Assembly: GCF_000166335.1 (NCBI RefSeq)
Contig: NC_014657.1
Location: 186,001-250,000, forward strand
From: Caldicellulosiruptor owensensis OL
GTDB lineage: Bacteria; Bacillota; Thermoanaerobacteria; Caldicellulosiruptorales; Caldicellulosiruptoraceae
DNA: 64,000 bases
Reading direction: 5' to 3'
Shown in pieces: positions 1-64,000 of this stretch. Position numbers and translations under genes: made by a program. The stretch's first letter is position 1, and each line of letters begins with the position of its first letter. The notes beneath the pieces were generated by a model, which was not told the origin of the DNA, did no database searches, and worked only from the letters and a program-made list of their open reading frames with translations.

Positions 1-1
1 T

Positions 2-1003
2 CCATCAAGGTTTGTTCAGTTTCTTTCAAATATTGGATATTTTGCAATATCAAACGGCAATATGTGTTTTGCAACAACTTCACTTTACAATTTTGAGAAA
101 ACAAAATGCATGCTGGCAGAGGAAGGGATAGAGTGCAGTTTTGATACAGATTTTACCATTTCGCAAAGGTACTTGCTGGCAAAAGATAAGCAAATAAGCC
201 TTTTGAAGACGAATGTGATGGGGATTATAAATGTCACACCAGACTCGTTTTATGAAAATTCAAGAGTTCAGGTTGATAAGGTGACCCAAAGGGCGTTGCA
301 GATGATTCAAGATGGTGCAGATATTTTAGACATTGGCGGTGAATCTACAAGACCTTTTTCAGAGCCAGTTTCAGAAGAGGAGGAGTTAAAAAGAGTAATT
401 CCTGCAATTGAAGCGATAAGAAGCGTGGACAAAAATATTCCTATTTCAATTGATACATATAAAAGCGGGGTAGCTCAAAAAGCGATAGAAGCCGGTGCTG
501 ACATTATAAATGATATCAGCGGCGGAACGTTTGACAAAGACATGTTTTACGTGGCAGCACAGTACAATGTTCCTATCATAATTATGCACATCAAAGGTAC
601 CCCAAAAGATATGCAGAAAAATCCTTACTATGAAGATGTGATTGAAGAGATTTTACGTTTTTTTGAAGAAAGAATTGAACATGCACTAAAAGCCGGTGTG
701 AAACTTGAAAACATCATTTTAGACCCGGGTATTGGTTTTGGAAAAAGACCTGAAGACAATTTAGAAATACTGCAAAGATGTGAAGAGTTCAAGGTTTTAG
801 GAAGACCAATTTTGATTGGAGCATCTAGGAAATCAGTAATTGGTCATGTACTCGGCGGTGTTGGACCTGAGGAAAGACTGGAAGGGACTATTGCAATCTC
901 TGTGATATGCGCTCAGAAGAAGATCGAATTTGTGAGAGTACATGATGTGAAAGAAAACAAAAAAGCTATCTTGATGACACAGGCAATATTTGACAAGGTT
1001 TAA
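2..1003 (+). CDS. folP: Dihydropteroate synthase, 5' partial
   Basis: Condenses a pterin pyrophosphate with p-aminobenzoate in folate synthesis. The DHPS signature MGIINVTPDSF is followed by DIGGESTRPF, IDTYKSGVA, NDISGG, IILDPGIGFGK and the C-terminal GASRKS and RVHDV motifs, so the TIM-barrel core is complete. The reading frame stays open to the left edge of the window, so the ATG at 62 is probably internal and the true start lies outside. About 70 residues visible before the core form an N-terminal extension that I do not recognise. It heads the run folP, DUF3006, folK, SDR with gaps of 24 bp or less. Identity is secure; only the 5' end is unknown. Confidence 0.95.
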   Translation, partial: PSRFVQFLSNIGYFAISNGNMCFATTSLYNFEKTKCMLAEEGIECSFDTDFTISQRYLLAKDKQISLLKTNVMGIINVTPDSFYENSRVQVDKVTQRALQMIQDGADILDIGGESTRPFSEPVSEEEELKRVIPAIEAIRSVDKNIPISIDTYKSGVAQKAIEAGADIINDISGGTFDKDMFYVAAQYNVPIIIMHIKGTPKDMQKNPYYEDVIEEILRFFEERIEHALKAGVKLENIILDPGIGFGKRPEDNLEILQRCEEFKVLGRPILIGASRKSVIGHVLGGVGPEERLEGTIAISVICAQKKIEFVRVHDVKENKKAILMTQAIFDKV

Positions 1004-1026
1004 ACTTTTTAAAAAAGAGGTGCTAT

Positions 1027-1245
1027 ATGGTGACCAAAAAAGCTATTATAGACAGGTTTGAAGGTGACTTTGCTATTATTGAGCTTCAAAACAGGAAGAT
1101 GGTAAGTGTTCCAAGAGAGATTTTACCTGAGTGTGCAAAAGAGGGCGATGTGATTTTGATTTCAGTAGATGATAAGGAAACTCAGAAGAGAAGTGAAAGG
1201 ATAAAAAATCTTTTTGAAAGTTTGAAGGAAGAAGGCGAAGAATAG
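1027..1245 (+). CDS. DUF3006 family small protein
   Basis: A 72-residue acidic protein starting with the pattern IDRFEGDFAIIEL, followed by a short VPREILPE segment and a GDVI strand, which is how I recall the DUF3006 family. It is probably a small beta-barrel with a charged helical tail. It sits 23 bp after folP and 3 bp before folK, so it is cotranscribed with folate genes, at a place where many Firmicutes carry folB. It has no resemblance to FolB aldolase, and no function can be read from the sequence. An AAAAGAGG Shine-Dalgarno precedes the ATG. Confidence 0.8.
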   Translation: MVTKKAIIDRFEGDFAIIELQNRKMVSVPREILPECAKEGDVILISVDDKETQKRSERIKNLFESLKEEGEE

Positions 1246-1248
1246 GAT

Positions 1249-1722
1249 ATGGCTGAAAATATTGTATTTTTAGGGCTTGGAAGTAATCTTGGTGATAGAG
1301 ATGAGAATATAAAAAAAGCAATTGAGCACCTGAAAGATAAGGTAAGAATTGAAAAGCTTTCAAGTATAATTGAGACAGAGCCATATGGATTTGTAGATCA
1401 GCCAAAGTTTTTAAACTGTGTTTTGAAAGGCACAACCTTACTTTCGCCGTTTGAGCTTCTTGAGTTTGTGCTTGAGATAGAAAATAAAATGGGGAGAAAA
1501 AGGCTTTTTAAATGGGGACCGAGGAACATCGATATTGATATTCTTTTTTATGATGACTGGGTCATAGACACAGAGAAGCTCAAAATCCCCCATCCAGAAC
1601 TTCACAAAAGACTATTTGTACTTGAGCCTCTTTGCGAAATTGAAAAAGATTTTGTCCATCCGGTGCTGAAAAAGAACGTGTATGAGCTTTACACTCAGCT
1701 AATTTCTTCAAGAAAGGAATGA
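1249..1722 (+). CDS. folK: 6-hydroxymethyl-7,8-dihydropterin pyrophosphokinase
   Basis: Transfers pyrophosphate from ATP to hydroxymethyl-dihydropterin, making the substrate of FolP. The start FLGLGSNLGDR is the HPPK N-terminal signature. The ATP and metal motif is present as RWGPR-like KWGPRNIDIDILFYDD near residues 88-103, and PHPELHKRLFVLEPL matches the family C-terminal region. At 157 residues it has normal family length. It starts 3 bp after the DUF3006 stop and ends 6 bp before the SDR gene, so all are in one operon. Confidence 0.95.
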   Translation: MAENIVFLGLGSNLGDRDENIKKAIEHLKDKVRIEKLSSIIETEPYGFVDQPKFLNCVLKGTTLLSPFELLEFVLEIENKMGRKRLFKWGPRNIDIDILFYDDWVIDTEKLKIPHPELHKRLFVLEPLCEIEKDFVHPVLKKNVYELYTQLISSRKE

Positions 1723-1728
1723 TAAAAA

Positions 1729-2523
1729 GTGGGTAATTGTTCTTTTCTTTCAGTGCCTGAATTTAGGAATAAAAATATAGTTATAACAGGCGCTGCCCAG
1801 GGGATAGGACTTGTAACAGCACTTTCTTTTCTGGAAAATGGGGCGAGAGTGTTTGCTATTGACAAAGACAGAGAAGCAATTGAAGATGCTTCTCAAGACT
1901 TTTTTGATAAGTTCAAAGACAGGATAACCTTTTTTGAGTGTGACCTGGCAGACGCAAAAGAGGTTGAACTTGTGTGTCAGAAGATTGGGAAAAGTGCAGG
2001 AAATGTAGATGTTCTTGTCAATAATGCAGCTATATCATCGATAAAGTGGATTGAAGAAAGAAGTGTTGATGAGTGGGATGAAGTTATAAATGTTAATTTG
2101 AGAGCGCCGTACTTGATGGTAAAATTTCTTCTGCCGTACTTAAACGAAGGAGCTTCTATTGTTAACATAGCATCAACAAGAGCTTTGATGTCTGAGCCAA
2201 ACACAGAGCCATATTCAGCATCAAAAGGTGGTATACTTGCACTTACACACTCTTTAGCAATTTCGCTATCTTCCAGGAAAATCAGGGTAAATGCCATAAG
2301 TCCGGGGTGGATAGAGACATCAAAATACAGAAAAAGAAAATACCGCAGGGAACCAGAGCTTCGCGAAGTTGACCATCTTCAGCATCCGGCAGGAAGGGTG
2401 GGTGTTCCTGAAGACATTGCAAACGCCATTTTGTTTTTGTCGTCTGAGAAAAGCTCGTTTATCACAGGTACAAATCTAATTGTTGACGGTGGTATGACAG
2501 TTAAAATGATTTATGAGGAGTAA
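1729..2523 (+). CDS. Short-chain dehydrogenase/reductase (SDR)
   Basis: A classical SDR oxidoreductase of 264 residues. The nucleotide-binding motif TGAAQGIG is at residues 20-27, NNAA at 98-101, catalytic Ser149, Tyr162 and Lys166 (YSASK) are in place, and the C-terminus carries FITGTNLIVDGG. The substrate cannot be told from sequence. It starts with GTG 6 bp after folK. SDR enzymes such as E. coli FolM reduce pterins, so a role in pterin reduction is conceivable, but the TGxxxGIG form here is the general SDR type and not the arginine-containing PTR1/FolM loop. The operon position is observed; the folate role is inference. Confidence 0.85.
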   Translation: MGNCSFLSVPEFRNKNIVITGAAQGIGLVTALSFLENGARVFAIDKDREAIEDASQDFFDKFKDRITFFECDLADAKEVELVCQKIGKSAGNVDVLVNNAAISSIKWIEERSVDEWDEVINVNLRAPYLMVKFLLPYLNEGASIVNIASTRALMSEPNTEPYSASKGGILALTHSLAISLSSRKIRVNAISPGWIETSKYRKRKYRREPELREVDHLQHPAGRVGVPEDIANAILFLSSEKSSFITGTNLIVDGGMTVKMIYEE

Positions 2524-2580
2524 AAAAATATCAAAAAGGCAGGTAATCAGTAGTGATTCCTGAGAAGAAAAGAGCACCAG

Positions 2581-3015
2581 ATGACAATATCAAAGCTAAG
2601 CCTTGAGTTTATGAGATATTTTGAGGGGAAAGAGTGCATCCCTGTAATCTCTCCGTTTGGTGTGATTTTTGAAGATGAAAAGACAGGAGACATTCACGTT
2701 GTACAGATGGACATTGTGATAATATGCAACAAGAAATTCATCACAGAAAAAGGATACAAAGGTGTACCAAAACTGATTGTTGAGGTGCTCTTGCCTTCGA
2801 GTGCTTCTGTTGACTGTATAAAAAAGATGCAGCTTTACAGCTACTTTGGTGTTTGCGAGTGCTGGATTGTAAATCCGCGTAACAGATCTGTCCAGGTTTT
2901 CGTTTTAGATAATGGAGTATATATAGAATATGCTGCCCTGTCTCAAAAAGGGATTGTAAAGTCAGCTGTATTTGGAAATCTGGAATTTGACATAGAGAAT
3001 GTGTTCAATTTCTAA
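2581..3015 (+). CDS. Uma2-family (DUF820) nuclease-like protein, N-terminally truncated
   Basis: Residues 10-144 align by eye with Uma2 restriction-endonuclease-like proteins: VVQMDIVIICN corresponds to the usual PD strand, LIVEVLLPSS to the VEILSPS strand, and YSYFGVCECWIVNP to the YxxxGVxEYWIVDP motif. The proline before the catalytic Asp is replaced by Met. The first 40-50 residues found in this family, including the usual YELIDG region, are missing. Just upstream (2554-2579) a short frame reading VIPEKKRAP resembles a Uma2 N-terminus in another frame and then breaks. I read this as a decaying copy after an internal deletion, although the remaining frame is open. It is flanked by unrelated operons. 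Confidence 0.65.
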   Translation: MTISKLSLEFMRYFEGKECIPVISPFGVIFEDEKTGDIHVVQMDIVIICNKKFITEKGYKGVPKLIVEVLLPSSASVDCIKKMQLYSYFGVCECWIVNPRNRSVQVFVLDNGVYIEYAALSQKGIVKSAVFGNLEFDIENVFNF

Positions 3016-3041
3016 AAAGTAAAAAAGAGAGGCTTTAAAAT

Positions 3042-4373
3042 ATGTGGGGTGGGTTTTATAAAGTTGAGATAGATTTTTCAAAATTGTTGTGGGCACAGCT
3101 TTTGTGGTTTTTGTTTGGACTTTTCTTTATAGTTGCTGTGATTGTGGTAGCTATTGTTATCAAAAGAAAAAGAGCAGAGAAAATAAGAAGACTTAAAAAC
3201 TTGCAGAAGGTGGAAGAATATTTTGAAGCAATTTCAAACAGGATCTTGAACTTAGAGGACAAGGCAAAGTTTTTTAAGTTACTTGATGATGGTCAAAAAC
3301 TTGAGAGCAAGTTCGAAGAGGTTACCATAAATTTTAAAAATCTTAAAGAGTACTATGAAGGGATAAAAAAGAGCTATTCAGACAGTGAGTTTAAGACCTT
3401 TTTGACAATCTACAACATACTCAAAAGTGATTTAGATTTTCTGGAAAAGGTTTTAAAAGATTCTGAAAAGGCACTACAAGAGCAGATAGAATACATTAAA
3501 AAGGTAGAAATGGCTGTAGATGGGGTCAAAAATAAGGAGGTTCTGAAACGAAAAATAAATGACTTGTTTGCAAAAAGACTTTCTGATGACGATTTGAAAA
3601 GTGCTGTTGAGGGTATAAAAAGAATTGATGAGAAAATAGAATATTTCAAAAGCCTTGGTGATGACAAGAAAAACGAATATATAAATACAATGATACAACT
3701 TTTAACAAAGAGGTTTGAAGAAAAGTATCCGCTGATTCTCTCAAAGTCTTCTTATTTAGCTTTGGAACTTCAAAAAGAGTTTGATGATTTGCTTTTAAAA
3801 CTTCAGGTATCAAACAGTTTAGAAAAGATTGTGCTGACAGAAGACTTTTTAGGGAAACTTGTGCAGATTGAAAATGAAATATCACAGGATTTTCGGAAAA
3901 AAATGAGACCTCAAAAAGAACTTGTCGACAGGTTTGAAAAAATTGTATCAGTTTACGACAATGTTGGTTTTAGATTTTACAAAATAGACCTTGAGATTGA
4001 ACGAGTGAAAAATTTGCTTGAAAATTGTGATAGCAATGAAGAGTTAGAAAGAGAGATATCTGAGCTTGAAAACACCATTTTTACCTTTTCGCGAGAGTTT
4101 TCAGAGTGCAGAAGACTTCTTGAAAATTTCAAGAGATTTTTGGAAGAGGCAAAAAATAGGCTAAAGCTTAGCCTATCGTCTAATCTTTTTGATTCATATT
4201 ATAAAAACTTGAAAGAGCTTTTATATGAATGTAACTTTGACGAGTTCAAAAAACGCTATATAGAATACCAGAATGCTGTCTCAGATGCGCTTTTTAAGTC
4301 ATCTTCATTTTCCAGTTCAAGTGATACAATTAAAAAGGTTATAAAAGACCTTTTTAATGAATTTTTTAAATAA
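3042..4373 (+). CDS. Membrane-anchored coiled-coil protein, function unknown
   Basis: A 443-residue protein with one strong transmembrane helix near residues 15-40 followed by KRKR, then about 400 residues of charged helical, coiled-coil sequence. This predicts a single-pass protein with a large cytoplasmic helical domain, EzrA-like in layout but not recognisably homologous. It lies 37 bp upstream of pspA and is probably cotranscribed, so it may anchor or regulate PspA at the membrane. No enzymatic motif was seen. An AAAGAGAGG Shine-Dalgarno precedes the ATG. Confidence 0.7.
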   Translation: MWGGFYKVEIDFSKLLWAQLLWFLFGLFFIVAVIVVAIVIKRKRAEKIRRLKNLQKVEEYFEAISNRILNLEDKAKFFKLLDDGQKLESKFEEVTINFKNLKEYYEGIKKSYSDSEFKTFLTIYNILKSDLDFLEKVLKDSEKALQEQIEYIKKVEMAVDGVKNKEVLKRKINDLFAKRLSDDDLKSAVEGIKRIDEKIEYFKSLGDDKKNEYINTMIQLLTKRFEEKYPLILSKSSYLALELQKEFDDLLLKLQVSNSLEKIVLTEDFLGKLVQIENEISQDFRKKMRPQKELVDRFEKIVSVYDNVGFRFYKIDLEIERVKNLLENCDSNEELEREISELENTIFTFSREFSECRRLLENFKRFLEEAKNRLKLSLSSNLFDSYYKNLKELLYECNFDEFKKRYIEYQNAVSDALFKSSSFSSSSDTIKKVIKDLFNEFFK

Positions 4374-4410
4374 AAAATAAAATATTACATTTTCAGGAGG
4401 TTATATTGCT

Positions 4411-5079
4411 ATGGGGGTATTTCAAAAGATTGCCCAGCTTCTCAAGGCGAACATAAATGACCTTATTGAAAGAGCTGCCGACCCTGAAAAAATGCTCAAT
4501 CAGCTGATTGAAGACATGGAAGACCAGCTTCAAAAGGCAAGAGCTGAGGTTGCAAACGCTCTTGCAGATGAAAAGATTTTACAGAGAAAGGTTGAAGAAA
4601 ACAAAAAGGCTGCTGAAGAGTGGCAGAAAAAGGCTGAACTTGCAGTTTCAAAAGGCGAGGATGAGCTTGCAGTAGAAGCGCTCAGGAGAAAGAGAGAGTA
4701 CGAAAAACTTGCAAATGAGTACCAGAAACAGTATGAAGCACAGCATGAGGCTGTTGAAAAGTTAAAAAGTGGTCTTAAGATGCTGGAGGATAAGATTGAA
4801 GAAGCAAAAAGAAGAAGGGATTTGCTCATTGCCAAATCAAAAAGGGCTGACGCTCAGGTTACAATCACACAGACCATGAGCAAACTAACAGACACCTCTG
4901 CCTTTGAGTCGTTTGAAAAGTACGCGCAGAAGATTGAACAAAAAGAAGCAAGAGCACAGGCGCATGAAGAGCTTTTAAATGCTTCAAAAACATTGGAAGA
5001 TAGGTTCAAAGAGCTTGAAAATAGTGATGAGGACATTTTAAATGAGCTAAAAATGCTGAAAGAGAAGATGGGCAAGTAA
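4411..5079 (+). CDS. pspA: PspA/IM30 (Vipp1) family membrane-stress protein
   Basis: Peripheral membrane protein of the ESCRT-III-like PspA family, which coats and stabilises damaged membranes. The start GVFQKIAQLLKANINDLIE followed by DPEKMLNQLIEDMEDQL is diagnostic, and the rest is alpha-helical coiled coil; 222 residues is the normal length. AGGAGG lies 8-10 bases before the ATG. It follows the membrane coiled-coil gene and ends just before a strong terminator, closing the operon. No pspF or LiaRS gene is adjacent, so regulation cannot be deduced. Confidence 0.95.
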   Translation: MGVFQKIAQLLKANINDLIERAADPEKMLNQLIEDMEDQLQKARAEVANALADEKILQRKVEENKKAAEEWQKKAELAVSKGEDELAVEALRRKREYEKLANEYQKQYEAQHEAVEKLKSGLKMLEDKIEEAKRRRDLLIAKSKRADAQVTITQTMSKLTDTSAFESFEKYAQKIEQKEARAQAHEELLNASKTLEDRFKELENSDEDILNELKMLKEKMGK

Positions 5080-5117
5080 AAGAAAGATTTTTTACAGGCC
5101 AGCAGACTCTTTGAAGT

Positions 5118-5160
5118 GGGTGCAAAAAGGTTTTTAAAAAAACCTTTGCACCCTTTTTTT
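5118..5160 (+). terminator. Rho-independent terminator after pspA
   Basis: GGGTGCAAA pairs with TTTGCACCC, the stem is extended by GG/CC and A/T pairs around an A/T loop, and a run of T follows. It ends the pspA operon. Confidence 0.9.
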
Positions 5161-5299
5161 ATTTTTTGTCGTAAAAAATTTTCTGGTCATCTTACTATTT
5201 ACAACAAAAAATACTCAAGAGGGCAAGTAGAATAAATTGTGCAGGTGATTGGTTTACAAAAGACTTTTGAGAATTTATACAAAAGGAGATGATGTTGCT

Positions 5300-7606
5300 T
5301 TGGAAAGGCTTGAGGTTTTGCAGTTTAAAAGAGACCAACTGAAAACTTCAAGTAACAGCATATCAGACCGATTTTTGATGTTTGGTGCGGAACAATTTTT
5401 TGTTCTAATTTTAGCCTTTTTGCTTGGAAGATGCAGCCTGTTTTCAAGAAGCTTCTTTTCAAGTGCGTATATTGCAAGTTTCAAAAAAAGGGATTACATG
5501 TACTATTTAGCCTCAATTTTTTCCATTTTCGGGATAATTTCATGCTCAGATAAAAGCTCAATATTAAAATATGTGCTCTCCATTCTTTTGATAACTACAA
5601 TAAACCATTTTTTTGACCTGAACCTTTATTCAAAGGCTTTGCTATGCGCTTTGAGTGTAGGGAGCAGTGGCAGCATTTTTATTTTTTTGTTTTCTAAAGC
5701 ACCGATAGAATTTTTGTATCTTGTGCTTGAGATGATTGGATGTTTTTGGGCTGTAATTATGTTTGAGAGTTTTTTTGCCGCGATTTATTCCAAAAAAGCA
5801 TATACAGCTGATCAGACGGTGGTTGTGGTTGTAGTTCTGGCTTTGAGCTTTTTGGGGCTTTCAAACAGCTTGGATTCGGTACTGGATATCGAAAATATTT
5901 TGTTTTTCATTCTCCTTTTTGCGGTATCGCTTTTTCACGGAATGATAATGTCGACTGCAATGGGTTTTGTAATTGGGCTTTTAGAAAGCATAAAAGAGTG
6001 CAGAAGCATTGAAATGGCATGCGTTTTTGCATTCTCAAGCCTTCTGGCAGGTCTAATGAAAGGGTTTGGCAAGCTTGGAATTGCTTTGGGCGGGTTTTGT
6101 GGATATATCATATCAATGTTTTACATATCGTCAAACCCGACGTTGAGAATCCGTGAGATTTTAATATCTGCCGTGTTGTTTTGCCTGTTCCCGTTAGAAA
6201 AGATTGTAAAATTACAAAATACTGACGAGAGGGAGGTACAAAGAATGATAAAGGAAAAGATCTTTGGGGTTGCATCTGTGCTTGAAAATATAGAGCAAAA
6301 TGCTTGTGGCAAACCAGCAGTTTTAATTTGCAAAGAGGAAGCAAAAAACATTGTTCAAAGTACGTGCCAAAAACTTTGTTTAGATTGCAGCAATTCCAAT
6401 GTGTGCTGGAACATAGATTATTACAGGATAAATCATAGCTTGAATGAGATAAAGAATATAATATTGAAAAAAGGCAGGGTTGAAGAAGGGGATTTAAAAG
6501 AATTCAAGTTTTTGTGTATAAGATGGAAAGAGTTTATAATAGTTATAAATGGATTTTTGGAATCTTTGAAATATTCCAAGCTTGTTCAAAAGGCATCAAG
6601 CCCCAGGGAAAATGTATTCAGGACACATATAGAAATTTTAAAAGACATTGTGATGGATGCGGCAAAGATTGCTGAAAATGAGATGAAGAAAGATAGGGGT
6701 ACATCAAAAGAGATTGAGCTTGAACTTGTGCGGTTTGGCTATGAGGTTGAGAAGGTAGACTATGCTGTATATGACAATTATTTTCAGATAGACATAGACC
6801 TTGGGGATGGTTTTAAATCACCAAATAAAATTGAAATAGAAGAAATTGTAAGAGGAATTGTGGGCTGCGATGTAGAAATTATATCTGAGGTGCCAAAAAT
6901 ATCAGGTGGATACACAGTTTCAATTATCAAAAAGCCAAATGTTAACATAGATTATTCTATATATTCAAAGAGTAAAGAAAACATAAATGGAGATAGAGTA
7001 TGTTTTTTGCAACTCAAAAACGGAAAATTTTTAGCCTGCATATCAGACGGTATGGGCACCGGAAAAACAGCTTCAGAAAACAGCTTTATTGTGATAGATG
7101 CTCTTAAAAAATTCTCGTCGCTTGGATTTGACAGAAAAGTCGCAATAAAGTTTATAAACTCGCTTCTTAGCATAAGAAACGGTGAGGGATTTGCATCTGT
7201 TGACGTTGTGTGCATAGACAGGTTTACACTTGCGTGCGAGTTTTTAAAAGCCGGCGCAATGCCAACGTTTATAAAAAGAGAGGATGAAGTTTTAACTGTA
7301 GAGTCAAACTCTCTTCCGGCTGGGATAGAAGTTGAAAGTCAGTTTGATTTTTCAACTTGCAAGGTCAAGAAAGGTGACATGATATTTATGTTCTCAGACG
7401 GACTTTTTGAGTTGTTGGGCGAGGATGGCGACAGGATTTTGAAAGAGTTTATTGCCAAAAACCAGTTTGTTTCAACTCAGAGCGCTTCAAAACAGATTTT
7501 TGAATGGGCTACTTCTAATTCGTTTTTGATTAAAGACGATGTAACCATAATTGTACTTAAAATTGGAGGTGTACTTGAAAAAAGAAGTGAAGAAAAGAAG
7601 TTTTGA
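5300..7606 (+). CDS. spoIIE: Stage II sporulation protein E, PP2C-type phosphatase
   Basis: In spore formers SpoIIE dephosphorylates SpoIIAA to release sigma-F at the polar septum. Here about ten hydrophobic segments fill residues 40-310, a cysteine-containing middle region follows, and the C-terminal PP2C domain shows SDGMGTG and FSDGLFE metal-binding motifs. I prefer the TTG at 5300 because AAAAGGAG lies upstream (11-base gap); a TTG at 5249 would add 17 residues but has a poor ribosome site. The 3' end overlaps spoIID. Whether the host sporulates cannot be told from this window. Confidence 0.92.
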   Translation: MERLEVLQFKRDQLKTSSNSISDRFLMFGAEQFFVLILAFLLGRCSLFSRSFFSSAYIASFKKRDYMYYLASIFSIFGIISCSDKSSILKYVLSILLITTINHFFDLNLYSKALLCALSVGSSGSIFIFLFSKAPIEFLYLVLEMIGCFWAVIMFESFFAAIYSKKAYTADQTVVVVVVLALSFLGLSNSLDSVLDIENILFFILLFAVSLFHGMIMSTAMGFVIGLLESIKECRSIEMACVFAFSSLLAGLMKGFGKLGIALGGFCGYIISMFYISSNPTLRIREILISAVLFCLFPLEKIVKLQNTDEREVQRMIKEKIFGVASVLENIEQNACGKPAVLICKEEAKNIVQSTCQKLCLDCSNSNVCWNIDYYRINHSLNEIKNIILKKGRVEEGDLKEFKFLCIRWKEFIIVINGFLESLKYSKLVQKASSPRENVFRTHIEILKDIVMDAAKIAENEMKKDRGTSKEIELELVRFGYEVEKVDYAVYDNYFQIDIDLGDGFKSPNKIEIEEIVRGIVGCDVEIISEVPKISGGYTVSIIKKPNVNIDYSIYSKSKENINGDRVCFLQLKNGKFLACISDGMGTGKTASENSFIVIDALKKFSSLGFDRKVAIKFINSLLSIRNGEGFASVDVVCIDRFTLACEFLKAGAMPTFIKREDEVLTVESNSLPAGIEVESQFDFSTCKVKKGDMIFMFSDGLFELLGEDGDRILKEFIAKNQFVSTQSASKQIFEWATSNSFLIKDDVTIIVLKIGGVLEKRSEEKKF

Positions 7607-8612
7607 GACATTTTGGCTTGACACAACCTTGATGCTGCTTGCCACTTTGATGCTTTTGATTATAAATGTTGTTGCCAGACCTTCAAAAGATGACTTCAAA
7701 AACGTGCCATCTGCATTCACTTTGCTACAGAACAAAAATCAAAAAGATGATATTTATATAAATCTTCTAAGAAAAAATAAGAACAGGATTGAAAAGATTT
7801 TGCTTGAAGAATATGTTATAGGCGTTGTAGCAGCAGAGATGCCTGCCGAGTTTAACCTTGAGACTTTAAAAGCCCAAGCTGTTGCCTCAAGAACATACGC
7901 TGCAAGAAAGATTATGAGCAAAGCCTTTCACAAAGGATATGAAGAAAAAAAGGTTTATCTTTGCGATGATTTTTCCCACTGTCAAGCATACATTGACAGA
8001 GACGAGATGAGGAAAAAGTGGGGCAAAAACTTTGAAAAGTATTATAGCAAAATATGTAAGGCTGTTAAGCAAACAAAAGGAGAGGTTCTTGTGTACAAGG
8101 GGCAGATTATAGACAGTTTGTATCATGCCGCATCTGGCGGTAAAACTGAAGATGCTAAAGAGGTGTTCAAAGAAGAAATTCCATACTTGAAAAGTGTTGT
8201 GAGCCGTGGCGAGGAAAGCTGTCCTAAGTTTTCTGGTGAGTTTTATTTTACCTATGATGAGTTGATAAAAAGATTAAAAACCTGTTTTCCCGGGCTGAGA
8301 ATAGACAGCTCAAATATATCTTCCCAGATTAAGGTAGTTGAAAGAACAAAAGCTGGACGGGTGAAATCTGTAAAAGTAGGGAATACCATTTTGAGCGGAA
8401 ACCAATTCAGAAACATCTTTGGGCTTTATTCGACAGAGTTTTGGATTTACCCTGACAAGAGGGGAGTGAGAATCCACACAAGAGGGTATGGGCATGGGCT
8501 TGGAATGAGCCAGTGGGGAGCAAACTATCTTGCGCGCCAGGGAAAAGATTATAAACAGATTCTTCTTTATTACTATCAAGATGTCAAGATTTGTAGGTTA
8601 AAATATAGGTAG
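7575..8612 (+). CDS. spoIID: Stage II sporulation protein D (SpoIID/LytB, peptidoglycan lytic enzyme)
   Basis: SpoIID cleaves denuded glycan strands during engulfment. A membrane anchor near residues 12-32 is followed by the SpoIID core: EYVIGVVAAEMPAEF with the catalytic-region Glu, QAVASRTYAARK, YHAASGGKTE, and the C-terminal GHGLGMSQWGAN. Length is normal. TTG at 7575 is chosen since GGAGGT ends four bases upstream; the next upstream ATG has none. The gene overlaps the last 32 bases of spoIIE, so translation is probably coupled. Confidence 0.92.
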   Translation: MKKEVKKRSFETFWLDTTLMLLATLMLLIINVVARPSKDDFKNVPSAFTLLQNKNQKDDIYINLLRKNKNRIEKILLEEYVIGVVAAEMPAEFNLETLKAQAVASRTYAARKIMSKAFHKGYEEKKVYLCDDFSHCQAYIDRDEMRKKWGKNFEKYYSKICKAVKQTKGEVLVYKGQIIDSLYHAASGGKTEDAKEVFKEEIPYLKSVVSRGEESCPKFSGEFYFTYDELIKRLKTCFPGLRIDSSNISSQIKVVERTKAGRVKSVKVGNTILSGNQFRNIFGLYSTEFWIYPDKRGVRIHTRGYGHGLGMSQWGANYLARQGKDYKQILLYYYQDVKICRLKYR

Positions 8613-8653
8613 TGAAAAAATATAAGGTAATTTGAGAAGGGAGAAATTTAAAA

Positions 8654-9055
8654 TTGAACTGTTATTTGGTGGAAAATAATATTGAAAAGCTAAAAAAGTA
8701 TATTGAAAAAGTGGGGCCTGACAAGTACGCAAAGGAGTATCTTCTTAGAAAAATGGTGTATCTTCACATATATATAGAAGATCTGACACCTACACAGGCA
8801 AATATAATAAAACAGACAATGCTTTCCCTTGGCTCAGACGCTGTTGTCAACAAAGGTTCAATAGACCACTCAGTTCAAAAGAGTGATTGTTTAGTATTTG
8901 GAAACATTCTGCAACTTAAGATGCTTTGCGAGAAGTTAAAAAGGCAACCTTTTAAACTAAAGGAACTTGCAAAGAAGATACAAAAGGTTGTGGAGGGGTT
9001 TGAACGTGATTGTCTATATCCCGACAGATGCAAGCAAGAAAAAGATGATACTTGA
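8654..9055 (+). CDS. Stand-alone homologue of the N-terminal extension of clostridial FolP
   Basis: A 133-residue protein with no catalytic domain. The stretch ANIIKQTMLSLGSDAVV, followed by a KSDCLVFGN strand and LKRQPFKLKELAKKI, closely resembles the roughly 110-residue extension that precedes the barrel in many clostridial dihydropteroate synthases (remembered pattern ANILKQEMLSLGGEAAV ... TDVLLMGT ... QPFGLK). The DHPS core is absent. It starts with TTG behind AAGGGAG, 41 bp after spoIID, and its end overlaps the next gene by about 50 bp. Function unknown; a regulatory or pterin-related role would be speculation. Confidence 0.65.
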   Translation: MNCYLVENNIEKLKKYIEKVGPDKYAKEYLLRKMVYLHIYIEDLTPTQANIIKQTMLSLGSDAVVNKGSIDHSVQKSDCLVFGNILQLKMLCEKLKRQPFKLKELAKKIQKVVEGFERDCLYPDRCKQEKDDT

Positions 9056-9602
9056 AAATGGGATGAATATTGAAAGAGATTATAGCAAGAAAATCGGGAT
9101 GAGCGGTGTATATATCAAGTGTATCTCTGGATTTTTAACACCAGATAATATAACAGGTGAATGGGTTGCAGCAAATGTGGATACGCAAAAAGCATACATT
9201 GCAAACCATGATCTCTGGATTGCTTATAAGTTTTCCAAAAATGATATTTTCAATAAGATGTACATTGCGTCCATTGTGAATATAAAAAAATACAGGTTTG
9301 GGGAGTACAGAGTGCCAGAAGTTTTGATTATATCATCTGTCAAGAAAGAGGATATAGTGGATGTAAAAGAGACAACAAGCATTTGCGATAAAATACTTTA
9401 TCAAAATGACCAGATATATATAGACTGCCTTGTGGAAAAGATCTCTCAAAACACAAATGTGGCAAAACACTTGATTGTGGACTATTTTACAAAACTTAGC
9501 CTCAAAGATGGCGATATAACCACAGAAGTTGTGGAAAAAGGCAACAGCAAGCTGTACGTTTTTATTCACAAGAATGAGTATGCGTGGACTGTTGAGATTT
9601 GA
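9006..9602 (+). CDS. Hypothetical protein, unrecognised
   Basis: About 198 residues, cytoplasmic, mixed alpha/beta, without signal peptide, membrane segment or known motif. GTG at 9006 is preferred because GGAGG at 8992-8996 lies nine bases upstream; TTG at 9000 is an alternative. Either start lies inside the previous gene in another frame, a clear sign of translational coupling. I cannot assign a family. It is separated from the following lipoprotein by about 140 bp of AT-rich DNA. Confidence 0.65.
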   Translation: MIVYIPTDASKKKMILENGMNIERDYSKKIGMSGVYIKCISGFLTPDNITGEWVAANVDTQKAYIANHDLWIAYKFSKNDIFNKMYIASIVNIKKYRFGEYRVPEVLIISSVKKEDIVDVKETTSICDKILYQNDQIYIDCLVEKISQNTNVAKHLIVDYFTKLSLKDGDITTEVVEKGNSKLYVFIHKNEYAWTVEI

Positions 9603-9741
9603 CAACAGTACCCCTTGAGATTTTAGGGAAACTTTACAAAGTTGTTTTTCGGGTAGTATACAAAAAGAAACATTTATTATACAATTTCTATATAAAAAAT
9701 TGTTTTGGCTTTTCTTTTTTGAGAACTCAAGGGGGATTTTT

Positions 9742-10677
9742 ATGAAGTTAAAATTGATAACCATTTTACTGGCAATTCTTTGTATGCTTGTATCATGCAC
9801 GCCTCAGAAGCCAAAAACAAAAGAATATTCACAGGAAGGAAGGTGGATGGTTTTAGATTACAAAGGAAAGGCTTTTATCCTTGACTGTGACAGTTCTTCT
9901 ATTATCATCAGAGGGAAGGTTACATCTGACATTACTGTTAGGTACGTCAAAAAAGTAATATGGACATATAATGAAACCATCAGCAATACTGGAGAGCCTG
10001 ATGAGAAAGAAGCCCAAAAGATTTTTGATGACATGGATGCCAGCATTGAAAATGAAGTTGATAGAGTTTATGTAAAGGCAAGAGCATACGGCACTGCTGA
10101 GGCAGTTTTAGCTAACAAAGTTTCAAATCCAAAGAGAGAATTTGAATTTGAGGTTTTCCTTCCGCAGGACTGCAAAATAGTTGTTCAGAACAACAGCGGC
10201 AATGTAAGTGTTTCGGATATTAAAGGCGGTTCTGTTTACATAGTAAATGGAGTGGGAAACATTGCAGTGACAAACACGTATGCACCACTTGACATTAAAA
10301 ATGGTGAGGGTGATGTAAAGCTTGACTATGTTAGCGGCAATTTTCTAATTAACAATGGAAAGGGCAATATAAACCTCAAAATCGAAAAAACAAGCAGTTT
10401 CAAAGTTTCAACAACAAAAGGAAATATTACAGTGAAAATAGAAAAGATAAGTGGATATGGTAATTTGTCTATTGTAAATGCGGGTGAAGGAGATGTTACA
10501 TTTGACGTAGGAAAAGATGTCAAAGCAAAAATTAAGGTGTTAACACAAGGAAAAATAAAATCTGACTTTGATTTTATAAAAACAGGAAATAGCTACTATA
10601 TAGACCTTGATTCAGGGGGAAATACTATTGAGATAACAAACCTAAAAGGTTTTGTGAGGATATATAAAAATTACTGA
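9742..10677 (+). CDS. DUF4097-type beta-strand-repeat lipoprotein
   Basis: A 311-residue lipoprotein: lysine-containing N-terminus, hydrophobic segment and lipobox LVSC with Cys18 as the predicted lipidation site. The mature part is a series of short beta-strand repeats rich in Asn/Gly (such as NGVGNIAVTN and NGEGDVKLDY), typical of DUF4097 adhesin-like beta-solenoids. It probably sits on the outer face of the cytoplasmic membrane. ATG at 9742 follows GGGGGA; an earlier in-frame start at 9700 would put 14 residues before a perfect lipoprotein signal and is rejected. It appears to be monocistronic. Confidence 0.8.
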   Translation: MKLKLITILLAILCMLVSCTPQKPKTKEYSQEGRWMVLDYKGKAFILDCDSSSIIIRGKVTSDITVRYVKKVIWTYNETISNTGEPDEKEAQKIFDDMDASIENEVDRVYVKARAYGTAEAVLANKVSNPKREFEFEVFLPQDCKIVVQNNSGNVSVSDIKGGSVYIVNGVGNIAVTNTYAPLDIKNGEGDVKLDYVSGNFLINNGKGNINLKIEKTSSFKVSTTKGNITVKIEKISGYGNLSIVNAGEGDVTFDVGKDVKAKIKVLTQGKIKSDFDFIKTGNSYYIDLDSGGNTIEITNLKGFVRIYKNY

Positions 10678-10699
10678 ACAGATAAGCGTAGAAAATTTT

Positions 10700-10734
10700 A
10701 GAGGATTGGACAATTAAAGAGAGTCCAATCCTCT
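10700..10734 (-). terminator. Terminator hairpin of nadE
   Basis: AGAGGATTGGAC (10700-10711) pairs perfectly with GTCCAATCCTCT (10723-10734). On the minus strand it is followed by AAAATTTTC, on the plus strand by no T-run, so it mainly ends nadE; its stem includes part of the nadE stop codon. Confidence 0.7.
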
Positions 10735-12364
10735 ACACCCACCTCTGGACAATTGGCATGCGCCTGCCAAAACCAAACGCTTTTGATGTTACTTTCAAGC
10801 CCGGTGCTGCCTGTTTTCGTTTGTATTCAGCTCTTTCCACAATCTTTATTATTTTAATCACAAGATCTTTTGGGTATCCCATTGAGACAATTTCATCTAT
10901 GCTCTTTTGTTCTTCTATATATGCAACAAGTATTGGGTCAAGCACCTCATACGGTGGGAGAGTATCCTGGTCTTTTTGGTTTGGTCTAAGCTCTGCAGAC
11001 GGTGGTTTTACTAAAACGTTATGTGGTATTATTTCTCTTTCCCTGTTTATATACCGTGCAAGCTCATACACAAGCATTTTTGGCAAATCTGATATAACTG
11101 CAAGTCCGCCTGCCATATCACCGTAAAGTGTGCAGTATCCAACTGCAAGCTCAGACTTGTTCCCTGTGGTAAGAACTAAACGGTTTTCCCTGTTTGATAT
11201 AAACATGAGGATATTTCCACGAATTCGCGCCTGAATGTTTTCTTCTGCCAGGTCCTGCAGAGCAACTTCGCTTCCATTGAACATTCTAAGATATGCTTTA
11301 AATGGCTCTTCAATAGAGTAAACCCTAAATTCTATACCAAGGTTTTCTGCAAGCTTTCTTGCATCTTTTAAACTATGTTCTGAAGAATATCGAGATGGCA
11401 TGGCAACACCAAGCACGTTTTCTTTTCCAAGTGCTTCAACCGCCAAACAGCAAACAACTGACGAATCGATTCCACCGGAAAGTCCTACTACTGCCTTTTT
11501 AGTTATTCCTGTTTTATCAAAATAATCTCTTATTCCGAGCACAAGTGCTTTTTTAATCCATGAGATGTCTTCATGTATTTCTATTTCAGGAATCTTGTCA
11601 ATCTTTTCAAGTTCAATTTCAACTATATCCTCTTCAAATTCTTTTGCTTTTCCTACAAGTCTTCCGTCTGAGCTTATCACCATGCTGTTTCCATCAAATA
11701 TAAGTTCATCATTTCCACCCACCTGATTTACGTATATAACAGGAAATCCATAGGCTTTTGCAGCATCCTTTAAAACTTTTAATCTCTGAGTTTCAAGTTT
11801 TGTGTAATGATAGGGTGAGGCTGAAAGGTTTATAAACACCTTTGCCCCCTTTTGATAAAGTTCATCAAGCACATTTATATCATACATTGCATTTTCATCA
11901 TTATTTATATTCCAGATATCCTCGCATATGCTTATCCCAAAGTTTATTCCTTCAATAGTCACAACCTCTCTTGTAGGGCCTGGCATAAAATACCTGTTTT
12001 CATCAAATACATCATAGGATGGCAAAAGAGTCTTGTGTATAACCTTTTCTATTTTACCCTGATGAAGAATAATAGCACTGTTGAAAAGCTTTGAAACATG
12101 GTGACTTTTTGTTGGACTACCTACAATTACAAAACTATCTTCAACTGCCTTTGCAATTTTTTCAATTGCTTTTTCAATTGCATCTATAAAATCTTTTTGG
12201 AATAAAAGGTCTTTTGGAGGATAGCCACAGATTGATAGCTCTGGGAATACAAGGATTTTTGCATCTTTGTGGGATTTTATAATCTCAATTATCTTTTTTG
12301 TGTTACCTTCAATATCTCCAACAATGGGATTTATCTGGCAAAGCAAAATCTTCACATCTTCCAC
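10733..12364 (-). CDS. nadE: Glutamine-dependent NAD+ synthetase
   Basis: Makes NAD from deamido-NAD, ATP and glutamine-derived ammonia. The N-terminal nitrilase-fold glutaminase covers about residues 1-250, with the triad represented by FPELSICGYPPKD (Glu), the HKTLLPSYDVFDE region (Lys) and GISICEDIW (Cys). The synthetase domain follows with the ATP pyrophosphatase loop GLSGGIDSS and TTGNKSELAVGY. 543 residues is right for the two-domain form. It is on the minus strand between a DUF4097 gene and an orphan antitoxin gene. Confidence 0.96.
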   Translation of the reverse strand: MEDVKILLCQINPIVGDIEGNTKKIIEIIKSHKDAKILVFPELSICGYPPKDLLFQKDFIDAIEKAIEKIAKAVEDSFVIVGSPTKSHHVSKLFNSAIILHQGKIEKVIHKTLLPSYDVFDENRYFMPGPTREVVTIEGINFGISICEDIWNINNDENAMYDINVLDELYQKGAKVFINLSASPYHYTKLETQRLKVLKDAAKAYGFPVIYVNQVGGNDELIFDGNSMVISSDGRLVGKAKEFEEDIVEIELEKIDKIPEIEIHEDISWIKKALVLGIRDYFDKTGITKKAVVGLSGGIDSSVVCCLAVEALGKENVLGVAMPSRYSSEHSLKDARKLAENLGIEFRVYSIEEPFKAYLRMFNGSEVALQDLAEENIQARIRGNILMFISNRENRLVLTTGNKSELAVGYCTLYGDMAGGLAVISDLPKMLVYELARYINREREIIPHNVLVKPPSAELRPNQKDQDTLPPYEVLDPILVAYIEEQKSIDEIVSMGYPKDLVIKIIKIVERAEYKRKQAAPGLKVTSKAFGFGRRMPIVQRWV

Positions 12365-12385
12365 CTTCTTTGTGCTAAATATTCT

Positions 12386-12820
12386 TCAAGTCTTTTCTAA
12401 AAATTCTTTATTTTTTATACTTTCAATAATCTTCTGGTTGTATATTTCAGAATAATAGCTAAAATCAAGGTATTCTCTGAGGACACTTGCTTCAAATAAG
12501 ATTCTTTCTTCATGATCCTTTAGAATTATTCCATCCTTGATTATGCTGTACTTTAAAAAAATATTAGCATTTTTCAGGTTCACAATATCAACATCTCTTT
12601 TAAACAAAGCTTTTCCCTCTTCCATCAAAAGTCCTTTTAAGATTGATTCATCCAGCGCAGGTAAATCTTCTTCGAACATAACCGCAATGTCAACATCGCT
12701 CATATTGTTAAATGTCCCTGTTACAAATGAGCCGAACAAATATACAAATTTTATTGCACATTCTTTGCTTATCTTCTCAACAAACTCTCTTGCCAGATTT
12801 ATAACTTTTTCCTGTTCCAT
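12386..12820 (-). CDS. mntA: MntA-family nucleotidyltransferase antitoxin without its HepT partner
   Basis: MntA enzymes AMPylate the HEPN RNase HepT and so neutralise it. The minimal nucleotidyltransferase motif GSx10DxD is intact in LFGSFVTGTFNNMSDVDIAV, the third Asp is in KRDVDIV, and the C-terminal VLREYLDF segment is typical of the family. No HEPN gene is found on either side: nadE lies downstream and the tnpB element upstream. I prefer the Met at 12820 because a TGATATAAT extended -10 lies just before the more upstream ATG at 12856. It could also be a DNA polymerase beta-like protein with another target. Confidence 0.75.
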   Translation of the reverse strand: MEQEKVINLAREFVEKISKECAIKFVYLFGSFVTGTFNNMSDVDIAVMFEEDLPALDESILKGLLMEEGKALFKRDVDIVNLKNANIFLKYSIIKDGIILKDHEERILFEASVLREYLDFSYYSEIYNQKIIESIKNKEFLEKT

Positions 12821-12911
12821 AACACATCCACACAGGCTTTTTTCAAACTCTTTCATAAAATTATATCACAAAAAAGAAAAAAGCGCTTTTATCAAAAATT
12901 CAGCAAGAAGA

Positions 12912-12934
12912 CTCCCACCTCTTTAAGGTGGGAG
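12912..12934 (+). repeat. Left-end hairpin of the tnpB element
   Basis: A nine-pair stem CTCCCACCT/AGGTGGGAG with a five-base loop, immediately upstream of the tnpB promoter region; such hairpins are the TnpA recognition sites of IS200/IS605 elements. Confidence 0.65.
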
Positions 12935-12978
12935 ATGAATTGCTAAAAATATGATACAATATTTTCGGGTGATTTCAA

Positions 12979-14197
12979 ATGTACAAAACACAGAAAAATC
13001 ATATAAGATGTGATAAACAAACGTACAGGATACTTCGAATCCTATGCCGTCTTTCAAAGAATCTGTACAACTATGCACTCTACCATGTAAGACAACACTA
13101 TTTTACGACTCAACAGTACCTGCGATACGAAAGCGTATACCATCTTGTTAAAAGTAACGAAAACTACAGATTACTACCATCCCAAGTTGCCCAGCAAACC
13201 ATTTTAGCAGTGGACCAAGCTTTTAAATCGTTTTTTGGTTTACTGAAAGCAAAGAAAGAAGGAAAGATTGACAAGAAGATTTCCATGCCAAAGTACTTGC
13301 CCAGGGATGGAATGTTTCTTCTCAGTTTTCCTGAAGACCAGTTCAAGGTAGAAGGAAACAAATTGAGATTGAGTCTGGGCAGGAATTTTTACAAAGAGTT
13401 TGGGACAAAGTATTTGTATTTTGAGCTGCCAGTAACAGTTTCAGGTAAGAGGATAAAAGAAGTCAGGATAGTAGCAAGGTTTCATGGTAAATGGTTTGAG
13501 ATTGAGTATGTGTATGAAGAAGAAGAGCAGAGTTGTGATCTTAACAAAGACAGGTACTTATCAATAGACCTTGGTCTTGACAATTTTGCAGCTGTAGTTG
13601 ATACCATCGGGACTGCCTTTTTGATAGAAGGCAGGTATATAAAATCAGTTAACCGATGGTACAACAAAGAAAAAGCAAGACTGCAGAGTATATACTCAAA
13701 GCAGGGAGTAAAATTTGGTAAAAAACTTGCTCAGATTTCTCTTAAAAGACAGCATATAATTGACAATTTTTTAAATCAGGCAGTGAACAGGACAGTATAA
13801 GCATTGTCTGAACAATCAAATTGGGACAGTAGTAGTTGGAGAAATGAAGAGTATAAAACAAGAGATAGGACTTGGGAGAGTGAATAATCAAAACTTTGTG
13901 AGTATTCCGTATGATAAGTTCAAGAGGAAGTTAGAAACAAAGTGCAGGTATTATGGCATAGAGTATATGGAAATTGATGAAAGTTATACATCACAGAGAT
14001 GTAGCAGATTTGGGATGGTTAAGAAAAGTAACAGGAAATACAGGGGATTGTATATGTGCAGAGATTGCGGGTATGTAGTAAATGCGGATATAAATGGAGC
14101 GATGAATATACTTGCAAAAGTAGCTGGCGAGTCTGCCGCAGAGCAGATAGCTAGTTGTGGGTGTGTGAACCACCCTGTGAGAATAAGGGTAGCATAG
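12979..14197 (+). pseudogene. tnpB: TnpB RNA-guided nuclease, frameshifted
   Basis: TnpB is the omega-RNA-guided RuvC nuclease of IS200/IS605 elements. The first part (12979-13800) contains the helix-turn-helix/wedge region and the first RuvC Asp in SIDLGLDN; the second part (13844-14197 and the frame leading into it) contains GEMK with the catalytic Glu and NADINGAMN with the last Asp. An extra T at 13798, after ...AVNRTV, creates the stop; without it the frame continues as KHCLNNQIGTVVVGEMK. The zinc finger is also damaged: the first CxxC reads CSRF instead of CSRC. So nuclease activity is probably lost. Confidence 0.85.
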
Positions 14198-14223
14198 TTG
14201 CTACCAAACTTCTCACGAAGCCT

Positions 14224-14239
14224 CCACCTCTTCAGGTGG
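14224..14239 (+). repeat. Right-end hairpin / putative omega-RNA terminus
   Basis: CCACCT and AGGTGG form a stem with a CTTC loop. In addition, GTGAACCACCC within the tnpB 3' end (about 14165-14175) can pair with GGGTGG...GTTCAC (14238-14251), a long-range fold expected of a right-end guide-RNA scaffold. Confidence 0.5.
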
Positions 14240-14423
14240 GTGGTAGTTCACTTTTGGCCTTCTCCTCTAAACTTTTTTGGAGACGCTCCTGTGTATTTTT
14301 TGAATATAATTGAAAAATATTTATAGTTGCTCAAAAGGTAATATAAAGATTTTCTCCTCAATTATATTTCTCAAAAAATGAGACAAAGACTAAAAATAAA
14401 GGAAGAAAAATTTGCTGCGCAAG

Positions 14424-14433
14424 GTATTATAAT
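14424..14433 (+). promoter_or_regulatory. -10 element for beta-mannosidase
   Basis: TATTATAATT contains a consensus TATAAT about 45 bases before the GTG start at 14474. No good -35 hexamer was found, so this is tentative. Confidence 0.4.
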
Positions 14434-14473
14434 TAATTTTAAGAGACTTTACAAACACAGGAGGGCAGAAACT

Positions 14474-16909
14474 GTGAGAATAAATCTTGACGGGAAATGG
14501 AAATTCAAAGAAGTTGGTCAAAATGAGTACTACGAGGCAAGCGTGCCAGGGTGTGTCCAGCTTGATTTGATTAACCTTGGAAAGCTTCCAGATCCTTTTT
14601 ATGCCACAAACGAGGTTTTATTTTATGAACTTGAAGAGAAAGATTTTGAGTATGTAAAAGAGTTTGTTGTTGATAATGTTGATTTTAAAGTCAAAAAGCT
14701 TGTGTTTGAAGGAATTGATACGGTATCTGAGATTTATTTAAATGACCATTATTTAGGAAAGACTGACAACATGTTTTTGAAGTATGAATTTGATGTGAGC
14801 CTTGCACTTAGAAAAGGGAAAAATATTTTAAAGGTTGTGCTTCTTTCACCAATAAAAGAGGCAGAAAGACTCAAAAATATTTATCATTCAAACTACAACT
14901 ATCCGCAAAGAAGCTGGATAAGAAAAGCTCAATATTCATATGGCTGGGACTGGGGTCCAAGGATTCTTCAAATAGGAATATGGAAGAGTGTGTATTTAGA
15001 ACTTCACAATGGGCTTGAGATAACAGATGAGTTTGTCAAAACAGAACACTTATCAGAAGATTTGGCAGTGGTTAAAGTTTTCGCAAAGATAAATTCATTT
15101 GAAAAGCCAAGAAGTGTTGAAATAGAAATCTCTGATAGGGAATATGTTAAAAAAGTTATACCAGATGTCTACAAGTCAAAAGAAGGGTATTTTATTGAAG
15201 AGAGGATTGAAATAGAAAATCCGAAGCTGTGGTTTCCTAACGGATATGGCGATCCAAATTTATATACTTTTAAAATTGTGGCAAAAACATCAAATGAAGA
15301 GGGAGAAAAAGTAGTTACAACAGGCTTAAGGACTGTCAGAATTATAAAAGAAAAAGATGAGCATGGAGAGAGCTTTATATTTGAAATAAACGGCATTAAA
15401 GTGTTTGCAAAGGGTGCAAACTGGATACCTGCTGATTCCATCCTGCCAAGGCTGAAAGAAGATGACTACAAAGCTTTAATCAAAATGGCAAAAGATGCAA
15501 ACATGAACATGCTCAGGGTCTGGGGCGGCGGAATTTATGAGTATGACTGGTTCTATAGCGAATGTGACAAAAACGGTATAATGGTTTGGCAGGATTTTAT
15601 GTTTGCATGCGCAATTTACCCTGATGAATTTGACTTTTTTGTTGAGAATTTCAAAAAAGAAGCAGAGTACCAGATAAAGCGCTTGAGGAACCATCCATGC
15701 ATTGTGCTGTGGTGTGGAAACAATGAGAACAACTGGGGCTTTAGAGACTGGTGGCACGTAGGCGACCCCGAATTTTTGGGTAACAGGATATACAAAAAGG
15801 TGATTCCTGAAATTTTAGCAAAACTTGATCCAACAAGACCATATCATATCTCAAGCCCGTATGGAGGTGACCATCCAAACAGCGAAAAAGCTGGTGACAA
15901 ACACACATGGGATGTCTGGTCTGGCTGGAAAGACTATATTTATTACAAGATTGATAATGCAAGGTTTGTGAGCGAGTTTGGTTTTCAGGGAGCTGCTCAC
16001 ATTGATACAATGAAAAAATATATACCCCTCAAAGATCAGACAATTTTTTCAAAAACCCTGAAGATGCACGAAAAACAGGAAGAGGGCTTAGAAAGACTCA
16101 TAAGATATATGGCAGGTTCAATTGGTCTTCCGAAAGACTTTGACTCTTTTGTTTACATTTCACAGTTTGTTCAAAAAGAGGCTATAAAACTTGCGGTTGA
16201 GCACTACAGGAAAAATAAATTTAAAACAGCAGGGGCTCTTTACTGGCAGCTGAATGATTGCTGGCCTGTCATCTCATGGTCAGCAATTGACTATCTGAAA
16301 AGAAGAAAAGCACTTTACTATGAGTCAAAAAGGATGTTTGCAAAGTTTTTGCCAGTGGTTGAGTATGAGAGTGGAAAGTTAATAGTGTATGTTGTAAGTG
16401 ATGAACTTGTGCCAAAACAGGGTCAGCTCAATATTACAATCTGGAACTTTGACGGGCAAAAGCTGTATGAGAAAAACCTTGCTGTTGAAATTCCTGAAAA
16501 TGACGTGGTTGAAGCATTTTCTGAAGAAGTAGAAAACTTTTTAAAAGGCAGGTTTACTTATATTCCCAAGCAGTTTGAAGCAACTGTTGTAGGGAAAAAA
16601 GTTGATGAAAGCCTTTTGGAGAGTATAGTTTTTGTAAGTCTTTTTGTTGATGGAGTTGAATATGAAAACTACTTTGTATTTGAAAAGCCAGTAAACCTTG
16701 AGCTAAAACCCTGCCAGTTTGAGTACGAGATAAAAGATGACTATATTATAATAAAACCCAAAACTCCTGCCATTTGCCTTATAATTGAAGCTGATAGAGA
16801 TGTAGAAGACAACTTCATCTTTGCAAGACCTGAAAAAGAATACAAAATCCGCTTAAACGGCGCTCAGGTGGGCAGGGTCTGTGATCTGGTTGAGATGGTA
16901 ATAAAGTAA
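14474..16909 (+). CDS. GH2 beta-mannosidase
   Basis: An exo-acting beta-mannosidase of glycoside hydrolase family 2, probably intracellular since no signal peptide is present, that would act on manno-oligosaccharides. The start RINLDGKWKFK begins the sugar-binding domain; RVWGGGIYE, WCGNNENNW (acid/base Glu) and FVSEFGFQ (nucleophile Glu) mark the TIM barrel, and YWQLNDCWPVISW is characteristic of mannosidases. GTG at 14474 is chosen because AGGAGGG lies eight bases upstream and a -10 box lies between it and the upstream ATG at 14378. 811 residues, normal length. Confidence 0.9.
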   Translation: MRINLDGKWKFKEVGQNEYYEASVPGCVQLDLINLGKLPDPFYATNEVLFYELEEKDFEYVKEFVVDNVDFKVKKLVFEGIDTVSEIYLNDHYLGKTDNMFLKYEFDVSLALRKGKNILKVVLLSPIKEAERLKNIYHSNYNYPQRSWIRKAQYSYGWDWGPRILQIGIWKSVYLELHNGLEITDEFVKTEHLSEDLAVVKVFAKINSFEKPRSVEIEISDREYVKKVIPDVYKSKEGYFIEERIEIENPKLWFPNGYGDPNLYTFKIVAKTSNEEGEKVVTTGLRTVRIIKEKDEHGESFIFEINGIKVFAKGANWIPADSILPRLKEDDYKALIKMAKDANMNMLRVWGGGIYEYDWFYSECDKNGIMVWQDFMFACAIYPDEFDFFVENFKKEAEYQIKRLRNHPCIVLWCGNNENNWGFRDWWHVGDPEFLGNRIYKKVIPEILAKLDPTRPYHISSPYGGDHPNSEKAGDKHTWDVWSGWKDYIYYKIDNARFVSEFGFQGAAHIDTMKKYIPLKDQTIFSKTLKMHEKQEEGLERLIRYMAGSIGLPKDFDSFVYISQFVQKEAIKLAVEHYRKNKFKTAGALYWQLNDCWPVISWSAIDYLKRRKALYYESKRMFAKFLPVVEYESGKLIVYVVSDELVPKQGQLNITIWNFDGQKLYEKNLAVEIPENDVVEAFSEEVENFLKGRFTYIPKQFEATVVGKKVDESLLESIVFVSLFVDGVEYENYFVFEKPVNLELKPCQFEYEIKDDYIIIKPKTPAICLIIEADRDVEDNFIFARPEKEYKIRLNGAQVGRVCDLVEMVIK

Positions 16910-16940
16910 ACTTGAATACCTCTACACAGAATACTTTTGT

Positions 16941-17014
16941 AACCCTCTCTGGTATATAGCAAGTTTCAAAATTTGTATGATGAGAGTAATTCAATGCCAG
17001 AGAGGGTTTTGTTT
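16941..17014 (+). terminator. Terminator after beta-mannosidase
   Basis: AACCCTCTCTGG (16941-16952) pairs with CCAGAGAGGGTT (16997-17008), followed by TTGTTTT. The loop is unusually long (44 bases). Confidence 0.65.
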
Positions 17015-17078
17015 TGCAATCCAGAAAAAAGAAAAAATAAAATTGGTAAAATTGCTGAATCCACAAACCACATAAAAT

Positions 17079-17088
17079 TTGCTATAAT
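17079..17088 (+). promoter_or_regulatory. Extended -10 promoter of the GH15 gene
   Basis: TTTGCTATAAT gives an extended -10 (TGnTATAAT) about 55 bases before the TTG start of the GH15 gene; no clear -35 box. Confidence 0.5.
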
Positions 17089-17142
17089 GAAATTGCCGCA
17101 AAGGTTTGCATAGCAAATACGGTATAAGAAAGAGGGATTATA

Positions 17143-18978
17143 TTGAGAAAACCGCACGTGATAGAAGCTATTATAGGCAATACAAAAGTTTTAGGGCAAA
17201 TTGATTCAAATGGCATATTGCAAAGGTTTTATTGGCCTGCAGTAGATTATTATCAGCAAATAAAGCTCTTTTTGGCAGCTATTTTTTTGGATGGGCTTGT
17301 ATTTTTCGAGAATGAAGATTTTAAGATAAAAAGTGGATTTGTGGATGACTTTGCCTACTTTTTTGAGTATAAAATTGCAGACAAAACAATTTTTCAGCTT
17401 GACTTTGTTGACTGCGAAACAGACAGCCTGGTTCGTTTATGGGAAACTGGCTTCGAAAGCTTTTATGTCTTTTTAGAACCCATGATAAATTCCTCAACTC
17501 TTTTTAATGCTGCAAAAGTTGACAGGGAAAATGAGATAATATATGCGTATTTTAAAGGCACATATATAGGACTTGCTTTTGAGAATAAGATAAAAAGCTT
17601 TACAGTTAAAAATGGAATTGATGATGCAAACGATAATCAATTAGAAGGATGGTTTGAAGCAACAAACCCGCAAATTGCTGTAAAACTTGAAAACACTGGA
17701 AAGGTTGTATGTTTTCTTGCTTTTGGAAACTCAAAAGATGAAGTCTATCAAAAACTTTCTTATTTAAAGCAAAAAGGGTATGACCAAATTTACAGTCAAA
17801 ACAAAGCCTTCTGGGAAAAGAAATTCTCAAAAGTAAAGCTCATTTGCGCAGAAGACCCCAAAGACATAGAACTTCAGAAAAGAAGTGCCTATGTATTTTA
17901 TACTCTGCAGAACTCCAAAACAGGTGGAATTTTAGCTGCATCTGAGGTTGACGAGAAGTTTTTCCACTGTGGCGGTTATGGTTTTGTATGGGGAAGAGAT
18001 GCTGCTTTTATAACAACAGCAATGGACATTCTTGGACTTTCAAAAGAGGTTGAGAAGTTTTTCGACTTTAAATTTTCCTGTCAGGAAAAGGAAGGATTCT
18101 GGGACCAGAGGTATTATACAGATGGAACTTTGGCACCAAGCTGGGGAATTCAAATTGATGAAACAGCATCTGTTGTGTGGGGGTTTTTGAACCACTGCGA
18201 AAAACAAAATTCCTTGCATTTGATTGATGAGTATAAAGGAGAGATTAAAAAAGCACTTTTGTTTTTGCTGGCTGCTGTTGATGGTAAAAAAGGAGTTATT
18301 TTTAGAAGCTTTGATCTGTGGGAAGAAAGAGAAGGAATACATCTTTATTCAAATGCAAGCATATACGCAGCGCTGAAAAAAGCCAAAAAATATTTTCCTG
18401 AGCTTGAAAGTGAAATTGAAAAGAAACTAAGTGCAATAAAAAATCAAATAGCTACAGCATTTTACAGCTCTAAACTTTCGCGGTATGTAAGGTCAATAGA
18501 TGTTAGAATTTCACATGGAGAATTTTTAAAACTTCCTGAAGATAACAGGTACGCAAAAAAAGACGAAAAATATGAGATAACCTATTATTTCAAAAAACAA
18601 GATGAGATTGTTGACATTTCAATGCTTGGTGTTTACTATCCGTTTGAAATGATAGATGCGGAGGATAAAGCTTTTAAAGCTACCGTTTTGGCTATTGAAA
18701 GGGAGTGTCAAAATACAATTGTTGGTGGTTATAAGAGATACTCAAATGATAAGTACATTGGTGGAAATCCATGGATACTGACAACACTCTGGCTTGCAGT
18801 ATACTATAAAAAAACAGGACAGGTAAATGAGGCAGAAAAACTTTTTGAGTGGGCAAAGGCTCACAGCTTGCCAAACGGGCTTTTACCTGAACAAGTTGAC
18901 AGACTAACCGGAAAGCCAGCATGGGTTGTCCCTCTTGCATGGTCTCATGCAATGTATGTGTTATATCTTTATGAATAA
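17143..18978 (+). CDS. GH15 family glucoamylase-like glycosidase
   Basis: An alpha-glucan-degrading exo-enzyme of glycoside hydrolase family 15, without signal peptide and so probably cytoplasmic. The N-terminal 220 residues form a beta-sandwich; the (alpha/alpha)6 barrel carries GYGFVWGRDAAF, DLWEEREGIHLYSNAS (general acid region), GGNPWILTTLW and the GLLPEQVDR segment with the likely catalytic base Glu. 611 residues is usual for bacterial members. The TTG start is preceded by GAAAGAGGG. It is probably monocistronic, with its own promoter and terminator. Confidence 0.88.
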   Translation: MRKPHVIEAIIGNTKVLGQIDSNGILQRFYWPAVDYYQQIKLFLAAIFLDGLVFFENEDFKIKSGFVDDFAYFFEYKIADKTIFQLDFVDCETDSLVRLWETGFESFYVFLEPMINSSTLFNAAKVDRENEIIYAYFKGTYIGLAFENKIKSFTVKNGIDDANDNQLEGWFEATNPQIAVKLENTGKVVCFLAFGNSKDEVYQKLSYLKQKGYDQIYSQNKAFWEKKFSKVKLICAEDPKDIELQKRSAYVFYTLQNSKTGGILAASEVDEKFFHCGGYGFVWGRDAAFITTAMDILGLSKEVEKFFDFKFSCQEKEGFWDQRYYTDGTLAPSWGIQIDETASVVWGFLNHCEKQNSLHLIDEYKGEIKKALLFLLAAVDGKKGVIFRSFDLWEEREGIHLYSNASIYAALKKAKKYFPELESEIEKKLSAIKNQIATAFYSSKLSRYVRSIDVRISHGEFLKLPEDNRYAKKDEKYEITYYFKKQDEIVDISMLGVYYPFEMIDAEDKAFKATVLAIERECQNTIVGGYKRYSNDKYIGGNPWILTTLWLAVYYKKTGQVNEAEKLFEWAKAHSLPNGLLPEQVDRLTGKPAWVVPLAWSHAMYVLYLYE

Positions 18979-18997
18979 ATAAATTGATAAAAATAAG

Positions 18998-19034
18998 GAC
19001 CAGCTTATTTGCCCTTTAAAGAGGCTGGTCTTTT
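18998..19034 (+). terminator. Terminator after the GH15 gene
   Basis: GACCAGC (18998-19004) pairs with GCTGGTC (19024-19030) followed by TTTT. Confidence 0.75.
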
Positions 19035-19046
19035 AGTTTTATTATA

Positions 19047-19541
19047 TTATATAGGGTTGTAAGGTGAATATTTCTCCAATCTCATTTTTGAAGATTGATA
19101 TCTAAAGCTTGTTTTTTCAATTATTTCACCATAAATAAATTTTATTTCAATATCGTATTTTGCTTCCTCAGTTGAGAAAAACTGATAATAACATGTTCTG
19201 CATATTTTATTAAGTAGTTATTGTTTTTTTCTCCTTAAACTTTTTGTCGTTTCCAAAAAGAATATATGTTTCATGCAATAATTTTAAAAATCCATCTTCA
19301 GTTTTAAATGTTTCCAAGCCAATTTTTGCTTTTTTACCTTCAAATCTTCTTTTAATTTTTTTAGATTTTTAATGGTTGCAGAAAAGATTAATTGTTCATT
19401 ACATACAATAATAAAAGGTTCGTTTTCTTTTAAGAAAGTTGAAATATTGATGAAATCACCATTTCTATTGCATTCAATGACATTGTTTCCTGTTATGATT
19501 TTTATTTCTTGAAATGCATCTAAAGGGAGATAAAGATTCAT
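19047..19541 (-). pseudogene. Degenerate hypothetical gene with two frameshifts
   Basis: The 5' part (from 19541) starts MNLYLPLDAFQEIKII and reads for 58 codons. At an A7 run near 19365 (plus strand T7) coding sense passes into another frame, reading KAKIGLETF, TEDGFLKLLHETY and ILFGNDKKFKEKK before a stop at 19210. A third frame continues with ICRTCYYQFFSTEEAKYDIE and ends in EKYSPYNPI with a stop at 19047. The composite of about 160 residues resembles one soluble protein broken twice. I recognise no family. It is the last gene of the minus-strand islet, so it may once have been an immunity-like or accessory protein; that is inference. Confidence 0.6.
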
Positions 19542-19610
19542 TAATATTTACCTCGCACTTTATAATTATTTCAGATATCAATATAGTTGCCAAGTGATTT
19601 TTGTACTGAT

Positions 19611-20162
19611 TTATCTCAACACCATATTTAGTATTTCAAAAAAAACGATTCCAGCAACACATAGTATAATATACAAACCAATACCTTCTAAAGATGGAGT
19701 GAATATTGCAAAGAATATTATTGCCGCAAGTATAAAGAAAACCACTATTTTGCCAAAATTCTTATATTTACAAAATTTAACTTTTTCTAAATGAAAAAAA
19801 CGGATGGTAAAAAATGAAAACAAAAATTCAAATATTATTAGTATTACAAGAAGTTTTAGTGAAGATATTATCCCAAGCAGAAGTATACCAATATTAAATA
19901 CACAAGAAAAAGTAATAAAAAACGCTGCAAGTTTTAATAGAGTTTTCTTTGAGTAACCATTTGGATTCTGTTCTGCTGACAAATCTAATATACTATTGGC
20001 TACTATTCCAACTACAATAAAAAGTTGTGCAATTTTATTTTCAATATTGCCTTTCAAAATTGGTGAGTTTCTATTGAAATAAAATAAGATCAATACTAAA
20101 AGTGAAAAAATAATTCCGCTAAGTGCCCAATTCAAAAAATGATGTTTGATTTTATTTGCCAT
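19611..20162 (-). CDS. Multi-pass membrane protein, paralogue 2 of the islet
   Basis: 183 residues with about five transmembrane helices. It is clearly related to the protein encoded at 20341-20889: both contain a KIxQLxIVVGIV segment followed by an I-D and end in FEILN/FEVLN..LR. I take the ATG at 20162 (MANKIKHH) because the paired gene has its start at exactly the corresponding place, overlapping the GGxAAATAA end of the preceding small gene. The function is unknown; an immunity-like role is inferred only from the pairing. Confidence 0.65.
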   Translation of the reverse strand: MANKIKHHFLNWALSGIIFSLLVLILFYFNRNSPILKGNIENKIAQLFIVVGIVANSILDLSAEQNPNGYSKKTLLKLAAFFITFSCVFNIGILLLGIISSLKLLVILIIFEFLFSFFTIRFFHLEKVKFCKYKNFGKIVVFFILAAIIFFAIFTPSLEGIGLYIILCVAGIVFFEILNMVLR

Positions 20163-20320
20163 ATTCATTCCAACCTCGGACAAATCATTTTACAAAAGAT
20201 ATACCAGTTGTAAAATATTCTCCATATTCAAATATTTTAATTATCCCTTTTGCAAAAGCACTTGCAGCACTGGACAAACTATCTTGTTCTACTTCTCTTA
20301 AACATATATCCATTTTTCAT
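20152..20320 (-). pseudogene. Truncated, degenerate copy of the Gly-rich small protein
   Basis: Read on the minus strand, this begins MKNGY and, after a frameshift, gives SSAASAFAKGIIK, an in-frame TGA, then FVRGWNEYGK and a stop. These match SGAVSGFAKGVIK and FVRGWREYGK of the intact protein at 20879-21241. The first 65 or so residues are missing. So the small protein/membrane protein pair was duplicated and the small gene of the second copy has decayed while its membrane-protein gene stayed open. Confidence 0.75.
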
Positions 20321-20340
20321 TATATTAAGTCAAAAAAGAT

Positions 20341-20889
20341 TTATCTTAATGTAAAATTTAATACCTCAAAAAGTATTGTAACAAAAACAAAAATTAATAA
20401 ATATCTATACATACCTTCTATTTCAGGGAATATTATTCCCAAGAAAATTCCTAACAAAAGAGCAGATAATATAATAATTTTTGTATAATTTTTGTAATTC
20501 TTAAATTTAAGAATATATAAGTAATTAGAACGCAGAACAGAATATGTGAAAAAAATTTCGAGCAAGATAAAAGCTCCCAAGTCCTTTATGCTTGGTATTA
20601 TTTTTAAAACTAAAAGACCAATGTTTAGGGGTAGAAAAAAGAAAACTAAAAATAACAGAAAGTTATTTAATAAAATTCTAAGATGTACTTTGTTAGAATT
20701 TTCAATATATTTAGCATCAATTATTGCACCGACTACTATTCCAACTACAATCAACAATTGAATAATTTTGTTTAAAGGATTTTCTTTAAAGTAAGAAGAG
20801 TCTTTTAAGTAGTAAACAGCATAAACGAGCAGTGTAGAAGTAATGCATCCAGCTACGATCCAACTAAAATAACTTTTTTTATTTTCCAT
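20341..20889 (-). CDS. Multi-pass membrane protein, paralogue 1 of the islet
   Basis: 182 residues with about five hydrophobic helices and short polar loops; no known family recognised. The ATG overlaps the last codons of the upstream Gly-rich gene, so the two are translationally coupled. Its paralogue lies directly downstream at 19611-20162. The conserved segments QLLIVVGIVVG and ILFEVLN suggest both are under selection. The possible role as an immunity or partner protein of the Gly-rich product is inference from gene order. Confidence 0.65.
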   Translation of the reverse strand: MENKKSYFSWIVAGCITSTLLVYAVYYLKDSSYFKENPLNKIIQLLIVVGIVVGAIIDAKYIENSNKVHLRILLNNFLLFLVFFFLPLNIGLLVLKIIPSIKDLGAFILLEIFFTYSVLRSNYLYILKFKNYKNYTKIIILSALLLGIFLGIIFPEIEGMYRYLLIFVFVTILFEVLNFTLR

Positions 20890-21241
20890 ACTCTCTCCAA
20901 CCTCTAACGAAACCTTCTCCAGATGACCAACCTATTGATATCCATCCGACAATTCCAGGTGATTTAATTACTCCTTTTGCAAAACCACTTACAGCTCCAG
21001 ACATGCCAGCTTGTCCTATTCCTCTTAATGTATATCCATTTTTCATTACAGCATTAAATTCTCTGATTTGTTTGTAGCCACTAATACCGCCTTTAATGCC
21101 ATTTTCCAAACCTGAAGCTATTGCTGTTCTTTCTATATCATTTATGATTTCTTTGACGCCTTCTTTCACACCATTTAAAACTCTTCCTCCAAACTCTTTC
21201 AATTCCTGTATAGGACTTTTTCTTACAACATACACCTGCAT
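20879..21241 (-). CDS. Gly-rich small protein, possible toxin or bacteriocin-like
   Basis: 120 residues. The N-terminal half is charged and helical; the C-terminal half is glycine-rich, hydrophobic and amphipathic (GQAGMSGAVSGFAKGVIK, then GIVGWISIGWSSGEGF and RGWREYGK). It has its own ribosome site (GAGGAGGGG about nine bases upstream of the ATG), so it is not simply the tail of a larger broken gene. No secretion leader or double-glycine motif was seen. It heads a unit with the overlapping membrane protein gene. A membrane-active peptide with a membrane immunity partner would fit, but nothing proves it. Confidence 0.6.
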   Translation of the reverse strand: MQVYVVRKSPIQELKEFGGRVLNGVKEGVKEIINDIERTAIASGLENGIKGGISGYKQIREFNAVMKNGYTLRGIGQAGMSGAVSGFAKGVIKSPGIVGWISIGWSSGEGFVRGWREYGK

Positions 21242-21479
21242 TCTACATAACCCCTCCTCTAAAGGTGTGTTTTAAAAATTAAACCGATACTTTCAATATA
21301 GCAAAGAAAGAAAGAAAAACAACATCAATAATTACAAAGTTTAGAAAAATGTCTATGCAAATTACATAATTTTTTTTAAGACCATTTCCAAGTAATTTAC
21401 AAACTTAAAGTATTAGAAGTTGGATAAAATAATATTAGCCAAAAAAGATTAAAATTTTAGAAAAATTTTTGTTACAAAC

Positions 21480-21507
21480 TTGCACAAAGTGGTATAAATT
21501 ATATAAA
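21480..21507 (+). promoter_or_regulatory. Promoter of the GT4 operon
   Basis: TTGCAC, a 16-base spacer and TATAAA lie 37 bases before the TTG start. The stretch 21242-21479 between the divergent genes is AT-rich and shows nothing else I can support. Confidence 0.5.
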
Positions 21508-21543
21508 CCTAAAGAAATAAACTGTCAGAAAGGGGATGAATGG

Positions 21544-22737
21544 TTGCAAATACTGCAGCTTACATGGGAATATCCTCCAAGAATAGTTGGTGGCATCTCA
21601 AGAGTTGTTAGAAGCATTTCACAAAAGCTATCAGAAAAAGACAGTGTTTATGTTGTTACCATTTCAGAAGACTATGAAAGAACAGAAGATTATGGAAACC
21701 TCAAAGTATTTAGAGTTCCGGTGTATCCCTTAAATTCCCTTAATTTTATTGACTGGGTTATGATGATGAACATGGCACTTGCCGAAAAGGCTATATATAT
21801 TGCTCAAAAGGAGGGTAAGTTTGATATAATTCACGCACATGACTGGCTTTGCGCGTTTGCTGCGCGTATTGTAAAGTATGCACTTAGAATACCTTTGATT
21901 GCCACAATTCATGCAACAGAGCATGGACGAAACGGTGGGATATATACAGATATGCAGAGGTTTATTCACAATGTTGAATGGTGGCTCACATTTGAGGCGT
22001 GGAAGGTGATTGTCAACTCTGAGTATATGAAAAATGAGTGTGAAAGGATATTTAGTTTAACACCTGATAAATGTATTGTAATTCCCAATGGAATAGACTT
22101 TGAAGAGTTTGCGCAAGTGTCATTTGATTGGGATTTTAGAAGAAAGTATGCTTTGGACAGTGAAAAGATAATCTTTTTCATTGGAAGACATGTGTACGAA
22201 AAGGGAATTCACGTATTGATTGAAGCCTTCAGAAAAGTACTTGACAATTTCTTTGATGCAAAGCTCATAATTGCAGGCAACGGACCGATGACAGGTGAAC
22301 TTTACTCCAGGGCACATTTCTTGGGACTTTCACACAAGATATTATTCACCGGATTTGTTACAGATGACGAAAGAAAAAAGCTTTTCAAAGTTGCTGATAT
22401 TGCTGTGTTCCCAAGCCTTTACGAGCCTTTTGGAATAGTTGCTTTAGAGGCGATGGCAGCAGGTTGTGTCCCGGTTGTGTCTGACATTGGTGGATTTTCT
22501 GAGATTGTAAAACATCTTCACAATGGACTTACATTTTTCTGCGGCAATTCGAATTCGCTTGCTGATATGATTTTGCTTGCGTTAAAAGATGAGGAATTGA
22601 GACAAAAACTTTCAAGGCAGGCACAAAGTGATGCAGAAGAGATTTATTCATGGGACAAAATTGTAAAAAGGCTAAAAAGTGTATACGAAATGATTGTCAC
22701 AGAGGCAAAAAAGATGGAGTGGTTTTCAGCACGTTAG
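21544..22737 (+). CDS. Glycosyltransferase family 4 (GT-B) protein
   Basis: A retaining nucleotide-sugar glycosyltransferase. The start LQLTWEYPPRIVGGISR gives the N-terminal glycine loop seen in starch-synthase-like GT4 enzymes; HAHDWL, IPNGIDFEEF, FIGRHVYEKGIHVLIEA and the donor-binding EPFGIVALEAM motif follow in order. Donor and acceptor are not known. TTG at 21544 is used because AAAGGGG lies eight bases upstream; the earlier open frame to 21469 runs across the promoter. It is followed after 42 bp by a sugar-nucleotidyltransferase fusion, so both may make a storage or surface polysaccharide. Confidence 0.85.
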   Translation: MQILQLTWEYPPRIVGGISRVVRSISQKLSEKDSVYVVTISEDYERTEDYGNLKVFRVPVYPLNSLNFIDWVMMMNMALAEKAIYIAQKEGKFDIIHAHDWLCAFAARIVKYALRIPLIATIHATEHGRNGGIYTDMQRFIHNVEWWLTFEAWKVIVNSEYMKNECERIFSLTPDKCIVIPNGIDFEEFAQVSFDWDFRRKYALDSEKIIFFIGRHVYEKGIHVLIEAFRKVLDNFFDAKLIIAGNGPMTGELYSRAHFLGLSHKILFTGFVTDDERKKLFKVADIAVFPSLYEPFGIVALEAMAAGCVPVVSDIGGFSEIVKHLHNGLTFFCGNSNSLADMILLALKDEELRQKLSRQAQSDAEEIYSWDKIVKRLKSVYEMIVTEAKKMEWFSAR

Positions 22738-22779
22738 AAGAGAATTTTTTGAAGTAAAAGGAGGAGGTCTAAAAAGGTT

Positions 22780-24912
22780 ATGAAAGGTGTTATAATGGCA
22801 GGCGGGTCTGGAACAAGATTAAGACCCTTGACTGTGTCGCTTCCAAAGCCGATGATACCTTTTTTTGGAAGACCTGTGATGGAGTATGCGGTAAAGCTTC
22901 TTAAAGCCCATGGCATTTTTGAGGTTGCAACAACTCTTCAGTACCATCCTGACAAGATAATCAACTATTTTGAGGATGGGCAAAAGTGGGGTGTTCGTAT
23001 CGACCACTTTGTCGAGGACAGACCACTTGGCACAGCAGGTTCTGTCAGGAACGCAAAAAAGTTTTTGGATGAGACTTTTGTTGTTTTGAGCGGGGACGGA
23101 ATTACAAATGCAGACCTTACAAAAGCTATAGAGTTTCACAAACAAAAAAGAAGCAAAGTTACCATTGTTTTGAAAGAAGTTGAAATACCTATAGAGTATG
23201 GTATTGTTCTTACAGACGAAGAGGGAAGAATCCAGAGGTTTTTTGAAAAACCTTCCTGGAGTGAAGTATTTTCAAACCTTGCAAACACAGGGATATATAT
23301 AATTGAGCCAGAAATACTTGACTATATTGAAGAGGGAAAACCATTTGATTTTAGCAAGGATTTATTTCCAAAGCTCTTAAAAGAAAACGTGCCAATGTTT
23401 GGTTTTAGAATGGATGGGTACTGGTGTGATATTGGAGATGTAGGAAGTTATATCAAAGCTCACAGGGATGTGTTCAAACTGGGTGGAATACTTGACCTTA
23501 ATTTGAAAAGCCCTGTGATTTCTAAGGAATCCAGTATTTCACCAAATGCAAAGATAAGCCAAAATGTGTTTATTGGGAAAGATTGTGAGATAGAAGACGA
23601 TGTTGAAATTGGCGAGTTCTGTGTAATTGGGGATGGGGTAAAGATTGCAAAAGGAAGCAAGCTTGAGAGGGCTATTCTGTGGAATGGAAGTTTTATAGGT
23701 AAAAACTGTGAATTGAAGAGCTGTGTGATTTGCAGTAGGTCAATCTTAAAAGATTATGTAAGAGTTTCTGAAAAAGCGGTGGTGGGTGAGAAAAACCTTT
23801 TAAAAGATTTTGTTGAAGTCAAAGCAGAGGCAAAAATCTGGCCTGAGAAGACAATTGAGTCTGGCACAGTGATAGATGAAAACATCTACTGGGGGACAGA
23901 GGTAATAAAGAGCGTATTTTGGGTTCGGGGAATTACAGGTGATTTTAACCAGGAGATAACACCCCAGTTTGCTATAAAACTTGGGAATTCCATCGGTTCT
24001 GTTTTTGACAAAAACGCAAGGATTTTAATTGGCGACGACTATACAGAAAAGAGCAGCGTTATTCGAAAAGCTATTGAAACAGGTTGCCAGGTAACAGGTG
24101 CAAGGCTTTACAGAACAAGAGGAATAATACTTCCAATCTTCAGATACATTGTCAAGGACTATTACGATGCAGGCATCTATGTGCGCTCAAGAGGAAATAG
24201 CATAAGGATTGAAATATTTGACCAAAATGGTATGAACATTGACAAGTCATTGGAAAGAAAGATTGAAAATTTATTTGTCACATGCGATTTTAGAACCTCT
24301 TCAAACATCAATTTTGTCAATGAACTTGTCTCATCACCGCTTGAGATGTACTTTGCAAGGCTTGAAGAGACGTTCGAAAGTTCCAAGTTCAAAGGGTTAA
24401 AAGTTTGCATAGTTTCAGAAGACAAATCTATAATTTCGCTTTTTGATAAGATTTCTGAGCGATATGCCTTAAAGACTACCTTGATAAGTGGTGGTTCAAA
24501 GCAGTGTATAGAGAATCTGAAAAATATGTGTGTGCAGAATGAGTATGACGCAGGGTTTTTGATTGACCGGCAGGGAGAACACTTTATCATGATGCTGGGA
24601 GACTGCACAGTGTACGGCGAAAAGCTCAAGATGCTGCTTGCGTGGCTTGAGATGAAAAAGTTCAAAAATGACTATCTGATTTTACCAGAATTTTTCAAAG
24701 CATTTTTGAGTGATGTAGATAAGCTTTTGGATGTACCCGTAAGATATACTGGAAATGAAATAAGAGATTATATGAAGGTAATATTGGAAGAAGGTATTAA
24801 CTACTTTTTCTACTATGATGCAGTTTCATCTATAATGCTTATACTGGAGAAACTTGCCGAAGTAAAAGATTTGATATATAAAGTAAAAAATTTAGAAGGA
24901 GCTCGTATTTGA
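22780..24912 (+). CDS. Sugar-1-phosphate nucleotidyltransferase fused to a phosphohexomutase-like domain
   Basis: Residues 1-235 are a Rossmann nucleotidyltransferase: MAGGSGTRLRPLT, SLPKPMIP, PLGTAGSVR, LSGDGI and YWCDIGD, typical of mannose-1-phosphate guanylyltransferases. A left-handed beta-helix (about 255-360) follows with hexapeptides such as SPNAKI and DVEIGEFCVIGDG. The rest (about 375-710) resembles alpha-D-phosphohexomutase domains (FGTSG-like WVRGITGDFN, ILIGDD...SS). The catalytic serine loop TASHNP is replaced by VRSRGNS, so the mutase part is probably non-catalytic. 710 residues, in operon with the GT4 gene. Confidence 0.85.
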   Translation: MKGVIMAGGSGTRLRPLTVSLPKPMIPFFGRPVMEYAVKLLKAHGIFEVATTLQYHPDKIINYFEDGQKWGVRIDHFVEDRPLGTAGSVRNAKKFLDETFVVLSGDGITNADLTKAIEFHKQKRSKVTIVLKEVEIPIEYGIVLTDEEGRIQRFFEKPSWSEVFSNLANTGIYIIEPEILDYIEEGKPFDFSKDLFPKLLKENVPMFGFRMDGYWCDIGDVGSYIKAHRDVFKLGGILDLNLKSPVISKESSISPNAKISQNVFIGKDCEIEDDVEIGEFCVIGDGVKIAKGSKLERAILWNGSFIGKNCELKSCVICSRSILKDYVRVSEKAVVGEKNLLKDFVEVKAEAKIWPEKTIESGTVIDENIYWGTEVIKSVFWVRGITGDFNQEITPQFAIKLGNSIGSVFDKNARILIGDDYTEKSSVIRKAIETGCQVTGARLYRTRGIILPIFRYIVKDYYDAGIYVRSRGNSIRIEIFDQNGMNIDKSLERKIENLFVTCDFRTSSNINFVNELVSSPLEMYFARLEETFESSKFKGLKVCIVSEDKSIISLFDKISERYALKTTLISGGSKQCIENLKNMCVQNEYDAGFLIDRQGEHFIMMLGDCTVYGEKLKMLLAWLEMKKFKNDYLILPEFFKAFLSDVDKLLDVPVRYTGNEIRDYMKVILEEGINYFFYYDAVSSIMLILEKLAEVKDLIYKVKNLEGARI

Positions 24913-24933
24913 GAAAATTTTAAATTTTATAAA

Positions 24934-24966
24934 GAAGGGTAAATTCAGACTTTACCCTTCTTTTTT
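24934..24966 (+). terminator. Terminator of the GT4/nucleotidyltransferase operon
   Basis: GAAGGGTAAA (24934-24943) and TTTACCCTTC (24951-24960) form a perfect 10-pair stem followed by six T. Confidence 0.92.
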
Positions 24967-25037
24967 ATTTATTAAAATTACATTTTTAATTTATTAAAAA
25001 AACTATTATTATAACTTTAAATATTATGAAATTATAC

Positions 25038-25066
25038 TTGAAATTTTTTAAAACACATAATAAAAT
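25038..25066 (+). promoter_or_regulatory. Promoter of the DUF2089/ABC exporter operon
   Basis: TTGAAA, a 17-base spacer and TAAAAT, 35 bases before the ATG of the DUF2089 gene. Confidence 0.6.
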
Positions 25067-25101
25067 AAAAATATCAACTACAAAAGCAAGGTGTATGCAA
25101 T

Positions 25102-25482
25102 ATGGGGTTTAAAGTTCCTCACAAATGTCCGGTATGTGGACAGAAAGAGATGTATATAGCAAAGATCAAATGCAAGGTATGCGGGACGGCAATGGAAAAC
25201 CAGTTTGAGTTTAACAAGTTTTTGAGATTGTCTGAAGATCAGATTGAGTTTGTTGAAGCATTTCTTAAAAACAGAGGAAATTTTAAAGAGATGGAAAGAG
25301 AACTGGGATTATCTTATCCAACTTTAAGATCAAGACTTGAAAATATTTTAGAAGTACTGGGGCTGAAACAGGAAAAGGAAAATGAGTCAAGCTCGGCTCT
25401 TGTAGTTCTGGAGATGATAGAAAATGGTGAGATAACTGTTGATGAGGCAATAAAAATTTTGAAGGAGGAAGGTTTAAGATGA
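25102..25482 (+). CDS. DUF2089 zinc-ribbon/HTH regulator
   Basis: 126 residues. Residues 8-30 form a zinc ribbon with CPVCGQ and CKVCGT pairs; the middle (KEMERELGLSYPTLRSRLENIL) is a helix-turn-helix; the C-terminal 25 residues (LEMIENGEITVDEAIKILKEEG) are a short helical module also present at the start of the next protein. This is the DUF2089 architecture and suggests a DNA-binding regulator of its own operon. The stop overlaps the next start by 4 bp. It heads an operon leading to two ABC half-exporters and VanZ. Confidence 0.85.
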   Translation: MGFKVPHKCPVCGQKEMYIAKIKCKVCGTAMENQFEFNKFLRLSEDQIEFVEAFLKNRGNFKEMERELGLSYPTLRSRLENILEVLGLKQEKENESSSALVVLEMIENGEITVDEAIKILKEEGLR

Positions 25483-25904
25483 AAGATGAAATTTTAAAGA
25501 TTTTAAAAATGGTAGAAGACGGTAAACTTTCTTCTGAAAAAGCATTTGATATGCTTATGATAATTCAGGAAAGAGAAATGCAGCAGAAGAAAACAAAAGG
25601 AAAAATATTAAAAATATCTGTCGATTCGTCAAACAATGATACTGTGAGAGTAAATATTCCTCTTGATTTTGTCAGAAACATGATAAAAGCTGTTGGACCT
25701 GAGTATATACAAAAGATGGTTAGCAAGTATATAAAATTTGACAAATTTTCATCAGGGCAGTCGGAAGGTATCAAATCATCGTTTGATGAATTTACAGGAG
25801 GACTGAATATAGATTTTTTGCTGTACGCAGTTGAAAACAATTTTGAAGGAGAAATTGTCAACGTTCAATCTGAAGATGCAAAAATACTTATAGCTATTGA
25901 ATAG
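25479..25904 (+). CDS. Small protein with SHOCT/YvlB-LiaX-like N-terminal module
   Basis: 141 residues, cytoplasmic. The first 30 residues (LKILKMVEDGKLSSEKAFDML) match in pattern the C-terminus of the preceding DUF2089 regulator and the N-terminal module of YvlB/LiaX envelope-stress proteins. The remainder has a VRVNIPLDFVRNMIK segment and a C-terminal strand LLYAVENNFEGEIVNV, similar to what follows that module in related operons. It probably interacts with the regulator through the shared module; that is inference. ATG overlaps the upstream stop. Confidence 0.65.
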   Translation: MKDEILKILKMVEDGKLSSEKAFDMLMIIQEREMQQKKTKGKILKISVDSSNNDTVRVNIPLDFVRNMIKAVGPEYIQKMVSKYIKFDKFSSGQSEGIKSSFDEFTGGLNIDFLLYAVENNFEGEIVNVQSEDAKILIAIE

Positions 25905-25925
25905 CAGATGCAAGAAGGTGAAAAG

Positions 25926-26183
25926 ATGAAAATACAGGTATGTCTATCTCAGGGTAAAAAGATAGAGATAATAGTTCCTGTTTTACTTTTTGCTCTTGTT
26001 TTAAGATTTTTACCAAGAATTGCAATAAAGTGTATGCCAGCAATTAAAAGTGATAAATTGGATATAAAGCAACTAAATTTTAAAATGTTATCAAAAGCTT
26101 TTTTATCTTTGAGAAAGTACAAAGGTTTAATACTTGTAGAGGTTAAATCTTGCGATGGAACAACTGTTATAATTAAAATATGA
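25926..26183 (+). CDS. Small protein of the ABC exporter operon
   Basis: About 85 residues with one hydrophobic stretch (IEIIVPVLLFALVLRFLP) and a C-terminal strand VEVKSCDGTTVIIKI that resembles the end of the preceding protein. The ATG at 25926 is preferred because GAAGGTGA lies just upstream; an ATG at 25908 is possible. It may be a membrane-associated accessory subunit. No family recognised. Confidence 0.6.
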   Translation: MKIQVCLSQGKKIEIIVPVLLFALVLRFLPRIAIKCMPAIKSDKLDIKQLNFKMLSKAFLSLRKYKGLILVEVKSCDGTTVIIKI

Positions 26184-26202
26184 TTTTTTGGAGGTTTTAT
26201 AT

Positions 26203-27942
26203 GTGAATAAGGAAATTTCGGTATATAACAAATTGTATGATGTGGTCAGGAGGAATTTATTTGTATTAGGAGTTGTTGCTGTATTATCGATTCTGGTTGC
26301 TTTTCTAAATGTGTATTTGATTAAATTTGAAAAAGAAATTACTGATGCTGCAATATTAAAAAATAAAGGGTTGTTTAAAGGATTACTTGTAGGTGCCCTG
26401 TTTATTATCTGCTTCAAAATTCCAGCAGAATACATCAAAGCATATTTATTTGGCAAGTTTGCTGAAAAAACTCTAATGGACCTAAGAGTAGAGATTAGTA
26501 AAAAACTGATTTTTTCTCCTATTAATTTTATTGAAAAGAATGCAACAGGTGATTTTATTTCTCGATTGACAAGTGACCTTTCAATAGTTGCAGGATTTTT
26601 TACAAGTGCACTTGATCAGCTCTTGTACCATCCAGTTGTATTTATTATTGGGCTTATATATGCAATTCATCTTAACTGGAAAATGACATTGATTTCCTTT
26701 GCAATAATTCCCATTACAATTTTAATAGCTTTTATCATAAGCAAACCTGTTGAAAGGCTTACGAAAAAGCAGCAGGATTTATATGGAAATACTAATGCTA
26801 TTTTTCAGGATATAATTTCAGGGATTTCTGTAATTAAAGTATTCAAGCTTGAAAGGTATTTTTATAAGAAATTTGAAAATTCTCTTTTGAAAAGCTTCTC
26901 AGAAGGTTTAAAGTCAGCAAAAGTGGAAACGCTACTTGAACCTGTTAAAACTATTATTCAGCTGGGTCCAGTTCTACTTGTTATCTTAACAGGCGGAGCA
27001 ATGGTAATGAAAAGACAACTCACATTCGGGGGTCTTATGGCTTTTATTGAGCTTATGAATATATTTATAGCTCCTATGAACATTTTACCTAATATTATAA
27101 ATTCGTATAGGAAAGCTGCTGCAGCATCAAAAAGACTAAATGAAGTACTTAGCCAATACTTTGAGGAAAGTGGAAGTGAAAAAGGATTTGATGAATATGA
27201 ATATGCTGTAGAATTTGAGGATGTATGGTTTAGCTATGAAAATGATTTAGAAAAAGCAGTTCTGAAAAATTTTAATTTGAAAGTAAAAAGAGGTGAAAAG
27301 ATTGCTTTTGTTGGTAGTAGCGGATGTGGAAAAAGTACGATTGTTAAATTGATTTTGGGTATGTACAAACCTCAAAAAGGATGTATTAAGGTATTTGGAA
27401 TACCAACTTCGCAATGGAACTTATATAGCCTTCGTGAAAGGATTTCTGTTGTTAATCAGGATATTTATTTATTTCCAGATACAATTTTTGAAAATATAAG
27501 ATATGGAAGATATAGTGCCACATATGAAGAGATTATTGAGGCAGCAAAAAAATCAGAAATACATGAGTTTATTATGTCTTTACCCAGAGGGTTTGAAACA
27601 GAACTGAAAGAAGGAAGTGTAAATGTATCTGGAGGACAAAGGCAAAGAATAGCTATTGCAAGGGCAATTTTGAGAAGTTCAGACGTATATATCTTTGATG
27701 AAGCAACTTCTGCACTTGATTCTGATTCTGAAAACAATATCTTGAAAACACTGAGTAATAGTTTGAAAGGCAAAACAATAATAACAATAACACACAGATT
27801 TTCAAGCATAAAGAATGTTGATAGGATTATTGTGATTGATAGGGGGACTGTTGCAGAAGAGGGAAGTCATGATGACTTATTGTGTAAAAAAGGAATATAT
27901 TATCAGCTATACACAGCACAGCTCATGAATGAACTTGTTTGA
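26203..27942 (+). CDS. ABC exporter half-transporter (permease plus ATPase), subunit 1
   Basis: A type I ABC exporter half: about six transmembrane helices in residues 1-320, then the ATPase with Walker A GSSGCGKST, signature VSGGQRQR, Walker B VYIFDEATSALD and the ITHRFS switch histidine. All catalytic residues look intact. GTG at 26203 is chosen because GGAGG lies eight bases upstream. It is followed by a second half-transporter after 27 bp, so the two probably form a heterodimer exporting a lipid, peptide or drug. The substrate is unknown. Confidence 0.9.
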   Translation: MNKEISVYNKLYDVVRRNLFVLGVVAVLSILVAFLNVYLIKFEKEITDAAILKNKGLFKGLLVGALFIICFKIPAEYIKAYLFGKFAEKTLMDLRVEISKKLIFSPINFIEKNATGDFISRLTSDLSIVAGFFTSALDQLLYHPVVFIIGLIYAIHLNWKMTLISFAIIPITILIAFIISKPVERLTKKQQDLYGNTNAIFQDIISGISVIKVFKLERYFYKKFENSLLKSFSEGLKSAKVETLLEPVKTIIQLGPVLLVILTGGAMVMKRQLTFGGLMAFIELMNIFIAPMNILPNIINSYRKAAAASKRLNEVLSQYFEESGSEKGFDEYEYAVEFEDVWFSYENDLEKAVLKNFNLKVKRGEKIAFVGSSGCGKSTIVKLILGMYKPQKGCIKVFGIPTSQWNLYSLRERISVVNQDIYLFPDTIFENIRYGRYSATYEEIIEAAKKSEIHEFIMSLPRGFETELKEGSVNVSGGQRQRIAIARAILRSSDVYIFDEATSALDSDSENNILKTLSNSLKGKTIITITHRFSSIKNVDRIIVIDRGTVAEEGSHDDLLCKKGIYYQLYTAQLMNELV

Positions 27943-27969
27943 AAATATAAAGAAGGAGTTGCTGTAAGG

Positions 27970-29766
27970 ATGAAAAGAATTTTAAATTCAAAACTTATCA
28001 GACTTTTTTCTTATATGTGGAAAGAAGGCGGAAATCCATTTTTAGGAATTTTATATACTGTTTCTATGCTTGCAATTGCCTCTCAATCATTTATGTTTAA
28101 TTATATAGCTGCAGTAGGTGTAAAAAGGTTTACAGATGCAATTTTTCAAAGTAACTATCGACAGTTTATTTCTGGAATATCTTTTATATTTAAATATTTC
28201 ATAGTTGTTGCCATTTTACTAACAATTTTTGGATATATTTACCAGTATTCTATAAGAAAAACTACTGTAATAATTAGAAAAAATATCTTAAAAAAGATTT
28301 TGAGCTTATCATTAACGAATTTTGAAAAAAGGCACAGTGGAGAGTTTATTTCAAGACTTAACAATGATGTTGCAGTAGCTGAAGGTGTTTATTCCTGGCA
28401 GGTAATGGTTTTGGCAATGGGTTTTATAAGCCTTTTTGGAAGCTCTGTTGTGATATTTTCAATAAACAAAATATTGTTTTTATATTCACTTTTTGCAGGA
28501 CTTTTAAATCTGGTGTTCAATTCTATTTTCATAAGACCTTTAAGAGCTGTGAGTAACAGAATTCAGCAAAAAATTGCTGATATAACTTCTCTATTTTCAG
28601 ATATTGTTGCAGGGGCTTTTGTTATTAGAAGTTTCAATGTCGGAAAAGTAATTTATGAAAAATTTGTTCAGGCAAATCTGATGCTGTTAAAACTTTCGTT
28701 AAAGAGAGTTCATTACAATTCTATTTTGGCATCTTTCAATTATTCATTTGGGTATTTAGTTTTTCTTGGGCAAATAGTTGTAGGAGGATTGTTGATTATT
28801 GACGATAAATTAACGTTTGGTAATTTAATTGCATGTATTCAGGTTTCTCATCTTCTTATATGGTTTTTTGGCGCGATAGGACAATTTCTTACAAGCTTAC
28901 AAGGGTCATTGGCAGGAGCTGAAAGAATATTTGAGATATTAGATTTGAATGATATTGAGTATTCGCCGAAAGAATTATTTAATGAGTCCGAAAAATCGTT
29001 AAAAAAATGCTGGAATGAATGTATCACTTCAAATGCATGTGTAGAATTTAGAAATGTATCTTTTTCATATAATAATTCAAAAGATGTTTTGAAAGATGTT
29101 TCTTTTAAAATTAAAAAAGGCTCAAAAATAGCTTTTGTTGGTGAAAGCGGTGGAGGTAAAAGCACAATTTTTAAACTTTTACTTAATTTATATGAACCAA
29201 ATAGTGGGCAAATACTTATTTTTGGGAAAGATATAAAAGAGTATACTAAAAGTGAACTTAGAGATTTGATTTCTTACGTTTCTCAAGATATATATCTTTT
29301 TAATGAAACCGTTTTTGAGAACATTAGAGTTGGTCGTCTGGATGCAACTGAAAAAGAGGTTATACAGGCGGCACAAATGGCGCATGCTCATGAATTTATA
29401 ATGAATCTGCCTGATAAATATGATACAATAGTTGGTGAAAGTGGTGTAATGTTATCAGGCGGTCAGAGGCAGAGAATTGCAATTGCAAGAGCGATATTAA
29501 AAAATTCGCCTATAATTCTTTTGGATGAAGCAACTTCGTTTTTAGATTCTGAGTCAGAAAAGCTTGTGATTGATGTTTTGCAAAATCTTATGAAAGATAA
29601 AACTATTCTTATGACAGCTCACAGGCTTTCTACTGCTGAGTTTGCAGATTTTGTGTATGTTATTGAAAATGGGACAGTTGTGGAAAGTGGTACTCATAAT
29701 GAACTTATAGGAAAAGATGGTCGGTATGCTTATTTGTTTAGAAAATGGTCTGCACAAAAAATTTAA
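27970..29766 (+). CDS. ABC exporter half-transporter (permease plus ATPase), subunit 2
   Basis: 598 residues with an N-terminal six-helix permease and a C-terminal ATPase: Walker A GESGGGKST, signature LSGGQRQR, Walker B IILLDEATSFLD and MTAHRLS. Sequence similarity to the upstream subunit is limited to family motifs, consistent with a heterodimer. Downstream, VanZ starts 26 bp after the stop. Together with the DUF2089 regulator this points to an envelope-protection exporter; the physiological substrate is not evident. Confidence 0.9.
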   Translation: MKRILNSKLIRLFSYMWKEGGNPFLGILYTVSMLAIASQSFMFNYIAAVGVKRFTDAIFQSNYRQFISGISFIFKYFIVVAILLTIFGYIYQYSIRKTTVIIRKNILKKILSLSLTNFEKRHSGEFISRLNNDVAVAEGVYSWQVMVLAMGFISLFGSSVVIFSINKILFLYSLFAGLLNLVFNSIFIRPLRAVSNRIQQKIADITSLFSDIVAGAFVIRSFNVGKVIYEKFVQANLMLLKLSLKRVHYNSILASFNYSFGYLVFLGQIVVGGLLIIDDKLTFGNLIACIQVSHLLIWFFGAIGQFLTSLQGSLAGAERIFEILDLNDIEYSPKELFNESEKSLKKCWNECITSNACVEFRNVSFSYNNSKDVLKDVSFKIKKGSKIAFVGESGGGKSTIFKLLLNLYEPNSGQILIFGKDIKEYTKSELRDLISYVSQDIYLFNETVFENIRVGRLDATEKEVIQAAQMAHAHEFIMNLPDKYDTIVGESGVMLSGGQRQRIAIARAILKNSPIILLDEATSFLDSESEKLVIDVLQNLMKDKTILMTAHRLSTAEFADFVYVIENGTVVESGTHNELIGKDGRYAYLFRKWSAQKI

Positions 29767-29791
29767 AATTGTTAGGAAAGGATTTTTAAAA

Positions 29792-30265
29792 GTGGAAAGG
29801 TTAAAATATAATATTCGCTGGTTATTGGTAGTTGGATGGATGTGCGTGATTTTCTATTTTTCGTCACAGGAAGGGGTAGTTTCTCATCAGAGGAGTTTTA
29901 CCATAGCTTTTTACATAGAACGTATAATTGAATATGTGTTTGCAAGGGACATTATAACAGATTTTAACAGAAAGTCTTTTGAATTTTTTGTAAGAAAACT
30001 TGCTCATATAAGTGAATATTTTATTTTAAGTATGCTTTTTTATAAGTCATTTTATGCAAAAGAAAAAAATTATAAAAAGTCGGCAATCAAAAGCTTTATA
30101 TTTTCTTTTCTTTATGCTGTGTCAGACGAAATTCACCAGATGTTTGTTGCAGGAAGAGGTCCAAGCCCAGTGGATGTGGGAGTGGATTCAATAGGAATGT
30201 TTCTGTACTTGATACCAAAACTTTTGAAGGGAAAACTTAAAAAAGGACAGGGCAGTGTAATATAA
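29792..30265 (+). CDS. VanZ family membrane protein
   Basis: About 157 residues, four transmembrane helices. The motif FYFSSQEG near the N-terminus, AHISEYF in the middle, and DEIHQMFVAGRGPSPVDVGVDSIG are the VanZ family signature. VanZ-like proteins are associated with resistance to glycopeptides and related envelope stresses, but the biochemistry is unclear. The GTG at 29792 has AGGAAAGGA upstream; an earlier ATG at 29717 lies inside the ABC gene. It ends the operon at a strong bidirectional terminator. Confidence 0.85.
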   Translation: MERLKYNIRWLLVVGWMCVIFYFSSQEGVVSHQRSFTIAFYIERIIEYVFARDIITDFNRKSFEFFVRKLAHISEYFILSMLFYKSFYAKEKNYKKSAIKSFIFSFLYAVSDEIHQMFVAGRGPSPVDVGVDSIGMFLYLIPKLLKGKLKKGQGSVI

Positions 30266-30288
30266 AATAACATTGACCTGTCCTTTTT
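30240..30288. terminator. Bidirectional terminator between vanZ and the OB-fold gene
   Basis: AAAAAGGACAGG (30240-30251) pairs with CCTGTCCTTTTT (30277-30288); A-run and T-run on either side let it work in both directions for the convergent genes. Confidence 0.85.
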
Positions 30289-30782
30289 TACCATTTATTT
30301 TTAAACACAAACCAAGTTAAGATACTTCCTGCCGAAAATAACATTATTGCAAAGAGTGCTTTTTTCATATCAATCTTTTCTTGAAGTTTATATCCTCTTT
30401 CTAAAATTTGAACATCCAGAGCATGTATATCAGTTTCACCACTGTGGACCTTACAGCTTCTGAAAAATGTACCTTTTACCAAAATGGTATCACCTTTTAC
30501 ACGGTGCCTGCCCAGATATTTTATCTTTTTTGCATCTTCATATTTCATAAACACTCCAATTGCATTTTGTCCATCGTGTATATTTACCCATGCATATTTT
30601 CCTCTTTTCATTACCTCACCAATTGCTTCGCCTTGAAACTCCACAGTTTTACCATCATATTTGAAACTGTTATTGAGCAATGTTGTACTGTCTACAGGTT
30701 TTGCAAATGCATAGTAGAACAAACATATCAGATTTACAAAAATCAATATTGTCAGTAACAATATTTTCCTTGGCATCATCAT
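30288..30782 (-). CDS. Membrane-anchored OB-fold protein
   Basis: 164 residues with hydrophobic helices at both ends (about 5-27 and 141-160). Between them a domain with VEFQGEAIGEVMKRGKYAWVNIHDG and VKGDTILVKGTF has the strand pattern of OB-fold (tRNA_anti-like) proteins of Clostridia. The middle is likely extracytoplasmic if the first helix acts as a signal anchor. It directly follows trkH (2 bp), so it belongs to the Trk operon, but no link to potassium transport is evident. Confidence 0.65.
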   Translation of the reverse strand: MMMPRKILLLTILIFVNLICLFYYAFAKPVDSTTLLNNSFKYDGKTVEFQGEAIGEVMKRGKYAWVNIHDGQNAIGVFMKYEDAKKIKYLGRHRVKGDTILVKGTFFRSCKVHSGETDIHALDVQILERGYKLQEKIDMKKALFAIMLFSAGSILTWFVFKNKW

Positions 30783-30784
30783 TT

Positions 30785-32296
30785 TTATCCTTCCTTTGCT
30801 TCTTTGAATAGGAATGCAAAAAGTGCAATTACAGACATAAACTCAAGCCTTCCCACCCACATCATAAAGATGTAGATTATTTTAAGGGCATCTGGCATGG
30901 AAGGCTGGGTAATTCCAATTGAGAGTCCAACATTGCCAAGAGCTGAAGCAGATTCGAACATGGCAGCTTTCAAAGGATAACCCAAAAATGTTCCAGCAAG
31001 TGTTCCAAAAGAAAATGTTACAATATATAAAAGTATTATAATAGAAGCATTTCGAACAAGCCTATCATGTAAAGTTATTTCTTTCAAATGATGAAACTTT
31101 TCAACAACAACTGCTGAATCCGGTTTTATCATCTTTTTAATATCATTTACAAGAGCATTGGCCAAAATTGCAATTCTTAAAGCTTTTATGCCACCTGCTG
31201 TTGAACATACAGATCCACCAGCAAGCATTGCTATAGTGATAAGAATTATGGCGGTGTCATTCCACTCATAGAAAAATTGTTGCGAATAAATTGTTGCAAA
31301 TCCTGTACCTGTATGGGCAGAAAGAAAATGATAGAATGTTTTTCTAAATGAAACAAGGCCATTTGGATAAATGCCTCTTAAAGCAACAGCACCGAGAAAA
31401 CTTAAAATGGTTACTGTTGTAAAAAGACTTTTTATTTCAGCATTTCTGATACCTTCTTTGTAATTACCTGTTAGAATAAAATAATGAAGTGCAAAGTTAA
31501 TTGTTCCTAAGATCATTAATGTCATACAAACAATTTCATATGAAAGACTGTGAAAATACATTGCATTTTGTGACTGTGGAGCAAACCCTGCTGTGTCCCA
31601 GCCACCAAGAAACATCCACAGCCCTCTGAAAAATGCCATGTCCAAAGGAAGACCTATTAAAATTCCATTTATTGTTAAAGCAAAGGTTCCCAAAATAAGG
31701 TATAAAAGGCTCACGGACCAGATTATCCTTGCTGTGTGCATAACATTTGGGAATATTTGCTCGTCTCTTGCCTCACCCATATAAGCTTTTAAAAGTCCTC
31801 GCATACCCGATGACAAAAAGCTCAAGGTCATAAGTACCATGCCCTGTCCGCCGATATAACATATTAAATGCCTCCACATATTAAGTCCCATTGGTGCATG
31901 GTCCAAGTCCTGAATGAGGACAAGACCTGTTGTTGTATATCCGCTCATGACTTCAAAAAAAGCATCTAAGTATGAAGCAAAATGGCCCGAAAGATAAGGT
32001 GGCACAGCTGAAATTAGTGCACCAAGTGCCCATGTTAAAGCCACCATGCTCATTCCAGCGCCCCACGAAAACCTTTCTTCTTTTGTGTCCCTTCCAATAA
32101 ATATAAATATGAAACTTATAATAAAAAAAAGTCCAATACCAATCATAAGATTAAATAACATATTCCATTCGCGGTACAAAAGAGAGGTTATTGCAGCTAC
32201 TATTTCTACTATCCCTATTGCACTTAAAGTTTTTCCTGTCATGTAAAGAACATGTTTGAGTTCTATATGACCTTCTTTGAATTTGGTGTTATACAT
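30785..32296 (-). CDS. trkH: TrkH/KtrB family potassium channel subunit
   Basis: Membrane subunit of a Trk potassium uptake system, about 503 residues with four repeats of the M1-P-M2 channel fold. The selectivity-filter regions can be seen as TTTGL, WDTAGF, AHTGTGF and SALGNVGLS, each with the conserved glycine. A Met at 32296 behind GAGAGGG is preferred over the Met at 32335, which would overlap the stop region of the small upstream gene. It works with the RCK proteins encoded just upstream. Confidence 0.92.
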   Translation of the reverse strand: MYNTKFKEGHIELKHVLYMTGKTLSAIGIVEIVAAITSLLYREWNMLFNLMIGIGLFFIISFIFIFIGRDTKEERFSWGAGMSMVALTWALGALISAVPPYLSGHFASYLDAFFEVMSGYTTTGLVLIQDLDHAPMGLNMWRHLICYIGGQGMVLMTLSFLSSGMRGLLKAYMGEARDEQIFPNVMHTARIIWSVSLLYLILGTFALTINGILIGLPLDMAFFRGLWMFLGGWDTAGFAPQSQNAMYFHSLSYEIVCMTLMILGTINFALHYFILTGNYKEGIRNAEIKSLFTTVTILSFLGAVALRGIYPNGLVSFRKTFYHFLSAHTGTGFATIYSQQFFYEWNDTAIILITIAMLAGGSVCSTAGGIKALRIAILANALVNDIKKMIKPDSAVVVEKFHHLKEITLHDRLVRNASIIILLYIVTFSFGTLAGTFLGYPLKAAMFESASALGNVGLSIGITQPSMPDALKIIYIFMMWVGRLEFMSVIALFAFLFKEAKEG

Positions 32297-32324
32297 CTTG
32301 TTCAGCCCTCTCTGTAGTCTTTTG

Positions 32325-32456
32325 TTATTTACCACTCAAAATGTAGGGCAGTAAAGTAATAATAGCGCCTGCTACAATAAAGCTCAAGGCAAGTCCAACT
32401 TCTACTACTACACCAATGAAAATGGTTCTAAAACTTTTTTCTTTTTTCTTCAGCAT
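32325..32456 (-). CDS. 43-residue single-pass membrane protein in the Trk operon
   Basis: A short gene between trkA and trkH on the minus strand, reading MLKKKEKSFRTIFIGVVVEV, then a glycine/alanine-rich hydrophobic helix and the end YILSGK. It has a basic N-terminus (KKKEK) and one transmembrane helix. AAGGTGA lies at a proper distance from the ATG at 32456; an ATG at 32465 would add three residues. It fills an otherwise unexplained gap in a compact operon (19 bp after trkA, 28 bp before trkH). A KdpF-like stabilising role is only a guess. Confidence 0.6.
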   Translation of the reverse strand: MLKKKEKSFRTIFIGVVVEVGLALSFIVAGAIITLLPYILSGK

Positions 32457-32475
32457 CTGAAACATCACCTTCTAT

Positions 32476-33141
32476 TTATTTTGAGGTTATAAGTCTCTTG
32501 AATTCTCTTTTGTCCTTTTCACTTACAATGACAAGCAAGGTGTCACCCGGCAAAATTATGCTGTCTCCAGACGGTACAAATGTTTCGTTTTCCCTCATGA
32601 TAGCACCTATTATACTCTCTTTGGGGAACGGAACCTCTGCAATCTTTTTATTTGCCGCGGGTGAATTTTGCTGAACAACCGCCTGAAAAACTATTATCTC
32701 CCCATTTTTTAAAGTTGCAAGAACAGAAAGAGGTTCTATTTCAACCTCATGCTCAATTATCTTTGCGATGATGTCTGTTGATGATATCACGTTGTCAACG
32801 CCAAGTCTTTTCATTACGTTTATGTTTTTTGGATTGTTTGCTCTTGCTATGGTTCTTTTTACATCAAATACCTTCTTTGCAAGCTGGCAGGATATGAGAT
32901 TATCTTCATCCTTTCCAGTTACGGCAATGAAAAAGTCGCACCTGTGAACCTTTGCATCAGAAAGTATGTCCAAAGATGTTCCATCACCTTCTATCACAGT
33001 CACATTCGAAAACTCTTCGGCAACTTTTCTGCACAGTTCTGGTTGCTGTTCAATCACAGTGATGTGATACCTTCCTCTTTCAGCTAAGAGCTTTGTCAAG
33101 AAATATCCTACCTTTCCACCGCCCACAATAACAACTCTCAT
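32476..33141 (-). CDS. trkA: TrkA family RCK potassium regulatory protein (second copy)
   Basis: A cytoplasmic gating subunit of Trk/Ktr channels. It has a Rossmann RCK_N domain starting VVIVGGGKVGYFLTKLL with an acidic residue at the end of strand two (VIEQQPE), and an RCK_C domain (about 140-221) ending PSGDSIILPGDTLLVIVSE. At 221 residues it is a single-RCK protein. Its start overlaps the stop of the upstream RCK gene by 4 bp. Together with the neighbouring RCK protein it may form a mixed ring under TrkH. Confidence 0.9.
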   Translation of the reverse strand: MRVVIVGGGKVGYFLTKLLAERGRYHITVIEQQPELCRKVAEEFSNVTVIEGDGTSLDILSDAKVHRCDFFIAVTGKDEDNLISCQLAKKVFDVKRTIARANNPKNINVMKRLGVDNVISSTDIIAKIIEHEVEIEPLSVLATLKNGEIIVFQAVVQQNSPAANKKIAEVPFPKESIIGAIMRENETFVPSGDSIILPGDTLLVIVSEKDKREFKRLITSK

Positions 33142-33758
33142 TGATTCACCTTCTTTTCAGCAACTACCATTATATCATTTTCTTGCAGTTTAATACTTTT
33201 ACTTTTGAAATAAAAGTGATCATTTCGTATTATTCCAAAAAGATAGCAATTTTCAGGAAGGATTATTTTATCTAACCCTTTTCCTATATCGTCTCTCTTT
33301 GGTGTAATATACTTAAAAAATACATCATCCTTACCAAATCTGTGTTTATGTCTTATCTCGCGTGAAAGCAGGATTGATTTTATATACTCAACAGCCAGTG
33401 TTGTAGGACAAATTGTTTCAAGTCCAAGGGAGTGAAAAATATCTTCTCTCAGCGGGTCAAAAATTCTTGCTATTACTTTTGGAACGTTATAAATTTCTTC
33501 TGCAATTTGAGCTGTCATTATGTTTGTACTGTCGTCAGGAGTTACCGCTGCTAAAGCATCTGCCTTTTCTATTCCTGCCTGTCTTAGAACATCTTCATCA
33601 ATTACAACACCCTGTATTTTCATACCGTTAAAGTCAGGTCCAAGTCTTTCAAAGTTTTTAGCGTCAGAGTCTATCACAACAACATCATGCCCCTCATCAG
33701 CAAGAGACTTTGCAAGTGTTGAACCTACTTTCCCACACCCAACTACTATTACATACAA
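33138..33758 (-). CDS. trkA: TrkA family RCK potassium regulatory protein (first copy)
   Basis: A single RCK protein of 206 residues: MYVIVVGCGKVGSTLAKSL with the nucleotide-binding glycine motif, VVVIDSD at the second strand, then VTPDDSTNIMTAQIAEE and an RCK_C domain ending KLQENDIMVVAEK. First gene of the minus-strand Trk operon, with an AGAGGTG ribosome site. Its pairing with a second RCK gene and one TrkH is common in Clostridia. Confidence 0.9.
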   Translation of the reverse strand: MYVIVVGCGKVGSTLAKSLADEGHDVVVIDSDAKNFERLGPDFNGMKIQGVVIDEDVLRQAGIEKADALAAVTPDDSTNIMTAQIAEEIYNVPKVIARIFDPLREDIFHSLGLETICPTTLAVEYIKSILLSREIRHKHRFGKDDVFFKYITPKRDDIGKGLDKIILPENCYLFGIIRNDHFYFKSKSIKLQENDIMVVAEKKVNQ

Positions 33759-33920
33759 TTTTTCTGCACCTCTGTGTAAATATTGTTTTTAAGAGTTCAT
33801 AGATTTAGACTATATTATATTACTTTTACAATAGACTCACAAGGGGAGTTTTTGATAAAATAAAAATTACAGAAATTATATATCTTAAACTGGTTTTAAA
33901 CTGAAGAAGGAGATACTAAA

Positions 33921-35663
33921 ATGAGAAAGAAGATTTTGTGCGGGGCGTTTGCAGCTATCTTTTTTGTAGTTTTTTCCTTAATAAATATATTGCCTGTATT
34001 TTCACAAAATCAAATTCCTGAATGGATAAGAATAGGTGTATTTTACTCAGATATTTATAAAAAGTCAAATCCTGTTGATTCTGTAAAAATAGAAGCAAAA
34101 GGAAGTTTGTTTTTAGCAATTTCTGATGATAAAAACTTTGTTACTATTGCTGATACGAAAAGAAATGTCCTGACTGTAGAAAAAGACGTTTACAAAAAAA
34201 GTGACCAGGAAGGATCAAATTTTCATGTTCTGGTTGGGAGATATATTTCGTATAGAACTGCCCAGGATGCTTTGAAAAATTTTTCTTATTTTAAAGATGT
34301 TTTCATAGGCTTTGTAAATGGTGGATACAGTATTCTTGCAGGAAGTTTTGACAATTTAACTGATGCTCAAAAACTTGCATCGAGAATTTCAGGCAGCTTA
34401 GTTTTTACTTCACCTACTATGGTAATTGTAAAGGATCAGGATGGAAAAATTATATTTGGATTTGATGGACAGGATAGCAAATATTTGATGATAATTCCTC
34501 AGTCACAAAATGGGGTAGAAAGAATAAAGATAGGGGATAGATGGTTTAGAGGTAGAGTAGAATTTAAAAGAATTAAAGGCAGTGACATGACAGTTATAAA
34601 CGTATCAAAGTTTGAGGAATATTTATATGGTGTTATCAGAATGGAGATTGATCCCTTCTGGCCGATTGAGGCTGTAAAGGCATTTGCGGTGATTGCGAGA
34701 ACATATGCTGTAAGAAATATTGGGAAGCATGAGGTTCAGGGATTTGATTTATGTCCCACAGACCACTGTCAGGTATACGGTGGTGCGGTGGATGGGACAT
34801 ATGGTGAAAAACAAGCAATTGCAGCTGTTGACTCAACAAGAGGTGAGGTTATAACTTATAAAGGGATTCCAATTGACGCTGTTTACTTTTCATCGACTGG
34901 CGGCATTCCAACAGAAGATTCTGAAAATGTTTGGAAGTACCCTGTTGAGTATTTGAGGTCTGTTGATAACTCTAAAGAGGCAAAAAATTCAAAGTCGTCG
35001 TGGTTATTTCAGTTTACAAAAGATGAGATAAAAAATATGCTCAAAAAAAGAAACATAGACGTTGGTGATATTTTGGACGTTCAGGCGGTTGAGTATACAA
35101 AGGCAGGAAGAGTTTTGAGACTAAAAATTATCGGCACAAAAGGCGAATATGAGTGTCAAAAAGAGGCAACACGGCTTTTGTTTGGTCTTTACAGCCAGGC
35201 ATATACAATTGCGACTGATGCGGATGTTGCTGTAGTGGATGAAAATGGGAAGGTGAAAAAAGTGAGAATCAGTGGTCAGAAGATTTTGTTTGAAGATGGA
35301 AGTGTAAAAAGAGCAGCAGTTGCTGGGCAGAAGCAGAATTTTGAGGAAATTGAAAAGATTTTGCCACAAACATCTGAAAGTGTGTATCTTTCGATATATG
35401 ATGAGGTGTATCAGTCTGAAGAAGTTGGGAATTTTGAATTTGAGGACCTGACATGTTCACAGCAGTATATAGATGTAGTAAATCCAGATGGTAGCATTGA
35501 CAAAGTGCCGCTTGTTCCTACCACTTACACATTCAATGGCAAGGGCTGGGGACATGGTGTCGGAATGAGCCAGTGGGGTGCAAAAGGACTTGCTGAAAGT
35601 GGTTATAATTATAAGCAAATTATAAAACATTACTATACAGGAGTTGAGGTTGAAAAAAGATGA
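33921..35663 (+). CDS. Secreted SpoIID/LytB domain protein
   Basis: 580 residues with a cleavable-looking signal peptide (residues 1-29, LPVFSQ). Residues about 95-165 resemble a SPOR-type peptidoglycan-binding repeat ([33 protein letters not shown]). The C-terminal half is a SpoIID domain: [43 protein letters not shown] and [13 protein letters not shown]. It is probably a wall lytic enzyme or amidase enhancer, distinct from the sporulation SpoIID at 7.6 kb. It overlaps queA by 4 bp, so the two are coupled. GAAGGAGA precedes the ATG. Confidence 0.88.
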
Positions 35664-36697
35664 GAAAATGGAAACTCAGCGATTTTCACTATGACCTGCC
35701 AGATGAGCTGATTGCACAAAAACCTGTAGAACCACGGGATAGCTCAAGACTTATGGTTATTTTGCCAGACGGTACAATCGAGCACAGAATTTTCCGCGAT
35801 ATAGTTGAATACTTAAATGAAGGTGACTGTCTTGTTTTAAACAACTCAAAGGTAATACCTGCACGCTTGATTGGGCAAAGAGAAGACACTGGCAGTTTTA
35901 TAGAATTTTTGCTTGTAAAAAGGCTTGATATAAACACATGGGAGGTAATGACTCGACCGGGTAAAAAAGCGCGAAGAGGAAGAAAATTTATATTTGGCAA
36001 TGGAGAGCTAAAAGCAAAGGTTTTGCATGTAAATCAGGATGAAGGTACCAGAATCGTAAGATTCTATTATGAAGGGGTATTTGAAGAGGTTTTAGAAAAG
36101 CTGGGCAAGATTCCTCTTCCACCATATATAAAAGAGGAGCTTGAGGACTTATCAAGGTATCAGACAGTGTACAGCAAAGTACCTGGTTCTGCTGCAGCAC
36201 CGACTGCAGGGCTTCATTTTACTGAAGAACTATTGAAAAAAATAGAAGAAAAAGGTGTTGAGATTTTGTATGTGACACTGCATGTTGGACTTGGAACTTT
36301 TAAACCTGTTAAGGTTGAGAATATAGAAGAACACAGAATGCATGATGAGTATTACGAAATTTCTCAGGAGGTTGCAGACAGAATAAATAAAGCAAAAGAG
36401 TTTGGGAAAAGAGTCATTGCGGTTGGTACAACATCGTGCAGGGTTTTAGAATCGTGCAGCGATGAAAATGGCAGACTAAAGGCTAAAAAAGGCTGGACAG
36501 ATATTTTTATATATCCGGGATATGAATTTAAAGTGCTTGATGGACTTGTAACAAACTTTCATCTTCCTGATACTACTTTAATGATGCTTGTATGTGCATT
36601 TGGCGGATACGAAAGGATTATGAATGCTTACAAGATTGCGGTCGAAATGAAATATAGATTTTTTAGCTTTGGAGATGCAATGCTTATCTTAAGATAA
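35660..36697 (+). CDS. queA: S-adenosylmethionine:tRNA ribosyltransferase-isomerase
   Basis: Makes epoxyqueuosine at the wobble position of tRNAs with GUN anticodons. [65 protein letters not shown] and [15 protein letters not shown] are all characteristic. 345 residues, complete. It is unusual only in being preceded by a SpoIID-like wall protein; no tgt gene follows. Confidence 0.97.
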
Positions 36698-36792
36698 TTG
36701 TTATTGTATGGTATGTATACCAACATATATATCTCAAAATTTAAAGTTTTTTGAGGTATAATATTTTTAAAATATAGAGGAGATGAAATGAT

Positions 36793-37263
36793 ATGGAAGA
36801 ATTAAAACAGATGATGACTTTAATGTTAGAGAAAGTGGACAGAATAAATGATGGTCTTGAAGAGGTAAAGCAAAGGCTTGATGCTGTAGAACGAAGACTT
36901 GATGCAGTAGAACAAAGACTTGACACTCTTGAGAAGAGGGTTGACAGGCTTGAGGTTGAGACAACCAAGAATTCTGTTATGCTCGAAGATCTCAAAAGAA
37001 AACTTGAGCTTATGGCAGAAATCCAGCAGTCTCACTTTGAGCAGGACAAGCGTGAACATGAAGAGCTGAGAAAGTATGTTGATGGAAGATTTGTTGTGCT
37101 TGAATTTGCTGCAAGGCAGATCTCAAGTAGTATGGATGAAATGAAGAAAGATATAAAAGAGCTCAAAGAAAACAGAGTAAAGGTGGAAGTGTTTTATGAG
37201 ATTCTTGGCAGGCACGAGGTTGAAATAAGCAATCTCAAAAAAGCAGTGTTTTCAGCAAATTAG
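36793..37263 (+). CDS. Coiled-coil protein with tandem heptad repeats
   Basis: 156 residues, almost wholly helical. Residues 22-50 are tandem heptads (RLDAVERRLDAVEQRLDTLEK), encoded by nearly identical 21-bp DNA repeats at about 36865-36935. The rest is charged coiled coil without signal peptide or membrane segment. The family is common in thermophilic Clostridia without known role. It has its own ribosome site (GAGGAGATG) and ends at a strong terminator just before the Wadjet operon, so it is not part of that operon. Confidence 0.75.
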   Translation: MEELKQMMTLMLEKVDRINDGLEEVKQRLDAVERRLDAVEQRLDTLEKRVDRLEVETTKNSVMLEDLKRKLELMAEIQQSHFEQDKREHEELRKYVDGRFVVLEFAARQISSSMDEMKKDIKELKENRVKVEVFYEILGRHEVEISNLKKAVFSAN

Positions 37264-37270
37264 AATAAGA

Positions 37271-37306
37271 GGGGCTGTATGTGAAAATGTTTCAGCCCCT
37301 TTTTTG
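37271..37306 (+). terminator. Terminator upstream of the Wadjet operon
   Basis: GGGGCTG (37271-37277) pairs with CAGCCCC (37293-37299), followed by TTTTTT. Confidence 0.88.
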
Positions 37307-37318
37307 TTTGGTAAAATA

Positions 37319-37327
37319 TGATATAAT
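37319..37327 (+). promoter_or_regulatory. Extended -10 promoter of jetABCD
   Basis: TGATATAAT forms an extended -10 about 37 bases before the jetA ATG. There is no clear -35 box, so basal expression may depend on the extended element. Confidence 0.5.
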
Positions 37328-37363
37328 TTAAGATAAGATTTTGATGGAAGGTAAAACTTTAAG

Positions 37364-38824
37364 ATGATAAACTTCCAAGCTCCGCTTTTGGGGAAACTCA
37401 AATATTTTGAGTACCTTACAGCACCTAACTCAGAAAGATACAGAACAATAATGAGATACTGTTTTTTGTGCCATTTAGAGTACAAAAACAGACTTACAAA
37501 AGAGGAGATTTTCACGTTTTTAAAAAGTTTTCCACAGTTTGCAGACTACACTGAACAGATGTGCGAACAGGACTTGAAAAGTCTTGTTGAGTGGGGCAAT
37601 TTAAATTCAATTCAGGATACGTCAAAGACCAGGACTGTTGAAGAGTTCAAAAACAAAAGATTTTTGTATGAACTTACACCTATAGGACTTAGGATTGAAA
37701 GGTTTTTGTTTGAACTTGAAACTCAAGAAGACACAAAAGCAGAGCTAAATCCCAAACATATTGAGAAGATATTTCTCTTGCTTCAGCAGGTGGATAGTAT
37801 ATTGCAAGACCCGCAAAAAAGAGCGGTTGACTGGTGGGACGAGCTAACAAGATCATTTGAGGAGATTGAAAAGAGCTATTCAGAGTATATTTCAATGTTA
37901 AAGTCGTACGAAGCTGAAAATCTCATGATAAAAGAAAAGTTTTTGGACTACAAGTCAAAGCTTGTACAGTACCTTTACAACTTCTATATTATATTTCAGA
38001 ACTATCTTCCAAGAATAAGATCCATCTTTTTGTTATTGGAAGACTCTAAAGTTGAAAAGCTTTTGAACTACATAATCGACCAGGAAAAAGAACATCCCAA
38101 AAACATATTCAAAGACCCAGAGAGCATAGAAAGAAATATAAAAGCAAGGTTTGACAATATAAAACTCTGGTTTGTTGCTCCTCATGGCCAGGCAGAAAAA
38201 CTTTCTGACCAGATCCAGGGGCTTATAAGAAAAGTATCTGACCTTGCAGCAAGGCTTTCGGAGCTGTCAAGTGTCAAAGTAAACAGGCAGGAGGAGTTCA
38301 AGCACTTGGCAAAAATCTTCTCAAACCTTGATTTAGCTACATGTCACAAGCTTTCTGCAGTTGTGTTTGGTGTGCTTTTGCCACGATACATTGCAGCCGA
38401 GGAAAAGAGGCAGAGCGAACTTGCAAGTCTTAGCATTCTTGATGTACCACCGATGAAGAGTTTGCTTCACTCAAGAGGAAGACTTGTGAGGGAAAAGAGC
38501 AAGGTTTTGCCGGCATCTGAATTTTCTGAAGACAAGAAGAAAAGGTTTGAGGAGTACAAAAAGAAGATTGAAGAGGAAGAAAAGCTTGTTGCTGAGCTTA
38601 TAAAAGATGGGAGAATTGAGTTTGAAAATCTTCCTGTTTTGACTCCACAGGTTAGAAAAAAACTTCTTGTGTGGCTCTCAAGAGGACTTTCGTCAGGTTT
38701 TGGTAATACAGACTCAGGGAAAAGATTTAAAGTTGTAAGACCAAAAGATGGAAGATATTGCGTTCTAAAATCAACAGATGGTGAGCTTGAGATGCCGGCG
38801 TATGTAATTGAGTTTGTTGAGTAA
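37364..38824 (+). CDS. jetA: Wadjet type II JetA (DUF2397/TIGR02677, kleisin-like)
   Basis: In Wadjet, JetA is the kleisin-like subunit that closes the JetC SMC ring on DNA. This 486-residue protein has the DUF2397 pattern: LKYFEYLTAPNSERYRTIMRYCF at the start, LTPIGLRIERFL, and the region AVDWWDELTRSFEE near residue 145, with a helical middle and winged-helix-like C-terminus. Assignment is supported mainly by the context: it is the first of four tightly packed genes in the order of type II Wadjet operons. GGAAGG precedes the ATG. Confidence 0.88.
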   Translation: MINFQAPLLGKLKYFEYLTAPNSERYRTIMRYCFLCHLEYKNRLTKEEIFTFLKSFPQFADYTEQMCEQDLKSLVEWGNLNSIQDTSKTRTVEEFKNKRFLYELTPIGLRIERFLFELETQEDTKAELNPKHIEKIFLLLQQVDSILQDPQKRAVDWWDELTRSFEEIEKSYSEYISMLKSYEAENLMIKEKFLDYKSKLVQYLYNFYIIFQNYLPRIRSIFLLLEDSKVEKLLNYIIDQEKEHPKNIFKDPESIERNIKARFDNIKLWFVAPHGQAEKLSDQIQGLIRKVSDLAARLSELSSVKVNRQEEFKHLAKIFSNLDLATCHKLSAVVFGVLLPRYIAAEEKRQSELASLSILDVPPMKSLLHSRGRLVREKSKVLPASEFSEDKKKRFEEYKKKIEEEEKLVAELIKDGRIEFENLPVLTPQVRKKLLVWLSRGLSSGFGNTDSGKRFKVVRPKDGRYCVLKSTDGELEMPAYVIEFVE

Positions 38825-38846
38825 AGAAAGGCAGGAAAGTAGGAAG

Positions 38847-40070
38847 ATGAAAAGTACTCTTTTGAAGCTACTTAGCAACTTTTGGGTTTTGAAAGAAAAG
38901 GACGTGGAGAGCTATTATGAGTGCAAAAATATTGACAAAGAGTTGAAAGACTTTATAGTTTCCAAGCTGGGACTTAGATTTTATGCCACATCTGACATGG
39001 TCAGACTTGAAAAGGTACCGCTTGTCCCAAGAAAGTACATGGGAATTTTGGACTTTGAAGAGCCGAAAGACTATGTATTTTTCTGTCTTGTTCTTGCTTT
39101 TTTAGAGGACAAGGGCAAAAACACTCAATTTTTGCTTGAGGATATCACGCAGTATATACGGTCGAATTTTCCTGGTGAGGAAATTGACTGGACGATGTAT
39201 TCTGACAGAAGGTCGCTTATTAGAGTGCTTAAATTTTGCGAAAAGATGGGACTTATCAAGATAGATGATGGCAATCAAGAGCTGTTTATGGAAAGAGTTG
39301 ATGTAGATGTACTTTATGAATCAACAGGGCTGTCAAAGTACTTTATGAGGACATTTCCTAAAAGCCTTGTTGAGTATTTGTCAGTCGAAGAGATTTTAAA
39401 TAGCGAGTTTGAGTTTACAAATGGACTTTCTGACCAAATCACTGATATAAAGAGAATAAAAGCCTACAGAGGGCTTTTGATAGATGGCATTGTGGATTTT
39501 GAGTGTGAAGCACCACTTTATTACATTAAAAAGCAAAAGACAACCATTTTACAGGACCTTGAAAAGTTTGTACCAGAGCTTGAACTTCACCTGTTCAAGT
39601 CGTTTGCCTACCTTAGCGTTGAAGGTGATTACAAGTATACCTATCCTGATGATTCGAACCTGTGCGATGTGTTGCTTTTATGCTCAAGAGAACTTCTTGA
39701 AAGGGTTGAAAAAGGAGAGCTAAGACTTTCGCCTGCACATGATATACTTGAAATTTCGCTTGACCATTTTAAGCTAATTGTGGAGGATGTCAAGAAAAAA
39801 TACGGACATTTTTGGAACAAGGAGTGGAGGGAAAAGTCAACAGAGAAAATATTTGAAGAACTTTTAGAGTATTTGCAGCTTCACAATTTTGCACAGACAA
39901 ATGATGATGGATATCTTGTTATATCTCCTATTTTTTTTAGGATTGTTGGTGAATATCAGGATTATGAGACGAATAGTCAGCTTTCCGAAAAAGATAATAG
40001 TAATGAGAAAGCTTTTGAGGATATAAATGTAGATGGAGGTTTTCATTTTGAAGATGAGCAGGGAAAATAG
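38847..40070 (+). CDS. jetB: Wadjet type II JetB (DUF2398/TIGR02678, KITE-like)
   Basis: JetB is the winged-helix (KITE) subunit that bridges JetA and JetC. The 407-residue protein has the DUF2398 features: LVPRKYMGILDFEEPKDYVFFCLVLAFLEDK, IDWTMYSDRRSLIRVLKF, and a C-terminal HDILEISLDHFKLIVEDVKKKYG segment. The ATG at 38847 follows AGGAAAG; an upstream TTG at 38808 would overlap jetA. Its last 20 or so bases overlap the jetC start, as in a coupled operon. Confidence 0.88.
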   Translation: MKSTLLKLLSNFWVLKEKDVESYYECKNIDKELKDFIVSKLGLRFYATSDMVRLEKVPLVPRKYMGILDFEEPKDYVFFCLVLAFLEDKGKNTQFLLEDITQYIRSNFPGEEIDWTMYSDRRSLIRVLKFCEKMGLIKIDDGNQELFMERVDVDVLYESTGLSKYFMRTFPKSLVEYLSVEEILNSEFEFTNGLSDQITDIKRIKAYRGLLIDGIVDFECEAPLYYIKKQKTTILQDLEKFVPELELHLFKSFAYLSVEGDYKYTYPDDSNLCDVLLLCSRELLERVEKGELRLSPAHDILEISLDHFKLIVEDVKKKYGHFWNKEWREKSTEKIFEELLEYLQLHNFAQTNDDGYLVISPIFFRIVGEYQDYETNSQLSEKDNSNEKAFEDINVDGGFHFEDEQGK

Positions 40071-43000
40071 ATGGGAACTCAGCAGAGCCGGAGTTTTCAA
40101 CTACTGGTACTATGACGAGGAGTATTTTGACTTTTATGATGGCAGGATGCTTATTCGTGGTCCTAACGCTTCAGGCAAGTCTGTCACAATGCAAAGTTTT
40201 ATTACCCTGCTTTTAGATGGCAACTACCATCCGTCGCGGCTTGACTCTTTCGGGTCAAATGCGCGAAAGCTTGAAGATTATGTTCTTGGCGAGCAGGGAC
40301 CAGGTCAGAAAAATGAGGCAATAGCCTATCTTTTTCTTGAGTTTAAAAAACAAAATGTATTTGTATCCGTAGGCATGGGAATAAAGGCAAAAAGAGGCAC
40401 GAGCCCTGATACGTGGTATTTTGTTCTTACAGACGGAAGAAGGTTTGGGATTGACATCTTCTTTTATGAAAAGATAGGCGACCAAAAAATCCCACTTACC
40501 AAGAAGAAGTTTGAAAACCTCATAGGAGACGGCGGCAAGGTATTTTCAGGCAGAAAGGATTATATGGAAGAAGTCAACAAAATTTTATTCAGTTTTGAGA
40601 ACATAGAAGACTTTGAGAATTTGATAGACTTGATTGTTCGAATAAGAACCCCAAAACTTTCGAGGGATATAAAACCTGACACTGTTTGCAGGATGCTGCA
40701 AGAGTCGCTTCCTGCCCTATCTGAGTCAGACTTGCGTAGTCTTTCTGACTCCATAGAAAACATGGACAAGATTCAAACAGAACTGAAAAATCTTGAAATC
40801 ATAAAAGATGTGCTGGAAAAGTTAAAAAAGGTTTACGATGAGTACAACCAGCTGTTACTTGCGCAGAGTATATTTAGAGTGGTTGAGAGCAGCAAAGAGT
40901 ACTATAGCCTCAAAAAAGAGCTTGAAAATACTCAAACTGAACTTGAAAAAAATAGTAAGTTGAAAGCTCAAATAGAAGAAAAAATAGAAGATCTTAAAAA
41001 AGAGCAAGAGTCTTTAAGCTTGAGAGTTGCAAACATAAAAGAAAGCGATGTGTTCAAGCTTCAGACAGAGCTTTCAACCATTGAAGAAGAGCTCAAAAAC
41101 ATAGAAAACCAGAAAACCAAAAAGATTTCGCAGCTAAATGCAGCTTCTCAGAAGCTTGAAAAGGAAAGACAGGAGTTAAAAGCTTTAGAAGAGGATTTGG
41201 AAAAGTGCAGAAAGAGAATAAAGGATTATATAGATGAAGGGAAGTTACTTGTCGAGTTCATAGGTTTTCAGAGATTTTTGGAAACGCTGGATATGTATTT
41301 TCTTCAAAACGGCAGTCTTGATATTTTAAAAGAGGTGCTTTCCTCTTTCTTATCTCAGGTTGAGATTGTTTTAAAAAACTATGAAAAGCTGAGTGAAATT
41401 AAGAAAGATTTAGATGATCTTTATAAAAATCTTGACCGCAACAGGACAGAAGCACAAAAAGTAGAGGAAGAAATTCAAAATCTTCTTTTTCAGCTTGAGG
41501 ATGTAAAAAATAACTTAAAGAACGCCATTTCCATTTACTTTGAGCAAAATGAGGTGTTTAAGGCTCAGGATGAACAAAAAACAGTGATATTCCAGGCGAT
41601 AAATAGTTGTGAGAAAAAAGGAGATTATGGCAGAATATATTCGACTTTGGATGATATTTATAACTTCCATTATCTTACAACCTCAGATACAATAAGAAGG
41701 CTTGAATTTGATATAGAAATGTTAAATAGCCAAATTAAAGCTAAAAAAGAAGAGATTGAGAAGATTAAAAGCCAGAAGGATGACGAGATTATACTCTCGC
41801 CTCAGCAGAAGAAGGTAAGAGATAGGCTATTGCAAAAAGGGGTTCCATTTATTCCGTTTTATATGGCTGTGGATTTCAAAGATGGTGTGGATGAGAGAAA
41901 GAAAGCCGTCATTGAAGATGCGCTGAGTTCCCTTGGGATTTTAAACGCGTTGATTGTTCCGGAAAAATACAAAGATGTTCTTTCGGATCTTATGGATGAT
42001 GAAAAAGAAATTATTCTCTTTTCAAAACCTGCGTATTTTTCGCATCTACTGAACCAGTTTTTGAAAGTTGCCAACTTTGATGGACCTATTGAGCTAAAGC
42101 AGGAAGTGGCAGCTGTGATTGACAGCATCTTTGCCACTGAAAAAGATGAAGGCATCTACATCTGCGAGGATGGAAGGTTTGGCAGCGGAATTTTAAAAGG
42201 TAGAACAACCACGTGCGAAAGTGCAAGGTTTATTGGTATTGAAAATAGAAGAAGGTACAGGCAGATACTCATATCACAGCTTGAAGACGAAATACAAAAG
42301 ATTTCACTTGAATTAGAGCGAAAAAAGCAGGAGAAAAATGTACAAAAAACTTTGCTTGAAAAGTTAAAAGAGGAGAGAAACAGTTTTCCTTCAATGGTTG
42401 ACCTTGACACTGCGTTTGAGATGATTGAAGAAAGGGAAGATAGAAAGTCAGAACTTCAAAAAGAGATAGAGTTTCTGGAAAAGAAGATAAGAGAGCTCCT
42501 TACCAAAGAAAATAGTTTAAAGCATGAGATTTCTGTCATTGCAACAAAGCTTTCTGTCACGGCGACAAGAGATAACTTTTTGAAGCTCAGGCAAGAGGCA
42601 CAAAAACTTGAAAGGTTGCTCTTTGTTCTAGAAAAAGAGACTGAGATGGAGAAAGTGGTTGCAAGCTCTGCAACCACAAAGAAAAAGCTGATTTTACAAA
42701 TAGAAGAAAACCTGCAGAGTTTAAGTTTAGACCTTCAAAGCTTGAAGGCAAGATGGGAAAGCCTGGATGTAAGAAGAACTGAAATTGTAAGAAGACTTTC
42801 AAGCGACGATGCACAAAAACTTTTTGAAGAGGAAAAAAGAGCTATACAGCGTCTTAATAGTATTCCGAAAGAGATAGAAAATTTCAACAAAAGTTTGCAG
42901 GAAACAATTGCAAAAATATCACAGCTTGAGACTTTGATTGAGATAAAAGGCTCACACCTTGAAAAGGCTAAAGAAGAATATTCAAATAGCCTTGAGATAC

Positions 43001-44106
43001 TAAAGATTGAACTTGGTTTTGGTTTTGTATTCCGAGAAGAAAACCTTGAAGATGAGAAAAGGCTTTTAGAGTTTGCAAAGGAAAAAAGTAGTTTTGCCAG
43101 TGAGTTTAAATCTAAGGATTTGAACCAGGTTTTACAACGGCTTATATCGGCACACTATGCGGCACAAGTACAGCTTGCAGAGTTTGGCGCAAATCTTTAT
43201 CTTAAAGAGGATGATAAAACTGGTTATGAAAGATATTTATGGACAGCCAAAAAGGATGGGCGATTGCTTTCGCTTTATGAGTTTTTGGAGAAAATAGAAT
43301 CTGAAATAATTGAGAAGAAAAATCTTATTACCCAGCAGGAAAGAGAACTTTTTGAAGAGGTTTTGATAAAAGACATAGGGCGAAGAATCTCAAGTAAGAT
43401 AATGCTTGCTCAGGACTGGGTAAAGAGAATGAATGCGCTGATGGACGGCATGGACTTGTCAGGTGCTCTTAAGTTCAGACTTTCGTGGGAGCAGAAGAAG
43501 CAGGAACTTGAAGATGAGCTTTCAACTGCGGAGTTGATAGGACTTATGAGCAAAGATTTGTCTATTGCAACTGATGAAGACAAACAAAAGGTTGTGAGAC
43601 ACTTCAGGGCACGCATTGAAAGAGCAAAAAGACTTCAGGACTCGCCCGACAGTTTTCGAAGTCTTTATGAGATAATGAAAGAGATTCTGGATTACAGGCA
43701 GTGGTTTGAGTTCAGGCTATATTATCAAAGAGGTATGGAAAACAGAAGAGAGCTTACAAACAACGCATACGACAAGTTTTCCGGCGGTGAAAAAGCACTT
43801 TCTATTTATGTTCCTCTTTTAGCGGCTCTTTGTGCAAAGTACCAGAGCGCTGCAAGCTTTGCACCGCGCATAATTGCGCTTGATGAGGCGTTTGCCGGTG
43901 TTGATGAGAACAACATTGAAAAGATGTTTGAACTCATTGAAAATCTTGAATTTGACTATATCATGAACTCCCAGATTCTGTGGGGGGATTACAAAACAGT
44001 GCCAGGTCTTTGCATTTATGAACTTATTTCAGACAGGAGCAAAGGCTGTGTTCTCAAAGTAAAATACATCTGGAACGGGTACAAGAAGGTGTTGGTGGAG
44101 ATATGA
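40048..44106 (+). CDS. jetC: Wadjet type II JetC (TIGR02680, SMC-like ATPase)
   Basis: JetC is the MukB/SMC-like motor that extrudes DNA loops to sense small circular DNA. N-terminal Walker A GPNASGKSVTMQ is near residue 40; long coiled coils run from about 270 to 500 and 730 to 1000 with a hinge region between; the C-terminal head has the signature YDKFSGGEKALS and Walker B PRIIALDEAFAGVDE. 1352 residues, intact. TTG at 40048 is preferred for its GGAGG site eight bases upstream (ATG at 40033 and 40054 are alternatives). It overlaps jetB at its start and jetD at its stop. Confidence 0.93.
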   Translation: MKMSRENRWELSRAGVFNYWYYDEEYFDFYDGRMLIRGPNASGKSVTMQSFITLLLDGNYHPSRLDSFGSNARKLEDYVLGEQGPGQKNEAIAYLFLEFKKQNVFVSVGMGIKAKRGTSPDTWYFVLTDGRRFGIDIFFYEKIGDQKIPLTKKKFENLIGDGGKVFSGRKDYMEEVNKILFSFENIEDFENLIDLIVRIRTPKLSRDIKPDTVCRMLQESLPALSESDLRSLSDSIENMDKIQTELKNLEIIKDVLEKLKKVYDEYNQLLLAQSIFRVVESSKEYYSLKKELENTQTELEKNSKLKAQIEEKIEDLKKEQESLSLRVANIKESDVFKLQTELSTIEEELKNIENQKTKKISQLNAASQKLEKERQELKALEEDLEKCRKRIKDYIDEGKLLVEFIGFQRFLETLDMYFLQNGSLDILKEVLSSFLSQVEIVLKNYEKLSEIKKDLDDLYKNLDRNRTEAQKVEEEIQNLLFQLEDVKNNLKNAISIYFEQNEVFKAQDEQKTVIFQAINSCEKKGDYGRIYSTLDDIYNFHYLTTSDTIRRLEFDIEMLNSQIKAKKEEIEKIKSQKDDEIILSPQQKKVRDRLLQKGVPFIPFYMAVDFKDGVDERKKAVIEDALSSLGILNALIVPEKYKDVLSDLMDDEKEIILFSKPAYFSHLLNQFLKVANFDGPIELKQEVAAVIDSIFATEKDEGIYICEDGRFGSGILKGRTTTCESARFIGIENRRRYRQILISQLEDEIQKISLELERKKQEKNVQKTLLEKLKEERNSFPSMVDLDTAFEMIEEREDRKSELQKEIEFLEKKIRELLTKENSLKHEISVIATKLSVTATRDNFLKLRQEAQKLERLLFVLEKETEMEKVVASSATTKKKLILQIEENLQSLSLDLQSLKARWESLDVRRTEIVRRLSSDDAQKLFEEEKRAIQRLNSIPKEIENFNKSLQETIAKISQLETLIEIKGSHLEKAKEEYSNSLEILKIELGFGFVFREENLEDEKRLLEFAKEKSSFASEFKSKDLNQVLQRLISAHYAAQVQLAEFGANLYLKEDDKTGYERYLWTAKKDGRLLSLYEFLEKIESEIIEKKNLITQQERELFEEVLIKDIGRRISSKIMLAQDWVKRMNALMDGMDLSGALKFRLSWEQKKQELEDELSTAELIGLMSKDLSIATDEDKQKVVRHFRARIERAKRLQDSPDSFRSLYEIMKEILDYRQWFEFRLYYQRGMENRRELTNNAYDKFSGGEKALSIYVPLLAALCAKYQSAASFAPRIIALDEAFAGVDENNIEKMFELIENLEFDYIMNSQILWGDYKTVPGLCIYELISDRSKGCVLKVKYIWNGYKKVLVEI

Positions 44107-45368
44107 AGGAAGATAGGCTTTTACAAGAGTGCATAGAATACTTTTCGCACAAGGGTTTTTCGCGTGTGCTGGAGCTCATTTACAACAAATACAGGTCGCT
44201 CGGCAGGTTTTCAGGCAGGGTTGTTCTTGAAAAGCCAGATCCAGTTGAAAAAGAGATGCTTTCGCGCTATTTTGGAAGGATTATAAGTGGCGATAGAGTT
44301 GTTATTAACGTGAAAGAGTTTGCACAAAAAAGGTTTGAACAGACTAAGTTTTCTTCGCTTGATTTTAAAGATGTACTATCATATGTATTGAAAAAAGATG
44401 TTTTGACAAAAAAAGAAGAAAAAGAGAGCAAACAAAGACAAATTTCAGACTTTCTTGAAAAGTTAGAAAAACTGTTGGCAAACGGCGCAGATAATGAGTT
44501 TGTATTTCAAACTGTAAAAGAAAATTTCAAATGGTTTGAAGGATATTTTAAGAAGTATTCTGAAGAAAAGCTTTTGGGTATTTTAAGCTGTAGCATAAAA
44601 GCTGCTGCAACAAAGCCAGAAAAAATTGAAAGCCTTGCAGTGTTTGCAACCAGAATAGCACATGACCCCCACTTTTTTGATGAAGACCGTGACAGTGGCA
44701 AGATATTTTTAAAGATTTTATGCCTGCTAAAAAATGTTGAATATCCAAAGTCTTCAGAGGAAAAAGCTGAGCTTTTGTACATGCACAACATCATCATAGA
44801 CGAGCTTTCAAACTGGTGTTTAGTGTATGGCATAGGTGCAATTACAGAAAACGAAAAAGAGGACGAAGCACTCAAAATTTTTGCTTTGCAAAGAAAGCCG
44901 GTGATTCTGCCTCTTTATACCATTAAGGATTACAAGCAGTTTTTTGGATATTCAAAAAAAATTGTGGTTGTAGAAAACCCTGCTGTGTTTTCGATACTAA
45001 TGCAAGATTTAACTGATATTTCTCTCATTTGTACAAACGGGCAGCTAAGACTTTCTACAAAGATTTTGCTTGAAAGTCTTTCAAAAGCAGGCTTTACTAT
45101 ATTTTATTCGGGCGATTTTGACCCTGAAGGGCTTTTGATAGCGGATAGGATTGTTCAAAACTATGGTGCTATTCCCCTTTGCATGGATGAAGAGAATTAT
45201 CTTTTGTCTTTATCTAATAATAGAATTTCACAAAAGAGACTTGTGATGCTTAGAAATATTCAAAGCGAGCAACTTTTGTCTGTATGCAGAAAAATGAATG
45301 AGGTAAGACTGTCGGGATATCAGGAAAAGATAGTTGATAGGCTGTTAAAAAAGATAAAAACAATATGA
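44103..45368 (+). CDS. jetD: Wadjet type II JetD (TIGR02679, Toprim nuclease)
   Basis: JetD is the topoisomerase VI-A-like nuclease that cleaves plasmid DNA after the SMC complex has stalled. The Toprim motifs are visible: IVVVENPAVFSIL with the catalytic Glu and YSGDFDPEGLLIA with the DxD, in the C-terminal DUF2399 domain; the N-terminal 200 residues are the DUF3323-type DNA-binding part. 421 residues, complete; ATG overlaps the jetC TGA. All active-site residues appear intact, so the system is probably functional. Confidence 0.92.
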   Translation: MKEDRLLQECIEYFSHKGFSRVLELIYNKYRSLGRFSGRVVLEKPDPVEKEMLSRYFGRIISGDRVVINVKEFAQKRFEQTKFSSLDFKDVLSYVLKKDVLTKKEEKESKQRQISDFLEKLEKLLANGADNEFVFQTVKENFKWFEGYFKKYSEEKLLGILSCSIKAAATKPEKIESLAVFATRIAHDPHFFDEDRDSGKIFLKILCLLKNVEYPKSSEEKAELLYMHNIIIDELSNWCLVYGIGAITENEKEDEALKIFALQRKPVILPLYTIKDYKQFFGYSKKIVVVENPAVFSILMQDLTDISLICTNGQLRLSTKILLESLSKAGFTIFYSGDFDPEGLLIADRIVQNYGAIPLCMDEENYLLSLSNNRISQKRLVMLRNIQSEQLLSVCRKMNEVRLSGYQEKIVDRLLKKIKTI

Positions 45369-45410
45369 ATAATAAAATAGAAAATACAAGTAAAGGGGGA
45401 AACAGAATTA

Positions 45411-46143
45411 ATGAACACGAAAGAGTATTTTGATAGTATGGCTTCAGAATGGGATGAGGTAACAAAACATGACAATAAAAAGATCGAAGCTATTTTGGAT
45501 TTGATAGGGATAAGAAAGTGTTCGTATATAATGGATGTTGGTTGTGGTACAGGAATTCTGGTAAGCTACCTGAATAAGCGGGTAGGTGAGAATAGAAAAA
45601 TTGTATGTGTTGATATATCAGATAAAATGATCAAAATAGCAAAAAATAAATATAGGGCTTGTACCAATGTTAGTTTTATAAATGCTGATGTGAATAATCT
45701 AAACTTTAGAAACTATTTTGACTACATTATTTGTTATTCTGTATTTCCTCACTTTGAAGATAAAAAAAAACACGCTCTTAAACCTTACTAACATGCTCAA
45801 AAAAGGTGGGTATCTTGCAATTGCTCATTCTCAATCAAGAAAACAGATAAATCAGCTTCACAAAAGTTTACCTCATCTTGTCAATACCCACATTTTGCAA
45901 AACATAAATCATCTAAGATTGCTTGCGAATGGTAAGTTAGTTGTAGTCAAATCTGTAGATTATAATGAAAAGTATGTAGTGGTTTTTAAAAAAAATGATT
46001 TTTATAATTTCAGTTCTACCACAAACTCAGCACCTTCTCCTTTTTTACTAAATACATTGATTTTTCCATTGTGTATTTGTATTATTTCTTTGGCTATTGC
46101 TAAGCCTAAACCACCTATACCCTTTTTAATATTTTTGCTGTAG
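45411..46143 (+). pseudogene. Class I SAM-dependent methyltransferase, frameshifted
   Basis: A class I methyltransferase: MDVGCGTGILVSYL (motif I), VCVDISDKMI (motif II) and NADVNN followed by YFDYIICYSVFPHFEDK. At A9 (45762-45770) the frame is lost; with one A fewer it continues NTLLNLTNMLKKGGYLAIAHSQ to the C-terminal strands VVVFKKNDF. The second frame then runs 142 bases into the convergent histidine kinase gene before stopping, so the original stop has also been lost. This is a pseudogene, a sequencing error in a homopolymer, or phase variation. It lies 42 bp after jetD. Confidence 0.7.
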
Positions 46144-47354
46144 AATCTATTGAAAATATAAGGTAAATCTGAATCATCAATGCCATCTCCATCGTCCTTG
46201 ATGGAGATTTTAACAAGGTTATTTTCTTTTTTAGCTTTTATATATATGTTTCCTGAATCGCTTGTGTGGTGGATTGCATTGATGATAATGTTGGAAAAAG
46301 CTCTTTTTAAAAGTTTTAAATCTGCCTCAATAATAATGTCATCCTCGAAAAGCCAGAAATTTCTGTTACCCTTTATGATATTGATTTCACTGACAATTTC
46401 CCTAAAAAGGTCTTTTAGATTGACAGGTTGCAAATTAATTTGCACAGCACCCGACTGCAGTTTTGAAAGTTCAAGAGTTTCGTTTATAAGACTATTCAGA
46501 TGATCAGCTTCAACCATAATTGAATAAGCATACTCTTTAATTTGTTCCTGATTCAGTATACCATCATGTATAGCTTCAGCATAACTTTTTATAATGCTAA
46601 GAGGTGTTCTCAGTTCATGAGTTGTATTTGCTATAAAATCCCTCCTTAGCTTTTCGGTCTTAGAAAGATTGTGAGCCATAAATGTTATGGTTTTTGCAAG
46701 CTCACCAATTTCGTCTTTGTTTTTAATATCAATTTTAATATTGTAATTTCCACTTGCTATAGCTTTAGCAGCATCAATGATCTTAAGAATGGGTTTTGTA
46801 AATAAACTGCTAAGTACATATGCACCAATGATTGATGCCAAAAGAGCAGCGATAAAAAGGATAAAGATTTGATTTTTGACATTTCGAACGTCATTTTGAA
46901 TGTCATGCAAAGGTGTATGAATAAATATTGCCGCTATGATCTTATTATTGTTAATTATAGGCATTCCTAAGGTAATTAATATACTTCCTTGAAATGTTTT
47001 TTGGTCTGTTCGATAAATAGTTTTTCCTGATAATACATCTAAAATTACTTGTCTTTCAATGTTCCTTGTTCTTCCAAACATAAACCTGCCATGAGATTCT
47101 ATCAAATTTCCATTTGCATCATATATTGATACGCTTCCATTGATGATATTAGCGATATTGTCTGCTTCGATTGAATAATCGAGGTTGTTCCTGTATTTAT
47201 CAGAAATGTCTTTTGCATATTGAATCATTCTATTTTTTAGATTAGCTTTAAAACCGTTTGTGACAATATTTCCTTGAAGAAAAAAGCTTAAAACTAACAT
47301 ACAAAAGAGTAAAATAAGTGTATAAATCAGTAATTTGAAGCTTATCCTTCTCAT
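46002..47354 (-). CDS. PhoR/WalK-like sensor histidine kinase
   Basis: 450 residues: transmembrane helix at about 8-27, extracytoplasmic sensor region to about 160, second helix at about 162-184, HAMP domain, HisKA with FIANTTHELRTPLSIIKS (His about 242), N box NIIINAIHHT, G1 DDGDGIDDSDLPYIF and G2 GGLGLAIAKEI. The start overlaps the response-regulator stop by 4 bp, so the two form an operon. The 3' end overlaps the remains of the convergent methyltransferase gene. Confidence 0.92.
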   Translation of the reverse strand: MRRISFKLLIYTLILLFCMLVLSFFLQGNIVTNGFKANLKNRMIQYAKDISDKYRNNLDYSIEADNIANIINGSVSIYDANGNLIESHGRFMFGRTRNIERQVILDVLSGKTIYRTDQKTFQGSILITLGMPIINNNKIIAAIFIHTPLHDIQNDVRNVKNQIFILFIAALLASIIGAYVLSSLFTKPILKIIDAAKAIASGNYNIKIDIKNKDEIGELAKTITFMAHNLSKTEKLRRDFIANTTHELRTPLSIIKSYAEAIHDGILNQEQIKEYAYSIMVEADHLNSLINETLELSKLQSGAVQINLQPVNLKDLFREIVSEINIIKGNRNFWLFEDDIIIEADLKLLKRAFSNIIINAIHHTSDSGNIYIKAKKENNLVKISIKDDGDGIDDSDLPYIFNRFYSKNIKKGIGGLGLAIAKEIIQIHNGKINVFSKKGEGAEFVVELKL

Positions 47355-48004
47355 TTTTTCACCTCAAATTTATATCCGTATCCTCTTACTGTTTTTATAT
47401 AATCTCTGAGTTCACCAAGTTTTTCGCGCAAGTTTTTAATATGTGTATCCACAGTTCTGAGGTCACCGTAATATTCGTAGCCCCATACACTGTTTAAAAT
47501 CTGTTCTCTTGAAAGAGCAATATTTTGTCTTTCGTATAAATACAATAGAAGTTCATATTCTTTTTGGGTAAGATTTAATTTTTGACCTTTTACATATACC
47601 TCTCGTGCTGCTTTATCAATGAACAGAATCTCGTCTGAACTAGATTTTTTACTTCTCTTTAAAATTGCCTTTACACGTGCAACAATCTCCTTGGGGCTTA
47701 CAGGCTTTACAACATAGTCATCAGCACCAAGTTCAAATCCAAATATCTTATCATCATCCTCTCCACGAGCTGTTAGCATAATAACTGGCGTATCGTCCTT
47801 TTTCCTTATTTCTCTTAACACACTCCAGCCATCTTTTTGAGGCAGCATCACATCTAAGATCACAACAGAGTACATTGAAGGCTGAAATTTTTCAATTGCT
47901 TCGTTTCCATCCGATGCTTCTTTTACTTCAAACCCTTCTTTTTCAAGATATAACTTTATTATTTTTCTGAGCTTTTCTTCATCTTCAATCAGCAGTATCT
48001 TCAA
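47351..48004 (-). CDS. OmpR/PhoB-family response regulator
   Basis: 217 residues. Receiver domain: ILLIEDEEKLRK (acidic pocket), VVILDVMLPQKDG (phosphoacceptor Asp), MLTARGEDDDK, ADDYVVKP. C-terminal winged helix with LTQKEYELLLYLYERQ, SREQILNSVWGYEY and RTVDTHIKNLREKLG. TTG at 48004 is chosen because AGGAGTGAG lies seven bases upstream; a GTG at 48016 abuts the ribosome site. It is divergent from the DUF2680 gene, whose promoter carries four 11-bp direct repeats suited to this family. Confidence 0.92.
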   Translation of the reverse strand: MKILLIEDEEKLRKIIKLYLEKEGFEVKEASDGNEAIEKFQPSMYSVVILDVMLPQKDGWSVLREIRKKDDTPVIMLTARGEDDDKIFGFELGADDYVVKPVSPKEIVARVKAILKRSKKSSSDEILFIDKAAREVYVKGQKLNLTQKEYELLLYLYERQNIALSREQILNSVWGYEYYGDLRTVDTHIKNLREKLGELRDYIKTVRGYGYKFEVKK

Positions 48005-48124
48005 CTTATAACTCACTCCTCGTGAATTTTAGATGTGAACAACCATAATTCCTTAAATAAATTTTACCAAAGATTTGAGAAAAAATCATCATTTTCAAAA
48101 GACAATTTATTTAAAAAGATTTTC

Positions 48125-48168
48125 TTCACAAAAACTCCACAATTTCTTCACATCAGTTTCACAAAACA
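48125..48168 (+). promoter_or_regulatory. PhoP-type operator: four 11-bp direct repeats
   Basis: TTCACA, TCCACA, TTCACA and TTCACA begin at 48125, 48136, 48147 and 48158, exactly 11 bases apart. This equals the spacing and nearly the sequence of B. subtilis PhoP boxes (TT[A/T/C]ACA). With a -10 at 48173 the repeats span roughly -60 to -22, where an OmpR-family activator binds. The likely regulator is the divergent response regulator. Confidence 0.7.
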
Positions 48169-48172
48169 CCTT

Positions 48173-48178
48173 TATATT
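48173..48178 (+). promoter_or_regulatory. -10 box of the DUF2680 gene
   Basis: TATATT ten bases after the last repeat; a start of transcription near 48185 would leave a leader of about 38 bases with GGGAGG before the ATG. Confidence 0.5.
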
Positions 48179-48222
48179 TAAACTTGCAAAACAAAATTTT
48201 AGTTTTTGGGAGGTTGATTTAA

Positions 48223-48774
48223 ATGAAAAGAAGAATAGGTTTTGTGGTAGCCGTGGCTTTATTAGTGCTTGCCCTGAACTTAGCTGCTTTTGCCGCAACA
48301 AGTGTTTCAAACACCAGTTCAGCATCAGCGACTAATACCACAGCTTTGCACATGGCGAGAGGATATGGTGCTCAGTTCATGGCATCAGTTGTATCAAAAC
48401 TGACAGGTCTTACGGTTGATGATGTTTTGAAACTAAAATCACAAGGACAAACTTTCTACCAGATAGCTTTGTCAAAAGGTGTGACAGTTGAGAAGTTTAA
48501 AGATGCTGTATATCAACAAAAAGCTGCTTTAGTTGACCAGAAAGTAAAAGATGGCATTATTACAAAAGAACAGGCGGATGCAATAAAAACACAGATGAAA
48601 GCACGAATTGATAGCTGCAACGGACAGGGTTACGCAAACAGACCACAAACTGGGTGCGGAATATTTGGTGGTGGAAACGGGCAAAAGCAAGGTTCAGGGC
48701 AAGGCAGAGGTAGTGGCTACGGCAGAGGTAAGAGAGGTTTTACAAGTGGAAATTCTTCAGGTCAATCGAAATAA
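48223..48774 (+). CDS. Secreted DUF2680-type protein with Gly/Gln/Arg-rich tail
   Basis: 183 residues. The signal peptide is clear (basic start, hydrophobic core, AFA cleavage near residue 24). A DUF2680-like region follows with LTVDDVLKLKSQGQTFYQIALSKG and VKDGIITKEQADAIKTQM. The final 50 residues are low complexity (GGGNGQKQGSGQGRGSGYGR), probably unstructured and extracellular. It is divergent from the response regulator and carries the phased operator in its promoter, so it is probably a direct target of that two-component system. Confidence 0.8.
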   Translation: MKRRIGFVVAVALLVLALNLAAFAATSVSNTSSASATNTTALHMARGYGAQFMASVVSKLTGLTVDDVLKLKSQGQTFYQIALSKGVTVEKFKDAVYQQKAALVDQKVKDGIITKEQADAIKTQMKARIDSCNGQGYANRPQTGCGIFGGGNGQKQGSGQGRGSGYGRGKRGFTSGNSSGQSK

Positions 48775-48790
48775 GTAAGTAGACATTTGG

Positions 48791-48828
48791 ACTTAGCAGA
48801 GTACTTGGCTCTGCTAAGTCTATTTTTT
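48791..48828 (+). terminator. Terminator of the DUF2680 gene
   Basis: ACTTAGCAGAG (48791-48801) and CTCTGCTAAGT (48809-48819) form a perfect 11-pair stem followed by TATTTTTT. Confidence 0.92.
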
Positions 48829-48885
48829 ACATAATGGCAAGAGATATATTGATTAGATTATTAGAAAGAATGGTGTAAATAGACC

Positions 48886-48914
48886 TTTACTTGCTTTAAG
48901 TAAATAGGTATAAT
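48886..48914 (+). promoter_or_regulatory. Promoter of the metal-chelate ABC operon
   Basis: TTTACT, 17 bases, TATAAT. A start near 48921 would give a leader of about 220 bases ahead of the binding-protein gene. Confidence 0.45.
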
Positions 48915-48920
48915 AAGTAG

Positions 48921-49141
48921 TGTTGTTGTAAATAGAAAATAGATTGAGATGGTTAAAAATATCAATTATATTCTTAAAGTACCACGAAGGTGCTATAAAT
49001 ATTTTAAAGTCAAAGTAGAATAATCTACTAAGAAAATTGGAATTAAAAGTTTTAGAAACAAAACCCACGAAGGGTGAGAAATTCACCTTTTGTGGGTTTA
49101 ATTATTTTATAACAAATATATACGGAGGAGGTAGGAAGTTG
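48921..49141 (+). promoter_or_regulatory. Structured leader, possible attenuator or riboswitch of the ABC operon
   Basis: The leader contains a small hairpin AGTACC/GGTGCT (48978-48994) and, 25 bases before the ribosome site, a 17-pair hairpin (49061-49099: AAACCCACGAAGGGTGA with its complement, two G-U pairs, loop GAAAT) followed by TAATTATTTT. I saw no cobalamin, Moco or other riboswitch core I know. The arrangement suits conditional termination, but a ligand or protein cannot be named. Confidence 0.4.
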
Positions 49142-50287
49142 ATGAAAGGCAAAGGTTTTTGTTTGGATTATTTCAGGGTAATAAAAAAGGTGGTAGGTAT
49201 TTTCTTGATTTTGGGGCTTTTTTTGTCAATTATACCTGACACATTTTATGGTCAGGCAAAACAAGAAAAGTCTTCTCAAAAGCTAATCATCACAGACCTT
49301 CTTGGCAGAAGGGTAGAGATTGAAAATAAGAAAAACAAAAGAATTGTTGCGATAGGTCCTGGGGCACTCAGACTTGTTTTATATGTCAATGGAACAAAGA
49401 ATATAGTTGGAGTTGAAAATGCAGAAAAAGCATGGGAAGAAGGTTCGAGAACATATATCATGGCATATCCTCAACTGAAGAAACTTCCTGTTATTGGGCA
49501 GGGTGGAGCAGATTCTTCTCCTGACCCTGAAAAACTTATTTCTGTAAAGCCGGATGTAATATTTGCTGCAAGTTTTTTGGATAGGGCAAAAGCAGATAAT
49601 CTTCAGCAAAAGACTAATGTTCCAGTAGTTGTTCTTGATTATGGAAATAAACTTTTGTTTGATCAAAATGTATACAAGTCTTTAAGAATCATAGGACAAA
49701 TTGTGGGAAAAATTGAAAGGGCTGAAGAACTCATAAATTACATGCAGAGATTAAAAGGCTTTTTTCACAGCAGAACAAAAGATATTCCAAATTCTAAAAA
49801 ACCGAAGGTGTATATTGGTGCAATAAGCTTTAAAGGTGGACACGGTTTTGAAAGTACGTGGGGAAGATATTTTCCTTTTATGGCTATTAATGTATTAAAT
49901 GTTGCAGACACCAGTGGAAAAGAAGGATGGTTTATGGTTGATAAAGAAAAGATCTTAGAATGGGACCCGGACATTATATTTGTTGATGAAGCAAATCTTG
50001 ATATTATAAAGCAGGATTATAAGAAAAACCCTGAGTTTTATAAGTCTCTTTCAGCTTTCAAGAATGGAAGAGTCTATGGGCAGCTTCCGTATAACTTCTA
50101 CTGGACTAATATTGATACAGTAATTGCTAATACTTTCTGGATTGCCAAGACGGTGTATCCTGAAAGATTCAAGGATGTTGACCCTGTAAAGAGAGCTGAT
50201 GAGGTTTATAAATTTTTCTTGGGTAAACCACTTTACAGCAAAATGGCGAAAAAGTTTGGCGGGTTTACAAAGATAAAATTTGACTAA
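49142..50287 (+). CDS. Iron-complex/cobalamin-type ABC transporter substrate-binding protein
   Basis: 381 residues. After a signal peptide (hydrophobic core VVGIFLILGLFLSIIP) the mature part is a class III (BtuF/FepB-like) binding protein: ITDLLGRRVEIENKKNKRIVAIG, ISVKPDVIFAASF, then long helix, and DPDIIFVDEANLD in the second lobe. No lipobox was found, which is uncommon for Gram-positive binding proteins. The ATG at 49142 (or TTG at 49139) follows GGAGGAGG; the open frame to 49037 runs through the leader hairpin and is rejected. First gene of a five-gene operon. Confidence 0.85.
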   Translation: MKGKGFCLDYFRVIKKVVGIFLILGLFLSIIPDTFYGQAKQEKSSQKLIITDLLGRRVEIENKKNKRIVAIGPGALRLVLYVNGTKNIVGVENAEKAWEEGSRTYIMAYPQLKKLPVIGQGGADSSPDPEKLISVKPDVIFAASFLDRAKADNLQQKTNVPVVVLDYGNKLLFDQNVYKSLRIIGQIVGKIERAEELINYMQRLKGFFHSRTKDIPNSKKPKVYIGAISFKGGHGFESTWGRYFPFMAINVLNVADTSGKEGWFMVDKEKILEWDPDIIFVDEANLDIIKQDYKKNPEFYKSLSAFKNGRVYGQLPYNFYWTNIDTVIANTFWIAKTVYPERFKDVDPVKRADEVYKFFLGKPLYSKMAKKFGGFTKIKFD

Positions 50288-50320
50288 TAAGAAGTTTTAG
50301 AAGGAGTTTTGAAAATCAAA

Positions 50321-51382
50321 ATGAAAAAAGATACAATACAGAATGAATACAAGAAATTAGCTGCAAAAAAAATAGCTTTTTTGATTATTTTGCTAACCCT
50401 GACAGCTGTATTAGCAGTTTATGCAATAATGATTGGTACATCGAATTTAAGTTTTTTTGACGTTTTACAGACACTGATAGGAAAAGGCAATGAAAGAACA
50501 AGATTGATTGTTTTTAATATAAGACTTGTAAGAGTGCTTGCCGCTATTTTAGCTGGTATTGGTCTTGCGATAGGTGGAAGTGCAACGCAGACTCTTCTTC
50601 ACAACCCGTTAGCTTCACCCTTTACACTTGGGGTGTCGCAGGGTGCTGCGTTTGGGGCAGCAGTTGGCATAATCTTGCTTGGCGGTGGCACCACTTCGTC
50701 TTCTGCTTCTGACTCTGTTGTAATTCTTCATCCCTCAATTGTAGTTACCTGTGCATTTTTGGGGTCAATGATATCAAGCATAGTTGTCATTTTGCTTGCA
50801 CAGTTTAAAAAATTTTCACCGGAAAGTGTTGTACTCTCTGGTGTTGCTCTAAGTTCACTTTTTTCTGCTGCAACAACCATTATCCAATATTTTGCATCAG
50901 ATGTTAAGATTGCAGCACTTGTTTTTTGGACGTTTGGTGATATTGGGAGAGCATCGATGGACGATGTAAAAATTTTATGTGTATTTGTTCTACTTTCATG
51001 GCTATACTTTTTCAAAAATGTCTGGGACTACAACGCAATTGAAAGTGGGGAGGATGTTGCAAAAAGTCTTGGTGTGAATGTTGAAAGGAAAAGAATTGCC
51101 GGGATTTTTATCAGCAGCTTTGTAACATCTGTTGTAGTTGCTTTTCTGGGGATAATTGGTTTTATATGCTTATTGGGACCACACATAGCAAGAAGGTTTG
51201 TGGGAAATGACCAGAGATTTTTAATTGCAGCATCCGGTCTTGTTGGCGGTTTTTTGCTTCTTTTATCTGATACAGTTGCAAGGCTTATAATTTCTCCAAT
51301 TGTGTTGCCTGTTGGAGCGGTAACTTCTTTTCTTGGTGCCCCGCTATTTTTATATCTCTTGATCAGGAGGAAGAGAACATAA
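50321..51382 (+). CDS. FecCD-type ABC transporter permease
   Basis: 353 residues with about ten transmembrane helices. IRLVRVLAAILAGIGLAIGGSATQTLLHNPLASPFTLGVSQGAAFGAAVG is the FecCD signature region (cited here as family knowledge in shorter form: RLVRVLAAIL, LHNPLASP, GVSQGA), and FLGIIGFICLLGPHIAR with LLLLSDTVAR completes it. ATG at 50321 or TTG at 50309 could be the start; spacing to AGGAG favours neither. It imports a metal chelate with the flanking binding protein and ATPase. Confidence 0.9.
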   Translation: MKKDTIQNEYKKLAAKKIAFLIILLTLTAVLAVYAIMIGTSNLSFFDVLQTLIGKGNERTRLIVFNIRLVRVLAAILAGIGLAIGGSATQTLLHNPLASPFTLGVSQGAAFGAAVGIILLGGGTTSSSASDSVVILHPSIVVTCAFLGSMISSIVVILLAQFKKFSPESVVLSGVALSSLFSAATTIIQYFASDVKIAALVFWTFGDIGRASMDDVKILCVFVLLSWLYFFKNVWDYNAIESGEDVAKSLGVNVERKRIAGIFISSFVTSVVVAFLGIIGFICLLGPHIARRFVGNDQRFLIAASGLVGGFLLLLSDTVARLIISPIVLPVGAVTSFLGAPLFLYLLIRRKRT

Positions 51383-51383
51383 A

Positions 51384-52148
51384 ATGCTTGAAGTTCAAGG
51401 ACTCAATTTTGCTTTTAAAGATTTTGAGGTGTTAAAAGAGATAAAATTAAAAGTTCAAAAAGGACAGTTTGTATCAATCCTGGGCAACAACGGTGCTGGT
51501 AAATCCACTTTTTTAAAGTGTATAGCAAGAATTTTAAAACCACAAAGTGGCATAATTATGATTGATGGCAAGGATATAAGCTATTATTCATCAAATGATC
51601 TTGCCAAGGTTGTCGGATATGTTCCACAAAGATATACAAGTACAAGGCTTACGGTGTTTGAGTCAATCCTGATTGGCAGAAAACCGCATTTTGCGGGTAT
51701 AACACCTTCTAAAGAGGATTTGCAGATGGTTGAGAGTGTTATAGAGAAGTTTGGGCTAAAACATCTTGCTTTCAGGTATTTGGATGAGCTAAGCGGTGGT
51801 GAAATGCAAAAGGTTGTGATAGCACGTGCTGTTGCTCAGCAGCCAAAAATCTTGCTTTTAGATGAGCCAATAAACAATCTTGATTTGAAAAATCAGATAG
51901 AGGTATTGAGTATTTTAAAAAAGCTGTCAAGAGAAAATGAGATTCTGGTAATTAGTGTTCTGCATGATTTAAATCTAGCAATAAAATTTTCTGACTATTT
52001 TGTATTTATAAAAGACAAGTGTGTATTTGCATCAGGTGGCAGGGAGATTATCAGTCCTGAGATTATATCAAATGTGTATGGAATAGAAGTAAAAATAGAA
52101 ACTTCGGACAACCAGCTTTTTGTTGTTCCTGTAATTCGGATGATATAA
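51384..52148 (+). CDS. ABC transporter ATPase (FecE/BtuD type)
   Basis: 254 residues: Walker A GNNGAGKST, Q-loop YVPQR, signature ELSGGEMQK, Walker B ILLLDEPINNLD and VLHDLNLAIKF switch. The start is 1 bp after the permease stop, so coupled. Class: iron-siderophore/cobalamin/metal-chelate importer ATPase. The real ligand is unknown; the downstream FmdE-like gene hints at molybdenum/tungsten or another redox metal rather than simply iron, but that is inference. Confidence 0.92.
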   Translation: MLEVQGLNFAFKDFEVLKEIKLKVQKGQFVSILGNNGAGKSTFLKCIARILKPQSGIIMIDGKDISYYSSNDLAKVVGYVPQRYTSTRLTVFESILIGRKPHFAGITPSKEDLQMVESVIEKFGLKHLAFRYLDELSGGEMQKVVIARAVAQQPKILLLDEPINNLDLKNQIEVLSILKKLSRENEILVISVLHDLNLAIKFSDYFVFIKDKCVFASGGREIISPEIISNVYGIEVKIETSDNQLFVVPVIRMI

Positions 52149-52171
52149 AGATTTTAAAGGAGAGAGATTTT

Positions 52172-52612
52172 ATGCAGCTTGTTCCAATTGGTATATTTCA
52201 CACTTGCTACAAAACAAAAGACGAAGCCCCTCGTCAGGGAAGAGATTCTGAGGATATTGCATATATAGAAGTTTTTGAAAAATACATTGATGGATTAAAG
52301 GATATAGAAGAAGCCAAGTATCTTATAATTCTTTACTGGGCACATGAGGCTAAAAGAGATACGCTTGTGACAAAAACTCCTTTTTCAGATGTACCTAAAG
52401 GTGTATTTGCTTGCAGGTCGCCAAACAGACCAAATCCAATTCTATTGGATATTGCTCAGCTTATAGATAGAAAAGGAAATGTCCTGGTTGTAAAAGGAAT
52501 AGATGCTATTGACAGCTCACCTGTTTTGGATATAAAACCTTTTTATACAGAGATTGATGTACCAGAAGAGATTTTAAGCAGCTGTAATAAAAAAGAGGAG
52601 AGTGGCACTTAA
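52172..52612 (+). CDS. trmO: TrmO/TsaA family tRNA methyltransferase-like protein
   Basis: 146 residues of the single-sheet beta-barrel YaeB/TrmO family, which N6-methylates t6A37 in some tRNAs using SAM. The signature ACRSPNRPNPI and VKGIDAIDSSPVLDIKPFYT are clear, with the start LVPIGIFHTCYK. Members of this family without the C-terminal extension are often found beside metal transporters and FmdE, as here, and may have another substrate. It is 23 bp after the ATPase gene and AGGAGAGAG precedes the ATG. Confidence 0.85.
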   Translation: MQLVPIGIFHTCYKTKDEAPRQGRDSEDIAYIEVFEKYIDGLKDIEEAKYLIILYWAHEAKRDTLVTKTPFSDVPKGVFACRSPNRPNPILLDIAQLIDRKGNVLVVKGIDAIDSSPVLDIKPFYTEIDVPEEILSSCNKKEESGT

Positions 52613-52613
52613 A

Positions 52614-53144
52614 ATGAAAAAAGAACTCTGGCAAAAATGTGTAGAGTTTCACGGACATAGTTGTCCTGGTCTTGCAATAGGATTTAGAGCTTGTGAAGCT
52701 GCAACAGAAAAGCTTGATCTTACTTTTTCAAAAGATGAAGAGGTTGTGTGTATAACAGAGACAGATGCCTGTGGTGTTGATGCTATTCAGGTTATTTTGG
52801 GAACTACTATTGGAAAAGGAAATCTAATTTTGAAGGACAGAGGCAAGCATGCATTTACCTTTTTCAGGCGCGACACTAATGAAGGAATAAGGGTTGTTTT
52901 TAAAGGTTTTGAAAAAGACGTGCCACGTGAGGAAAGACTCAAAATTATACTTAGTGCGCCACTTTCACAGCTGTTTGAACTAAAACAGCCAAAAGATAAT
53001 ATTCCACCTCCTGCTCGCATCTTCAAAAGCATTGAATGTACAGGGTGTGGTGAAAAGACAGCAGAGAATAAAATAAGAGTTTTGGACGGGAAGTTTTACT
53101 GTCTTGACTGTTTTGAAGAATACTCAAGAGGATGGGAAAGATAA
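52614..53144 (+). CDS. FmdE-like protein with C-terminal zinc finger
   Basis: FmdE domain: WQKCVEFHGHSCPGLAIGFRA carries the Cys/His metal-binding motif, and ETDACGVDAIQVILGTTIGKGNL completes it. A C-terminal Cys4 finger (CTGCGEKT and CLDCFEEY) is present. FmdE proteins were named for an operon encoding molybdenum formylmethanofuran dehydrogenase, but here no dehydrogenase is seen. It is coupled to trmO and ends in a convergent overlap with the DUF3842 gene. ATG at 52614 is used; GTG at 52602 is possible. Confidence 0.85.
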   Translation: MKKELWQKCVEFHGHSCPGLAIGFRACEAATEKLDLTFSKDEEVVCITETDACGVDAIQVILGTTIGKGNLILKDRGKHAFTFFRRDTNEGIRVVFKGFEKDVPREERLKIILSAPLSQLFELKQPKDNIPPPARIFKSIECTGCGEKTAENKIRVLDGKFYCLDCFEEYSRGWER

Positions 53145-53573
53145 ACTCCTGTCCTCTTTTTTTATGTTAAGGGCTATATCTTCAATTATGTGATTAAATA
53201 TCTCCTTAATTGAAAGATTAAGTGTGCCAGGAATAAATATTCCATGCAGATTAAGAGGAATGATGTACTTTTTGCACTCAAGAGAAAATACCGTCTGGGC
53301 TATCTTTGCTGTTATTTCACCACCAATTCCACCGCATGTCAAAATTCCAATAGGTCCCACAATTGCATCCGGCACAAAATTTGATAAAAAATAAACAATT
53401 TCGTCTTCACCGCAATATCCTGTATCTGCACCGTTTTTAAGCATGTTTTGCAATGCTACTTTGTTAGTTGCAAGTGCAACAATTTTTATTTTATCTTTAA
53501 ACTCTTTTTTCGCTTTTTTTATAAACTCCCTTCCGATCCCTGCTCCTTGGCCATCCAAAACCGCAATTACCAT
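53124..53573 (-). CDS. DUF3842 family protein
   Basis: About 149 residues with the conserved beginning VIAVLDGQGAGIGREFIK, then VALATNKVA, ADTGYCGEDEIV and GPIGILTCGGIGGEIT, a pattern I recognise as DUF3842. It looks like a Rossmann-type binding protein (Gly-rich first loop). The Met at 53573 starts exactly at this motif; an upstream start at 53603 would add ten residues. It converges on fmdE with a 21-bp overlap. Function unknown. Confidence 0.8.
   Translation of the reverse strand: MVIAVLDGQGAGIGREFIKKAKKEFKDKIKIVALATNKVALQNMLKNGADTGYCGEDEIVYFLSNFVPDAIVGPIGILTCGGIGGEITAKIAQTVFSLECKKYIIPLNLHGIFIPGTLNLSIKEIFNHIIEDIALNIKKEDRSLSFPSS
53126..53164 (+). terminator. Terminator overlapping the fmdE end
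   Basis: AAGAGGA (53126-53132) pairs with TCCTCTT (53152-53158), followed by TTTTT; it straddles the convergent gene ends. Confidence 0.6.
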
Positions 53574-53727
53574 CTTTTTCCAATCCCTTTTATAATTTCT
53601 CAAGTAATTTTAATTATAAATCCATGTTGTTTTAACTGTCAAAAACAAATTATAGGTTACATACTACAAAACTTTTGGTCATATTTTTTTGTATTATTTT
53701 GCATCCTAAAAACAACAAAAAATTTAA

Positions 53728-53757
53728 TTGAATAATAAAAGTAATTTTGTGTATAAT
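53728..53757 (+). promoter_or_regulatory. Promoter of the orphan cheB gene
   Basis: TTGAAT, 18 bases, TATAAT; about 55 bases before the ATG. The rest of the 200-base gap is very AT-rich with nothing else recognisable. Confidence 0.5.
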
Positions 53758-53811
53758 TTCTTATAGCAATAATTATAATTTATCAATTTAATTTATTATG
53801 GTGAAAAAACA

Positions 53812-54882
53812 ATGAAAAGGATTTTAATTGTAGATGATTCTGAGCTGATGTGTGGAATTATAAAAGGGGCTTTGAGGGGTTTGGAAGAGGATAATGTTAT
53901 ATTTGTAGCAACAAATCCCCTTATTGCAATAAGAAAGGCCAATTTATTCAAGATTGATTTGGCACTAATTGATTATGAAATGCCTTACATGAATGGAATT
54001 TTGCTTATTGACTATTTAAAAGAGATAAATCCGCTGACTAAGATTTTAATGGTTTCTGCTTATACACAACCGTCAGCACAGATTACTCTTGAAGCGTTAA
54101 ATAGGGGTGCAGTTGATTATATATTAAAGCCTTCTAATACAGAGGAGTTCAATGAGTTTAAAAAAGATTTATTAGAAAAGGTTAAATACGTTCTTTTCCA
54201 GAATGGTTATACTTCCTACGGGTTAAAGAAAAAAGATTCAACACAATCCACAACCACTAAAAATTTAGCACTTCAACTGTACAAGGATAAATCCCTTTTG
54301 GTAGAAAGAGTTAGAAGAAGCAAAGTAATAGCAATTGGAATTTCAACCGGGGGTCCACCTGTTTTAGAAAAGATTTTTACATCTCTTAAGAAGGATTTTT
54401 CAATACCAATTTTGGTTGTTCAGCATATGCCTCCAACTTTTACAAAGGCCCTGGCAGAGAGACTTAGCAAGGTTTCACAAAGACAGGTAAAAGAAGCAGA
54501 AGATAGAGAGAAAGTAGAAAATGGAGTTATTTACATAGCCAGAGGTGGTGTACACCTTGCAGTAGAAAAAATTTTAGGTAAGTATTACATAAGACTTCTT
54601 GATAATGTTGAAAAAGTGAATAGTCACAAGCCGTCTTGTGATATTTTATTCAGTTCAGTTGCAGAGTGGTATGGAGAAAACGCAACAGGAATAATAATGA
54701 CCGGGATGGGATGTGATGGAGCAAATGGACTTCTGGAGATGAAAAAACAGGGGGCATTGACTATTGCCCAGAGCAAAGAATCATGTGTTGTTTTTGGCAT
54801 GCCGAGGGTGGCTATAGAAAAAGGAGCAGTAGAAGCAGTATTGAGTGTTGAGGATATTATAAAGATTTTAAATGAAGTGTAA
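53812..54882 (+). CDS. cheB: Chemotaxis-type protein-glutamate methylesterase CheB
   Basis: 356 residues: N-terminal receiver (LIVDDSELMCG, phosphoacceptor Asp in LIDYEMP, lysine in DYILKPS) and the C-terminal methylesterase with the triad in GISTGGPPVL (Ser), VQHMPPTFT (His) and MTGMGCDGANGL (Asp). It would demethylate chemoreceptors or act on another regulatory protein. No other chemotaxis gene is nearby, so it is an orphan in this window. Own promoter and terminator, GGTGA ribosome site. Confidence 0.93.
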   Translation: MKRILIVDDSELMCGIIKGALRGLEEDNVIFVATNPLIAIRKANLFKIDLALIDYEMPYMNGILLIDYLKEINPLTKILMVSAYTQPSAQITLEALNRGAVDYILKPSNTEEFNEFKKDLLEKVKYVLFQNGYTSYGLKKKDSTQSTTTKNLALQLYKDKSLLVERVRRSKVIAIGISTGGPPVLEKIFTSLKKDFSIPILVVQHMPPTFTKALAERLSKVSQRQVKEAEDREKVENGVIYIARGGVHLAVEKILGKYYIRLLDNVEKVNSHKPSCDILFSSVAEWYGENATGIIMTGMGCDGANGLLEMKKQGALTIAQSKESCVVFGMPRVAIEKGAVEAVLSVEDIIKILNEV

Positions 54883-54899
54883 AAATTTGAAAAATAATT

Positions 54900-54934
54900 G
54901 GGCTATCCAAGAGTAATTGGATAGCCCCTTTTTT
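54900..54934 (+). terminator. Terminator after cheB
   Basis: GGGCTATCCAA (54900-54910) pairs perfectly with TTGGATAGCCC (54917-54927), then CTTTTTT. Confidence 0.93.
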
Positions 54935-55035
54935 AAACCATATATTTTTTTGGATTTATTTTGTGTGCAAATTGTGATATATATAAAGTTAAAAGATTTT
55001 GCTTTGTGTAAAGAGAAAAGAGAAGGTGAAAAGCA

Positions 55036-55776
55036 TTGAAGATAGTTACATTTTCACACTACAAAGATGTTGATGAAAAAGAGATAAAAGATTCTGTTGC
55101 TATTGTGATAGACTTATTGAGAGCAACTTCTGTTATGATATGGGCAATCTCAAATGGGGCAGAAAAGATTATTCCTGTTGAGTCTATTGAAGAGGCAAAA
55201 CTTTTTAAAAGTGTTGAAGATGCTTTTCTAATTGGTGGTGAAAGAGGAGGATTAAAAATAGAGGGGTTTGACCTTGACAACTCACCTTTTTCTTACAAAA
55301 AAGAAATTGTTTTGGGCAGGACAATTGTCATGACAACAACAAACGGAACAAGAGCCCTCAAAAGAGCAGCTATGGCCAAAAGAATTTTTCTTGGTTCATT
55401 TATAAATGCCCAGAAAACTGCAGAGTATATATTAAAAGAAGCTTTAAAAAATGATATACAAAAAATAACAATTGTATGTGCAGGCACAGAAGAGAAGTTT
55501 ACCCTTGAAGATATCCTGTGTGCGGGATATTTTGTTGATATGTTTAAAAATGGTCTTGGGGTTGTTGAGATTGATGATCTATCCTTGGCTTCATTTGAGC
55601 TATATAAAAAATTTGAAAATGACCCTCATAAAATATTAAAATATTCATATCACTATAATCGTTTAAAACAACTTGGGTTTGAAAAAGACCTTGAGTTTTG
55701 TCTCAGAAAAGACTTTGTAGATTGTATTTGTGAGTATAAAAACCTTGTTGTAGAGAAGGTGCTTGTTGATGTTTGA
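55036..55776 (+). CDS. comB: 2-phosphosulfolactate phosphatase (ComB)
   Basis: 246 residues of the ComB family, magnesium-dependent phosphatases that make sulfolactate. SVAIVIDLLRATSVMIWAISNGAEKIIPVESIEEA, and GERGGLKIEGFDLDNSPF, plus TTTNGTRAL, are typical (cited in part: IDLLRATS, GFDLDNSP, TTTNGT). No comA or comC is adjacent, so the pathway is not evident. TTG start behind GAAGGTGA. It overlaps the next gene by 8 bp. Confidence 0.9.
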   Translation: MKIVTFSHYKDVDEKEIKDSVAIVIDLLRATSVMIWAISNGAEKIIPVESIEEAKLFKSVEDAFLIGGERGGLKIEGFDLDNSPFSYKKEIVLGRTIVMTTTNGTRALKRAAMAKRIFLGSFINAQKTAEYILKEALKNDIQKITIVCAGTEEKFTLEDILCAGYFVDMFKNGLGVVEIDDLSLASFELYKKFENDPHKILKYSYHYNRLKQLGFEKDLEFCLRKDFVDCICEYKNLVVEKVLVDV

Positions 55777-56329
55777 GATTTATCTTTCGTCATATTCAAA
55801 GAGGATTTATAGAAAAAGAGCTAAAATTACAAGTTTTGTAGGAATGATTTGTATTCTTTTAACATCTTCTCTTTTGCATTTTGGATTTGAGTTTTTCGGG
55901 AGGATAAAATGGACGGCAATAATTTTTGCGGTGAATGAGAGCATTTGGGAACATCTCAAGATAGGATTTTTTGGTGGCTTTATTTTCTACATAATTGAAT
56001 ATATAATCTACGGAAGAAGGTTTGAAAATTTTGTTGTGGGAAAGTCAATAGCCCTTTTTTTAATTCCTTTTTTAACAGCTGTATTTTATTTTTTGTACAC
56101 TGCGTTTTTAACTGATAATCTTTTTTTGGATATATTAACACTTGTTTTGGCAGTCATAATTGCTCAGCTTGTCAGTCTTAAAATCGTACTCTCACAAAAG
56201 AAAATTAAAAAAGCTCCTTTTGTGATACTGGTAATTTTACTTTTAATTCTATTTCCGCTGCTTACATACTTTCCACCGAAAATTCCTCAGCTTTTTTACG
56301 ACTTTGCTCACAAAAAGTATGGGATATAA
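55769..56329 (+). CDS. DUF6512-like multi-pass membrane protein
   Basis: About 187 residues with five or six transmembrane helices. The segment FAVNESIWEHLKIGFFGGFIFY resembles a clostridial membrane family annotated DUF6512 as I remember it (FxxVNESxWEHxK). The ATG at 55769 lies inside the end of comB, eight bases after GAAGGTG. No function is known. It is followed by metG after 27 bp. Confidence 0.65.
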   Translation: MFEIYLSSYSKRIYRKRAKITSFVGMICILLTSSLLHFGFEFFGRIKWTAIIFAVNESIWEHLKIGFFGGFIFYIIEYIIYGRRFENFVVGKSIALFLIPFLTAVFYFLYTAFLTDNLFLDILTLVLAVIIAQLVSLKIVLSQKKIKKAPFVILVILLLILFPLLTYFPPKIPQLFYDFAHKKYGI

Positions 56330-56356
56330 AATTTTTGAGGGGAGGAATAAGGAAGA

Positions 56357-58318
56357 ATGGAAAAACCAAAATTTTATATAACAACGCCAATATACTATCC
56401 TTCCGACAAGCTTCATGTTGGTCACACTTACTGTACAGTTGCAGCAGACACAATTGCAAGATACAAAAGACTACGAGGGTATGACGTGTTTTTCTTGACA
56501 GGGACAGATGAGCATGGACAAAAGATAGAAAGAAAAGCGCAGGAAGCCGGTAAAACTCCACAGGAATATGTTGATGAGATAGTAGCTTCGATAAAAGAGT
56601 TATGGAAGCTTATGAACATTTCATATGACGATTTTATAAGAACAACCGAAGAGAGACACAAGAAGGTTGTTCAAAAGATTTTTTCAAAACTGTATGAGCA
56701 AGGTGATATTTACAAGAGCGAGTATGAAGGCTGGTACTGCACACCGTGCGAGTCTTTCTGGCTTGACAGACAGCTTGTTGACGGTAAATGTCCTGATTGT
56801 GGAAGACCTGTTGAGCGTGCAAGGGAAGAAAGTTACTTTTTCAGGCTATCAAAGTACCAGGATGCTTTGATGAAGTATATAGAGGAACATCCAGAGTTCA
56901 TAGTTCCCCAGTCGCGTGCAAATGAAATGATAAATAACTTTATAAAACCGGGACTTGAAGATGTCTGCGTGTCAAGAACAACAATTAAATGGGGAATTGA
57001 GGTGCCTTTTGATCCAAAACATGTCATATATGTGTGGATAGATGCTCTTTCAAACTATATAACAGCACTTGGTTATATGTCAGAAGATGATAGCAGGTTC
57101 AAAAAATACTGGCCGGCAGATGTTCACCTTGTTGGAAAAGAGATTGTCAGGTTCCACACAATTATTTGGCCGGCAATGCTGATGGCACTTGGTCTTCCTC
57201 TTCCAAAGACTGTATTTGGTCATGGCTGGCTTCTTTTGGAAGGTGGCAAGATGTCAAAGTCTAAAGGAAATGTTGTTGACCCGGTAATTCTGGCTCAAAA
57301 ATATGGCGTGGATAGTCTCAGATATTTTTTGCTTCGAGAAATTCCATTTGGTGCAGATGGTTATTTCTCAGAAGAAGCTCTGAAGAACAGGCACAATAGT
57401 GACCTTGCAAACGATCTTGGAAATTTGCTGTCAAGGACAGTTGCAATGATAGAAAAGTATTTTGATGGTGTGATTTACCTTCCTGAGGAAAAAGAAGAAA
57501 TTGACAACGAACTCAGTAGCCTTGCAAAAGAGGTATACGAAAATGTCTGCAAGCTACTTGATGAGTTCCAGTTTTCAAATGCTCTAATTGAAATATGGAA
57601 GCTTATCTCAAGAGCGAACAAATATATTGACCAGACAATGCCATGGGTGCTTGGCAAGGATAGTTCGAAATATCCAAGATTAAAAACAGTGCTTTATAAC
57701 CTTGCAGAGGTTTTGAGGATTGTTGCTATTTTAATAGAACCTTTTATGCCTCAGACAACACCAAAGATCTTGCAACAGCTGGGTATTTCAAAGGATGAAA
57801 ATTTGGATATAACTACATGGGAGAGTGCTTCACAGTTTGGCTTGATTCCAGAGGGAACAAAGGTAAAAAGAGGAGAGCATGTTTTCCCAAGAATAATCGA
57901 AAAGGAGGAAAATGTTGTGGAAGATACAAACAAGCAAGAAGTTAAAAGACCTGAGGGAGCTGTGCCTGCAGATGACAAAAATGCAGAGCAGAAAGAATAT
58001 ATCACAATAGATGATTTTGCAAAATTAGAACTGAGAGTTGCTAAGATATTAGAAGCACATAGAATAGAAGGTGCAGATAAACTTTTGAGACTCATTATTG
58101 ATTTAGGAGATGAGAAGAGGCAAATTGTTGCGGGCATTGCAAAACACTACTCACCCGAGGAGCTTGTTGGCAAAAAGATTGTGGTTGTTGCAAACTTAAA
58201 GCCTGCAAAGCTAAGAGGTGTTGAGTCGCAGGGAATGCTTTTGGCAGCGTCAATTGACGATGAACTTACTTTAATCACCCCTGAAAAGGACATAAAAGAA
58301 GGAGCAAAGGTAAAATGA
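56357..58318 (+). CDS. metG: Methionyl-tRNA synthetase
   Basis: Charges tRNA-Met. 653 residues: HIGH-type motif HVGHTYC, zinc cluster CTPCESFW...CPDCGRP, KMSKSKGNVV, anticodon-binding alpha-bundle, and a C-terminal tRNA-binding OB domain (FAKLELRVAKILEAHRIEGA). Complete, class Ia, usual for thermophilic Clostridia. GAGGGGAGGA lies upstream. It overlaps tatD by 4 bp, a widespread metG-tatD arrangement. Confidence 0.97.
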   Translation: MEKPKFYITTPIYYPSDKLHVGHTYCTVAADTIARYKRLRGYDVFFLTGTDEHGQKIERKAQEAGKTPQEYVDEIVASIKELWKLMNISYDDFIRTTEERHKKVVQKIFSKLYEQGDIYKSEYEGWYCTPCESFWLDRQLVDGKCPDCGRPVERAREESYFFRLSKYQDALMKYIEEHPEFIVPQSRANEMINNFIKPGLEDVCVSRTTIKWGIEVPFDPKHVIYVWIDALSNYITALGYMSEDDSRFKKYWPADVHLVGKEIVRFHTIIWPAMLMALGLPLPKTVFGHGWLLLEGGKMSKSKGNVVDPVILAQKYGVDSLRYFLLREIPFGADGYFSEEALKNRHNSDLANDLGNLLSRTVAMIEKYFDGVIYLPEEKEEIDNELSSLAKEVYENVCKLLDEFQFSNALIEIWKLISRANKYIDQTMPWVLGKDSSKYPRLKTVLYNLAEVLRIVAILIEPFMPQTTPKILQQLGISKDENLDITTWESASQFGLIPEGTKVKRGEHVFPRIIEKEENVVEDTNKQEVKRPEGAVPADDKNAEQKEYITIDDFAKLELRVAKILEAHRIEGADKLLRLIIDLGDEKRQIVAGIAKHYSPEELVGKKIVVVANLKPAKLRGVESQGMLLAASIDDELTLITPEKDIKEGAKVK

Positions 58319-59079
58319 TAATAGATGTTCATGCTCACTATGATGATGAAGCTTTTGATGCAGATTTAGAGGATGTGATGGCAAGGCTGAGAGAAGAGAA
58401 TATAATTGCCATCTCATCCTCTTCTTCTGTTGAGTCTTCAAAAGAAAACATTGAAATTGCAAAAAAATATGATAACATTTATATAACTGTGGGAATTCAT
58501 CCTCACGAGGCAAAGGATGCCCCAAAGGATTTTGAACAGGAGCTTTTTGAGCTTGCGAGGTTTGAAAAGAACGTTGCAATTGGCGAGATTGGGCTTGACT
58601 ACCACTATGATTTTTCTCCAAGGGATGTTCAAAGAGATGTTTTTGTAAGACAGATTGAGGTTGCAAAAGCCTTAAATCTTCCAATTGTTGTTCATTCAAG
58701 AGAGGCACATAAGGACACTTTAGATATTCTTCTTGAAATAGCAGTTGGAAAGATTCCAATTTTGATACACTGCTATTCAGGAAGCGTTGAGATGAGTAGG
58801 ATTTTGAGAAAACATGGTATTTATATTTCAGTTGGTGGTGTTATCACTTTTCAGAATGCTAAAAAACTGATTGAGGTTGTGAAAGAATACCCTCTTGAAC
58901 TTTTGATGCTGGAAACAGATAGTCCTTACCTGACACCACACCCCTACAGAGGCAAAAGAAATGATTCAACTTATTTGAAGTATGTAATACAAAAAATTGC
59001 TCAAATAAAAGATGTTTCTGAAGATGAGGTTATTGAGAAGACTACACAGAATGCAAAGAACTTTTTTGGTATAAAATAA
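58315..59079 (+). CDS. tatD: TatD family metal-dependent DNase
   Basis: 254 residues of the amidohydrolase-fold TatD family: VHAHYDDEAF (first two His), VGIHPHEA, AIGEIGLDYHYD, VVHSREAHKDT, IHCYSGS and LETDSPYLTPHPYRGKRN contain all metal ligands. It is thought to act as a 3'-5' exonuclease in DNA repair or RNA turnover. Coupled to metG by a 4-bp overlap and followed by a radical SAM gene. Confidence 0.95.
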   Translation: MIIDVHAHYDDEAFDADLEDVMARLREENIIAISSSSSVESSKENIEIAKKYDNIYITVGIHPHEAKDAPKDFEQELFELARFEKNVAIGEIGLDYHYDFSPRDVQRDVFVRQIEVAKALNLPIVVHSREAHKDTLDILLEIAVGKIPILIHCYSGSVEMSRILRKHGIYISVGGVITFQNAKKLIEVVKEYPLELLMLETDSPYLTPHPYRGKRNDSTYLKYVIQKIAQIKDVSEDEVIEKTTQNAKNFFGIK

Positions 59080-59106
59080 AAAGAATGGAGATGAAACAAA
59101 GATAAA

Positions 59107-59700
59107 ATGGGAATGATAACATATACAATTGACAACAGGTTATATATAAATGTCACCAATAAATGCACAAATTCATGCATATTCTGTATAAGAAACTCCG
59201 AGAAAGGACTTGGCGAAGGCTATGACCTCTGGCTTGAAAAAGACCCAACAGCAGAGGAGATACTTTTTGAGATAAAAGACCCGCAAAAGTATGATGAGAT
59301 AGTATTTTGCGGCTATGGTGAACCCCTAATAAAACTTGATGTTGTAATTGAAGTTGCAAAAAAGCTAAAAGAGATATCTTCAGTGCCGCTCAGGGTCAAT
59401 ACAAACGGTCATGCATCTTATATTCACAAAAAAAACGTACCACAGCTTTTATCAGGGTTTATTGACAGGATATCAATAAGTCTCAATGCTCCAGATAAAG
59501 AGAAGTACAATGAAATCTGCAGACCTTTTGATAAGGACATATATGACCATGTAATTGAGTTTATAAAGGAAAGTAGAAAGTATATAAAAGAGGTTTGGGT
59601 TTCGTGTGTTGATATAATTTCAAAAGAAGAGATAGAAGAATGTAAAAAAATTGCACACAAGCTGGGTGTTAATTTTAAGCTGAGAGCTTATGAAGAGTGA
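59107..59700 (+). CDS. TatD-associated radical SAM protein
   Basis: 197 residues. The [4Fe-4S] motif is CTNSCIFC (Cys-x3-Cys-x2-Cys) near the N-terminus; FCGYGEPLIKLD matches the GGE-type SAM-binding strand, and RVNTNGHA and ISLNAPDKEKYNEICRP are typical. Its position after tatD agrees with the TIGR04038 family. Substrate unknown. No C-terminal SPASM domain. Start at 59107 or the next Met at 59113. Confidence 0.85.
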   Translation: MGMITYTIDNRLYINVTNKCTNSCIFCIRNSEKGLGEGYDLWLEKDPTAEEILFEIKDPQKYDEIVFCGYGEPLIKLDVVIEVAKKLKEISSVPLRVNTNGHASYIHKKNVPQLLSGFIDRISISLNAPDKEKYNEICRPFDKDIYDHVIEFIKESRKYIKEVWVSCVDIISKEEIEECKKIAHKLGVNFKLRAYEE

Positions 59701-59867
59701 AACTGAAAAAACGGAGAAGTTGTTATAAGAGATGATAAGAGCATTTTTGTGTATAGTTAAAGCATACAAAATAAACACTGATTTTTATCAAAATCGGTCA
59801 AATATTCACATAGCCACATAGCTAAAAAAGCCGAAAGAAATTTGAAAAAGTTCATTTATTTTTGGTA

Positions 59868-59896
59868 TTGATTGGTGTATACAAAAAACATATAAT
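59868..59896 (+). promoter_or_regulatory. Promoter of a candidate small RNA
   Basis: TTGATT, 17 bases, TATAAT in an otherwise empty intergenic region; transcription would begin near 59903. Confidence 0.5.
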
Positions 59897-59902
59897 TATA
59901 AC

Positions 59903-60060
59903 TGTAAACAGCAGATATCAAGAAATTGCGGACAACCCCCTTGTAACTGTTATTTTTTGAAAACTTACATAAGTTCAGAATCCCCCCGTTCATTTCCTCC
60001 TTTTATATAGAAAGCGGGCAGAAGCTCATAAAATAGAAGAGCTTCTGCCCGCTTGCGATT
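59903..60060 (+). ncRNA. Candidate small RNA with C-rich loops
   Basis: The 435-base gap 59701-60135 has no open frame. Between the promoter at 59868-59896 and the hairpin at 60012-60054 the sequence folds as ACAA-CCCCC-TTGT (59932-59944), AACTT-acat-AAGTT (59962-59975) and GAAT-CCCCCC-GTTC (59978-59991), then a CCTCC stretch at 59996-60000. C-rich single-stranded loops are how several Firmicutes sRNAs (for example FsrA, RsaE/RoxS) pair with ribosome sites. It matches no RNA family I can name. Alternative: an unusual 5' leader of the PIG-L gene. Confidence 0.4.
60012..60054 (+). terminator. Strong hairpin, probable terminator of the candidate RNA
   Basis: AAGCGGGCAGAAGCTC pairs perfectly over 16 bases with GAGCTTCTGCCCGCTT around an 11-base loop; it is followed by GCGATTTT, so the T-run is weak. 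Confidence 0.65.
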
Positions 60061-60135
60061 TTAGAAGAATTTTTAATAGAAAATGGGTAGAGGATAGTGT
60101 AAAATAAAAAAAGTATATTTTGATTACAAAGGAGT

Positions 60136-61611
60136 ATGGCAAAGTATATGCCACAGTTTAAAGTTAAAAGTGCTGAAGGTTATGTGTACAAAAAACCTCA
60201 GAGGGAAAGAAGAATAAGGTTTAAGCGCAAATATATTTTATACGCGTTTATTATCTGGATTATTGCAAATGTTTTTATGTTTTTAGTAAAAGAATATGTT
60301 TCGAACTATTTTTTCTCAGCTCAGCTTCCACAGCTTCAGGTTGAAAATTACAAGAGAATACTCATATTTGCACCACACTGTGACGATGAAACTTTGTCTT
60401 CTGCAGGAGTAATACAAAAAGCACTTTTGTACGGTAGCAAGGTTAAAGTTGTTGTTATGACAAACGGTGATGGGTTTACCCGTGCTGCGGGTCAGAACTT
60501 CAGGAAGATCAGGTTAAAGCCTGATGATTACATAAGATTCGGTTATCTTCGTCAAAAAGAGACGATTCACGCACTTGAAGACCTGGGCTTGAGAAGAGAG
60601 GACATAATATTCCTGGGATATCCTGATAGGGGTTTAAGGTATTTATGGGAAAAATATTTTGATTCAAAGGAGAGCTATTTTAATTCTTTAACACGCACAT
60701 TCAAAAGTCCATATTCAAACTCCTATCAGAAAGGAGTAGAATACAAAGGAATAAACGTTGTAAAGAATATTCAGAGCATAATAAAATCATTTGAACCTGA
60801 TTTAATCATATATCCATACTCACGCGACCAGCATCCTGACCACTGGGCAACATCTGCTTTTGTTAAATTTTCAATCCTTACGCTAAATTATAAATGTGAA
60901 GAGTGGCAGTATCTTGTACACAGAGGGGACTGGCCAACTCCTTTTGGTAAACACCCTCAGATGTATCTTGTTCCTCCTTTTAAGCTTGCATTTACAGATA
61001 CAAATTGGTATCAGATATCCCTGGATGACTATATGATAGAAAGAAAATCAAATTCAATATCAGACTACCACTCTCAGATGAAGGTTATGAGAGGATTTTT
61101 GGAGGCATTTGTTCGTCAGAATGAATTATTTGCAAAATTGAATAACGAATATGCAAAAAAATATGAGGGGGACAACCTGTTTTCAGAAAAATATTTAGTT
61201 AGTAAAGAGCCGACACACGACATATGGTCGCTCATTTTTGAAAAAGGTGCTGATATTGAAGCGATATTTGCAGCGCACGATAACAAGAACATATACATAG
61301 GAATCAAAATGGTCGGCTCTGCAAAAAAACTTATTTCGTACTATCTTCACATAAGAGCATTTGAAGATTGCAAATATCTTGGAAGAATCTATGTTCAGGT
61401 TTCTGGCAGTAAAATGAATGCAATAAAGACCATGACAAGCCCTGCTTTTTCAGTTCAAAATGCCAAGATGCGCAGAAAAAAGAATCAAATTGAGATAGTA
61501 TTTCCTAAAAAAGATTTACAAAATCCGAACATGCTTTATTTGAGCGTACGCACAGAATTTCTTGGTCGTCAACTTGATAGAAGTGCATGGAAGGTAATTG
61601 AGTTTAAATAG
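60136..61611 (+). CDS. Membrane-anchored PIG-L/LmbE deacetylase family protein
   Basis: 491 residues. A basic N-terminus and one transmembrane helix (about 33-52) place the rest outside the cell. The PIG-L domain has the zinc motif FAPHCDDE (about 78-85) and YSRDQHPDHWA (about 233-243), so it could deacetylate GlcNAc-type sugars or related amides. The C-terminal 130 residues (from about 360: HDIWSLIFEKGADIEAIFAAHD) form a beta-rich domain that resembles CBM9/DOMON-like sugar-binding folds. AAAGGAG immediately precedes the ATG. Substrate unknown. Confidence 0.85.
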   Translation: MAKYMPQFKVKSAEGYVYKKPQRERRIRFKRKYILYAFIIWIIANVFMFLVKEYVSNYFFSAQLPQLQVENYKRILIFAPHCDDETLSSAGVIQKALLYGSKVKVVVMTNGDGFTRAAGQNFRKIRLKPDDYIRFGYLRQKETIHALEDLGLRREDIIFLGYPDRGLRYLWEKYFDSKESYFNSLTRTFKSPYSNSYQKGVEYKGINVVKNIQSIIKSFEPDLIIYPYSRDQHPDHWATSAFVKFSILTLNYKCEEWQYLVHRGDWPTPFGKHPQMYLVPPFKLAFTDTNWYQISLDDYMIERKSNSISDYHSQMKVMRGFLEAFVRQNELFAKLNNEYAKKYEGDNLFSEKYLVSKEPTHDIWSLIFEKGADIEAIFAAHDNKNIYIGIKMVGSAKKLISYYLHIRAFEDCKYLGRIYVQVSGSKMNAIKTMTSPAFSVQNAKMRRKKNQIEIVFPKKDLQNPNMLYLSVRTEFLGRQLDRSAWKVIEFK

Positions 61612-61617
61612 TTTTTG

Positions 61618-62034
61618 TTACTGAGGAATCAGCTCTTCGTACTTATAGGTAAACTCTATAAGTTTTGGAGCCATATATATTGGACAGTTTACTCTCAGAG
61701 CAAGCGCAATAGCATCACTTGGTCTTGAATCTATCACAGAAATTACATTGTTATAGTCTCTTAAGTAAAGTTCTGCATAGTATGTTCCGTCCTTTATATC
61801 TGTAATTATAGCTTTCTGGATGGAGATTGAAAACTTTTGCATAATCTCAACTATCAGGTCGTGTGTCAAAGGACGTGGAAGCTTTTGTTTTTCAAGCGCA
61901 AGTGCAATTGACTGGGCTTCAAGCGGGCCTATAAAAATAGGAAGTACCATTTTGTTGTTTTTATCGCACAGCAGAACCGCAAATCCTCCCCCTTCTTCAA
62001 AGAATACCACGTTTTTAACGTACATCTCTATCAT
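61618..62034 (-). CDS. Bifunctional nuclease family (DUF151) protein
   Basis: 138 residues of the DUF151 family: VLLCDKNNKMVLPIFIGPLEAQSIALAL, PRPLTHDL and ISVIDSRPSDAIALALRVNCPIY are conserved (cited in part: LPIFIGPLEA, RPLTHDL, SRPSDAIALA). Plant members act as nucleases; the bacterial role is uncertain. Convergent with the PIG-L gene (6 bp between stops). Confidence 0.9.
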   Translation of the reverse strand: MIEMYVKNVVFFEEGGGFAVLLCDKNNKMVLPIFIGPLEAQSIALALEKQKLPRPLTHDLIVEIMQKFSISIQKAIITDIKDGTYYAELYLRDYNNVISVIDSRPSDAIALALRVNCPIYMAPKLIEFTYKYEELIPQ

Positions 62035-62101
62035 CTCAAAACACCTCTTTTTTGTCGGACTGAAACAGAAAAACCCCCTCTTAAATATTATACCTCTTTT
62101 T

Positions 62102-64000
62102 TTACTTTTTGAGCACTCTCGAAGAGTTTAAAACTGCTAAAAGCATTGCACCAGTGTCTGCAACAACTGCTTCCCACAGATTTGCAACTCCAAAGACTCC
62201 CAAAAGCATCACTGAAAATTTTATCCCGAGAGAAAGAAGAATATTTTGAATTACAATCTTTCTTGTGAATCTTGAATCCTTTATTAAATCTACAATCTTA
62301 GATAGCTTTTCATCGAGAAGAACAATATCTGCTGCAGCTGTTGCAAGATAACTTGCACTGCCGGCAAATGAAATTCCAGCATCACACACAGAGAGAGCTG
62401 GTGAATCATTTGTTCCGTCTCCCACGAATATGACATATCCTGTGCCTTTATTTTCAAGTTTTATTTTTTCAGCCACTGTTACCTTTTCTTCTGGTAGAAG
62501 CTCTGAGAAAATGCCATCTATCGGAAGGTCTTTTGCAATTTTTTCTGCCACTTCTTTTTTGTCACCCGTTAAGAGATATATCTTTGCCCCAAAGTTTCTG
62601 AGGTCATTTAAAACTTTTTTTACATCGTCTTTTAAAGAATCTTTCAAGGCAACATACCCGCAAAATTTCATATCACATGACACAAAGATGTACGAAAGTT
62701 CAGGTGACAGTTCAAGGCTGTTATTTATTTCAACTCCATTTTCCTGCAAAAACTCTTTTGTTCCTATCAAAACCTTTTTGCCATCTGCAATTCCTTGTAT
62801 CCCTTTTCCAGGATGTTCTATAACATCTTGGACTGAAGAAAAAGAAATACTATTTTCTCCAATCCCTTTTAATATAGACTTAGCTATTGGGTGGTTTGAA
62901 AAGCTTTCAATGCTTATGAGAATTTTCAAAAACTCTTGTTCAGGAATTTGCACAGGTACAATCTTTTCAACAGAAAGAACCCCATTTGTGATTGTTCCTG
63001 TTTTATCAAAAAGAAAACTTCCTGTTTTTGATGCAAATATATCTATAAATTGAGAACCTTTTACCAGTATTCCCTTTGAAGAAAGCTTTGAAATTGAAGC
63101 AAAATACGAAAGTGGCACAGATATAACAAGGCTGCAGGGACATGAGATAATTAAGAAAATAGCTGCCCTGTAAATCCACAGTTTAAAAGGCTGTTCAAAT
63201 AAAAGTGGTGGCAAAATGGCAAACATTACTGCTATGGCAACTACCGCTGGGGTGTATACCCTTGCAAACCTTGTTATAAATCTTTCGGTTTTGGATTTAT
63301 TGGTAGAAGCATTTTCCACAATCTCTATTATTCTGTGCAAAGAAGAATCCTTGTAAAAGCTTTGAGCCTTTACTTCCAGAACCCCATCAACTACTGCACT
63401 GCCAGCAAAAACCTTATCGTTTGGCTGGGCAACAAAAAGCTTTGACTCGCCTGTGATAGCAGATGTATCCAAAAACGATTTTCCATATACTACAGTTCCA
63501 TCAACCGGTACTCTTTCTCCCGGTTTTACCACTACTATATCACCGGGAACAATGTCTTTTGGATTTACTTTCCTTATTTCATTGCCAATTTTCAAGTTTG
63601 CATAGTCTATTTCAAGGTGTTTTAAAGCTTGTATGGTTTTTCTTGATTTGTTTACAGCAACATCCTCAAAAATTTGGCCAATTTTGTAAAGGAGCATAAC
63701 AGAAACTGCTTCAGGATATTCTTTTAAGAAAATAGCTGATAATGTTGCTACTGTCATCAAAAAATTTTCATCAAATAATTGAAGTTTTCTGATGTTTTTA
63801 AAAAAGTTTAAAATAATATTTTTTCCGGAAAGCAAATAAGAAACAAGGAAAAAGATTAGAGCAAAGTCTTTTTTTCTTGTAAAAAGTCCTACTCCAAAAA
63901 ATACAGCAGAGATTAATACAGATAAGATTTCACCAGTGCTAATCATTGGTTTTTCTTTTGGTGCCACAAGTATATTCACTTCAGGTTCAATTTCGTTTAC
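62102..64000 (-). CDS. Heavy-metal P1B-type ATPase, 5' partial
   Basis: A zinc/cadmium/lead-type exporter. From the N-side: hydrophobic helices, TGES (actuator), membrane metal site SCPCSLV, phosphorylation site DKTGTIT, NHPIAKS (HP motif) and VGDGTNDSPAL. The GTG/ATG-like codon at 63979 is not the start, since the frame stays open to the window end with EIEPEVNILVAPK, which looks like the end of an N-terminal heavy-metal-associated domain. So the gene begins outside the window. It probably maintains zinc or cadmium homeostasis; copper is less likely because of the CPC context SCPCSLVISVP. Confidence 0.92.
   Translation of the reverse strand, partial: VNEIEPEVNILVAPKEKPMISTGEILSVLISAVFFGVGLFTRKKDFALIFFLVSYLLSGKNIILNFFKNIRKLQLFDENFLMTVATLSAIFLKEYPEAVSVMLLYKIGQIFEDVAVNKSRKTIQALKHLEIDYANLKIGNEIRKVNPKDIVPGDIVVVKPGERVPVDGTVVYGKSFLDTSAITGESKLFVAQPNDKVFAGSAVVDGVLEVKAQSFYKDSSLHRIIEIVENASTNKSKTERFITRFARVYTPAVVAIAVMFAILPPLLFEQPFKLWIYRAAIFLIISCPCSLVISVPLSYFASISKLSSKGILVKGSQFIDIFASKTGSFLFDKTGTITNGVLSVEKIVPVQIPEQEFLKILISIESFSNHPIAKSILKGIGENSISFSSVQDVIEHPGKGIQGIADGKKVLIGTKEFLQENGVEINNSLELSPELSYIFVSCDMKFCGYVALKDSLKDDVKKVLNDLRNFGAKIYLLTGDKKEVAEKIAKDLPIDGIFSELLPEEKVTVAEKIKLENKGTGYVIFVGDGTNDSPALSVCDAGISFAGSASYLATAAADIVLLDEKLSKIVDLIKDSRFTRKIVIQNILLSLGIKFSVMLLGVFGVANLWEAVVADTGAMLLAVLNSSRVLKK

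Follow-up and report, generated by a model that had tools for sequence, protein, structure and literature searches.

A TatD-associated radical SAM gene (59107-59700) is separated by 435 bp of gene-free sequence from a PIG-L deacetylase gene (60136-61611, plus strand, Pfam PF02585). Does this gap encode a regulatory RNA, and on which gene would such an RNA act? Positions are numbered within the window, the 64,000-nt stretch of DNA that was analysed, and the genome carrying it is referred to as G000. A preliminary description of this gap had reported a near-consensus promoter followed by short hairpins with C5 and C6 loops, an open CCTCC stretch and a perfect 16-pair hairpin, and all of these are present in the G000 sequence. 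The promoter scan placed TTGATT-17-TATAAT at 59868-59896 on the plus strand (-35 at 59868-59873, -10 at 59891-59896). Downstream lie ACAA-CCCCC-TTGT, AACTT/AAGTT and GAAT-CCCCCC-GTTC (the last with one G-U pair), CCTCC at 59996-60000 and the 16-bp hairpin at 60012-60054. No tRNA or tmRNA was found.

A conserved, predicted small-RNA gene missing from Rfam

The locus was compared across 12 genomes of the genus and G012, the sole genome examined from a second genus of the family and the outgroup to the other 12. The block at 59860-60063, comprising the promoter, the C-rich RNA and the 16-bp hairpin, was found in 12/12 genus genomes and in G012, a degree of conservation far above chance expectation. 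A covariance model built from these 13 sequences matched in the same 13 genomes and in 0/24 other genomes of the class. As the preliminary description had claimed, no known RNA family corresponds: no Rfam family reached its gathering score in the window, and a permissive threshold (E <= 5) returned chance-level matches only. The searchable open literature likewise yielded no small RNA of this kind for such a thermophile genus. A conserved small-RNA gene, missing from Rfam, is supported at this locus.

The 37-base promoter block TTTTGGTATTGATTGGTGTATACAAAAAACATATAAT (59860-59896) has at most one base changed in each of the other 12 genomes, spacer included. With up to three mismatches allowed, G000 and G012 each contain a single copy, and this search revealed no convincing further promoter with the same block in either genome. 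The exact promoter pattern had no match in the genome contig collection, from which close relatives are perhaps absent. On the basis of conservation and the covariance model, a small RNA of ~160 nt is predicted at 59903-60063 on the plus strand, its 5' end placed from the -10 box and its 3' end uncertain. About 50 bases 5' of the -35 element, a plus-strand box (GGTCAAATATTCACATAGCCACAT / GGTCAAnTATTCACATAnCCACAT, 59796-59819) is conserved throughout the genus in the 13-genome alignment and, judged by that conservation, is possibly a regulator site.

A protein-coding explanation of this conservation was also considered, in the form of a small gene on the opposite strand. In G000 the minus strand at 59856-59993, antisense to the RNA, carries an SD (AAAGGAGG), an ATG and 45 open codons. 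Among the 13 genomes, however, the frame is broken or shifted, the ATG is lost in G002, and the most conserved block has no codon pattern. A frame that is not maintained in relatives largely refutes this candidate, and we regard it as very improbable.

C-rich stretches are conserved as sequence, not as hairpin loops

In the 13-genome alignment the conserved parts of the RNA are UGCGGACAACCCCCUUG, a 3' module UUCAUUUCCUCCUUUUAUAUA (59989-60009, kept in 13/13 genomes) and the long 16-bp hairpin, and the 5' end and linker are variable and contain insertions. The C5, C6 (59982-59987) and CCUCC stretches are conserved in the genus. The predicted fold of the RNA beats 200 shuffles (z -6.25), largely owing to the long hairpin. 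Counting pairs in the alignment, 99.5% of cells are paired in this hairpin, with both sides changed at three pairs, compared to 83, 59 and 59% in the three short helices, which were accordingly rejected as conserved structure. Since the short helices are poorly paired across relatives, the C-rich stretches are conserved as sequence and not as hairpin loops. Of the loops proposed in the preliminary description, the C-runs have therefore been retained as conserved sequence in the genus (in the outgroup C6 is missing) and the hairpins around them have not; the covariation analysis it had suggested upheld the long hairpin only. Stems of 4 bp would in any case hardly form at thermophile growth temperatures.

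The 16-bp hairpin is the probable 3' end of the RNA, and termination there is plausible as a prediction. Like the promoter, it is conserved, but it lacks a normal U-tract, being followed by GCGAUUUUA; three of five other post-gene hairpins in the window are followed by six T within the first eight bases.

Complementarity to the ribosome-binding site of a Nudix hydrolase gene

To find targets, the sequence complementary to the conserved 5' portion (AAGGGGGTTGTCC) was searched for in the 12 genus genomes, allowing one mismatch. Besides the RNA locus, a single place was common to 12/12 genomes, in the form AAAGGGGTTGTCC. This shared place comprises the SD and the adjoining spacer of a gene for a Nudix hydrolase, reading AAAGGGGTTGTCCGCA and then a TTG or GTG start. 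Other matches to the search string were mostly post-gene hairpins or coding sequence and were discarded, as they were not retained in all genomes; in G000 and G008 no other TTGTCCGCA was located at an SD. In G000 the antisense segment UGCGGACAACCCC (59927-59939, plus strand) pairs with GGGGUUGUCCGCA over 13 contiguous bp in sense orientation. The pairing site lies outside the window at G000:C1:761199-761211, directly before the gene start at G000:C1:761212 and ~515 kb away from the RNA locus. Comparison with NCBIfam gave the Nudix enzyme sub-threshold MutT and RNA pyrophosphohydrolase matches only.

Alignment of the Nudix leaders showed that the complementarity is kept in 12/12 genus genomes, and within the 5' half of the RNA, which varies elsewhere, the invariant block is the region that pairs with this leader. 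Across the genus the contiguous stem has a strength of 26 to 37 kcal/mol; it stops at or beside the start codon, in some cases inside it. A 9-bp core (AAUGCGGAC with GUCCGCAUU) remains in G012, where the SD part is no longer contiguously paired. The 23 Nudix orthologues found in class genomes that lack the RNA have no TCCGC within the 45-base leader; one such leader reads, for example, AGGGGGCTTATATATG. The target box is thus absent where the RNA is absent. The preliminary description had pointed out that C-rich loops can bind ribosome sites, and the genome search did lead to one SD that a C-rich stretch of the RNA complements. The specific element is nevertheless UGCGGACAACCCC and not the loops, the C-run being just its SD-binding end.

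The Nudix leader has two further features. A second conserved G-box, TAGGGGGAAATTT, lies near the likely transcription start (L077, ~1455-1470), and the start region contains a promoter-like TTGAAT-17-TATTAT. From sequence, this G-box might pair with the C6 or CCUCC stretch of the RNA, and GGGGGA, close to the leader's 5' end, with C6; stems of the C6 type (about -16 kcal/mol) occur frequently at SDs.

How unusual is the Nudix duplex?

Contiguous stems were scored at 37 °C, unrestricted duplex prediction having been dropped as too permissive to discriminate. The 5' 60 nt of the RNA reached 30.8 kcal/mol with the Nudix leader; the highest value among 35 further translation starts of the window was 18.2. 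Gumbel fits for this 5' portion gave an expectation of 0.004-0.015 equal stems among about 2300 translation starts and ~0.1 per whole genome, values that extrapolate from one window and precede any counting of conservation, which is the main support. For the whole RNA, 3' module included, 0.07 to 1.7 equal stems are expected among the genome's translation starts, since the 3' module can pair with SDs in general. What carries the case is therefore the 5' segment, together with conservation. When leaders were swapped between genomes, own RNA-leader pairs beat swapped ones (P 0.007), a result dominated by G012, in a comparison whose genomes all come from one clade. Duplex position -1 covaries only partly with the UUG or GUG start, and folding at 37 °C predicts the antisense segment to be only about half unpaired.

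The RNA is probably a unit separate from PIG-L

In both genera the RNA lies 5' to PIG-L and is co-oriented with it, which raises the question of whether it is instead a cis-acting PIG-L leader (attenuator or riboswitch-like), with the Nudix complementarity arising by chance or as a side activity. A hairpin without a typical U-tract would permit read-through, and the SD of PIG-L, AAAGGAG, is a potential partner of CUCCUUU. Direct adjacency, however, holds in 12/13 genomes and not in all: in G011 an IS200/IS605-like element of ~1.7 kb (L120 1828-3430, whose ORFs were judged by eye to be TnpA-like and TnpB-like) splits the RNA from PIG-L and leaves the RNA intact. PIG-L also has a separate promoter-like site of its own at 60077-60105 (promoter scan), the sequence from the hairpin to PIG-L diverges between subclades, and a leader would not account for complementarity to another gene's SD in all genus genomes. 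The intact RNA in G011 and the promoter-like site before PIG-L favour a separate unit, without proving it, and the insertion makes the plain PIG-L leader named in the preliminary description as a refutation less likely. We consider the cis-acting leader unlikely, and PIG-L probably lies outside the unit.

On the other side of the RNA the upstream neighbour differs between clades. In G002, G003, G004, G008 and G009 (loci L029, L030, L031, L032 and L034, viewed over 1.3 kb 5' of the RNA) two other genes take the place of the radical SAM gene, one coding for a protein of 182 aa and the other for a longer partner.

The 3' module and the possibility of broader targets

The 3' module contains the string CCUCCUUU, which we take to be the usual anti-SD string at the 16S 3' end. 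The likeness extends to this short string only, and the module is not ribosomal. A small RNA with broad targets could be envisaged on this basis, its C-rich and anti-SD-like modules pairing with many G-rich ribosome-binding sites, the Nudix site being one among them. Conservation of the 3' module in 13 genomes and its fit to generic SDs would agree with such a role, and RoxS and RsaE act in a broad-target manner (PMC4409812, PMC8216469). Searches for extended partners of the 3' module, however, returned the locus itself and control-level noise, none of it conserved. The SD string AAGGGGGATTTTT, followed by ATG, occurs at window positions 9729-9745, identical in at least seven genomes, and the same string precedes a ribulokinase-like gene (L146, L147). 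Each of these SDs might form a 10-bp stem with the C6 region, yet stems of this kind are frequent and no stronger than typical SD matches. We regard a broad-target RNA as improbable, and hold the same low expectation of a lineage-specific RNA that combines two devices, an antisense segment for one ribosome site and a general mimic of the 16S anti-Shine-Dalgarno sequence. If true, this last arrangement could tie the Nudix enzyme to overall translation load.

A model for repression of Nudix translation

We consider it likely that the locus encodes a ~160-nt trans-acting antisense small RNA and that this RNA prevents the Nudix mRNA from being translated. In this model the conserved sigma-70-type promoter would drive a small RNA as far as the stable 3' hairpin. 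Its 5' segment UGCGGACAACCCC would pair with the Nudix SD and spacer (GGGGUUGUCCGCA, then the UUG or GUG start codon), and the duplex would hide the ribosome-binding site, so that ribosomes are kept off and initiation of translation is blocked. Conservation of the RNA, its conserved complementarity and the lack of the target box in genomes without the RNA are computed results; the model's transcription step, duplex formation inside cells, repressive effect and promoter-controlling signal are inferred. Should the model hold, a Nudix hydrolase would be placed under RNA control, and a long GC-rich duplex would have to function at high temperature. The Nudix superfamily includes RNA 5'-end and nucleotide-pool cleaning enzymes. 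The RNA would then come with a ready testable target.

Comparison with known C-rich small RNAs

That the RNA stays complementary to the SD of the distant Nudix gene in 12/12 genus genomes agrees with the functional class of C-rich, SD-blocking trans-acting sRNAs. FsrA and CsfG are controlled by Fur or by sporulation sigma factors. In Bacillus subtilis both offer C-rich regions to mRNAs, and in CsfG unpaired CU-rich stretches are conserved (PMC8216469, PMC3574147). The RNA described here resembles them in its C-rich regions, but it has no Rfam match and no sequence relation to them was found. RsaE/RoxS of Staphylococcus and Bacillus has C-rich regions that can pair with SDs and inhibit translation initiation (PMC4409812). 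The likeness here is that both are stand-alone Gram-positive sRNAs with several C-rich regions able to pair with SDs, although for our RNA both properties are predicted. Membership of that family is not indicated: the RNA has no match to the Rfam model, belongs to another lineage and has other neighbours, its C-rich parts lie outside conserved stem-loops, and it carries one 13-nt target-specific segment. If the model is correct, the C-rich SD-blocking strategy of Bacillus and Staphylococcus would extend to an anaerobic thermophile-type lineage. Most likely this RNA works like RsaE/RoxS from outside that family, by an analogy of mechanism only.
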